A stretch of DNA of 64,000 bases. It comes from Alteriqipengyuania abyssalis. GTDB taxonomy: Bacteria > Pseudomonadota > Alphaproteobacteria > Sphingomonadales > Sphingomonadaceae. Each line of letters opens with the position of its first letter. Positions within the stretch are counted from its first letter, which is position 1. A program made the position numbers and the translations under genes. Of the stretch, positions 1 to 64,000 are shown piece by piece. The stretch lies in the NCBI RefSeq assembly GCF_019857185.1, contig NZ_JAHWXP010000003.1, positions 463,501 through 527,500 of the forward strand. Reading direction: 5' to 3'. The notes under the pieces are model-generated. The model was not told the DNA's origin and did not search any database. It saw only the letters and a program-made list of their open reading frames with translations.

Positions 1-16843: not shown

Positions 16844-19018
16844 CTAGTATATCTGCTGGCGCTGCTGCGGCGGCTCGTTGCGCTCGGGCTGCGGGCGCGG
16901 CTGCGGCGGCGGCTGCTGTGCGGGGGGCTGCTGCCGATTGCCCTGCCCGCCCTGGTTGTTGCCACCGATCGCGCGGTCGAGGAAATCGTCGTCGATCGCC
17001 TGCGGTTCGCCATCGGCACCCTCACCCGGTTGCCGGGGGCGCTCGGTCGCGCCCTCGCTCGCCGGGCCTTCCTCGCTGGGGCGGCGGCCCGGCTCGATCA
17101 GGTTGCCCTGCTCGTCGATGAAGTAATAATCTTCCGGATCGCCGTAGTAGAATTCCTCGTCCGGCTCGACCTGCCATTCGGGCAGATCGGTATCGGTGTC
17201 GAAGGGTTCGACCGGGCGATCCTTGACTGCAAAGCGCATGAAGGCGGCAAAGGCCTTCGCCGGTGCCGCCCCGCCGGAGAGGCCCGCGACCGCCTTGTTA
17301 TCGTCGCGCCCCATCCACACGCCGGTGGTCAGGCCGGACGAGAAGCCGACGAAATAGCCATCCTTGTTGGAGCTGGTCGTGCCGGTCTTGCCTGCGACCG
17401 GGCGGCCGATCTGCGCCGCGCGACCAGTGCCGGTCTGCACCGCCGCCTGCAGCAGGTCGGTCATCTGGCTGGCGACATAGTCGGGCACCAGCCGCACCTG
17501 TTGCGGCGGCTCGCGCTCATACAGCGTCTGCCCGTCGGCGGTGGTCACCTTGGCGATGCCATAGGGCTGCACGGCCATCCCGCCATCCGCGACCGAGGCG
17601 AAAGCGCGCGTCATGTCGAGCAGGCGGACTTCGGACGTGCCCAGCACCATCGAGGGGTAGGTGGAGATATCCGAGCCGATGCCGAACCGGCGGGCCATCG
17701 AGGCAACCGTGCCGAAGCCGACCTCGTTGCCCAGCTGCGCCGCGATCGTGTTGACCGAATAGGCGAAGCCCTGCCGCAGGGTCATCTCGCCCGCGTAGCG
17801 GCCGTTGTAGTTCTTGGGGCTCCAACCATCGATGGTAATCGGCGCGTCAACCACGGTGTCGTCCGCGCGGTAGCCGGATTCGAGCGCGGCGAGATAGACG
17901 AACAGCTTCCACGCCGATCCCGGCTGCCGCTGGGCCACGGTCGCGCGGTTGAAATTGCTGGTCACATAATCCGTGCCGCCGACCAGTGCGCGGATCGCGC
18001 CGTCGCGGTCCATCGATACCAGCGCGCCCTGCGTGCCCTTAGGGGCGTTGGCCTTGACCGCGGCGGTGGCGGCGCGCTGCATCCCGGTGTCGAGCGTGGT
18101 CCACACCTCGATCGGCTCCATCGTGTTGGGCAGCAGCAGGTCGAGCTGCGGCAGCGCCCAGTCGGTGAAATAGCGGACCGAGTTCTGGCCGACATCCTTC
18201 TTCAGCTTCACCGCAGAGGGATCGACCGATGCCTGCGCGGCGGTGATCCGGCCCTGTTCGCGCATCAGCCGCAACACGACCTGCGCACGCGCCACGGCGG
18301 CGTCGACGTCAGCGGTGGGGGAATAGCGGCTGGGCGCCTTGACCAGCCCGGCGATGATCGCCGCCTCGGCGGTCGAAAGCTCGGTCGCGGGGTGGCTGAA
18401 GAACTTGCGGCTGGCGGAATCGATGCCGTAGGCGCCGCCGCCGAAATAGACCTTGTTGAGGTACAGCTCGAGGATCTGCTCCTTGCTGAACTTCGCCTCC
18501 AGCGCGAGCGCGAGCACCCCCTCGCGCAGCTTGCGGTCGAGCGTGCGGTTGGAATTGAGGAAGACGTTGCGCGCCAGCTGCTGGGTGATCGTGGAGGTCG
18601 CAGCGATCCGCCCGTCCCCGGTGAGCGCGACATACAGCGCACGGGCAAGGCCGATCGGATCGACCCCCGGATGCGAATAGTAGCGGCGATCCTCCACCGC
18701 GACCATCGCCTGCTTCATCTCGTCGGGAATCTCGTCGCTGTCGAGCCATTCGCCATAGCTCGGCCCGAGTTCGAAAATCTCGCTGCCGTCGGCCGCGCGC
18801 ACGACGATGGTCTGCGCGTTCTGCGCCGCCTTGAGCTCCTGGTAAGAGGGCAGCGAACGGGCCGCAAAGGCGACTGCGAGCAGCAGGAAAATCACCGCCA
18901 GCGTGGCAAGGCCTGCGCCCCACATCAGCGTGAGGCGCAGCCAGCGGGGCGTCTTTTCCCACGTCTGCGCGCCGGGAAAGCGTCGCCCCGCTCCGCGTGC
19001 GGTTGTATTCCTCGCCAT
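16844..19018 (-). CDS. bifunctional penicillin-binding protein 1A
   Basis: Polymerises and cross-links peptidoglycan in the periplasm. The 724-aa protein has a cytosolic basic N-terminus, a membrane helix (LTLMWGAGLATLAVIFLLLAVAF), the GT51 glycosyltransferase domain (MVAVEDRRYYSHPGVDPIGLARAL, TSTITQQLARNVFL, KEQILELYLNKVYFGGGAYGI) and the transpeptidase domain with SxxK in PGSAWKLF, SxN in AYSVNTIAAQ and KTG in AGKTGTTSSNKD. It ends with a low-complexity Q/P/R-rich tail of about 70 residues (GGNNQGGQGNRQQPPAQQPP...), which is likely disordered. Confidence 0.95.
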   Translation of the reverse strand: MARNTTARGAGRRFPGAQTWEKTPRWLRLTLMWGAGLATLAVIFLLLAVAFAARSLPSYQELKAAQNAQTIVVRAADGSEIFELGPSYGEWLDSDEIPDEMKQAMVAVEDRRYYSHPGVDPIGLARALYVALTGDGRIAATSTITQQLARNVFLNSNRTLDRKLREGVLALALEAKFSKEQILELYLNKVYFGGGAYGIDSASRKFFSHPATELSTAEAAIIAGLVKAPSRYSPTADVDAAVARAQVVLRLMREQGRITAAQASVDPSAVKLKKDVGQNSVRYFTDWALPQLDLLLPNTMEPIEVWTTLDTGMQRAATAAVKANAPKGTQGALVSMDRDGAIRALVGGTDYVTSNFNRATVAQRQPGSAWKLFVYLAALESGYRADDTVVDAPITIDGWSPKNYNGRYAGEMTLRQGFAYSVNTIAAQLGNEVGFGTVASMARRFGIGSDISTYPSMVLGTSEVRLLDMTRAFASVADGGMAVQPYGIAKVTTADGQTLYEREPPQQVRLVPDYVASQMTDLLQAAVQTGTGRAAQIGRPVAGKTGTTSSNKDGYFVGFSSGLTTGVWMGRDDNKAVAGLSGGAAPAKAFAAFMRFAVKDRPVEPFDTDTDLPEWQVEPDEEFYYGDPEDYYFIDEQGNLIEPGRRPSEEGPASEGATERPRQPGEGADGEPQAIDDDFLDRAIGGNNQGGQGNRQQPPAQQPPPQPRPQPERNEPPQQRQQIY

Positions 19019-19131
19019 TCAGGGTCGTCCCAGCCTACGGCGCGTCGTCATGCGCGCCCGTGAATTTCGCCGCTATGCATAGGCGAAGCTCAATGGCGAA
19101 TGAACGACATTTTTTTGCCGCAATTAACCAC

Positions 19132-19548
19132 TCAGCTCCCGACCGGGGGATCGCCTGCCGCCTCGAACTCGAGCGCGGCGGAATTGATGCAATAGCGCAG
19201 TCCCGTGGGCTTTGGCCCATCGGGGAATACATGGCCCAAGTGCCCGTCGCACTTGGCGCACATCACCTCGGTCCGGGTCATCCCGTGCGAGGTATCCTGC
19301 TCGGTCTCGACCGCACCGTCATCCGCCGGGGCGTAGAAGCTGGGCCAGCCCGAACCGCTGTCGTATTTCTCGTCGCTGCGGAAGACCAGCGAGCCGCAGC
19401 CCGCACAGTAATATTCGCCCTCGTCCTTCAGCTTGTCGTAGGCGCCGGTGAAGGCGCGCTCCGTCCCGCCTTCGCGCAGGACCTGGAACTGTTCGGGGGT
19501 CAGGCGTTCGCGCCATTCGGCTTCGGTCAGATCGAGCTTGTCGGACAT
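19132..19548 (-). CDS. msrB: peptide-methionine (R)-S-oxide reductase MsrB
   Basis: Reduces the R epimer of methionine sulfoxide in proteins. The 138-aa product has the zinc-binding pairs CAGC (in [14 protein letters not shown]) and CAKC (in [16 protein letters not shown]), the SGSGWPSF substrate motif and the catalytic cysteine in [12 protein letters not shown]. It complements MsrA (3513). It lies 54 bases downstream of a GST gene on the same strand, so both may share a transcript related to oxidative stress. Confidence 0.97.
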
Positions 19549-19602
19549 ATCGGGAAATCTCCTTTTGCCGGACCAACGCCTGCGCGGCGCGCGGGTTTCG
19601 TA

Positions 19603-20274
19603 TCAGTCGTCGAGCTGGGCGTAGTGCGCCGATGGCTGGATCACGTCCATCTTGTCCGCCAGCAGCGGGCCGAAGCTCGGGCGGCTCTTGAACGCGGCGT
19701 ACCAGTCGCGCGTCGGCTCGTGGTCCTTCCAGTCGATCCCGCCCAGATAGTCCGCCACGGAAAGCTGCGCGGCAGCGGTAATGTCCGCCAGGCTCATCTG
19801 CGGCCCGGCGAGCCATGCCCGATGGTCAAGCAGCCAGTCGAGATAGTCGAGATGCGCGTGGGCCAGCTTCATCGCTTCACGGATGATCCGCGAATCGGGC
19901 GGCTCGCGCAGCACCAGCCGCTTCTTCATCCGCTCGTGCAGCATGGGCATGGTCACATCGCCGAACAGGTTTTCCTCGAACAGCGCGACCAGCCGGCGGA
20001 TTTCGGCGCGGTTGAGCGCGGAGCCGTTGATCATCGGCGCCTTGTCGACCGTCTCTTCGAAATATTCGCAGATCGCGGTCGAATCGCTCAGCACAATCCC
20101 TTTCTCGGTTTCCTCCACCACGGGCACGCGGCCCGCATGGTTCATATCGAAAAAGTCATCGGCCGCCTTCCACGGGTCAAGCCGCTGGAGTGCGAAGGGC
20201 ACGCCCTTTTCGCGCAGCAGGATGCGTACCTTGCGGCTGAACGGGCACAGGGGGAATTGGTGGATGGTCCACAT
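19603..20274 (-). CDS. glutathione S-transferase family protein
   Basis: A 223-aa protein with an N-terminal thioredoxin-like domain (MWTIHQFPLCPFSRKVRILL) containing the CPFS active-site motif, the cis-proline loop GRVPVVEE and the SDSTAICEYFEE glutathione-binding turn, followed by an all-helical C-terminal domain (AWLAGPQMSLADITAAAQLSVADYLGG). The CPFS cysteine suggests an omega- or beta-like thiol transferase activity rather than a tyrosine-type GST. The substrate is unknown. It precedes msrB. Confidence 0.9.
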   Translation of the reverse strand: MWTIHQFPLCPFSRKVRILLREKGVPFALQRLDPWKAADDFFDMNHAGRVPVVEETEKGIVLSDSTAICEYFEETVDKAPMINGSALNRAEIRRLVALFEENLFGDVTMPMLHERMKKRLVLREPPDSRIIREAMKLAHAHLDYLDWLLDHRAWLAGPQMSLADITAAAQLSVADYLGGIDWKDHEPTRDWYAAFKSRPSFGPLLADKMDVIQPSAHYAQLDD

Positions 20275-20356
20275 GGCCGATGCAGATGGGCCATGTGGGG
20301 CGGCAAATCCAGATGCTGAAACGAAACTTTGCGCAGCGGCAGTTCAGCCCGCCGCG

Positions 20357-20737
20357 CTAAAGCCCCGACGCGTCGAGCAGCATCAGGCAGGCGGGCATGA
20401 TCTCGTCGAGCGAGCCCTCTGCAAGGATCACTCCGGCCTGCGCGCGCAACCGTGCCTCCACCGCATCGCGGGTCATCCCGGTCTCGTCCATCAGCCTTGC
20501 GCCGGTGCGCACGAAGAACTCGCGCCCCCGCTCCCCCACCGGCGGGTAGACCAGCGCGGCCTCGTCGCCTTGCCGCTGGCGCTCCGCGATCAGCGCGAAG
20601 GCAGCGGAGCAGCGGATCGCGCCCTGCTGGTCCGCCGGCAGCGGCGACAGCGCATCGGCGGCAGGCGCATCCTGCGGTGCCGGCGGCGCAGCAGCCTGGG
20701 TCGCGAAAAAAACGAGAGCAAGGAACTTGGCGATCAT
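20357..20737 (-). CDS. small exported protein, unknown function
   Basis: A 126-aa protein with a signal peptide-like start (MIAKFLALVFFATQAAAPPAP) followed by an Ala/Pro-rich linker and a helical region with one conserved-looking pair of cysteines (IRCSAAF and MPACLML), which could form a disulfide in the periplasm. I do not recognise a family. It diverges from the aldehyde dehydrogenase gene with a 98-base spacer. Confidence 0.65.
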   Translation of the reverse strand: MIAKFLALVFFATQAAAPPAPQDAPAADALSPLPADQQGAIRCSAAFALIAERQRQGDEAALVYPPVGERGREFFVRTGARLMDETGMTRDAVEARLRAQAGVILAEGSLDEIMPACLMLLDASGL

Positions 20738-20835
20738 GGCCCGGACCTATACCTGATGCCCCGACGCAGCGCTGCCCCTTTCTGGGGAGCGGGACGAAAA
20801 CAAGACGAACCGTTGCTATAGAGGAGCCCCGAGCC

Positions 20836-22266
20836 ATGTCCGACCATTCCAATCTCCACCTTCTGATCGGCGGCGAGAAAGTCTCTGGCGGGGGCCGCGA
20901 CATGATCGAGGTGATCGACCCGGCAACCGCCGAGGTCCTGGGCAGCCTGCCCACCGCGACCACCGACGATCTCGACGCCGCGCTCGCCAATGCGGACAAG
21001 GGCTTCCACGCCTGGCGCAAGGAAAGCGCGGACAAGCGCGCCGCCGTGCTGACCAAGGCGGGCCAGCTGCTCCGCGAACGCGCGAAGGACATCGGCACCC
21101 TGCTGACGAAGGAACAGGGCAAGCCGATCAAGGAAGCCATCGGCGAAGTGATCTACTGCGCGATGCTGTTCGAATTCTACGCCGGCGAGTGCAAGCGCAC
21201 CTACGGGCGCGAACTGGTCCGCCCGACCGGCCAGAGCGCGCGGGTGATCTACGTGCCGGTCGGCCCCGTCGCCGGCTTTGCCGCGTGGAACTTCCCCGCG
21301 ATCAACGTGGCACGCAAGATCGGCGGCGCGATCGCGGCAGGCTGCTCGGTCATCGTCAAGCCGTCCGAGGAAACCCCGGCAGCGGGCATCGCGCTGGTGC
21401 AGGCACTGCTCGACGCGGGCGTTCCGGGCGATGTCTGCCAGGTGGTGTTCGGCGTGCCCGACGAGGTCAGCCGCCACCTGCTCGCCAGCCCGATCATCCG
21501 CAAGGTCACCTTCACCGGCTCGACTGCGGTCGGCAAGCACCTGACCAAGCTGGCGGCGGACGACATGAAGGTCACCACCATGGAACTGGGCGGTCATGCC
21601 CCGATCATGGTTTTCAAGGACAGCGACGTCGACACCGTGCTCGATACGATGGTCGGCGCGGCATATCGCAACGCAGGCCAGGTCTGCGTCAGCCCGACCC
21701 GCTTCCTGGTCGAACAGGACCTGTTCCCCGCCTTCCGCGACGGCTTCGTCGAGCGGGCCAAAGCGATCACCGTGGGCAACGGCTTCGACGATGCCACGCT
21801 GATGGGCCCGATGGCCAATGATCGCGGGCCCGAAGGCCTCGCCAAGAAGATCGCCAATGCGAAGGACAAGGGCGCGAAGGTCGATGCCGGGGGCGAGCGG
21901 ATCGGCAACCAGGGCTTCTTCTTCGAGCCGACCGTGCTCAGCGAAGTGCCGACCGACGCGGACATCATGAACGAAGAGCCGTTCGGCCCGATCGCGCTGA
22001 TCAACCCGATGGCCAATGCCGACGCGATCATCGAAGAGGCGAACCGCCTGCCTTACGGCCTTGCCGCCTATGCATGGACCAACGATCCCAAGCTGCGCAG
22101 CCGTCTGGCCGCCGATGTCGAAGCAGGAATGCTGGCGATCAATGGCGCGAATGTCAGCGCGGTCGATGCGCCCTTCGGCGGGGTCAAATGGTCCGGCCAC
22201 GGGCAGGAAGATGGCGCCGAAGGCGTGATGCACTGCATGGTCCCCAAGACCATCCACGAAAGCTGA
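20836..22266 (+). CDS. NAD(P)-dependent aldehyde dehydrogenase (succinate-semialdehyde dehydrogenase-like)
   Basis: A 476-aa ALDH-superfamily enzyme. It has the cofactor-binding GFAAWNFPAINVARKIGGAIAAG region, KPSEETP, the TFTGSTAVGKHL loop, the general-base glutamate in TMELGGHAP and the catalytic cysteine in NAGQVCVSPTRF, plus EEPFGPIA near the end. The N-x-x-G-Q-x-C-V-S-P-T-R active site and overall layout resemble the GabD group (succinate semialdehyde), but other aldehydes cannot be excluded. It starts at ATG 20836. A strong terminator follows right after the stop. Confidence 0.9.
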   Translation: MSDHSNLHLLIGGEKVSGGGRDMIEVIDPATAEVLGSLPTATTDDLDAALANADKGFHAWRKESADKRAAVLTKAGQLLRERAKDIGTLLTKEQGKPIKEAIGEVIYCAMLFEFYAGECKRTYGRELVRPTGQSARVIYVPVGPVAGFAAWNFPAINVARKIGGAIAAGCSVIVKPSEETPAAGIALVQALLDAGVPGDVCQVVFGVPDEVSRHLLASPIIRKVTFTGSTAVGKHLTKLAADDMKVTTMELGGHAPIMVFKDSDVDTVLDTMVGAAYRNAGQVCVSPTRFLVEQDLFPAFRDGFVERAKAITVGNGFDDATLMGPMANDRGPEGLAKKIANAKDKGAKVDAGGERIGNQGFFFEPTVLSEVPTDADIMNEEPFGPIALINPMANADAIIEEANRLPYGLAAYAWTNDPKLRSRLAADVEAGMLAINGANVSAVDAPFGGVKWSGHGQEDGAEGVMHCMVPKTIHES

Positions 22267-22274
22267 TTTTTTAG

Positions 22275-22303
22275 AAAAGGGGGGCCAGTCGCCCCCCTTT
22301 TTT
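22275..22303 (+). terminator. Rho-independent terminator after aldehyde dehydrogenase gene
   Basis: The stem GGGGGGC / GCCCCCC with a 5-nt loop is followed by a run of six T and preceded by four A. It starts within ten bases of the stop codon. Confidence 0.9.
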
Positions 22304-22366
22304 CTTGAGCGGCGGGCCGTATTTCATGCCGCTTCCTCAACTGGCCGGTTTGGTGTATTGCACGCC

Positions 22367-23668
22367 ATGGCCTTCACGGAGCATCCCTTGCGGCGTGAAC
22401 TGGTGCACGAGATGCACCTGCGCCGCTTTGCCCCGGTCCATGCCCCCGCCCGCATCGTGCAGATGGTCTATCTGATCGCGGAGGATCGACGCGGGGAGGA
22501 ACAGCGCCACCTTTCCTCGCTGCCGCTGAAGCCGGTCTCGATCGAACAGGAAAGCCGCCACGCGGTGCTCCGTTTCGCGGGCGATCTGACCGTCCTGTGG
22601 GAACGCCACACCGAAGCGACCACCATCACCCTGATCGCCCCGCGCGAAGGGCAGGACGCGATGGCGCCGCTGACCGAATGGTTCGGCGCGTGGCCCGGAT
22701 CGGTCCTGCGCGCCACCAAAGTATTCGTCGAACCGGGCGAAGCCGAGGCCGAGGCGCTGCTCCCCGAAATGGGCTTCGAAGACGCCGACCTGGTATCGTG
22801 CCACGTGTGTTCGGGCGTGCGCGTGTGGTCCGATTTCCGCATCCGTGACGATGGCTATGGCCGCCTGCTGGTCTCCGCGCCGGGTCGCCAGCCCGACGAT
22901 CTCGGGCGGATCGTCCAGCGGCTGCAGGAGCTGGGCAATTACCGCAATCTCGCGCTGGTCGGCCTGCCGCGCGTACAGCGGCTGATGCCCGAACTGAACG
23001 CGCTGGAGGATCGGCTCGCCGCCCATGCGCAGGCGCTGGTCAACGAAGCGGAAGGCGGGGACGAGCGTTTGCTGCACGACCTCTCGCAGGTCTCTGCCGA
23101 ACTGGCACAGGTCCGTGCGGAGAACTCCTATCGCACCAGCGCCAGCCAGGCCTACGCGCAGATCGCTGCCGACCGGCTCGACGCGCTCGATGTCCAGCCG
23201 ATCGACGGATACCAGAGCCTGACCGATTTCACCGAGCGCAGGCTGGTGCCCGCGACCCGCACGATCGAGACTTTCGTCAACCGGCTGCGGCGCCTGTCGG
23301 AACGCAGTGGCGATGTGATCGCGCTGCTCAACACGCGGATCGATACGCGGATCAAAGCGCAGAACCTCGAACTGCTGCGGTCGATGGAAAGCAGCTTCAA
23401 CCTGCAATTGCGCCTGCAGAACCTGGTCGAGGCGCTGTCGGTGATCGCGGCCAGTTACTACGCGGTCGCACTGATCGCCTACATGGCCAAGGGCGCGGTC
23501 GGCTTTGGCGAGGAAGGACACGAAGTCGACGTGGCGATCGCACTGATCGCGCCGGTCGTGATCCTGACGATCTTCCTCCTCGTCTCGCGCATCCGCCATC
23601 GGTTCATCAAGGAAACCGAAAACGCCGCCGCTCGTTCAGACAAACGTCATCCTTTGAATGACGCCTGA
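22367..23668 (+). CDS. DUF3422 family membrane protein
   Basis: A 433-aa protein of the DUF3422 family, known from sphingomonads and other proteobacteria but without a defined role. The N-terminal two thirds are soluble (AFTEHPLRRELVHEMHLRRFAP, LVSCHVCSGVRVWSDFRI) with a long helical or coiled-coil part (about residues 205-350). The end has two membrane helices (LSVIAASYYAVALIAYMAKGAV and VAIALIAPVVILTIFLLVS), an arrangement that recalls CorA-type channels without the GMN motif. ATG 22367 is chosen; a TTG at 22358 is possible. It lies upstream of the cytochrome c gene. Confidence 0.8.
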   Translation: MAFTEHPLRRELVHEMHLRRFAPVHAPARIVQMVYLIAEDRRGEEQRHLSSLPLKPVSIEQESRHAVLRFAGDLTVLWERHTEATTITLIAPREGQDAMAPLTEWFGAWPGSVLRATKVFVEPGEAEAEALLPEMGFEDADLVSCHVCSGVRVWSDFRIRDDGYGRLLVSAPGRQPDDLGRIVQRLQELGNYRNLALVGLPRVQRLMPELNALEDRLAAHAQALVNEAEGGDERLLHDLSQVSAELAQVRAENSYRTSASQAYAQIAADRLDALDVQPIDGYQSLTDFTERRLVPATRTIETFVNRLRRLSERSGDVIALLNTRIDTRIKAQNLELLRSMESSFNLQLRLQNLVEALSVIAASYYAVALIAYMAKGAVGFGEEGHEVDVAIALIAPVVILTIFLLVSRIRHRFIKETENAAARSDKRHPLNDA

Positions 23669-23722
23669 AAGGGTTTATACCGAGTCTGTTGAGTGAGTTG
23701 GTTCGGGTGAGGAGAGAATTAA

Positions 23723-24211
23723 ATGCAGAAATCTCATGTTTTTGTCGGCAGCATGGCTCTGGCATGCTTGCTCGTCTCCGCTGGCTGTAACAGCCGCGCC
23801 GACGAAGAACCGGCCGCTCCGGCGACCACCACCACCGAAGCGCCTGCAACCACCGCAGCCGCCGACACTGCGGCACCGGCCGCCGATGTCGAATTCGCCA
23901 GCCTGACCGGCGATCCCGCTGCGGGCGAGAAAGCGTTCGCGGTCTGCACCACCTGCCACTCTGTCGAAGCGGGCGTGAACAAGACCGGCCCGTCACTGCA
24001 CGGCGTGGTTGGCCGCGAAGCCGGCTCGATCGCAGACTACAACTATTCGGATGCGAACAAGAACAGCGGCATCACGTGGACACCGGAAGAACTCTTCGTC
24101 TACCTCGCGGATCCGCAGGCGACCATCCCGGGCACCAAGATGATCTTCCCGGGCCTGAAGGATCCGCAGAAGCGTGCGGACGTGATCGCCTATCTCGAAA
24201 CCCAGTCTTAA
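23723..24211 (+). CDS. lipid-anchored class I cytochrome c
   Basis: A 162-aa periplasmic electron carrier. The signal peptide ends in a lipobox (LLVSAGC, Cys22), so the protein should be membrane-tethered by lipid. A 35-residue Ala/Thr/Pro linker follows, then a single cytochrome domain with the heme site CTTCH (FAVCTTCHSVEAG), TGPSLHGVVGR and the distal methionine in PGTKMIFPGL. It resembles c2/c552-type carriers. It lies immediately next to the photosynthesis cluster; because no pufC is present, it is a candidate donor to the reaction centre, which is an inference from position. A strong terminator follows. Confidence 0.92.
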   Translation: MQKSHVFVGSMALACLLVSAGCNSRADEEPAAPATTTTEAPATTAAADTAAPAADVEFASLTGDPAAGEKAFAVCTTCHSVEAGVNKTGPSLHGVVGREAGSIADYNYSDANKNSGITWTPEELFVYLADPQATIPGTKMIFPGLKDPQKRADVIAYLETQS

Positions 24212-24235
24212 GACCGGGCTTCAGGAGCCACGAAA

Positions 24236-24270
24236 AAGGGCGCTGCCGCGATATGCGGCGGCGCCTTTTT
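24236..24270 (+). terminator. Rho-independent terminator after cytochrome c gene
   Basis: The stem GGCGCTGCCGC / GCGGCGGCGCC with loop GATAT is followed by TTTTT and preceded by AAAAA. It also insulates the convergent orf73. Confidence 0.9.
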
Positions 24271-24317
24271 CTTTGTCCTGAGAAAGTTTCCGAGCTCGAC
24301 GCCGGCCCCGATCGACC

Positions 24318-24539
24318 TCAGTCGACCTTGGGCCGTCCTTCGTCGCGACGCTCTTCTTCCGCTTCGCGGCGGCGCATCTCTTCGGCCGCCTCGCCCTCTG
24401 GAGTGTCCATCGGATGGCGGTTGGAGCGCTTGCGGATGAAGAGGAAGAACACCACCGCGATGATCGCGAACACGATCACCAGCGTCATGATGTTGAGCGG
24501 TGCGGCCACGGCCAGCAACGGCATATTTGAAACGGACAT
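24318..24539 (-). CDS. small single-helix membrane protein, unknown function
   Basis: A 73-aa protein with one membrane helix (MTLVIVFAIIAVVFFLFIRKR) followed by a highly charged tail (EGEAAEEMRRREAEEERRDEGRPK) that is probably a cytosolic helix. I recognise no family. It lies 83 bases downstream of hemA on the same strand, so it could be transcribed by read-through from the photosynthesis cluster. Confidence 0.65.
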   Translation of the reverse strand: MSVSNMPLLAVAAPLNIMTLVIVFAIIAVVFFLFIRKRSNRHPMDTPEGEAAEEMRRREAEEERRDEGRPKVD

Positions 24540-24622
24540 GGGGGATTTCTCGCTTTCTCCCTCCAGCCCTTTTCTTTCAACCGGTTAGCGCGACGATCGG
24601 TTCCGGATGCGCGCCCGCGCGA

Positions 24623-25843
24623 TCAGGCGACCGCGTCCATGCGAGCCAGTTCGCACTGCGACCAGATCTCGCTCAGCGCGTCGATCAGTCGCCCGATATC
24701 GCCATCGGTGTGCACCGGCGAGGGGGTGATCCGCAGCCGCTCGGTCCCCACCGGCACGGTCGGATAATTGATCGGCTGCACATAGATCCCGTGATTGTCC
24801 ATCAGCCAGTCGCTGATCATTTTGCACTTCTTGGCATCGCCCACCATCACCGGGATGATGTGGCTCGGGTTGTCGAGATGCGGGATGCCGATCGCATCCA
24901 GCCTCCTCCGCACCTGCGCCACCCGGTCCTTGTGCCGCGCGCGTTCCATCTCGCTCGCCTTGAGGTGACGGATGCTCGCCGCCGCGCCTGCCGCCACCGC
25001 CGGGGGCAGCGCGGTCGAGAAGATGAACCCGCTGGCAAAGGTGCGGACATAGTCGATCAGGTCGGCGCTGGCCGCGATATAGCCGCCCATCACGCCAAAC
25101 GCCTTGCCCAGCGTGCCTTCGATCACGGTGATCCGGTCCATCAGCCCTTCGCGTTCGGCCACGCCCCCGCCGCGCGGGCCATAGAGGCCGACGCCATGAA
25201 CCTCGTCGATATAGCTCATCGCGCCATGGCGCTCGCACACGTCGAGAATATCCGCGATCGGCGCGATGTCGCCATCCATCGAATAGACGCTTTCAAACGC
25301 GACCAGCTTGGGCACGTCCGGGCCGTAGTCGGACAGTTTGCGGTCGAGATCCTCGACATCGTTGTGCGACCAGATCTTGTACGGCGCGCGGCTGTGGCGA
25401 ATGCCCTCAATCATGCTCGCATGGTTGAGCGCGTCGGAAAACACGACGCAGCCCGGGATCTTAGATGCCAGCGTGCCCAGCCCCGCCCAGTTGGAGACAT
25501 AGCCGCTGGTAAACAGCAGCGCCGCTTCCTTGCCGTGCAGGTCGGCCAGCTCGCGCTCCAGCTCGACATGATAGTGGTTGGTGCCCGAGATATTGCGCGT
25601 GCCGCCCGCGCCCGCACCGCATTCGTCCAGCGCGGTGTGCATCGCGTCGACCACCACCGGATGCTGGCCCATGCCCAGGTAATCGTTGGAACACCACACG
25701 GTGACGGGCTGCGTCTCGTCGCCGATGAAGCGCGTCGCCTGCGGGAAGGAGCCGCGATGGCGCTTGATATCGGTGAACACACGATAACGCCCCTCTTCGC
25801 GCACGCCATCGAGCTCGTCCTTGAAGAAGGCATTGTAGTCCAT
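24623..25843 (-). CDS. hemA: 5-aminolevulinate synthase
   Basis: Condenses glycine and succinyl-CoA to 5-aminolevulinate (Shemin pathway), the first step toward both heme and bacteriochlorophyll. The 406-aa PLP enzyme shows [56 protein letters not shown], the PLP lysine in [14 protein letters not shown] and [20 protein letters not shown] at 25843 is the usual family start and has GGAG upstream. ATG 25867 overlaps the puhE stop (TAATG) and would add MHETEISP, so coupled initiation there is possible. It is the last gene of the bchF-hemA unit, placing precursor supply under photosynthesis control. Confidence 0.97.
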
Positions 25844-25866
25844 CGGGGAAATCTCCGTCTCGTGCA

Positions 25867-26667
25867 TTATAGACCCCTCATCGCATTGGTGTGCGCCCGC
25901 TTGTCGCGCGCGGCAATAGCCCATCCCCACAATGCGCCATCGCGCAACGGCAGGGCAAAAAACAGGTGTTCGAGCGCGCCGAGTGCCGCCATCGCGAACA
26001 GCAGGCTCGCCGCAACCGAGGCACCCTGGCCGCTCGTCTCCGCCGCGATCGCGCCCAGCCAGCCCGCCAGCACCAGCGTACCCGCAATGCTCAGCGCGAG
26101 CAGCGCGGTGAAGCGGTTGGGGCCGAAATAGCTGGTCAGATAGGCGAGGTGTCGCGGCAGGATATCGGTGCTGGCATTGGGCACGCCTGCAAACAGGTTC
26201 AGCTTGGCGAGCAGCCGCAGCGCGAACAGCAGCACGAAGACCTGCGCGCCGATCGGATTGGGCTGGCCCCAGCACAGCGCGATCAGGATCGCGGCGGTCG
26301 CCGCCAGCGCGATCTCGTGATGCAGCACCGCCGCGCTCGCCTTGGCGAAGCGCACAATGCCCTGTGCGCCCTCGGGGCATGGCTCGCGCCGGGGGCCGGT
26401 AACGCCGCCGGTCAGGAAAGCGAATTCGTGCCAGCCCCAGATCGCCATCGCGCCTGCAAAGCCGAGATAGGCCCCGCCCCCGCCGCTAATACGTGCCGAG
26501 GCGATCACGCACAGCATCCCGCCCGCACCCACCACACCTGCCCATATCAGGCTGCGGCCATAGCTTTCGCGCGGGGCATTCGCCGCCCAGGCGATCAGCC
26601 CGGTGGCGAAGAACCACACCGCGATGGTCGCCAGCACCGGCAGGACATGGCCGGTAAAGCTCACCAT
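25867..26667 (-). CDS. puhE: photosynthetic complex assembly protein PuhE
   Basis: A 266-aa polytopic membrane protein (about seven helices) of the PuhE/DUF3623 family, needed for full reaction-centre levels in purple bacteria. Diagnostic parts are the [21 protein letters not shown] segment, [15 protein letters not shown] and [33 protein letters not shown]. Its start overlaps the acsF stop by seven bases and its stop overlaps a possible hemA start (TAATG). The acsF-puhE-hemA order is typical of alphaproteobacterial phototrophs. Confidence 0.95.
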
Positions 26668-27722
26668 GCCGGTTGCAGCCTGACGGTCTGCGGCAGTTCG
26701 TTGGTCCGCGTGCGGTGGAAATACATGCTGGCAAAGGCAGCGCCCGCACCCGCCATTCCGCCGACACGCTTCAGCAGACCACCGAGCCCGCCCTCGGCCT
26801 TGCCCGCATCGATCCGGTCAGCCGCGCGGCGTAGCCGGGCCATCTTGGCGCGGAAGGCGGGATCGTCCGTCTCCAGTTCGACCGGGAAGACCTGCCGGGC
26901 GATCTGGTTGCAGACCGAGAATACCTCGTAATCATATTCGGTCGGATCGACGCCCAGCGCCTCGTGGAAGACCGGCCGGTTGTGATCGCGCACGAACATG
27001 GTCGCGTAGACCGACAGCAGGAAGAAGCGGATCCACAGCTTGTTCTTGCCCTGCAGCAGCTTGGGATCGGACCTCAGCAGCATGGCGAAGGCCTCGCCAT
27101 GGCGGAACTCGTCGTTGCACCACTCTTCGAACCAGTCGAAGATCGGGTGGAACTTGTGCTGCGGGTTCGCGGCGAGATGCCGGTAGATAGTGATGTAGCG
27201 CGCGTAGCCGATCTTTTCCGATAGATAGACCGCGTAGAAAATGAACTTCGGTTTGAAGAAGGTGTATTTCTTGGTCTTCGTCAGGAAGCCCAGATCGACG
27301 CCGATCCCCGCATCCTTCAGGCTCTCGTTGATGAAGCCCGCGTGGCGGCTCTCGTCACGGGCCAGCAGCTTGAACAGCTGCTTCACGTCCGGGTTTTTCG
27401 TCCGCTTCGCGATCTCGGCATAGAGCACGCAGCCGGAAAATTCCGAGGTCATCGAGCTGACGAGGAAATCGGTGAATTCCTTGCGCAGCGCGGGCGGGAG
27501 GTTCTCGATCACGCCGGTGAAGCTGTCATTGTGCTTGAAGTGCGTCTTGTTGGGATCGCCGATCATCTCCTCGATCAACGCGTCCCACTCATCGCGTACC
27601 GGCGACACGTCGATCGCATCGAGCGCGTCGAAATCGGTGGTGTAGAACCGCGGGGTCAGGATCGTGTCCTGGGTGGCGAGAGCCATCGCCTCTTCGCTGG
27701 TCATCGGCTTGTAGGCGTTCAT
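26661..27722 (-). CDS. acsF: aerobic Mg-protoporphyrin IX monomethyl ester cyclase
   Basis: Oxygen-dependent diiron enzyme that forms the isocyclic ring E of protochlorophyllide. The 353-aa product has both diiron signatures, DESRHAGF and [14 protein letters not shown], and the family segments [21 protein letters not shown] and [15 protein letters not shown]. The start at 27722 ([12 protein letters not shown]) overlaps the stop region of orf96. With no bchE in the window, ring closure here depends on oxygen, which fits an aerobic phototroph. Confidence 0.97.
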
Positions 27723-28006
27723 TTGATCCTCCCGGCGTTGAAGCTGACCTCGTAGAGTTCGGCGAGGTCGAAATAGGCCGCGATACGGGTGAGGCTGCGC
27801 ATGACCGGCCCTGCCCGGGTCACGGTGGCGGTGCGCTCGAACACCTCGCGGCTGCCAAAGGGGATCGAGATCGGATCGCCCTGCACGCGGACCCTGTCGC
27901 CCGCTTCCATCGCGACCGTCTCGGGCAGTTCGACATGCGCGTGGAAATGCTCGGAGCTTTGCTCGACCAGGATGCGGCAGGGAATCTCGAAGGTCTGACG
28001 CGCCAT
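27719..28006 (-). CDS. conserved PGC small protein between puhC and acsF (orf96)
   Basis: A 95-aa soluble protein (start [17 protein letters not shown]) with no membrane segment. [42 protein letters not shown] suggests a small beta-rich fold. Its start overlaps the puhC stop (TGATG) and its stop overlaps the acsF start, so it is an integral part of the operon. Proteins of this size occur at the same place in other aerobic phototrophs (recalled, not checked), but no function is established. Its position suggests a role with PuhC or AcsF. Confidence 0.85.
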
Positions 28007-28482
28007 CACGCGGCCTCCTCTGGCAGCAGCGCGGCAAACACCGCGCGGTTATCGTCGCCGAACCCGCCCAGTTCGAGCGCGCGGCCGGTCGTAGGATCGC
28101 TCAGCGTGAGCGAGCCGTCGTCCCACCGCGTCAGGGTGAAGGGCGTGCGCGCGGAAATGCCCTGGCTGCGACGGATATGGACGAGGCTGCGCACGGTGGA
28201 GCGGATGAAGCCGCCGGTGCCCGGCTCGACCCGCACGATCCGCTCGCCTGTCGTGCCGTCGTCGATCAGCACCGCACCATCGGGTGCGTCGGCAAAGGTC
28301 AGGCTGCGGATCGCGTTGGCCTGGGTCCCTGCGGCGGCGCGCGACACATTGGGCACCGCGTCGCGCTCGACCAGACCGAAGCTGGCAGACGCCGCCAGCG
28401 CGAGCGACAGTGCGGCGATCGCAGCGATCACCAGCAGCGGCGCCTTGGGAGAGGGTTCGGCGTGATCGTGATGCAGGCTCAT
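28006..28482 (-). CDS. puhC: photosynthetic complex assembly protein PuhC
   Basis: A 158-aa protein with a short cytosolic N-terminus rich in His, one membrane helix ([23 protein letters not shown]) and a periplasmic beta-rich domain ([40 protein letters not shown]), the arrangement of PuhC. In Rhodobacter PuhC helps assemble LH1 around the reaction centre. [31 protein letters not shown] is the conserved C-terminal part. The start overlaps the puhB stop (ATGA). Confidence 0.95.
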
Positions 28483-29117
28483 GCCAGCGCCCCCTCCATC
28501 GCAGGTGTGCGCGCCTGTGCAGGCCGCTCCTGCGCCTGTCCGCGTTCGATCGCCTCATGCGCGGCGACCGCGTGGGCCAGCTGCTCGGCGACATTTGCCG
28601 CCCCCGGCAGCGCCCGCAGCATCGGCTGCGGCTTGGCGAGGCGCCACGGGCGCGCATGCGGCCACAGCAGCAGGTAGCCGAGCGTACGCTCTCCATTCGG
28701 CTCGAGCACGATGTCGCCGAAGCCGTGGCCGCGCTCGCTGAGATGCGCGGCACCGATCTGCTTCAGCGGGATATTGACCGTCTTCTCGATCGCGATGCCG
28801 ATATGCAGGATCACCCGCCGGTCGGTCAGGATGTAGCGGGTGGTCCGCGCCGAGGCGAAGGCCGTCGCATAGAGGATCGCGAGCACCGCCGCGCCTGCGG
28901 CGAGCGTGGTCGCAATGCCGCCCGGCCCGCTCCCCATCGCGACGGCGATCAGGGCGAGCAGAGCGAAATAGCCCGCCACCAGCGGAGTGTGAAACGCGCT
29001 GCGGGCCAGCACCATGGGATCGGGCCGGCCCTGCCACAGCACCGCCTCGTCCGCCTGCGGATGCCACAGCGCGTCGATCTGCGCCGCGCTGAGCGAAGGG
29101 GATTTGCGTGCCGTCAC
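28479..29117 (-). CDS. puhB: reaction-centre assembly protein PuhB
   Basis: A 212-aa membrane protein with about three helices and a PH-like domain (RYILTDRRVILHIGIAIEKTVNIPLKQIGAAHL), the PuhB signature. PuhB helps assemble the reaction centre in Rhodobacter. The N-terminal EAVLWQGRPDP and the GHGFGDIVLEPNGERTLGYLLLWPHARPW segment are also typical. It starts with GTG at 29117, sharing GTGA with the puhA stop, and ends in an ATGA overlap with puhC. Confidence 0.95.
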   Translation of the reverse strand: MTARKSPSLSAAQIDALWHPQADEAVLWQGRPDPMVLARSAFHTPLVAGYFALLALIAVAMGSGPGGIATTLAAGAAVLAILYATAFASARTTRYILTDRRVILHIGIAIEKTVNIPLKQIGAAHLSERGHGFGDIVLEPNGERTLGYLLLWPHARPWRLAKPQPMLRALPGAANVAEQLAHAVAAHEAIERGQAQERPAQARTPAMEGALA

Positions 29118-29887
29118 AACGCAGGCTCCTGCCGCTCGGGCTTGGCGTAGAGATAGCCGCCGCCGAAATAGGCGACGATCCGCTCTTCCTCGTAGAAGGT
29201 GATCTGGTCCGGCGCTGCGGGAACGGGAGCGCCCGCGAACTGCCCGGCAGTCAGCGCGTCGATCAAGATCCGGCCCTGCCGCCCGCGCACCAGCACCATC
29301 GCCATCGGCGCGAGCACGGTCCTGCCCATGCCGAGGTCGACCGAGAGATAGCGGATCACATGCTCGGCGCGGTCGATCCACACTTCGCTGACCGTACCTG
29401 CGACCTTCCCGTCCGCCCCGATCACGCTCATCCCGATCGGATTGGGATCGCGCGCGGCGATCGCGATGTGCGCATCGAGGCTCAGCGGCACGATCCGCGG
29501 GCGACCATCTGCTGCCAGATCGGGCAGATCCTTGCGGTTCGCCCAGGCTGCCGGGCCGAGGCCGTCGACCAGCGGATTGCCGGTCGGGATATAGGGCGCG
29601 CCGGAAGCGGCAAAGCTGCGCACCGCGGCCACATCGAAGCTGTCACGACCGCCGGTGGGGGCGGTTACCGTGCCCCGGCCGTGCGGCAGGACGAAGGTCT
29701 TGGTAGGTGCTCGGCTCAGCGCACCGCCGGGCGATTCCACCAGGCCGGTACTCTCGTCCTCCAGCGGATATCCCTCGCGCCGGTCTTCGCGCCGCAGGTA
29801 GAAAATCAGGCCGATGAAGAACAGCACGAAGGCCAGAAACACCAGCTCCGCGATGTCGATCGAACCCACGATGGTCGGGTCGCTCAT
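29114..29887 (-). CDS. puhA: photosynthetic reaction centre H subunit
   Basis: The 257-aa H subunit caps the cytosolic face of the PufLM core and controls proton delivery to quinone QB. It has one N-terminal membrane helix (IAELVFLAFVLFFIGLIFYLRREDRREGYPLE) and then the cytosolic barrel domain with GRPRIVPLSL, ARDPNPIGMSVIGADGKVAGTVSEVWIDRAEHVIRYLSVDL and ITFYEEERIVAYFGGGYLYA. A strong Shine-Dalgarno (AAGGAG) precedes the ATG. There is a 22-base gap to lhaA, the largest within this unit's puh part. Confidence 0.98.
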   Translation of the reverse strand: MSDPTIVGSIDIAELVFLAFVLFFIGLIFYLRREDRREGYPLEDESTGLVESPGGALSRAPTKTFVLPHGRGTVTAPTGGRDSFDVAAVRSFAASGAPYIPTGNPLVDGLGPAAWANRKDLPDLAADGRPRIVPLSLDAHIAIAARDPNPIGMSVIGADGKVAGTVSEVWIDRAEHVIRYLSVDLGMGRTVLAPMAMVLVRGRQGRILIDALTAGQFAGAPVPAAPDQITFYEEERIVAYFGGGYLYAKPERQEPAL

Positions 29888-29909
29888 TGGGATTCTCCTT
29901 GGATGGCCA

Positions 29910-31337
29910 TCATGTCGGGAACTCGCACAGGCCGAAGGGGCCCGCGATTGTCTGCGGGCTGTCGGCGCGACGCCGCGCGACAAGCGGGCCGAGCGCCACG
30001 AGCGCGGCCAGCAAGAGCATGATTTCGATGATGTAGACCCCGGCATAACCGGCGGCAGGCGTATTGAGCGCGCCCGACAATCCGCCAGCGGATGCGGTGT
30101 GCGACAGCGTATCGCGCAAGGCCCCGCCGATCGCGATCGCAAGGCCCGCACAGCTCGCCTGCACCGCGCCCCATGCGCCCAGCGCAAGGCCAGCGCCTTC
30201 GCCCCGCGCGCGGACCATCGTTTCGGTCAGCGTGCCGACCGAAAACAGGCCGAGGCCAAGCCCGATCGCGAAGGCGCCGGCATAGAGCAGCAGGATCGAG
30301 GCGAAGGGCGCAGCGAACAATACCAGCAGGAACGCAGCGATCCCGGCGACCAGACCAGTGCCCGCCAGCCGCAGCGGGTCCCCTCCGTGCGACAGGCTGC
30401 GCCCAGCAAGGCAGAAACCCGCCAGCGCGCCCGCCGCCCATGCTCCGGTCAGCATCGTCGTGCTGCCCACCGACAGGCCCAGGATCTCGCCCCCATAGGG
30501 CTCCAGCAGCGCATCCTGCATCGCGAAGGCCGCCGCACCGATGCCGATCGCGGCAAGCAGTCGCGCGGTGCGCTCCTCGGCGACGAATGCACGCCACAGC
30601 GTCGCAAAGCTCGGCCCTTCGGGGTCGCAGGGCATGCGCGAGGAGCCGCGCGGCTCCTGCTTCCACAGCGCCACCAGATTGAGCACCAGCGTCAGCGCGG
30701 CAGCGCCCTGAATCACCTGCACCAGCCGGGTGGGCGAGAAATCGACCAGCAGCGATCCGATCGCCAGCGCGGCCAGCATCGTGCCCGCGAGCAGCATCAC
30801 ATAAAGCAGCGCGACCGCACGTGGGCGCTTGTCCTGCGGGGCAAGATCGGTCGCCAGTGCCAGCCCGGCGGTCTGCGTGGTGTGCAGCCCCAGCCCGGTG
30901 AGCAGGAAGGCGATGGCACTGAAGGCGATCTCCATCCGGACATGGTCGGGGTCGGACATCAGCAGCAGCGCGAAGGGCATGATCGCCAGACCGCCGAACT
31001 GCATCAGCGTCCCCAGCCAGATATAAGGCACCCGTCGCCAGCCGAGCACCGAGCGATGCGTGTCCGACTTGTGGCCGATCAGCGCGCGCAAGGGTGCCAC
31101 CAGCAGCGGGATCGCGATGATCGTGGCGACCAGCCCGGCGGGGATCGACAGTTCGACGATCATCACCCGGTTGAGCGTTCCGGTCAGCAGCACCGCCGCC
31201 ATTCCCACGCTCACCTGAAACAGCGCCAGCCGCAACAGGCGCGACAGCGGCAGCTCCGCGCTCGCTGCATCGGCGAAGGGCAGCCACGCCGTGGCCACCT
31301 GCATCCATTTTGCAGCAAGAGGCGCGCTCTGGCTCAT
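29910..31337 (-). CDS. lhaA: LH1 assembly factor LhaA (PucC/BCD family)
   Basis: A 475-aa, 12-helix member of the PucC branch of the major facilitator superfamily, required for LH1 assembly and thought to handle bacteriochlorophyll or LH1 peptides. Family marks are LLTGTLNRVMIVELSIPAGLVA, APLRALIGHKSDTHRSVLGWRRVPYIW and MQDALLEPYGGEILGLSVGSTT. The start overlaps the bchM stop (ATGA). It is followed by puhA, the usual lhaA-puhABC order. A second PucC-type gene lies at 43416. Confidence 0.95.
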   Translation of the reverse strand: MSQSAPLAAKWMQVATAWLPFADAASAELPLSRLLRLALFQVSVGMAAVLLTGTLNRVMIVELSIPAGLVATIIAIPLLVAPLRALIGHKSDTHRSVLGWRRVPYIWLGTLMQFGGLAIMPFALLLMSDPDHVRMEIAFSAIAFLLTGLGLHTTQTAGLALATDLAPQDKRPRAVALLYVMLLAGTMLAALAIGSLLVDFSPTRLVQVIQGAAALTLVLNLVALWKQEPRGSSRMPCDPEGPSFATLWRAFVAEERTARLLAAIGIGAAAFAMQDALLEPYGGEILGLSVGSTTMLTGAWAAGALAGFCLAGRSLSHGGDPLRLAGTGLVAGIAAFLLVLFAAPFASILLLYAGAFAIGLGLGLFSVGTLTETMVRARGEGAGLALGAWGAVQASCAGLAIAIGGALRDTLSHTASAGGLSGALNTPAAGYAGVYIIEIMLLLAALVALGPLVARRRADSPQTIAGPFGLCEFPT

Positions 31338-32055
31338 CCGCGCCGGACCAGTTCGATCGCGTGGCTGATGTAGAACCCGCTGGAAACCCGCTCGCTGCGA
31401 GCCACGCGCCAGTCCGGCAGGTGGCTTTCCAGCTGCGCGCGCAACCTGTCTTCCAGGATCGGAACCAGCCGGGGGGATCGGTCGCTGCGCGGGAACAGCT
31501 TGCCCGCCTGATACATCGCGAACAGCAGCGGCGTGCGTGGCACGAAGGTGAACAGCATCGAGTGCGAAGTCCGCTCACCCAGCTCGGCCAGCGCCGCGAC
31601 CAGATCCGCCTCACGGTAGTGGATCAGCGAATCCATCGCCACGACATGCGCGAACTCGCCCAGCGCGGGGTCGAGCATGTCGCCCGCGCGCCAGGCGATC
31701 CGGCCATGGCCGAGGAACGAGGGCTCGCGCCGCCGTGCCACCTCGACCAGCCCGGCGGCAACGTCGACCGCGGTCATTTCCGCGCCGCGGAACGCCGCTT
31801 CGACACTCAAGGCACCCGTGCCGCACCCCGCATCGAGCACGCGGGTGCGCCGCAGGTCTTGCGGCAACCACGACAGCAAAGTCTGGCGCATCGCATCGCG
31901 CCCTGCCCGCACGGTCGCGCGAATTCCGCTTACCGGCGCGTCCGACGTCAGGTCGATCCACGCCTTCTGCGCGGTGCTGTCGAAATAGGTCGCCAGCCGG
32001 TCGCGGTTGAGATCGTAGGGCGTTGCCCCGCCGTGCTGGATTGCTTGGCTCGCCA

Positions 32056-32056
<1 letters not shown>
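31334..32056 (-). CDS. bchM: Mg-protoporphyrin IX O-methyltransferase
   Basis: SAM-dependent enzyme that methylates the ring C propionate of Mg-protoporphyrin IX. The 240-aa protein has the BchM N-terminus YFDSTAQKAWIDLTSDAPVSGIRATVRAGRDAM, motif I in VLDAGCGTGALSVEAA, and HVVAMDSLIHY and TFVPRTPLLFAMYQAGKLFPRSDRSP downstream. The start overlaps the bchL stop (TAATG) and the stop overlaps the lhaA start (ATGA), so translation is coupled on both sides. Confidence 0.97.
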
Positions 32057-36485
<4,429 letters not shown>

Positions 36486-36496
<11 letters not shown>

Positions 36497-38081
36497 AGTG
36501 CGCCTTCGCATCGTACAGCGTTTCGAGGTCGATCGCGGCACGGCCCTGTTCGGCGGCGAAGCTCTCGGTATTCCGCCGCGCCTTGCCGCGCACGAAGAAG
36601 GGTATCTTCTTCAGCTCGGCCTCGGCTTCGGCGGTCCAGAGCGTATCTTCATCGTCACCCCGGACTTGTTCCGGGGGCCAGTCCTCCTCCTGGATGGCTG
36701 GAGCCCTTGGCGCACTGGATGCTGAAACACGTTCAGCATGACGAGAAGGCGAATGAGCGGCCAGGTGCGAGGCCCCGGCATCGTCGGAGAACTCGAAATC
36801 CTCGCGGAACATTGTCAGCAGGTGCTCTTCCAGCCCCATGATCAGCGGGTGCACCCATGTGTCGAACAGCACGTTCGCGCCTTCGAAACCCATCTGCGGG
36901 CTGTGGCGCGCGGGGAAATCCTGCACGTGGACCGGGGCGGAGATGACCGCGCAGGGCACGCCCTGACGCTTGGCGATGTGGCGTTCCATCTGCGTGCCGA
37001 GCACCAGCTCGGGCGCGGCGGCGGCGATCGCGTCCTCAACCTCGAGATGATCGTCGGTGATCAGCGGCTCGACGCCATACAGCTTGGCGGCATCGCGCAC
37101 GTCGCGGGCAAATTCGCGGTTGTAGCAGCCAAGCCCGACGACCTCGAAGCCGAGTTCCTCGTGCGCGACCCGCGCAGCGGCAACCGCATGGGTGGCATCG
37201 CCGAACACGAACACGCGCTTGCCCGTCAGATAGGTCGAGTCGACCGAGCGGCTCCACCACGGCATGCGCGACTCGCCGTCTTGCAGAGCAGGCGTAGGAT
37301 CGACGCCCGCTAGCGCGGCAACCTCTGTGATGAACTCACGGGTTGCGCCGACGCCGATAGGGATGGTCTTGGTGCGGGGCTGTTTGAACTCGCGCTCCAG
37401 CCAGCGGGCGGCGCTGTCGCCGATTTCGGGATAGAGCACGATGTTGAAATCCGCCGCGCCGACCCGGGCTACGTCGGCGGGCCAACCGCCCAGCGGTGCA
37501 ACGCAGTTCACCTCGATGCCGAGCGTAGCGAGGATACCGCGCACTTCGCGCACATCGTCGCGGTGGCGGAAGCCGAGCGCTGCGGGGCCGAGAATATTGG
37601 CCAGCGGCCTGCGGCCTTCATGCGGCGCGGGGCGCACATCGCGATCCGCCAGATGGCGCACGATCTGGTAGAAGGTCTCGCCCGCGCCCCAGTTCTCCTT
37701 GCGCGAATAGCTTGGCAGTTCGAGCGGAACGACCGGGCACGGCAGGCGCATCGCCTCGGCCATTCCGGCAGGATCGTCCTGGATCAGCTCGGCGGTGCAT
37801 GACGAGCCCACCAGCATTACCTGCGGGTCGAACCGCGCATAGGCATCGCGCGCCGCGCGCTGGAAGAGGTCGGCGGTATCCTTGCCCAGATCACGCGCCT
37901 GGAAGGTGGTGTAGGTCACCGGCGGGCGGCAGCCACGCCGCTCGATCATCGTGAACAGCAGGTCCGCGTAGGTGTCGCCCTGCGGCGCGTGGAGCAGATA
38001 GTGGACTCCGCGCATGGCTGTCGCGACCCGCATCGCGCCGACATGAGGAGGCCCCTCGTAGGTCCAGACGCTCAGCTGCAC
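36486..38081 (-). CDS. bchB: dark-operative protochlorophyllide reductase subunit BchB
   Basis: Forms the catalytic NB complex with BchN, reducing ring D of protochlorophyllide. The start is GTG at 38081, giving the family N-terminus (V/M)[22 protein letters not shown]; it lies two bases after the bchN stop. Typical motifs follow: [68 protein letters not shown], and the C-terminal reductase-specific helix domain ([25 protein letters not shown]). Between these domains, about residues 446-477 are encoded by a palindromic repeat (36651-36745), an in-frame insertion that lengthens the linker. The protein is 531 aa. Confidence 0.97.
36651..36745 (-). repeat. palindromic repeat element inserted in frame within bchB
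   Basis: It contains two perfect palindromes, CCCCGGA-CTTGT-TCCGGGG (36658-36676) and ATGCTGAA-ACACG-TTCAGCAT (36719-36739), joined by a GC-rich segment. This is the pattern of a repeat common between genes in sphingomonads (recalled, not searched). Here it is translated as the linker segment [20 protein letters not shown] followed by [12 protein letters not shown]. The length keeps the frame, recalling Rickettsia palindromic elements. Confidence 0.75.
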
Positions 38082-38083
38082 CG

Positions 38084-39961
<1,878 letters not shown>

Positions 39962-39971
39962 TCAACGAGAG

Positions 39972-39989
39972 TGTCAATCTATCATGACG
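39972..39989. promoter_or_regulatory. PpsR operator between bchF and ppaA
   Basis: TGTCA-ATCTATCA-TGACG matches the PpsR/CrtJ palindrome TGTCA-N8-TGACA except for the last base. It lies in the 214-base divergent spacer, where it could repress the whole bchF-hemA unit and ppaA. The palindrome was seen directly; binding is inferred. Confidence 0.75.
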
Positions 39990-40129
39990 ACAAGTACATT
40001 AGACAGATGAGAATTTGCGCTTCTCCCGTTTAAGGCGTACGCTTCTCTCAGCCCGGGCCGAGTGGCACTCGCAAATGCATGCCCGAGTCGACGCAGTCCG
40101 CGCCGCTAACAGACTGGGGAGAGTCTGAA

Positions 40130-40996
40130 ATGGCATCGGTATTTGGCAAGGGTTCCACCGCCTTCCGCAGCATTATCCCGAGCCCCCGGGGGGCGCGACG
40201 ACGAGCGGAAGAGGTCCACACCAGAGAGCTGGTGGAGATCGTCGAACATCAGATGATCCCCCGCCTCATGCTCGCGCATTCGCGCGACCGGACTGCGACG
40301 AGGGTCGAAGAGCCCGCCCCGATCACGCCCGACAAGGCGGAAAGCTTCGCGGTCAATCTGCTCGAATGGGAGGCCGACCGCGCTCTGCTCGAAGTGGAAG
40401 CGCTGATGAGCGCCGGGCAGGATATCCGTTCCATCTTCCTCGACCTTCTCGCCCCTGCCGCCCGCAAGCTGGGAGTGTTGTGGGAAGAGGACGAATGCGA
40501 TTTCGTCGAGGTCACCATGGGCCTGTGGCGCCTGCAGGAAGTGATGCGCGAGATCGCCTCGCGCACCCCGCCGGTCGAGCGCGCCATGCAAGCCCCTGCA
40601 CGCGCGCTGTTCTCTCCCATCCCCGGCGACCAGCACGGATTCGGCGCGCTGATGATCGATGAGGTCTTCGCCCGTGCCGGATGGGAAAGCGAAGCTCTGA
40701 TCGATCCGCAGCGGCGCGAACTGCTCTCAGTGATCTCCCGCAAACCCTTCGATCTGGTGGGATTGACCGTAACAAACGATTGCCCTAGCTCCGCGCTCCA
40801 ATCCCTGATCCGGGCGATCCGCACGGTTTCGTCCAATCCACAAACCTGCGTCATGATCGGTGGGCGGATGGTCAACGCCAACCCCGGCATCGCAGACGAG
40901 GTTGGCGCAGATGGTACGGCGAACGATGCCTTTGCGGCACTCGAACTCGCCGAACAGATGGTCGCGAAGACAGGACTAGTCCTTAACCCCACTTGA
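40130..40996 (+). CDS. ppaA: photosynthesis regulator PpaA/AerR with cobalamin-binding domain
   Basis: A 288-aa B12-binding regulator that modulates PpsR/CrtJ in Rhodobacter. Helical region ADRALLEVEALMSAGQDIRSIFLDLLAPAARKLGVLWEEDECDFVEVTMGLWRLQEVM is followed by the Rossmann-like cobalamin domain with the expected histidine in IPGDQHGFGALMIDEVFARAGWE and VMIGGRMVN. The start at 40130 is preferred because GGGGAGAG precedes it; ATG 40079 is in frame without a ribosome site. It is followed 18 bases later by ppsR, the classical ppaA-ppsR pair. Confidence 0.93.
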   Translation: MASVFGKGSTAFRSIIPSPRGARRRAEEVHTRELVEIVEHQMIPRLMLAHSRDRTATRVEEPAPITPDKAESFAVNLLEWEADRALLEVEALMSAGQDIRSIFLDLLAPAARKLGVLWEEDECDFVEVTMGLWRLQEVMREIASRTPPVERAMQAPARALFSPIPGDQHGFGALMIDEVFARAGWESEALIDPQRRELLSVISRKPFDLVGLTVTNDCPSSALQSLIRAIRTVSSNPQTCVMIGGRMVNANPGIADEVGADGTANDAFAALELAEQMVAKTGLVLNPT

Positions 40997-41014
40997 TGAG
41001 GGGGCGAGTACCAG

Positions 41015-42445
41015 ATGCTGACCAAGAAGCACCGCTCCGACGCGGATCGCAAATTCGGCAATCCCGCCGAGCATTTCGGCGCGCTCGACGCAGATTCCGC
41101 CCAACGCCTGGCCCTTGCGGCGGGCGACATCGCGCTCGTGCTCGACGATACCGGTCACATCCTGGACGTGTCGGTGGATGAGCGGGAGTTTCCCGATCTG
41201 GTCGAATGGGCCGGGGCCAACTGGCTCGAAACGGTAACCATCGAAAGCCGCCCCAAGGTCATGGAAATGCTCGCCGCCGCGCGCAAGGGCGAAGCCGGTC
41301 GCTGGCGGCAGGTCAACCATCCGACCAGCCAGGGCGATGTGCCGGTACGCTACGCACTCGTCAGCCTCAGCGAAGGACGCCACCTCGCGCTGGGCCGCGA
41401 TCTGCGCGATGCAGCCCGCACCCAGCAACGCCTGTTGCAGGTACAGCAGGCGCTGGAGCGCGACTATATGCGCATGCGCCAGCTCGAAGCGCGCTATCGC
41501 ATGCTGTTCGATCGCTCGCGCGAGGCGGTGCTGATCGTCGAGGCGGACAGCCACCGCATCCGCGAGGCGAACCCGGCCGCCTACAAGCTCGCCGGAGTGC
41601 GTCCCGACAGCCTGCAGGGCAAGAAGCTGGAGGGGCTGTTTCACAGCGGCTCGCGCGATCGGCTGGCGAACCAGCTGGGCTCCGCCCTTGGCGCGGATGC
41701 CGCCGCGCCGATCCCGGTCAGGCTCGCCAAGGGAAGCCGCGAAGCCGTGGTTACCGCGACCGGATTCAGCCAGAATCGCCGCCAGTATCTGCTGCTGATC
41801 GTCAACCCGACGGACGAAAGTACGCCTTCGGACGACCATGCCCTCGCGTCGGTGATCGAGGGAATGCCAGACGCCTTCGTCGTCGCCGACGAAGACATGC
41901 GGATCCTGCGGGCCAACGCGGCCTTCGTGGAACTGGTCGACGCCGCGAGCGAGGAGCAGCTGCACGGCCGCTCGCTCTCGCGCCTCATCGGTCGCCCCGG
42001 GATCGATCTGGACCTGATCGCGGGGCAGATGGAGAAGGAAGGGGTCGCCCGCAACGTATCGAGCGTCGTGCGCACGCTGAGCGGGACGGCGGAGGAGCCG
42101 GTGGAGATTTCCTCTGTCGCGACGGGCACCGAGAAGGACGGCGAACCGCGCCATTTCGGATTTGTAATTCGGCCCATCGGCCGCCGTCTGCGCGATGTGA
42201 GCGGAGCGGGCGAGGAACTGCCTCGCTCGGTCGAGGAACTGACCGATCTGGTCGGACGCATGCCTCTGAAGGACATTGTTCGCGAGAGCACCGACCTGAT
42301 CGAGCGCCTGTGTATCGAGGCGGCGCTGCTCTACACTTCGGACAACCGCGCCTCCGCCGCCGAAATTCTCGGCCTCAGCCGGCAGAGCCTCTATTCCAAG
42401 CTCAACCGCTATGGCCTGGGCAAGCAGGGTGAAGAAACCAGGTAG
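41015..42445 (+). CDS. ppsR: photosynthesis repressor PpsR/CrtJ
   Basis: Aerobic repressor of bch, crt and puc-type promoters, binding TGTCA-N8-TGACA palindromes. The 476-aa protein has PAS domains (about residues 20-130, 155-260 and 280-390; for example RYRMLFDRSREAVLIVEADSHRIREANPAAYKL and SVIEGMPDAFVVADEDMRILRANAAFVELV) with a Q-linker helix between the first two, and a Fis-type helix-turn-helix at the end (RASAAEILGLSRQSLYSKLNRYGLG). Only one cysteine is present, in IERLCIEAALL just before the DNA-binding domain; the second redox cysteine known in Rhodobacter sphaeroides PpsR is missing. Confidence 0.96.
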   Translation: MLTKKHRSDADRKFGNPAEHFGALDADSAQRLALAAGDIALVLDDTGHILDVSVDEREFPDLVEWAGANWLETVTIESRPKVMEMLAAARKGEAGRWRQVNHPTSQGDVPVRYALVSLSEGRHLALGRDLRDAARTQQRLLQVQQALERDYMRMRQLEARYRMLFDRSREAVLIVEADSHRIREANPAAYKLAGVRPDSLQGKKLEGLFHSGSRDRLANQLGSALGADAAAPIPVRLAKGSREAVVTATGFSQNRRQYLLLIVNPTDESTPSDDHALASVIEGMPDAFVVADEDMRILRANAAFVELVDAASEEQLHGRSLSRLIGRPGIDLDLIAGQMEKEGVARNVSSVVRTLSGTAEEPVEISSVATGTEKDGEPRHFGFVIRPIGRRLRDVSGAGEELPRSVEELTDLVGRMPLKDIVRESTDLIERLCIEAALLYTSDNRASAAEILGLSRQSLYSKLNRYGLGKQGEETR

Positions 42446-42465
42446 CCTTTGGCTGACAGATTGAC

Positions 42466-42483
42466 TGTCAAAATGGTTTGACG
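42466..42483. promoter_or_regulatory. PpsR operator upstream of bchG
   Basis: TGTCA-AAATGGTT-TGACG, one base from the consensus, begins 21 bases after the ppsR stop. An extra outward-facing half site TGACA lies at 42454. It would control bchG-orf428-bchP-tspO-orf89 and argues that bchG starts at ATG 42514 rather than at a TTG inside the operator. Confidence 0.75.
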
Positions 42484-42513
42484 AGTGCTGTGCCGAGGCA
42501 TACGCTGCCCGGC

Positions 42514-43416
42514 ATGGAACGTTCGGCGCTCCCTCTAAAGACGTCGCCGCCACCTGCGGCCCGCGATGTCCTTGCGCTGCTCAAACCGATCACCTGGTTC
42601 CCCCCGATGTGGGCCTTCGCGGTCGGAGTCGTTTCCTCCGGCGCGAGCATCGACGGGCGCTGGATCCTGGTGGCCGGTGGCGTGCTGCTGGCCGGGCCGA
42701 TGGTGTGCGGCACCAGCCAGGCGGTGAACGACTGGTTCGACCGGCACGTGGACGCGATCAACGAACCCGACCGCCCAATTCCCTCGGGCCGGATCGCCGG
42801 TCGCTGGGGCCTGTTCATCGCCATCGCCGGCACGCTTCTCTCGCTCGCCCTCGCGGCGGCGCTGGGCCCGCTGGTGCTGGGTGCGGCGGTGATCGGGCTG
42901 GCGCTGGCCTGGGCCTACAGCGCCCCGCCCTTCCGCCTGAAGTCGAGCGGCTGGTGGGGCCCCGCCGTGGTCGGGCTGACCTATGAGGGGCTGAGCTGGT
43001 TTACCGGGGCGACGGTAATGCTGGGCACGACGCCCTCGGCAACCGTGCTCATCGTGCTGCTACTCTACTCGATCGGCGCACACGGGATCATGACGCTCAA
43101 CGATTTCAAGGCGGTCGAGGGTGACCGGGCAACCGGACTGCGTTCGCTCCCCGTTGTGCTGGGTGTGCGCCGGGCAAGCCTGCTCGCTTGTGCGACGATG
43201 GCAGGCGCGCAAGCGGTCGTGGTCGCACTGCTGTTTGCCTGGGGAATCACCCTGTCGGCGGCAATCGTCGCCACACTGCTGATCGGGCAGTGCGCGCTCA
43301 TGCCCAAGCTGCTGCGCAATCCGGCGAAGAATGCCCCGTGGTACGGCGCGACGGGGGTCACGCTCTACGTCCTCGGCATGCTCGCCGCCGGGCTTGGGCT
43401 GGGGGGCTATATCTGA
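42514..43416 (+). CDS. bchG: bacteriochlorophyll synthase BchG
   Basis: Attaches geranylgeranyl (or phytyl) pyrophosphate to bacteriochlorophyllide a. The 300-aa UbiA-family membrane enzyme has the Mg-diphosphate motifs QAVNDWFDRHVDAINEPDRPIPSGRI and GIMTLNDFKAVEGDRATGLRSLPVVLG, with about eight membrane helices and the LLKPITWFPPMWAFAVG N-terminus. ATG 42514 was chosen because the open frame further up runs into a PpsR operator. Its stop overlaps the next start (TGATG). Confidence 0.97.
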   Translation: MERSALPLKTSPPPAARDVLALLKPITWFPPMWAFAVGVVSSGASIDGRWILVAGGVLLAGPMVCGTSQAVNDWFDRHVDAINEPDRPIPSGRIAGRWGLFIAIAGTLLSLALAAALGPLVLGAAVIGLALAWAYSAPPFRLKSSGWWGPAVVGLTYEGLSWFTGATVMLGTTPSATVLIVLLLYSIGAHGIMTLNDFKAVEGDRATGLRSLPVVLGVRRASLLACATMAGAQAVVVALLFAWGITLSAAIVATLLIGQCALMPKLLRNPAKNAPWYGATGVTLYVLGMLAAGLGLGGYI

Positions 43417-44750
43417 TGGGTCGCGCTGCGTTGCATCCATCCTCGACCGGCCTCGGCTGGATCGCGATCATCCGGCTGGGTCTGGTCCAGGCGGCGATCG
43501 GAGCGATCGTGATGCTGGCGACCTCGCTGCTCAACCGGGTGATGGTGGTCGAATACGCGCTCGTCGCGGCGGTCCCCGCCGGGCTGGTCGCGTGGCATTA
43601 TGCGGTCCAGCTGGCGCGGCCACTGTGGGGGCACGGGTCGGATCGGGGCCGCAGGCGCACGCCGTGGATCGTCGCCGGAATGGCCATGCTGGCAGGCGGG
43701 GCACTGCTGGCGGTGCGCGCCACGGTTATGCTGCCCGACTCGCCATTGCTGGGCGGCGCGCTGGCGATCGTCGCCTTCACCATGATCGGCGCTGGGGTCG
43801 GCGCCGCCGGGACCTCGATGCTCGCGCTGCTGGCCTCGGGAGTCGTGCCCGAACGGCGCGCGGCGGCGGCGGCGGTTACATGGACGATGATGATCGCAGG
43901 GATCGTGGTTGCCGCAGGCGTTGCGGGCGCGCTGCTCGATCCATTCAGCGAGGCGCGACTGATCGGCGTTGCCGGCAGCGTCGCGCTCACCGCATTCGCG
44001 CTCGCCTGCGCCGCGATCTGGCGGCTGGAGCCGCGCGCGATGCGGGATTTCTCCGAACGGCCACGCGGCGAGGTACCGGGCTTCGCCGAGGCGCTGCGCG
44101 AGATCATGCAGGAGACTGCAGCGCGGCGTTTCACCGTGCTGATCTTCGTCTCGATGCTCGCCTATTCGATGCAGGACCTGATCCTCGAGCCCTTCGCGGG
44201 ACTGGTCTTCGGCATGTCGCCCGGAGAATCGACCAGTCTTTCGGGCACCCAGCATTCGGGCGTGCTGCTGGGAATGATTATCGCGGGCGTGGGCGGCAGT
44301 GCTTTTGCAGGACGGCTGCCGGTGGACCTGCGCGTGTGGATCGTCGCCGGTTGCGCAGGCTCTGGCTGTGCGCTCGCAGGCCTCGCGATGGCGGCGCTGG
44401 CCGGGCCGGGCTGGCCGCTGAGCGCCAATGTCTTCCTGCTCGGCCTGTGCAACGGCGTGTTCGCGGTCTCCGCGATCGGTGCGATGATGGGCCTTGCCGG
44501 TGCGGGCGAAAACACCCGCGAAGGCGTGCGCATGGGCGTGTGGGGCGCAGCGCAGGCGATCGCCTTCGGGCTCGGCGGGTTGACCGGCGCGCTCGGCGTC
44601 GATGCGGCGCGCCACCTTATCGGCCGCGACGGCGCGGCCTTCCAGCTGATCTTCGCGATCGAGGCGTGCCTGTTCATCCTCGCCGCCGTGCTGGCGGTGC
44701 AGGCGACACGCAGGGCGCCAATGGCAGACAAGGGAGTGGCAGCGGCATGA
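43416..44750 (+). CDS. PucC/BCD-family transporter (Orf428/Bch2-like)
   Basis: A 444-aa, 12-helix protein of the same family as LhaA, with ATSLLNRVMVVEYALVAAVPAGLVAWHYAVQLARPLWGHGSDRGRRRTPWI and SMQDLILEPFAGLVFGMSPGEST. Genes of this type sit between bchG and bchP in most purple bacteria (Orf428 in Rhodobacter) and are proposed to deliver bacteriochlorophyll to assembling complexes, but the biochemical role is not settled. It is coupled to bchG (TGATG) and bchP (ATGA). Confidence 0.9.
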   Translation: MGRAALHPSSTGLGWIAIIRLGLVQAAIGAIVMLATSLLNRVMVVEYALVAAVPAGLVAWHYAVQLARPLWGHGSDRGRRRTPWIVAGMAMLAGGALLAVRATVMLPDSPLLGGALAIVAFTMIGAGVGAAGTSMLALLASGVVPERRAAAAAVTWTMMIAGIVVAAGVAGALLDPFSEARLIGVAGSVALTAFALACAAIWRLEPRAMRDFSERPRGEVPGFAEALREIMQETAARRFTVLIFVSMLAYSMQDLILEPFAGLVFGMSPGESTSLSGTQHSGVLLGMIIAGVGGSAFAGRLPVDLRVWIVAGCAGSGCALAGLAMAALAGPGWPLSANVFLLGLCNGVFAVSAIGAMMGLAGAGENTREGVRMGVWGAAQAIAFGLGGLTGALGVDAARHLIGRDGAAFQLIFAIEACLFILAAVLAVQATRRAPMADKGVAAA

Positions 44751-45940
44751 CGGAGACGGTTTACGACGCAGTGGTGGTCGGCGGTGGCCCCTCGGGAGCC
44801 ACGATCGCAACCGACCTTGCCCGCGAGGGGCACCGGGTTCTGCTGCTCGACCGGGCAGGCCGGATCAAGCCGTGCGGCGGCGCGGTGCCCCCGCGCCTGC
44901 TCAAGGATTTCGAGATCCCGCACCACCTGCTGGTCGCCCGCGCCCGCTCGGCCCGGATGATCGCCCCGTCGAACCGCACAGTCGACATGCCGGTGGGCGA
45001 GATCGGCTATGTCGGAATGGTCGACCGCGACGTGTTCGACGAATGGCTGCGAGAGCGTGCGGCTCAGGCAGGCGCCGAGCGGCGTACCGGCACGTTCGAG
45101 ACGATCGAGCGCAAGGAAGGCCAGCCGCCGACCGTGTGCTATCGCGAGCAGCGCGGCGGCGAGATCCAGCGGGTGCGCACAAGGCTGGTGATCGGCGCGG
45201 ACGGCGCACGCTCTGCGGTCGCCGCACAGAACATCGCGGGTGCCGAGCGGATGAAGTGCGTGTTCGCCTATCACGAAATCATCCAGTCGCCCGCCAACGA
45301 CAGCGATCACTTCGACGCATCGCGCTGCGACGTGTTCTATCAGGGCCGCCTGTCGCCCGATTTCTACGCCTGGGTGTTCCCCCACGGCGAAACCGCGAGC
45401 GTGGGTGTGGGCAGCGCGAACAAGGGTTTCTCCCTGCGCGGCGCAGTCGCGCGGATGCGCGGCGATCTGGAGCTCGATGGCTGCGAGACGATCCGCCGCG
45501 AAGGCGCGCCGATCCCGCTCAAGCCGCTCAAGCGGTGGGACAACGGCGCTGACGTCATCGTCGCGGGCGATGCTGCGGGTGTGGTCGCTCCGGCCAGTGG
45601 CGAGGGCATCTATTACGCGATGATGGGCGGGCGCTGCGTCGCGCAGGCCGCCGCGCAGTTCCTCGCGACCGGGCAGCCTGCTGCGCTGCGCGGTGCGCGC
45701 AAGGCCTTCATGCGCGAACACGGCAAGGTGTTCTGGGTGCTCGGGATGATGCAGCATTTCTGGTATTCGAGCGACAAGCGGCGCGAGCGGTTCGTGACCA
45801 TGTGCGCCGACCGCGATGTGCAGCAGCTGACTTGGGAAGCCTATATGAACAAGCGGCTGGTGCGCGCAAAACCGGTTGCGCATGTCCGCATCTTCCTGAA
45901 GGATTGCGCCCATCTGCTGGGGTTGAAGGCACCCGCTTGA
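44747..45940 (+). CDS. bchP: geranylgeranyl diphosphate/bacteriochlorophyll reductase
   Basis: Reduces the geranylgeranyl tail to phytyl in three steps using NADPH. The 397-aa flavoprotein has the FAD-binding VVGGGPSGATIATDLAREGHRVLLLDR, the CGGAVPPRLLKDFEIP signature of the ChlP/BchP group, VIGADGARSAVA and VIVAGDAAGVVAPASGEGIYYAMMGG. Its ATG overlaps the upstream stop. It is followed by tspO. Confidence 0.97.
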   Translation: MTETVYDAVVVGGGPSGATIATDLAREGHRVLLLDRAGRIKPCGGAVPPRLLKDFEIPHHLLVARARSARMIAPSNRTVDMPVGEIGYVGMVDRDVFDEWLRERAAQAGAERRTGTFETIERKEGQPPTVCYREQRGGEIQRVRTRLVIGADGARSAVAAQNIAGAERMKCVFAYHEIIQSPANDSDHFDASRCDVFYQGRLSPDFYAWVFPHGETASVGVGSANKGFSLRGAVARMRGDLELDGCETIRREGAPIPLKPLKRWDNGADVIVAGDAAGVVAPASGEGIYYAMMGGRCVAQAAAQFLATGQPAALRGARKAFMREHGKVFWVLGMMQHFWYSSDKRRERFVTMCADRDVQQLTWEAYMNKRLVRAKPVAHVRIFLKDCAHLLGLKAPA

Positions 45941-45953
45941 GGATACCGACGTA

Positions 45954-46433
45954 ATGGGGCGCAGCTGGTTTTTGCCGATTCTGGTGGCGGGCATTGCCGC
46001 GCTTGGCGTGGCGATGCTGGGCGGCACGATCACCGATCTGGGCCCCTGGTATCAGTCGCTCGCCAAGCCGGACTGGACTCCGCCCGGCTACGTCTTCCCG
46101 ATCGCATGGACCGCCATTTTCGCGCTGGCCGCGCTTGCTGCGGTGAGTGCCTGGCTCTCCGCCCCCAATGCCAATGCACGCACCACCACCATCGGCCTGT
46201 TCGCGCTCAACGGCTTCCTCAACATCCTATGGAGCCTGCTGTTTTTCCGCTCGCAAAGGCCCGACTGGGCGTTCGCCGAACTGGTCGCGCTATGGCTCTC
46301 GGTGCTGGTACTGATCCTTTATTGCGGACGCTTCTCGCGCCTCTCCGCACTCGCGCTGGTCCCCTACCTGATCTGGGTCAGCATCGCGGGCGCGCTCAAC
46401 TGGAACATCGTCCAGCTCAACGGCCCGTTCTAG
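45954..46433 (+). CDS. tspO: tryptophan-rich sensory protein TspO (CrtK)
   Basis: A 159-aa, five-helix TspO/MBR protein that binds porphyrins and, in Rhodobacter, down-regulates photosynthesis genes in oxygen. Visible marks are GPWYQSLAKPDWTPPGYVFPIAWTAIF, GLFALNGFLNILWSLLFFRSQRPDWAFAEL and YLIWVSIAGALNWNIVQLN. It lies at the end of the bchG-bchP operon, so pigment synthesis and a porphyrin sensor are co-expressed. Confidence 0.96.
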   Translation: MGRSWFLPILVAGIAALGVAMLGGTITDLGPWYQSLAKPDWTPPGYVFPIAWTAIFALAALAAVSAWLSAPNANARTTTIGLFALNGFLNILWSLLFFRSQRPDWAFAELVALWLSVLVLILYCGRFSRLSALALVPYLIWVSIAGALNWNIVQLNGPF

Positions 46434-46434
46434 C

Positions 46435-46704
46435 ATGGCGGCAGCCATGATGGAGGCGCTGTTCGCAAGCGGTCACGCGGCGGACATCGTGCTCGGCGTG
46501 CTGACAATCGAAGCGCTAATCCTCGCCCGGCGCGGCTGGGCCTTCACCGCGATTATCGGCCTGATCGGACCTGCTGCGCTGATCGTGCTCGGCCTGCGCG
46601 CGGCCCTTGTAGGCGCGGAGTGGTACTGGGTCTCGTTGCCGGTCGCACTCGCCTTCCCGCTGCATCTGCTCGACCTGCGGCACAGGCTGCGCGCGACCCA
46701 TTGA
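46435..46704 (+). CDS. small membrane protein after tspO (orf89), unknown function
   Basis: An 89-aa protein with three likely helices (HAADIVLGVLTIEALILA, GWAFTAIIGLIGPAALIVLGLRAALV, WVSLPVALAFPLHLLDL). The ATG starts one base after the tspO stop, so it is translated with tspO. I do not recognise a named family. Its place in the pigment operon suggests a link to TspO or pigment handling, which is only an inference from position. Confidence 0.8.
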   Translation: MAAAMMEALFASGHAADIVLGVLTIEALILARRGWAFTAIIGLIGPAALIVLGLRAALVGAEWYWVSLPVALAFPLHLLDLRHRLRATH

Positions 46705-46718
46705 TCCCGAAACGACAA

Positions 46719-46743
46719 GAGCCCGGCCATCGGGGCCGGGCTC
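46719..46743. terminator. hairpin between convergent orf89 and pufM
   Basis: A perfect 10-bp stem GAGCCCGGCC / GGCCGGGCTC lies between the two convergent operons. There is no clear T run, so it may act as a 3' barrier for the stable puf mRNA. Confidence 0.6.
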
Positions 46744-46770
46744 TCGCGTGTCTGAGTTTGAGACGACGCG

Positions 46771-47700
46771 TCAGCGCGGCGGCGGTGCGTAGTGGTGCTC
46801 CTGCGCCCACAGGTACCAGTTGTCGACCACGGTGCCGGTCAACAGGATGCCGATCCCGCCGGTCAGCGTGGTCAGGATGGCGAACCACCAGGCCCAGCGG
46901 TGGATCGATTCCATCGTCGCGTTGAAACCCATGGTCCAGCGCCAGAACAGGCCGGCCCGCTCGGACGCGGTGCCGCGATCGGTAATCTGCTCGATCTCCC
47001 GCTCGCCGCCATAGCGGCTGACCGCCAGGATGGTGCCCCCATGCATCGCGAACAGCAGGGCCGATCCGTAGAGGAAGGCGATCGAGAGCGCATGGAACGG
47101 GTTGTAGAAGAGGTTGCCGTAAATCAGCGAGAAGTTGTTGGTCCAGTCGAGGTGCGGGAAGATCCCGAAAGGCACCGCCTCCGACCAGCTGCCCATCAGC
47201 CCCGGGCGGATGAAGCCCAGCACCAGATACAGCCAGATCGCGCTGGCGAAGGCCCAGCAGACGTGCAGGCCCATCCCCAGCGCTTTCGCGCGGCGGTAGG
47301 TGCGGGCCCACCACAGCAGGATCGATGTGGTCAGGAAGAACCCGGCCATGATCCACCAGCCACCTTCGGCCAGCGGGACGAAGGGGGAGAAGCCCCATTC
47401 AGGCCCCGGCGGCTGAAGCGAGAGCCAGAAGAACTCGCGCACGAAGGCCACCGGACTCCAGTTGACCGAGGCGAGCATGTTGAGCCCGATGATCTCGATC
47501 GCGATAAAGCCGAAAAGCAGCGAGGCGACACCCAGCCAGCCGAGATAGATCGGCCCCAGCTGCGCCTGGCCAAGCTTGCCGAACCAGTAAGCGTTGGAAT
47601 GAATCGGAATGCGCGGCTCATCGGTGAAGGGCAGCGCGATGCCCATCTCGGCCGGGCCCTCCAGCTGAACCTGCGTGAAGATATTCTGGTAGCGTGCCAT
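46771..47700 (-). CDS. pufM: reaction centre M subunit
   Basis: The 309-aa M subunit forms with PufL the membrane core holding the special pair and quinone QA. Five helices and the ligand residues are present: histidines in [37 protein letters not shown] and [12 protein letters not shown], and the iron-ligand glutamate in [26 protein letters not shown]. It begins [20 protein letters not shown]. No pufC follows; the next gene converges, so the operon ends here. Confidence 0.99.
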
Positions 47701-47715
47701 GACGTACTCCCTTCC

Positions 47716-48540
47716 TCAGGACCAGATCGGGATGCTGCGCCACCAGCTCCACCATTCGGGGAAGCTGCCCTGGTACAGCGGCCCGGCGAGGATCATGCAG
47801 GCGGCACTCCAGAACCCGGCATTGAGCGCCAGCAGCAGGCCCAGCCGGTGGATGCCGATCGTGCCGATCGAATAGCCGACGAAATCGCGGAAATAGGTGT
47901 CTTCGTATTCGGGCGACTTCACCTCGGTGCCGCGCGGCACATTCACCGCGGACAGCACCAGCGCACCGTGCAGCGCAAGCGCGAGGCAGGTCGTGAAGAA
48001 GAACGTGATCGCGACCATGTGCAGCGGATTGTAGTGGAAGTTAACGTAGGAATAGCCGGTATTCGACACCCAATCGAGGTGGGTGAAGATGCCGTACGGG
48101 AAGCCGTAGCCCCACGCCCCCAGCCATAGCGGGCGGATCACCACCAGCGTGGCATAGGCCAGAATGGCGAAGCTGAAGGCGACCGGCACGTGATAGCCCA
48201 TCCCGAGCTTGCGGGAGATTTCCACCTGCCGCAGCGCCCATGAGACAAACGCGATCAGCGCGCACACGGTGATGATCTGCCAATAGCCGCCCGCATTGAG
48301 CGGGGCGGCGGCAAGCCCTGCGTCGATGGGGGGCGGTTCGATGGAGATCAGCCACGGATTCCACGTCGGCCCCTGTGAGGCCGAAGCGAAGATCAGCAAC
48401 GTGCCCAGCAACGCCGCGATCGCCGCGGTCACACCGAAGAACCCGACGTAGAATGGACCGACCCAGAAATCGAACAGGTCGCCACCGATCAGCGTGCCGC
48501 CACGCACACGGTATTTCCGCTCGAAGCTAAGGAGCGCCAT
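47716..48540 (-). CDS. pufL: reaction centre L subunit
   Basis: The 274-aa L subunit carries the QB site and half of the special pair. It begins [36 protein letters not shown] and shows the pigment and iron histidines in [46 protein letters not shown] and [21 protein letters not shown]. It has a clear AAGGAG ribosome site. It is separated from pufA by 130 bases that contain RNA hairpins and precedes pufM by 15 bases. Confidence 0.99.
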
Positions 48541-48555
48541 TGGTCCATCCTTCCC

Positions 48556-48667
48556 GCCCCGTCACGCGGGGCTTCTAGGGTTCATCCCAGATGTTTGTGC
48601 CGTGCCGCCTCAGCGGCGCCGGCTGCGGGGACGGAAGTTGAGGCCCGCCCCCGTCACGTCCGGCGGG
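48556..48667 (-). promoter_or_regulatory. pufA-pufL intercistronic RNA hairpins
   Basis: Three short stem-loops lie in the 130-base gap: 48556-48572 (GCCCCG/CGGGGC), 48604-48617 (GCCGC/GCGGC) and 48644-48667 (CCCGCC/GGCGGG). In Rhodobacter, hairpins at this place protect the pufBA part of the mRNA from 3' decay and so raise the LH1 to reaction-centre ratio. The same role is inferred here. Confidence 0.65.
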
Positions 48668-48670
48668 TTG

Positions 48671-48859
48671 CTATCCCGTCGTCGCCGGGCCTTCGACCGC
48701 CGCAGTGGTCGTCGCCGGGGCGGCACTTGCGCCATCCAGCCAGTTGTACCGGTTGGTGCTGAGCAGGATGAAGTGGATCAGCAGCGCGAGAACGAAGAGA
48801 AACACGAACAGGCCGGTAAGCGCCCTGCGCGGATCGAAAATGAGCCAGATTCTCCACAT
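48671..48859 (-). CDS. pufA: light-harvesting 1 alpha polypeptide
   Basis: A 62-aa single-helix antenna peptide, [16 protein letters not shown] followed by the membrane helix with the bacteriochlorophyll-binding His29 ([12 protein letters not shown]) and NRYNWLDG. The alanine/threonine-rich tail ([19 protein letters not shown]) is probably periplasmic and flexible. It lies 78 bases after pufB and before the hairpin region that separates it from pufL. Confidence 0.97.
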
Positions 48860-48937
48860 TTCATAATTCCTTTCATGTGGTTACGGCAGATGTGGCTCGC
48901 TGACGCCAACACGCGTCGAACGAGCGAGGCGGATCGG

Positions 48938-49102
48938 TCAGAGCCAGGGCTTGTAGATCCACAGCGCGATGTGGGCGAGGACGGCGATCCCGGTGAAGCC
49001 CATGAAGGAACCCAGGAAAATCTTGTGAAATTCCTTGGCTTCTTCCGGCGTCAGGTAGGTCCGCAGACCGAAGCGATCATCGCCAGGTGTCGGATCGTTC
49101 AT
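48938..49102 (-). CDS. pufB: light-harvesting 1 beta polypeptide
   Basis: A 54-aa antenna peptide too short for automatic ORF lists. It reads MNDPTPGDDRFGLRTYLTPE, then EAKEFHKIFLGSFMGFTGIA and VLAHIALWIYKPWL. His44 (VLAHIALW) is the bacteriochlorophyll ligand and His26 is the second conserved histidine; the aromatic end WIYKPWL is typical of LH1 beta. A GGAG ribosome site lies upstream. Only 124 bases separate it from bchZ, so there is no room for a normal pufQ. Confidence 0.97.
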   Translation of the reverse strand: MNDPTPGDDRFGLRTYLTPEEAKEFHKIFLGSFMGFTGIAVLAHIALWIYKPWL

Positions 49103-49226
49103 TGGTCAATCTCCAAACTTGCTGGACAAGGTGGGGCGTTGCCGCCCCGGCGGTATCCGCGTGAGAAACTGCTCTCCCCCACGAATTTCTGGGCCCGTGA
49201 CCGGGTGGATTGGATGGCCGCGCGGC

Positions 49227-50687
49227 TCACCGGCCCGCCCCTTCGAGCAGGGCATCGGCAAGCCGGTCGGCAGTGACGGTGGTCTCGCCCGCACGGCGGG
49301 CGGCAGCTTCGGCGGCATCGCGCCAGCGCTTGGCGGCGGAGATGCGCACCAGCACGGGCTGTGCCTCCACGATCTGGTCGAGCCGGGCCTTGGCCGCAGG
49401 CTCCCAGCCCAACGCGGCCTGCTTGCGCGTGGGCGTCGCCTCGGCCTTGTCCATGTCGCTGCCCAGCGGGAGGATGTGGAACAGCGCGTCGAACAGCGCA
49501 TTGCACACCTCCTGCACCAGATAGGTCGCGCCCGAATAGCCCATGAAGGGCGTGCCGGTGTGGCGACGGATCGCGGCGCCGGGAAAGCTCGCTGCGATGA
49601 ACTGGGCCTGCGGACCGTGGCCACCGCCCGCGGTCTCCGCCATGTACATTCGCTCGTTATAGCTGCCGAACACCACCAGCGGCGGGTTGGCATGAATCGC
49701 GGCGCGCACATCTTCGTTCTTCGGCTTCACCCCGGCACAGCGCCCGAAGGCGAAATTGCACGGCAGGCCCATATCCTCTTCGAGGAAGTGCCGGATGCCG
49801 CGCGCGTAGGTCTCGTTCGCACAGATCCCGAAATTGGCGGTGCCGAAGAAATCCTGCGTGACCGAGCGCCACAGGTCCCATAGCGGCTTGATCGTGGTGT
49901 GCTTTTCCTTCTCGATGAAGGGTTCGGGGTCGAGCTCCAACTCCTCGCCCAGTGCGCGCAGGAAACTGGTGGTCGAACTCAGCCCGATGGGTGCCTGGAA
50001 GAACGGCCGCTCGAGCAGCTCGCACAGGTTGCGGCCATATTCGCGGTACATGCACACGTTGGCGTGCGCATTGGCGAGCTTGCGCATGTCGGCGAGGTGA
50101 CTGCCGAGCGGGAAGACGCAGTTCACCTCCGCCCCGATGCCTTCGAGCAGGCGGCGGATTTCGGCCATGTCGCTGGCCATGTTGAACATGCCGTAGGCAG
50201 GCCCGATGATGTTGACGAGCGGCTTCTCGCCATCCTTCAGCGCCTTGGCCTTGGGCATCTTCTTCGGCCCGAACTCGGTCCACAGCCAGCTCAGCGCGCG
50301 ATCGGCGCTTTCCCACTGATCCTCGTCGATCGTACGCGGCAGGAAGCGGCGGATCGTGGTGCCCTCCGGGGTCACCCCTCCGCCGATCATCTCGGCAATC
50401 GAACCCGTGACGACGACCGAGGGAAGTTCCGGGTCGAGCGTCTTCCACGCCCGCTTCATCGCGGCTTCGGTGCCGGTCTTGCCCAGCTCTTCCTCGCCCA
50501 GCCCGGTGACGACGATCGGCAATTCGTGCGGCGGCAGGCCGTCGGTGTAGTGCAGCACGCTCGTCACCGGCAGGTTCTCGCACCCCACCGGCCCGTCGAT
50601 CACGACCTGCAGGCCCTTCACCGCGGTAAACACGTAGACCGCGCCCCAGTAGCCCCCGGCTCTGTCGTGATCGAGGACGAGGGTCAT
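49227..50687 (-). CDS. bchZ: chlorophyllide a reductase subunit Z
   Basis: Catalytic subunit with BchY for ring B reduction, a NifK-like protein of 486 aa. It has [38 protein letters not shown] with the cluster cysteine, [56 protein letters not shown] and [32 protein letters not shown]. Its ATG overlaps the bchY stop. It leads directly into pufB, so bchCXYZ-pufBALM can be one transcript. Confidence 0.98.
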
Positions 50688-52225
50688 GATCCCACCGCCT
50701 CCGCCGCCTTGAGCGCGGCGGCGGTTTGCGCGGCGAACTTCTTCTTGAACTGCGGGCGGTCGACCGGGGTATCCTCCCAGATGCCCGCATTGTCGTCCGC
50801 ACCGACGCCTTCGAAGAAGTCGCGCATCCGGTCGAACCGCGACTTGTTGCCCAGCGCCGCGTTGATCACCTGTGCGAGGCTGCCCGCCCCTGCCGGACCC
50901 ATCAGCGGCCGGGCCGAGATGAGGTTGGTGAAGTAGAGCGCGGGCGTCGCCTTCTGCTTCGCGTGCTGCACGACCGGCGTGGTGCCGATCGCGAGATCGG
51001 GGCCGAATTCCTCGTAAGCGGCGATGTCCTCTTCGAGGCTCGCACGGTAATTGACCCGCACGCCTTTCGCCTCGAGCCACTCGCGATCCGGATCGGACCA
51101 TCTGGTGCGCGGGCAAGCGGTGCCGACATAGGGCACATCCGCCCCGCTTTCGATCAGCAGCCGCGCGACCAGCAGTTCGGAGCCTTCGTAGCCCGACACG
51201 GTGACGCGCCCCTCGATCGGCATTGCCGCAAGCGCGCCCTCGATCGCGGGCAGGATCGCATTCTTGGCCGCATCGACCTTGCCCTGCGCGATGCCGCATG
51301 TCGCCCCGATCGCATCGAGCCAGGCGGCGGTGCCGTCGCGGCCGACCGGCGCGGAGCCGACGACACCGCGCCCGGCCGCCTCGAACTCGCGCACGCTGGC
51401 GGTGTAGAACGGGTGGATCGCGGCAACGGCGGCGCAATCGAGCGCCGAATAAAGTTCGCGCCACTCGCGCGTGGGAACGACCGGGCCGGCCGCGAGGCCA
51501 AGCGGCTCGAGCAATTGCCCGATCACGACCGGGTCAGCGGGGAACATCTCTCCCAGGAGAGTCACCGTCGGTCGGTCCGGTCGATGGGTCGGCGCGGCGA
51601 CCGGACCTTCGTCCGCCTCTTCGCGCGCATATTTGAGCATCGCGCCCGCGAGAACGTCCTTCGCCTCGGCATGGGTCGGGATGCCGAAGCCGGGCACGTC
51701 GATACCGATAATCCGCACGCCGTTGATCTGGTCGGGCAGCAGCCGAAGCGGCACGCCGCTGGCGGTGGGCACGCACAGGTTGGTGACGATGATCGTATCG
51801 TATTGCGCCGGGTCGGCGAGTTGCTCGACCGCTTCCTTGATGTCCTCGAACAGCTTGCCGGTGACGAGCGTTTCAGAGCTGAACGGCACGTAACCGACCG
51901 TCCGCCGCGCGCCGTAGAAGTGGCTGGTGAAGGTGAGACCGTAGACACAGCACGCGCTGCCCGAGAGCACGGTCGCGGTTCGCTTCATCCGCAGCCCTAC
52001 GCGCAAGGACCCGAAGGCAGGGCACATGCTCTGCGGCTGATCGTGCGGGCCTGCCCTCGCCTCGTCGAGCGGATAGTCGCGCGCATACTGGTCGAGGATG
52101 TCGCTCTTGCCAGCCTTGCGGGCGGCCTCACGCATCGTGTCGCCGCTCGCGCAGCCGCCCTCCTCGGGCTTGCCGAGATCGAGCCTGTCAGCTGCGCGGG
52201 TACCGGAAGTGATGGCGTCGCTCAT
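50684..52225 (-). CDS. bchY: chlorophyllide a reductase subunit Y
   Basis: NifD-like partner of BchZ, 513 aa. Cluster cysteines occur in [47 protein letters not shown] and [32 protein letters not shown] and [35 protein letters not shown] are also typical. A 70-residue N-terminal region before the first cluster cysteine is variable in the family. It starts four bases after bchX and overlaps bchZ (ATGA). Confidence 0.97.
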
Positions 52226-52229
52226 TCCA

Positions 52230-53225
52230 TCAGACCTCGTCGTAAACCACTTCGAGGCTCGGCTTGGGCTCGAACGCCCCACCGCGCATGTCCGCCTGCG
52301 TGGCGGGCACCAGTTCGACATTGCCGCCGGTTTCCTCGGGGCTGAACAGGTCGAGCAGACCGTCCTGCTCCAGCGGCGTGGGCCGCTGCGGCGGTGCTTT
52401 GGCGACGTTGATCGCCAGCTCTTCGAACAGCGAAGCCCACTCGCCACCGGGCGTGCCGATGATCTGGTAATTAGCCGACTTCTTACGGATGTCGTCGTTT
52501 GCGGGGATCGCGCACAGCACCGGGATGTCGACGGCTTTCGCAAAGGCCTGCGCCTCGCCCGTGCCGTCGTCCTTGTTCACGATCATGCCCGCGACGCCGA
52601 CATTGCCGCCCATCGAGCGGAAATATTCGACCGCCTTGCACACGTTGTTGGCGACGTAGAGCGATTGCAGGTCGTTCGAGCCGACCACGATCACCTTCTG
52701 GCACATGTCCCGCGCGATCGGCAGGCCGAAGCCGCCGCACACCACATCACCCAGGAAGTCGAGCAGGACGTAGTCGAAGCCCCACTCGTGAAAGCCCAGC
52801 TTCTCGAGCAGTTCGAACCCGTGGATGATCCCGCGCCCGCCGCAGCCGCGGCCGACCTCGGGCCCGCCCAGCTCCATCGCGAACACGCCGTCGCGCTGGA
52901 AGCAGACATCCTCGATGCTGACTTCCTCGCCCGCGAGCTTCTTCTTGGACGAGGTTTCGATGATCGTCGGGCAGGCCTTGCCGCCGAACAGCAGGCTGGT
53001 GGTGTCGCTCTTGGGATCGCAGCCGATCAGCAGCACGCGCTTGCCCTGCTGCGCCATCATGTAGCTGAGGTTGGACAGTGCGAAGCTCTTACCCGAGCCA
53101 CCCTTGCCGTAGATCGCGATGACCTGCGTTTCCTTGGTCACCTCGCCATCGTGCACCGGATCGGGCTCGATCGCGGCCTCTTCGCGCAGGGCGTCCACGG
53201 CAGAGAGTTGGTCGAGATGGGTCAT
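52230..53225 (-). CDS. bchX: chlorophyllide a reductase iron protein BchX
   Basis: NifH-like ATPase that drives BchYZ. The 331-aa product has the P-loop IYGKGGSGKSFALSNLSYMMAQQGKRVLLIGCDPKSDTTSLLFGG and the 4Fe-4S cysteines in GRGCGGRGIIHG and [20 protein letters not shown]. It differs from BchL by the GKGGSGKSF loop and the KACPTIIETSSKKK segment typical for BchX. The ATG overlaps the bchC stop (ATGA). Confidence 0.98.
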   Translation of the reverse strand: MTHLDQLSAVDALREEAAIEPDPVHDGEVTKETQVIAIYGKGGSGKSFALSNLSYMMAQQGKRVLLIGCDPKSDTTSLLFGGKACPTIIETSSKKKLAGEEVSIEDVCFQRDGVFAMELGGPEVGRGCGGRGIIHGFELLEKLGFHEWGFDYVLLDFLGDVVCGGFGLPIARDMCQKVIVVGSNDLQSLYVANNVCKAVEYFRSMGGNVGVAGMIVNKDDGTGEAQAFAKAVDIPVLCAIPANDDIRKKSANYQIIGTPGGEWASLFEELAINVAKAPPQRPTPLEQDGLLDLFSPEETGGNVELVPATQADMRGGAFEPKPSLEVVYDEV

Positions 53226-54157
53226 GCAAGTTCGCTCCAGTCCAGCACCAGCTTGAGGCATTCCTGATCCTCGAAAGCCGTGGGATATGCGGTCTGCGCA
53301 TCGCCTGCCGGGGCCACGTCGGTGACCAGACCGGCGAGGTTCAGCGCGCCGCTTTCGATGAGGGTGTGGGTCGCCGCGAGATCTTCGGGCTGCCATTCTG
53401 CAGCGACGCGCAGGCGCGCCTCGCGCTGGAAGGCTGCGGGAAAGGCAAAGCTGATCCGGCTGGCGTAAAAGCCCGCGAGCACGATCTCTCCCTGGCGGCC
53501 AAGCCGGGTCATCAGGATGTCGATCACGTCGCTGCTGCCGCTGGCATCGTAGATTGCGCGGTAATCGTGCCGTTCGTCGTCCTTGGGCGCGATAACCTCA
53601 TAGCCGAGCGCGCCGGTGCGGCGGTGCGCCTTGTTGTCCCACACGGTAGGGGCAGGCGCGCCCGAAGCGATCGTCATGCGTGCCAGCAAGCGGCCGAGAA
53701 CTCCGTGGCCGACGATGAGGTCGGGCGGCTCTCCGCCAGCCAGTGCGTGCTGTGCGGTCGCGGCGAGTGCGAACAGCACGCCCTGCTCGGCCAGCGACTC
53801 GGGGATCGGAAGCGCGCGGGCGGACGGCACGATCAGCGTCTGCGCGGCACCGCCGAACAGTCCGCGCGCATCGGCGTAGCAACTGGCTCCGGGGACGAAG
53901 ACCCACTCCCCGATGCGGCCTTGCGCAGCCGGCCCGGCATCGACGATCCGCCCGACCGATTCATAGCCGGGCACCAGTGGATAGCCCATGCCCGGGAAGG
54001 ACGGCATTTCGCCGGTCCAAAGCAGCTTCTCCGTGCCGGTACTGACGCCGCTCCAGTGAATGGAGACGACCACGTCGGATGCCTCGACCGCATGCAGCTC
54101 GAGACGCTTGAGCGCGAGGCGCCCCGGTCCCTCGAGTGTGACGGCCATTGCATCCAT
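53222..54157 (-). CDS. bchC: 3-hydroxyethyl bacteriochlorophyllide a dehydrogenase
   Basis: Oxidises the C3 hydroxyethyl to the acetyl group of bacteriochlorophyll a. The 311-aa medium-chain dehydrogenase-like protein has HWSGVSTGTEKLLWTGEMPSFPGMGYPLVPGYESVGRIVDAG, the shortened cofactor region LIVGHGVLGRLLARMTIASGA and AIYDASGSSDVIDILMTRLGRQGEIVLAGFY. The start at 54157 has AGAGGGA upstream. A strong PpsR operator array lies 86 bases before it. Confidence 0.96.
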   Translation of the reverse strand: MDAMAVTLEGPGRLALKRLELHAVEASDVVVSIHWSGVSTGTEKLLWTGEMPSFPGMGYPLVPGYESVGRIVDAGPAAQGRIGEWVFVPGASCYADARGLFGGAAQTLIVPSARALPIPESLAEQGVLFALAATAQHALAGGEPPDLIVGHGVLGRLLARMTIASGAPAPTVWDNKAHRRTGALGYEVIAPKDDERHDYRAIYDASGSSDVIDILMTRLGRQGEIVLAGFYASRISFAFPAAFQREARLRVAAEWQPEDLAATHTLIESGALNLAGLVTDVAPAGDAQTAYPTAFEDQECLKLVLDWSELA

Positions 54158-54229
54158 TGCGTCGGTCCCTCTCTTCACTTGGGTCCGTCGGCGTCCCGAA
54201 GGTGCGATGGCCCACCCTTTTGCTACGCC

Positions 54230-54272
54230 TGACAATCTATACTGTCAATTCAGGATGACAGATAAGCTGTCA
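54230..54272. promoter_or_regulatory. PpsR operator array upstream of bchC
   Basis: Four half sites are laid out as TGACA (54230), TGTCA (54243), TGACA (54256) and TGTCA (54268). The middle pair TGTCA-ATTCAGGA-TGACA (54243-54260) is a perfect consensus operator; the outer half sites may bind a second PpsR unit. The array overlaps the crtF stop codon and would control bchCXYZ-pufBALM. Confidence 0.88.
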
Positions 54273-55340
54273 GGCAACAGCGACCATCAGAGACGTGATG
54301 ATAGGCTGACGCGCCGCAATCCGACGGCTGCGCACGAACCCAGCGTCTCGCAGCATTGAACGGATTTCCTTTGCGGTGCGGGGGCGGCCCTGGCCCATGG
54401 CCCAGAGATAGAAGCCGAAATAGGCATCACCCATTGCTTCGGCGCCGGGCGTGTCGGCCATTGGTTCGGCGATCAGCAATGTACCGCCCGGCTCTAGCGC
54501 GGCGCGGATGTTGCGCAGGATTTCCAGCGCCGGGCCGTCGTCGTGATCGTGGAGAATTCGCACCAGCGAGATGCAGTCATAGCCGCGCGGCAGGGCATCT
54601 TCGAAGAAGCTGCCGGGGTGGACGGCGACTCGGCCCGCCTCGAGTCGCGCGGTCACTTCGGGCAGGTCGAACAGGCCGAGTCGGAGCGCGGGATGCGCGG
54701 CACCGACGGCCTCCAGAAACGTGCCCTGCCCACCGCCGACATCGAGCAGGGAGGCATGGCGCGACAGGTCGTACGCCGCCAGAACCTCCTGCGCGACGGG
54801 CGCTTGCGAGGCGGACATCAGCTGCGAATAGGCGCCCGCACGCTGCGGATCGGCCTCCGCCGCCCTCCCCGCATAGGACCAGAAATGCGACAATGCGGTC
54901 GGCCGCGCGCGATCGGCGCGCAGCAAGGCGAGCGGGTCGGCAAGATCGGCATAGAGCAGGGTATGATGGCGGATCATCGCCAGCGCGCCCGCATTCCCGT
55001 GCAGCGCAGCCCCGTGACGGCCGAGCATCCACCAGTCGCCAGCAACGTGCTCGACAATCCCGATCGCCGCCGCCGCGCGCAGCAGCCTGAGCGTTGCATC
55101 GGGCGACAATCCGGCGAGTCGCGCCAGCTCGTCCGCGTCTGCAGGCCCTTCGCCAAGGCGCTGCACACAACCACTCTCAACCGTGCACAACAGTACCTGA
55201 GAGTAGGTGAAGCCCGCCACCAGGTCGAACAGCGCGCCAGCACGCCGCCTCGCGATCGGACGCAGCAAAGGGTTCTCCGCCGCGTGGCGCTGGAACCGGG
55301 CGCTGCCCAGAATCCGGTTCCGCCAGCCCAGCAGGCGCAT
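54270..55340 (-). CDS. crtF: demethylspheroidene O-methyltransferase CrtF
   Basis: SAM-dependent enzyme that methylates the C-1 hydroxyl of acyclic carotenoids. The protein (356 aa from 55340) has the CrtF N-terminus GWRNRILGSARFQRHAAENPLLRPIARRRAGALFDLVAGFTYSQVL, motif I in LLDVGGGQGTFLEAV, the HDHDDGPALEILRNI catalytic histidine region and AYFGFYLWAMGQGRPRTAKEI. ATG 55388 is an in-frame alternative but lies directly beside the operator at 55390. The stop lies inside the bchC operator array. Confidence 0.93.
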   Translation of the reverse strand: MRLLGWRNRILGSARFQRHAAENPLLRPIARRRAGALFDLVAGFTYSQVLLCTVESGCVQRLGEGPADADELARLAGLSPDATLRLLRAAAAIGIVEHVAGDWWMLGRHGAALHGNAGALAMIRHHTLLYADLADPLALLRADRARPTALSHFWSYAGRAAEADPQRAGAYSQLMSASQAPVAQEVLAAYDLSRHASLLDVGGGQGTFLEAVGAAHPALRLGLFDLPEVTARLEAGRVAVHPGSFFEDALPRGYDCISLVRILHDHDDGPALEILRNIRAALEPGGTLLIAEPMADTPGAEAMGDAYFGFYLWAMGQGRPRTAKEIRSMLRDAGFVRSRRIAARQPIITSLMVAVA

Positions 55341-55389
55341 TCTCCAACCACGGGGAGGACCATCCGATTGCGCTTGACCGATTATCATT

Positions 55390-55407
55390 TGTCCAGTGTG
55401 TTGGACA
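55390..55407. promoter_or_regulatory. PpsR-like palindrome between crtF and crtD
   Basis: TGTCC-AGTGTGTT-GGACA fits the basic TGT-N12-ACA form of PpsR/CrtJ sites with changed inner bases (CC/GG instead of CA/TG). It is centred between the divergent crtF and crtD genes and could repress both. Confidence 0.65.
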
Positions 55408-55449
55408 CATGCTATGTCAATAGCAATCGTCTTGTGGGAGAGCGCGAGA

Positions 55450-57018
55450 ATGAGCGGCAAGGCTGTCGTGATCGGAGCCGGCATCGGCGGGCTGGTCAGC
55501 GCCGCGCTCCTCGCCGCGCGCGGGCAGGACGTCACCGTGATCGAGAAAGAGTGCCATGTCGGCGGCAAGGCGCGCAGACTGGCGGTCGACGGCCAGCCGA
55601 TCGACGCCGGGCCGACTGTGTTCACCATGCGCGAGGTGTTCGAGGAGGTGTTCCGCGTCTGCGGCAGCGACATCCACTCCGCACTCTCGATCAGGCCCGC
55701 GCAAGTCATCGCGCGCCACGCATGGTCGCAGGACGAGCGACTCGACCTGTTCGCCGATCCGATGCGCAGCGAAGAGTCGATCGGCGATTTCGCCGGGGCC
55801 GAGGCGGCGCGCGGCTATCGCGCGTTCCGGGCCGAGGCGCGGCGGATCTACAACATCCTCGACGAAAGCCTGCTGCGGCAGGGCAAGGTGTTCTGGCCGC
55901 TGCCGCTGATGCAGCGGATCGGCCTCACCCGGGTCGGCGATCTCGCCGCAATCCGCCCTTACGAGAGCCTGTGGAAGGTGCTGGGCGAGCATTTCCGGGA
56001 CCAGCGCCTGCGCCAGTTATTCGCCCGCTACACCACCTATTGCGGCTCCTCCCCCTTCTCCTCCCCCGCTACGCTGATGCTGATCGCGCATGTCGAGGCG
56101 CGGGGCGTATGGCTGATCGAGGGCGGGATGAGCGCGCTGGCCGAGGCGCTCAGGGCGCTGGCAGAGGCGAACGGCGCACGCTTCCGGCTGGGCGAAGGCG
56201 TCGCCCGGATAGAGACCGACCGCAAGGGCGCATCGGGCGTCATCCTGGCCAATGGAGAGCGGATCGCAGCCGATGCGGTGCTGTGCAATGCCGATCCGGC
56301 AGCGCTGGCCCACGGGTGTTTCGGCGAGGAGGCACAGCGCGCGGTCGGCCGCGTGCCGCAGGGCCGCCGCTCGCTCTCCGCAATGGTGTGGCTGGCGCAC
56401 GCGAAGACCGGCGGCTTTCCCCTGTCGCGCCACAACGTGTTCTTCTCGCCCGACTACCGCGCCGAGTTCGACCAGCTGAAACGGGGCCGCCAGATCGACG
56501 ATCCGTCGGTCTACATCTGCGCGCAGGATCGCGCGGCAGACCTCGCCGAGGACACCGCCGCGCCAACTGGGCGCGAGCGCTTCCAAGTGATCGTCAACGC
56601 CCCGGCCAATGGCGACCGCCACGACTTTACCCAGAAGGAGCTCGACCAATGCACGCGCAGCATGACACGCAGCCTCGCCCGCTGCGGGCTGGAGCTGGAG
56701 GCGGATTTCCCGCACCGGCTGGTCACCCCGGCGGATTTCGACGCGCTGTTCCCTTCGACGGGTGGGGCCCTTTATGGACGGGCCTCGCACGGATGGGCGG
56801 CGTCCTTCCTGCGCCAGGGGGCAGCCACGCGGATCCCTGGGCTCTTCTGCGTCGGGGGGAGCACCCATCCGGGCGCGGGCGTGCCGATGGCCGCCTTGTC
56901 CGGGCAGATCGGGGCGCGCGCGGCGATGGCACGCCTCGCTTCGATGCGGCCATCCCGCCGGGCGGCTATGGCTGGTGGTATGTCGACGCGATCTCGGAAG
57001 ACTGCCAGCACGGCCTGA
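55450..57018 (+). CDS. crtD: methoxyneurosporene/hydroxyneurosporene desaturase CrtD
   Basis: Introduces the C-3,4 double bond into 1-hydroxylated or 1-methoxylated acyclic carotenoids. The flavoprotein-like desaturase has VVIGAGIGGLVSAALLAARGQDVTVIEKECHVGGKARRL at the start, GMSALAEALRALAE in the middle, the RHNVFFSPDYRAEFDQL segment and the C-terminal GLFCVGGSTHPGAGVPMAALSGQIGA signature of CrtD/CrtI. The start at 55450 has GGGAG upstream. After the normal family end, the frame continues for about 30 residues that overlap the 5' end of crtC. Confidence 0.94.
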   Translation: MSGKAVVIGAGIGGLVSAALLAARGQDVTVIEKECHVGGKARRLAVDGQPIDAGPTVFTMREVFEEVFRVCGSDIHSALSIRPAQVIARHAWSQDERLDLFADPMRSEESIGDFAGAEAARGYRAFRAEARRIYNILDESLLRQGKVFWPLPLMQRIGLTRVGDLAAIRPYESLWKVLGEHFRDQRLRQLFARYTTYCGSSPFSSPATLMLIAHVEARGVWLIEGGMSALAEALRALAEANGARFRLGEGVARIETDRKGASGVILANGERIAADAVLCNADPAALAHGCFGEEAQRAVGRVPQGRRSLSAMVWLAHAKTGGFPLSRHNVFFSPDYRAEFDQLKRGRQIDDPSVYICAQDRAADLAEDTAAPTGRERFQVIVNAPANGDRHDFTQKELDQCTRSMTRSLARCGLELEADFPHRLVTPADFDALFPSTGGALYGRASHGWAASFLRQGAATRIPGLFCVGGSTHPGAGVPMAALSGQIGARAAMARLASMRPSRRAAMAGGMSTRSRKTASTA

Positions 57019-57857
57019 CGATCATCGCCTTTCTGGGCAGCGTCTTCTCCCCCTATTACAAGGCCAGCGGTCGCGGCGATCCGCTCAACCACGCAGCGCT
57101 CAATGTCGCACTCTACGGCCCCAGGGCGCGCTGGGCGATGACCGAGCGCGGCGGGGAGGCGGTGGTGCAGGAGCGCGACACGCTGGCGATCGGGCCGAGC
57201 AGCGTGCACTGGACCGGCGAGGCGCTGGAAATCGCGATCGAGGAACGCGACAAGCGGCTGGGCATCCCCTGGCAGCGCCCGGTTCGCGGGGTGATCCGCG
57301 TGATCCCCGAAGCGCTCAACCCGGTCGGCTTCGCGCTCGACCCGGGCGCGAAGCACCACTGGCACTGCCTCGCCCCGCGCGCACGGATCGAGGTGGAGAT
57401 GCACGAGCCTTCGCTCAGCTGGACGGGCCGCGCCTATCTCGATTCCAATTTCGGGAGCGAGTCGCTCGAAGACGGGTTCGACGTCTGGCACTGGTCGCGC
57501 GCGCATCTGAAAGAAGGCGCGGTGGTCAGCTATGAAGGCAAGCGCAGCGACGGCTCGCGCTTCGCCAGCGCGATCCGCTTCGATGCCTATGGCCTGCCGC
57601 AGCAGGCCGAACTGCCACTCGCCGCACCATTGCCCAACACCGCATGGCAGATGGAACGCCGAACGCGCGCGGATCGCGGCCATGCGAGCGTGATCAAGAC
57701 ATGGGAGGATTCACCGTTCTACGCGCGCTCGACGCTGGGCGCGCGGATTTATGGCGAACAGGTAGTGGCGGTGCAGGAGAGCCTGAACCTGAAGCGCTTC
57801 GCCTCGCCCGTGGTGCAGTTCATGCTGCCCTACCGGATGCCGCGGGTCGACGCATAA
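56793..57857 (+). CDS. crtC: carotenoid 1,2-hydratase CrtC
   Basis: Adds water to the psi-end group of neurosporene or lycopene to give 1-hydroxy carotenoids. The coding signal is clear from about 56928: GDGTPRFDAAIPPGGYGWWY, then HGLTIIAFLGSVFSPYYKASGRGDPLNHAALNVALYGPRARWAMTERG, SLSWTGRAYLDSNFGSESLEDGFDVWHWSRAHL and VVQESLNLKRF-type end. The start is a problem. No ATG, GTG or TTG occurs in this frame between 56793 and the conserved part, so the coordinate given is the only canonical upstream ATG, which overlaps crtD by 226 bases. A CTG at 56850 or another rare start is possible. Order crtF / crtD-crtC is usual. Confidence 0.85.
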   Translation: MGGVLPAPGGSHADPWALLRRGEHPSGRGRADGRLVRADRGARGDGTPRFDAAIPPGGYGWWYVDAISEDCQHGLTIIAFLGSVFSPYYKASGRGDPLNHAALNVALYGPRARWAMTERGGEAVVQERDTLAIGPSSVHWTGEALEIAIEERDKRLGIPWQRPVRGVIRVIPEALNPVGFALDPGAKHHWHCLAPRARIEVEMHEPSLSWTGRAYLDSNFGSESLEDGFDVWHWSRAHLKEGAVVSYEGKRSDGSRFASAIRFDAYGLPQQAELPLAAPLPNTAWQMERRTRADRGHASVIKTWEDSPFYARSTLGARIYGEQVVAVQESLNLKRFASPVVQFMLPYRMPRVDA

Positions 57858-57870
57858 GCGCGCAGCGGCC

Positions 57871-58020
57871 TCACTCGTCGCGGGCCTCGCGCTCCTTCTC
57901 CTCCTTGTCGCGCCTTATCTCCCGGCTGACAGACCAGTATTGCCAGCCGGCGAAGCCCAGCGCGACAACCGCGGTGAACACGATCTCGATCCAGCCGAAA
58001 TGCTCGCCGAAGCGTTCCAT
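57871..58020 (-). CDS. small single-helix membrane protein (orf49) upstream of the crtC end
   Basis: A 49-aa protein, MERFGEHFGWIEIVFTAVVA and then LGFAGWQYWSVSREIRRDKE ending in a charged tail (EKEREARDE). One membrane helix is predicted. A good ribosome site (GGGGAG) sits eight bases before the ATG, which supports a real gene. It lies 20 bases after bchO on the same strand and converges with crtC. No family is recognised. Confidence 0.7.
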   Translation of the reverse strand: MERFGEHFGWIEIVFTAVVALGFAGWQYWSVSREIRRDKEEKEREARDE

Positions 58021-58040
58021 CGCTCGTTCTCCCCTGGCGA

Positions 58041-58931
58041 CTAGATAGCACGGGCTTCCAGAAACGCGCGGATCAGCTGCGCCACCCGCTCGGGCTGTTC
58101 CTCGTGCGCGAGGTGGCCGAGGCCGTCGAGCACCTCCAGCGTGGCGTCGGGCAGCTTGCGCGCGGCGTCCTGCACGCCGCTCAATGGAATGGCATCGTCG
58201 CCGCGGGCATGGATCAGCAGCACCGGGTTCGCGATGCCCGGCAGCGCGCGGTCGAGCGTATCGAGATCCCAATTGGCCATCATCGCCAGCGCACCGCGCG
58301 CATGGCGGCTATTGCCCAGCAGCGTCGCGTAGCAGCGCGCACCTTCGCGATCGAGGCGAGAGCCGGTCGAGCGCTGGATGAAACCCTCGGTATCGCCCGC
58401 AAGCCGCGTCATCCCGGAGAAGAACTTCGGCACCAGCGGATTGAGCGCGAGCAGCCGCGCGACCGCCGGGAAGACCTGCGTGGCGGGCCAGGGAAACGGC
58501 GCGAGCGCGGGGTTGAGGCCGATCACCGGCGTATCGGGATAGCGCGCCTGCACCAGAGTGAGCGCGATCGCCGCGCCCGCCGAATGGCCGATGATCGCGG
58601 CGGGTGCGATGTCCATCGTCTGGATCAGGCCATGCACCGCATCGGCCATGCCGGGCAGGGTCATCTGCGCATCGCGCACGCTGCCGGTAAAGGCATGGCC
58701 GGGCAGGTCCGGCGCGATCAGGGTGTAGCGGTCCGCGAGCTGCGGCATCACGCCCCGCCACGAATGACACGAAGCGCCCGTGCCGTGGAGCAGCAGCAGG
58801 ACCGGCGCGGTGCCAAGCGCCCGCCCCATCACCTGCACGTGCCAGCGGATGCCGCCGCTTGTCACGAAGCGACTCGCGTCGCGATGCGGCCAGTGGCGCC
58901 CGTCGCGGTCCCAGTTGAGCGGCTCGCTCAT
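58041..58931 (-). CDS. bchO: Mg-chelatase accessory alpha/beta hydrolase BchO
   Basis: A 296-aa alpha/beta hydrolase that accompanies bchI and bchD in most purple bacteria; it is thought to assist Mg insertion, though the reaction is not established. It has LLLHGTGASCHSWRGVMPQLADRYTLIAPDLPGHAFT, the nucleophile elbow IIGHSAGAAIALTL, LIHARGDDAIP and the late histidine LDGLGHLAHEEQP. The N-terminus LNWDRDGRHWPHRDASRFV is a BchO mark. The ATG overlaps the bchD stop. Confidence 0.95.
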   Translation of the reverse strand: MSEPLNWDRDGRHWPHRDASRFVTSGGIRWHVQVMGRALGTAPVLLLLHGTGASCHSWRGVMPQLADRYTLIAPDLPGHAFTGSVRDAQMTLPGMADAVHGLIQTMDIAPAAIIGHSAGAAIALTLVQARYPDTPVIGLNPALAPFPWPATQVFPAVARLLALNPLVPKFFSGMTRLAGDTEGFIQRSTGSRLDREGARCYATLLGNSRHARGALAMMANWDLDTLDRALPGIANPVLLIHARGDDAIPLSGVQDAARKLPDATLEVLDGLGHLAHEEQPERVAQLIRAFLEARAI

Positions 58932-60607
58932 GCGGCGCGCGCCTGCGGGGCGGCGGCAATGACCGCCGCGTGCAGCTTCGCCGCATCGGCCATCGGCAGC
59001 GCGAGGAAGCGCGCGTGCATCGCCTGCGCCAGCTCGCCCGCCTCGGGCGCAGTGCGCGCGGAGATGTCGACCACCAGCGCATCGATCCCGCGCGCAGCGA
59101 TCGCTCTCGCAGCATCCAGCGCGTCGGCCTTGGCCTGCGGGCGTCCGCCCTTGCCCTCGGCGTCGATATTGGCGCGCCCGTCGGTCAGGATCACCAGATG
59201 CGCGGTCTTGCCCCGCGCCTGCACCGCCTCGGCCAGCTGGTGCCCCGCCTGCAGCCCCAGCGCGAGCGGCGTTCCGCCCCCGCCCGGCATCGCGGAGAGC
59301 ACGCGGCGGGCGCGGGTGAGAGAGCGGGTGGGCGGCAGCAGCAGCTCCGCACCCGTCCCCCGGAAAGCGACCAGCGCAACCTCGCTGCGCGTGACATAGG
59401 CCTGCGCGAGCATCAGCTCGACCGCGCCCTTGGCCTCCGCCAGCCGCGCCGCCGCCGCCGAGCCCGAGGCATCGACGCAGAAGATCGTGACGCGCCCGCT
59501 GCGCTCTTCATAACGGCGCACGCGGATATCGGAGCTGCGAATGATCAGGCGGTCGTTGGCGGCTTCGTATTCGCGCCGCCGCAATTGCTGCCACGGCACC
59601 GCCGCGCGCAGAGTATCGACCAGCGCCAGCCGCGCCCCGCCGCGCGGGCTGCCGGGCCGGGCAGAGAGCGGCTTGCCGCGCAGGCCGGAGATACGCTTCC
59701 TGCCCCCGCCGCTGCCGCTGCTGCGCCGCGCCTTGCCCTCTGCGAGACGGGCCAGCAGATCGGGCGGAATGCTCGCCAGCGCGGCGTCGAGCACGACGTC
59801 GTCCAGCGGGGTGTCTCCGGGATCGGATGCCGCGTCGCGTTCGCCCGCATCGGTGTCGTCGGGCGGTGGGGTGGGCTCCTCCTCGGGCTGCTTGGGCATC
59901 TCGGGCAGCCGGGTCGCGCGCGGGCCAAGCACCAGCCGCGCGGCGGTGGCGATGTCGTCCTCGCTCACCGCCCCGCGCCCCTCCAGCGCAGCATGGGCGC
60001 GCGCGGCAGCGTTCGCGAAATTGAGCGCGCGGATCGACTCGACGCCCAGCGCGGCGGCCGTTGCGGCGAGCGCGTGCAGCGCTTCTTCGTCCAGCGGCGC
60101 GACATTGGCGGGGTCGGCACTGCGCAGCGCGCCCTCCGCCAGCCCTGCGCTGGTCAGGTCGCAGTGGAAGGCGATCCGCTCCAGCAGCGCGGCGGGCGGT
60201 CCTTCGTCCTCGATTCCATCGTCGAGCAGCACCAGGCCGAACCGCGCATCGCCATCCAGCGCCTGCGCCAGCCGCCCCGCGACCGCGTGGTCGAGCCGTT
60301 CGGCCAGCGGCACCACCAGCACCCCGCCCGCGATCTCTTCCAGCAGGCCGCGCGCCCGCACCGTGCGCCCGCTCGCAAGGCTGGCGGCGAGGTCGACCCC
60401 GCCCAGCAGCCGCTCGTCATCGACATGCGCGGGCATCCGCCGCACCGCCACGCCGGTATCGCGCAGCATCTCCAGCAACGCCTCGCGCGCAGGACCGCTG
60501 CCGCGCAGGCTGAGCCCGCCGAGCTGGGCCGGAGCGGCCAGAAACAGCGAGAGAGCGAGGCACGCATCGCGAGCCGGGTCGGGCGGTGCGGGCTCTGCCC
60601 GGCTCAC
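58928..60607 (-). CDS. bchD: Mg-chelatase subunit BchD
   Basis: Platform subunit of Mg-chelatase that binds BchI hexamers. The 559-aa protein has a degenerate AAA+ domain without a Walker A motif, then an acidic proline-rich linker (PKQPEEEPTPPPDDTDAGERD) and a C-terminal von Willebrand A domain with the MIDAS sequence VDASGSAAAARL and LVILTDGRANI. It begins with GTG at 60607, overlapping the bchI stop (GTGA). It is followed by bchO with ATGA. Confidence 0.96.
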   Translation of the reverse strand: MSRAEPAPPDPARDACLALSLFLAAPAQLGGLSLRGSGPAREALLEMLRDTGVAVRRMPAHVDDERLLGGVDLAASLASGRTVRARGLLEEIAGGVLVVPLAERLDHAVAGRLAQALDGDARFGLVLLDDGIEDEGPPAALLERIAFHCDLTSAGLAEGALRSADPANVAPLDEEALHALAATAAALGVESIRALNFANAAARAHAALEGRGAVSEDDIATAARLVLGPRATRLPEMPKQPEEEPTPPPDDTDAGERDAASDPGDTPLDDVVLDAALASIPPDLLARLAEGKARRSSGSGGGRKRISGLRGKPLSARPGSPRGGARLALVDTLRAAVPWQQLRRREYEAANDRLIIRSSDIRVRRYEERSGRVTIFCVDASGSAAAARLAEAKGAVELMLAQAYVTRSEVALVAFRGTGAELLLPPTRSLTRARRVLSAMPGGGGTPLALGLQAGHQLAEAVQARGKTAHLVILTDGRANIDAEGKGGRPQAKADALDAARAIAARGIDALVVDISARTAPEAGELAQAMHARFLALPMADAAKLHAAVIAAAPQARAA

Positions 60608-61605
60608 GCAAACACTTCGTCGAGCGCACGCTCGATCCGCGCGGTCGAGCCGGTCTCGTCGAGTACGTCGCGCCGCAAGCGGTGCCGCAATGCCGAGGGG
60701 GCGACCGCGACCAGATGCGCCTGGCCGACCGTCTTGGCGCCTTCCAGCGCGGCCAGCGCCTTGGCCGCGCGCATCAGGGTCAGCTCGCCGCGCAGGCCAT
60801 CCGCGCCCACCGCCATGCACAGCTCGGCGGCCTTATGCAGCACCGCGTCGGGAATGGTCACCGAGGCGAGCCTTTTGCGCCCCCGGTCCACCCGGCGCAG
60901 CACCTTGGCGTCTTCGTCCGCCCAGTCATCCGCAAAGCCTTGGGAATCGGCCTCCTGCGCCGCACACCGCCGCATGATCTCGACGCGGGATTCGATGTCG
61001 CCCGGCGTGCGCACTTCCACCGACAGGCCGAACCGGTCGAGCAATTGCGGGCGCAGCTCGCCCTCTTCCGGGTTACCGCTGCCGATCAGCACGAACTTGG
61101 CCGGGTGGCGGACCGACAGCCCCTCACGCTCGACCACGTTCTCGCCCGAGGCGGCGACATCCAGCAGCAGGTCGACCAGATGGTCCTCGAGCAGGTTGAT
61201 CTCGTCGATATAGAGAAAACCGCGATGCGCCTTGGCGAGCAGCCCGGGCTCGAACGCCTTTTCGCCGCTGCGCAGCGCGCGCTCCAGATCGAGTGCGCCC
61301 AGCACGCGGTCTTCGGTCGCGCCCAGCGGCAGGTCGACGAAGGGCACGGGGCGCTTGCGCAGCGGGCCGGTCCCGCACACGTCGGGGTAGCGCGCCTGAT
61401 CATCCTTCGAACAGCCGTAGGGGCAATCCTGAATCGCGCTGATCGGAGGGAGCAGGCTGGCGAGCGCGCGCGCAGCGGTGGACTTGCCCGTCCCCCGGTC
61501 GCCGAACACCATCACCCCGCCGATCGCAGGATCGACCGCGGCGATCAGCAGCGCCTGCTTCATCTCGTCCTGACCGACGATCGCTGAAAACGGGAAACGC
61601 GCCAT
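60604..61605 (-). CDS. bchI: Mg-chelatase AAA+ subunit BchI
   Basis: ATPase subunit of Mg-chelatase. The 333-aa product has FPFSAIVGQDEMKQALLIAAVDP, Walker A GDRGTGKSTAARAL, the conserved insert CPYGCSKDDQARYPDVCGTG with its cysteines, Walker B GFLYIDEINLLEDHLVDLLLD and the arginine-finger area RFGLSVEVRTPGDIESRVEIM. The start at 61605 gives the usual family N-terminus; ATG 61653 is an alternative. No PpsR palindrome was seen in the 140-base spacer upstream. Confidence 0.97.
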   Translation of the reverse strand: MARFPFSAIVGQDEMKQALLIAAVDPAIGGVMVFGDRGTGKSTAARALASLLPPISAIQDCPYGCSKDDQARYPDVCGTGPLRKRPVPFVDLPLGATEDRVLGALDLERALRSGEKAFEPGLLAKAHRGFLYIDEINLLEDHLVDLLLDVAASGENVVEREGLSVRHPAKFVLIGSGNPEEGELRPQLLDRFGLSVEVRTPGDIESRVEIMRRCAAQEADSQGFADDWADEDAKVLRRVDRGRKRLASVTIPDAVLHKAAELCMAVGADGLRGELTLMRAAKALAALEGAKTVGQAHLVAVAPSALRHRLRRDVLDETGSTARIERALDEVFA

Positions 61606-61745
61606 CTGGACAGCAGAGTGTCGTAGCGGGAGGGCGCTGGCAAGGGCATTCATCCCCATTCCGCCCCCCATTCCTCCATTGTACGGCGCGCCCGCGCTGC
61701 TAGGGAAAGGTGGCAGACTGCAACCAATATGGGAGAGAGAAACCA

Positions 61746-62126
61746 GTGTTCAGCCACGTCATGCTCGGCGCCGAAGATATCGAGGCGTCCAAGACCTTCT
61801 ACGATGCGTGCTTCAAGGCGCTCGGCGGGCGCGAGGGCTCGGTCGATCCCAAGGGCCGGGTGATCTACATGCACAATGGCGGCATCTTCCTGATCACCAA
61901 GCCGATCGACGGCCAGCCCGCGAGTTGCGGCAATGGCTCGACCATCGGCTTCGCCGCGACCAGCGAGGAACAGGCCAATGCATGGCACGAGGCTGGCCTC
62001 GCCCATGGTGGCACCGCGATCGAAGACCCGCCGGGCCTGCGCGAAGGCGCCGGGATGAAGCTGTATCTCGCCTATCTGCGCGATCCCGCGGGCAACAAGA
62101 TCTGCGCGATGTATCGCCCGAGCTGA
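61746..62126 (+). CDS. VOC (glyoxalase/bleomycin-resistance) family protein
   Basis: A 126-aa protein with two beta-alpha-beta-beta-beta VOC modules: FSHVMLGAEDIEASKTFYDACFKALGG at the start and GLREGAGMKLYLAYLRDPAGNKICAMYRP at the end. The GTG at 61746 is preferred because GGGAGAGAG lies just upstream. Such proteins bind a metal and act on small molecules, but the substrate is unknown. It borders the PGC and diverges from bchI. Confidence 0.88.
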   Translation: MFSHVMLGAEDIEASKTFYDACFKALGGREGSVDPKGRVIYMHNGGIFLITKPIDGQPASCGNGSTIGFAATSEEQANAWHEAGLAHGGTAIEDPPGLREGAGMKLYLAYLRDPAGNKICAMYRPS

Positions 62127-62136
62127 TGCAGCCTGA

Positions 62137-62250
62137 CTCCTCCCCTTTGAGGGGGAGGGTGGGAGGGGGTGTACAGCGTTCGTGGCTTTGGGCGGCACAA
62201 ACCACCAATGCCGAACCCCCACCCCCTGCACCTCCCCAGGGGAGGGGAGA
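62137..62250. repeat. GC-rich complex palindromic intergenic repeat (family A, copy 2)
   Basis: It has the same block order as 5336-5430: CTCCTCCCC...GAGGGGGAGG, then GGGAGGGGGTG, a 50-nt spacer, then AACCCCCACCCCC, then CCTCCCCAGGGGAGGGGAG. It lies between the convergent VOC and metW genes and fills the whole spacer, so it probably serves as their terminator. Confidence 0.75.
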
Positions 62251-62259
62251 AATGCGGGC

Positions 62260-62862
62260 CTAACCGCGCCCGATCAGGAACAGGGCGAATTCGGCGCGCA
62301 GGTTTGCGCCGAATTCGCCGATCTCGCGACCCTTCGCGAAGTACCAGCTGCGCTCGATCCGGGCGCCACGGTCGCTCACCAGTTCCTTGAAATCGACCAC
62401 CGTCAGATTGCGGATATTGCCGGTCGCGTGCCAGCTTTCGGGCAGCGCGGGCGTCACCGGCATGCGCCCGCCCAGCCCCAGCGCGACCCGCATCCGCCAG
62501 TGCGCGAAGTTGGGGAAGCTGACGAAGGCGGATCGGCCCACGCGCAGCAGTGCGTCGATCACCTCGGCAGGCCGGTCGACCATCTGGATCGTCTGGCCGA
62601 GAATCGCGTAATCGAACGCGTCGTCCGGGTAATGCACCAGATCGGCCTCGGCATCGCCCTGCACCACGGAAAGCCCGCGCGACACGCAGGTCGCCACACG
62701 TTCGGGGTCGATCTCCAGACCGCGTGCGTCGATTCCCTTGTGCTCCGCCAGCGCGGCGAGCAGCGTGCCCTCTCCGCAGCCGATATCGAGCACGCGCGAT
62801 CCGTCAGGGATCGTCCCGGCAATCGCCGCAAGATCGGGGCGCAGATCAGGAAGCGTGCTCAT
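62260..62862 (-). CDS. metW: methionine biosynthesis protein MetW
   Basis: A 200-aa methyltransferase-fold protein that acts with MetX in homoserine acylation in many bacteria. It has SRVLDIGCGEGTLLAALAEHKGIDARGLEID, VVQGDAEADLVHYPDDAFDYAILGQTIQMVDRPAEVIDALLRVG and FPNFAHWRMRVALGLGGRMPVTPALP.SWHATGNIRNLTVVDF-type segments, all MetW marks. Its start overlaps the GNAT gene stop (ATGA). It is the third gene of a metX-GNAT-metW unit. Confidence 0.95.
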   Translation of the reverse strand: MSTLPDLRPDLAAIAGTIPDGSRVLDIGCGEGTLLAALAEHKGIDARGLEIDPERVATCVSRGLSVVQGDAEADLVHYPDDAFDYAILGQTIQMVDRPAEVIDALLRVGRSAFVSFPNFAHWRMRVALGLGGRMPVTPALPESWHATGNIRNLTVVDFKELVSDRGARIERSWYFAKGREIGEFGANLRAEFALFLIGRG

Positions 62863-63281
62863 GCGTAAATGTCCGGAAAATGGCGCTGCATGAAAAGGCT
62901 CGGGTCGGGAAGAGACTGCCAGCCGAGGCTTTCGTACAAACCGTGCGCATCGCGTGTCGCCAGCATCCAGCGGCGCAACCCCTGCAACTCTGTATGCTCC
63001 TGCAGATAGCCGACCATCGCCTTGGCCAGCCCTTTGCCTCCATGCCCGTCGAGCACATAGACATCCGCGAGATAGGCGAAGGTCGTCCGGTCGGTAATCA
63101 CCCGGGCCATGCCAACCTGCGCACCGCCATGCAGTGCAGACACGCACAGGCTGTTGGCCAGCGCGCGCTCGACCGTTTCGAGCGGGATGCCCGGCGACCA
63201 GTAGCTTTGCGTCAGAAAAGCGTGCGCGGACCGGGCATCGGCCCCCTCGCGCAGCTCGTACCCTTCAGGGAGTTCGGTCAC
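62859..63281 (-). CDS. GNAT-family N-acetyltransferase
   Basis: A 140-aa acetyltransferase with the acetyl-CoA loop LDGHGGKGLAKAMVGYL and the late motif ATRDAHGLYESLGWQ. The start YWSPGIPLETVERAL and AYLADVYVLD are typical of a GNAT subgroup close to many metabolic operons. It is embedded between metX and metW with ATGA overlaps on both sides, which is unusual for the metX-metW pair. The substrate is unknown. Confidence 0.88.
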   Translation of the reverse strand: MTELPEGYELREGADARSAHAFLTQSYWSPGIPLETVERALANSLCVSALHGGAQVGMARVITDRTTFAYLADVYVLDGHGGKGLAKAMVGYLQEHTELQGLRRWMLATRDAHGLYESLGWQSLPDPSLFMQRHFPDIYA

Positions 63282-64000
63282 GACACGAACCCCTGCACGA
63301 CCTCGTCTAGCCCCGGCGTATCGAGCAGGAACCCGTCATGGCCATAAGGCGATGACAGCTCGACGAAGCTGACCGGCGCGCCCGCCGCGTTCAGCGCGCG
63401 CACGATGTGGCGGCTTTCCTCCGTGGTGTAGAGCCAGTCGGTATCGAAACTGACGATGCAGAACCGCGAAGAGGTGTGCGCAAAGGCATCGGCCAGCCGC
63501 CCGCCGTGTGTTTCCGCCAGATCGAAATAGTCGATCGCGCGGGTGATATAGAGGTAGGAATTGGCGTCGAAGCGTCGGGTGAAGCCGCTGCCCTGATACC
63601 GCAGGTAGGATTCGACCTGGAAATCCGCCTCGAACCCGAAGGACTTGGCACCATCGCTGCCATCGGGTCGCTGTTGCAGCCGTCGCCCGAACTTCTCGGT
63701 CAGCCCGGCTTCGGACAGATAGGTGATGTGCGCCGCCATTCGCGCCACCGCGAGGCCTGCATCGGGATGCGCGCCATCGTAGTACGCGCCCCCGTTCCAG
63801 TTGGCATCGGCCATGATCGCCTGCCGCCCGACTTCGTGGAAGGCGATGTTCTGCGCGGACTGGCGCGCGGCGCTGGCCAGCACCAGCACGCGCTCCGCGC
63901 GCCCCGGAAAATCGGACGCAAAGGCCATCGCCTGCATCCCGCCCATCGACCCGCCAACCGCCGCGTGGACCTTGTCGATTTCGAGCACGTCGAGCAGGCC
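63278..64000 (-). CDS. metX: homoserine O-acetyl/succinyltransferase MetX (5' part outside the window)
   Basis: Only the C-terminal 240 residues or so are in the window; the gene continues past base 64000. The alpha/beta hydrolase core is clear: nucleophile serine in AAVGGSMGGMQAMAFASDFPGRAERVLVLAS, the aspartate region FCIVSFDTDWLYTTEES, and the histidine in LSSPYGHDGFLLD. FGFEADFQVESYLRYQGSGFTRRFDANSYLYITRAIDYFDL is typical of MetX. Whether acetyl- or succinyl-CoA is used cannot be told from this part. Its stop overlaps the GNAT start. Confidence 0.94.
   Translation of the reverse strand, partial: GLLDVLEIDKVHAAVGGSMGGMQAMAFASDFPGRAERVLVLASAARQSAQNIAFHEVGRQAIMADANWNGGAYYDGAHPDAGLAVARMAAHITYLSEAGLTEKFGRRLQQRPDGSDGAKSFGFEADFQVESYLRYQGSGFTRRFDANSYLYITRAIDYFDLAETHGGRLADAFAHTSSRFCIVSFDTDWLYTTEESRHIVRALNAAGAPVSFVELSSPYGHDGFLLDTPGLDEVVQGFVS

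Follow-up and report, generated by a model that had tools for sequence, protein, structure and literature searches.

The linker between the two domains of BchB in the sphingomonad genome studied here holds a head-to-head dimer of CGTC-tagged REP units. The dimer lies in the bchB reading frame, is present in all BchB-bearing members of the genus, has further copies in the same genome and has counterparts of other repeat types at the same linker elsewhere in the family. Very probably it entered the linker before the BchB-bearing members of the genus diverged and was tolerated there as a flexible spacer, and other repeats have settled in the same manner. What seems new is that a single loop has taken up palindromic repeats of different families again and again, and that the occupants change between closely related species.

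Identity and reading of the element in bchB

The window, i. e. the whole stretch of 64,000 nucleotides analysed, contains bchB on the minus strand (Table 1). In the 540-residue translation Pfam places Oxidored_nitro at residues 21-422 and PCP_red at residues 491-535, and the element lies between them, as the initial annotation had it. Both palindromes described there were recovered, each with a 5-nt loop and in frame within the bchB open reading frame on the minus strand. The extent given, 36651-36745, was right as to the site, and the unit is now drawn from CGTC to GACG, at 36653-36743. Its order is CGTC, stem, 5-nt loop, stem, 42 nt, stem, 5-nt loop, stem, GACG.

Table 1. Features of bchB and of the REP dimer in the window, and loci of the TruB loop
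Feature	Position	Strand	Remarks
bchB coding sequence	36486..38081	-	GTG start chosen by alignment with relatives (presumed start)
Oxidored_nitro domain (PF00148) of BchB	36843..38048	-	Pfam
PCP_red C-terminal domain (PF08369) of BchB	36504..36638	-	Pfam
Variable inter-domain linker of BchB, holds the element	36639..36788	-	
CGTC-tagged REP head-to-head dimer, whole element, CGTC...GACG	36653..36743	-	open in bchB frame; 91 nt
REP unit 1	36719..36743	-	8-bp stem 36719-36726/36732-36739, 5-nt loop
REP unit 2	36653..36676	+	CGTC tag 36653-36656, stem 36658-36664/36670-36676, 5-nt loop
Stretch between the two stems	36677..36718	-	42 nt, fastest-changing codons
TruB loop loci	L208, L219, L220, L209, L223, L213, L224, L211, L049, L232		

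Unit 1 has the arms ATGCTGAA/TTCAGCAT, is read as R-H-A-E-R-V-S-A, and its CGTC tag at 36740-36743 appears as GACG on the plus strand. Unit 2 has the arms CCCCGGA/TCCGGGG and is read on the minus strand within P-P-E-Q-V-R-G-D-D. Its stem has 7 bp in the window and 8 bp at loci L032, L033 and L035; it includes G-U pairs in L034 and one mismatch in L037. CCA follows the unit 1 stem directly, and after the 7-bp stem of unit 2 there is one extra G, a changed last stem base, and then CCA. The two CGTC tags can also pair with each other.

CGTC REPs were defined by Di Nocera et al. 2013 (PMC3733652) by an unpaired CGTC tag (variants TGTC/CCTC), stems of 8-9 bp, loops of 4-5 nt and a CCA-like tail; according to the text of that survey they are mostly head-to-head dimers, occur mainly in alphaproteobacteria and are without a dedicated transposase. 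The bchB element is a CGTC-tagged REP head-to-head dimer: it has the tag at both ends, stems and loops of this size, the CCA tail, the head-to-head arrangement and many dispersed copies. It also shares the alphaproteobacterial host and the in-frame position of units described in the text of PMC3733652, by which its stem and loop sizes fit the CGTC-2 subfamily (8-bp stem, 5-nt loop). GTAG REPs with RAYT transposases are likewise dispersed hairpins that form dimers; here, however, the tag is CGTC, and the transposase domain Y1_Tnp (PF01797, RAYT-type) had no match in the own genome, while 5 of 14 control genomes were positive. Thus a RAYT-type enzyme is not at hand in this genome now.

The initial annotation had presented the element as a non-rickettsial case of an in-frame palindromic element. 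The host is indeed no rickettsia and the element does lie in BchB, but the kind is already published: the text of PMC3733652 reports CGTC and GTAG REPs wholly inside open reading frames of several species, and the hosts it gives for E. lithoralis and S. alaskensis include TruB (tRNA pseudouridine synthase B) and tRNA synthetases. For TruB the paper adds S. maltophilia and, with RPE-1, R. conorii; it further notes different REPs at about the same site in recB of two Xanthomonas species, and it counts RPE-4 and RPE-6 among the CGTC REPs. Neither the in-frame position outside Rickettsia nor the repeated use of TruB as a host is therefore new. With the Rickettsia palindromic elements the bchB element has the in-frame location in protein genes in common; it differs in its phototrophic Sphingomonadaceae host and in being a heterodimer of two hairpins. 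No bch gene figures in the main text of PMC3733652, where bch or chlorophyll do not occur as word beginnings, though its supplementary table of intragenic REPs may have a BchB entry. Our literature searches found no published title or abstract on a repeat in bchB. A succession of different repeat families at one loop across a genus, as seen here, was not found described in the text of PMC3733652 either.

In the bchB frame the element gives 31 residues, ending PPEQVRGDD, which are inferred to be translated as part of BchB. The window copy is open in three of six frames, and the bchB frame is the most hydrophilic of these (GRAVY -1.32). Since the frame is kept, open and hydrophilic, the insert may be tolerated as a flexible spacer; probably the element is read as a floppy spacer, with a peptide that would be harmless. 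Linkers range from 36 to 84 residues among 137 BchB linkers, and occupied ones are longer than others (median 63.5 vs 48 residues; 16 vs 41 linkers). In a predicted BchB model of mediocre quality (mean pLDDT 70.8, pTM 0.55), residues 381-478 have a pLDDT below 50; as this stretch takes in conserved residues too, disorder of the linker is only suggested.

Two minor observations concern the surroundings. A perfect inverted repeat, GCGCACTA/TAGTGCGC, lies at 36481-36503, by the stop codon of bchB; bchH likely starts here, with an overlap of 11 nt between the two genes. An antisense open reading frame (33221-36841, plus strand, 1206 aa) extends over bchH and the last part of bchB, where it renders the element as RHPGLVPG; it is probably spurious.

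Further copies in the genome

The view of the initial annotation that the element is a dispersed repeat was borne out by a search of the window's own genome (G000). At E <= 10 it gave the query and 31 further matches, 32 in all, of which two have an E value above 1. Besides the query three are nearly whole, with 71-78% identity, and the remainder mostly cover one hairpin. Whole head-to-head dimers with other stem combinations occur at L002, L003 and L008, none of them well inside an open reading frame of at least 100 aa. The unit 1 hairpin, with only two loop bases left free, recurs at five other places (L002, L003, L004, L006, L008), and loci L001-L030 hold 35 hairpins with 8 pairs (G-T allowed), of which at least one (L002, minus strand, 2129) is probably due to chance.

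Sixteen of the 30 matches fetched lie within at least one open reading frame of at least 100 aa with a 45-nt margin, many of these frames being spurious. A Pfam scan took in the frames at 11 of the 16 loci, bchB included (all except L012, L017, L020, L025 and L026). Besides BchB, the element is internal to two domain-bearing proteins, a sulfite or nitrite reductase (L013) and the beta subunit of glycyl-tRNA synthetase (L022), where it sits between two domains. Glycyl-tRNA synthetase of this genome also holds a repeat of another type (type G, see below), and so has two in-frame inserts of different types. At L016, L023 and L024 a Pfam domain is present and the element lies outside it towards an end, with the start codon unsure.

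Recurrence of repeats in the BchB linker and in other loops

A search of 298 family genomes gave BchB in 57 (E <= 1e-60). Together with two more congeners 59 genomes were used, seven from the genus and 52 others, and in 50 of the latter the linker is complete. The linkers L185 and L188 are cut by contig ends and stand outside these 50; L185, which resembles type B, was given that label in the tree and in the two repeat-count comparisons below. Repeats occupy the linker in 9 of the 50, and they are of several types (types A, B, C, D, F and G are labels of this analysis, type F being only a candidate dispersed repeat). The repeat of the G210 linker is type A, a CGTC dimer that shares its reading frame with the window element. 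Type B (CCCCTCCC.../...GGGAGGGG) is found in G110, G236, G010, G251 and G173, a B-like repeat that matches type B in G046, and type C (CCTCCCCGG...) in G164 and G115. Between types A, B, C, D, F and G there is no match at E <= 0.01, and members within a type match each other.

For eight of the nine (G210, G110, G236, G115, G010, G164, G173, G046) the own genome holds further copies of the type. The ninth, G251 (L148), matches only itself in its own genome and is a decayed relative of the G010 linker (L147), alike in sequence and position. The other 41 linkers are negative, namely 40 controls and L168 (G177), which looked repeat-like and yet matched only itself. Among the controls 39 gave only the self-match (E <= 0.001) and L176 one weak partial match (E 1.3e-5); as 14-19 candidates per genome were scored here against 40 in the candidate-linker search, the control is somewhat less sensitive and weak copies could be missed. 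A codon-shuffle test for single hairpins (p<=0.02) flagged 7 of 57 family linkers, the window's own not among them, and 1 of 80 in another set; it is too weak to sort linkers, and the own-genome copy test was used instead.

Among 137 linkers, tagged hairpins with 8 pairs (G-T allowed) are confined to G210 and six of the seven congeners. Loose CGTC-like hairpins with 7 of 8 pairs in L090, L105, L124 and L126 look like chance and were not counted. Three further genomes, from the separate 80-locus set, have linker repeats. That of Sphingomonas hylomeconis (L072) is of type B, a Sphingomonadales MAG has half an element (L088), and the palindrome of Erythrobacter sp. AP23 (L059) is a different one, type D, with one further copy.

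Genomes with an occupied linker are richer in repeats, with a median of 50.5 vs 16 matches (p 0.004; 10 vs 42 genomes), the counts being lower bounds for types A-C. Under a uniform distribution 0.07 hits in a 150-nt target would be expected over the 52 genomes, compared with 10 occupied linkers (L185 counted). This estimate is rough: copy numbers are minimum values, BchB linkers were the source from which all three types were defined, and sisters may share one gain.

The linker was left out of a tree of 85 BchB cores (quick IQ-TREE run with SH-aLRT as the sole support measure). On it, presence and absence require 12 changes, at least six of them forced by starred branches; such counts cannot separate gain from loss. 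Shuffled labels need 18.2 changes on average, and none of 500 shuffles needs as few as the real one; such clustering is expected if sisters share inserts. G210 is placed, with weak support, away from the window's genus, and the row closest to it is without the element; its dimer was apparently gained independently. Over the columns used for the tree, G115, with type C, and G175, with no repeat, share 98% identity, and their linkers differ throughout. In genus g2 the linker holds type B (G010, G251, and G285 by inspection of a cut linker), type C (G164) or none (G103, G213).

The BchB peptide also matched other loci in the genus, some of which Pfam identified as TruB (G004, G005, G008) and cysteinyl-tRNA synthetase (CysRS; G008). 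The latter identity comes from the class I (C) tRNA synthetase domain in G008, with which the G005 locus aligns. truB and cysS were taken from 15 genomes, the ten of the genus and G276, G049, G110, G128 and G264. The TruB loop is occupied in 10 of the 15 and in 9 of the ten congeners, by four mutually dissimilar types within the genus: the CGTC dimer in G004, G005 and G008 and a single CGTC hairpin in G002, type C in G003 and G006, type F in G000 and G001, and type G in G007; G009 has none. Outside the genus, G276, from another genus, has type F, and G049, G110, G128 and G264 have no repeat there. Copies of type G also occur outside TruB; for type F none was found outside TruB in the sequences examined. 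Over 150+150 nt the truB flanks of G000 are 96.0% and 95.3% identical to those of G002 and G008, with loops of 23% and 30% identity; this comparison took in seven of the nine occupied congeners, G004 and G005 falling outside its motif. The truB flanks of G000 (L208) and G001 (L219) are 99.7% identical, and their BchB proteins differ by about 7%; recombination of truB between these two species is probable.

The CysRS loop, extracted from 12 of the 15 genomes (all but G003, G049 and G264), holds the dimer in G000, G005 and G008 and lacks it in the other nine. The TruB and CysRS dimers of the congeners are read in the same frame as in BchB, and in the CysRS copy of G008 the frame used is open and not the most hydrophilic. 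The cysS dimer of G000 (L233), also in the BchB frame, exceeds that of G008 by 21 nt, an addition within the first hairpin. The native loop residues of CysRS and BchB look replaced rather than just interrupted.

Most likely these repeats are neutral passengers in tolerated loops. A head-to-head CGTC dimer would have entered, through some copying or mobilisation step, the stretch of bchB that encodes the loose linker between core and C-terminal domain before the BchB-bearing congeners diverged, and would have been tolerated as a flexible spacer. The same filter could have admitted other palindromic repeats repeatedly at this linker in other Sphingomonadaceae, and may act at a few other loops, in TruB, CysRS, GlyS and sulfite/nitrite reductase.

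Another possible, though less probable, interpretation is that a few loops such as the BchB linker and the TruB loop are true hotspots, at which hairpin repeats are exchanged via hairpin cleavage and repair, targeting or recombination. Rather doubtful is the specific claim that the two are preferred sites at which unrelated palindromic repeats take each other's place in frame within the lifetime of a genus, because the resident hairpin is a target or provokes the exchange, tolerance alone not being sufficient. The occupation of the TruB loop by dissimilar types in nearly all congeners, the unlike loops of G000 and of G002 and G008 behind nearly identical flanks, type F at the same place in another genus, the replaced native residues in CysRS and BchB and the mixed linkers of genus g2 would all fit such exchange. 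However, a tolerance filter together with many repeats and interspecies recombination, to which the truB flanks of G000 and G001 point, can give the same picture, and no target motif or duplication was established.

With either course, the BchB linker is a useful place for studying how hairpin elements enter proteins. Loops that hold different repeats behind 95-96% identical flanks and are empty elsewhere amount to natural insertion experiments, and they bear on how CGTC REPs move, for which the text of the 2013 survey gives no dedicated transposase (PMC3733652). They also point to a route by which repeated, perhaps selfish DNA could supply linker peptides in a bacteriochlorophyll enzyme and in translation enzymes. 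For annotators they are a warning that such linkers are repeats and not domains.

Age of the element and possible selection on it

Seven of the ten genomes of the genus, the window's own included, encode a full BchB, and all seven have the element at the same place. The bchB element is thus not recent; to judge from this distribution, it entered before the BchB-bearing members of the genus diverged. The initial annotation had raised the possibility that close relatives lack the peptide: it is absent from the more distant BchBs fetched, but not from the congeners. The motif RHAE.VSASS...W.P.QV.GD is recognisable in six of the seven. In G007 the element is decayed, with a 21-nt expansion, and the peptide is barely recognisable; no perfect stem of at least 7 bp is left, although the second unit still has 7 of 8 pairs with G-T allowed.

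For a useless passenger the stems are well kept, which argues against that reading: in six congeners 98.3% of the stem cells are paired, and G006 has double changes at two of the 20 pairs, though 31 of 500 shuffles equal this pairing and these double changes. The hairpins could be kept as an RNA element of the bchB-bchH message, serving its stability or the coupling of bchB to bchH (the two genes probably overlap). For the 100-nt region the calculated folding energy is -42.3 kcal/mol; shuffles average -33.9 +/- 4.0 (z -2.1), and 6 of 200 reach the value of the region. An Rfam scan of the window gave one tRNA as the sole match. We consider such a role improbable, for the element is absent from most BchBs of the family and G007 has lost its perfect stems. 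With 31 of 500 shuffles doing as well, the covariation is not significant, and the arms are not exceptionally conserved at third positions, 15% of windows reaching the same level. In-situ compensation in G006 was considered and set aside: its variant stem also occurs at other places in the genus, though within G006 only in bchB, so that in-situ change and conversion are indistinguishable.

Very unlikely, too, is a domestication of the peptide with selection for a linker function. Its retention in all seven BchB-bearing congeners, with the motif recognisable in most, would agree with this, but the linker changes faster than the rest of the gene (identity at codon positions 1/2/3 of 0.80/0.80/0.66 for 36677-36718 vs 0.96/0.96/0.76 for the rest, six congeners), the G007 peptide has largely faded and other lineages have other peptides. 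Chance palindromes in a GC-rich, fast-evolving native linker can be rejected: the codon-shuffle test flags few linkers and single 7-bp stems do arise in control linkers, but the further genome copies, the CGTC tags at both ends and the shuffle expectations contradict this reading, each hairpin pattern having a single place in the window (<=3 mismatches) and on average 0.01 (first) and 0.00 (second) matches in dinucleotide shuffles of the window.

BchB of G003 (L037 1972-2023; G003:C1:1259954-1260005) has a second in-frame insert in another loop, half a type C element. It is read in the same frame as type C in G115, and the other six congeners are without it.
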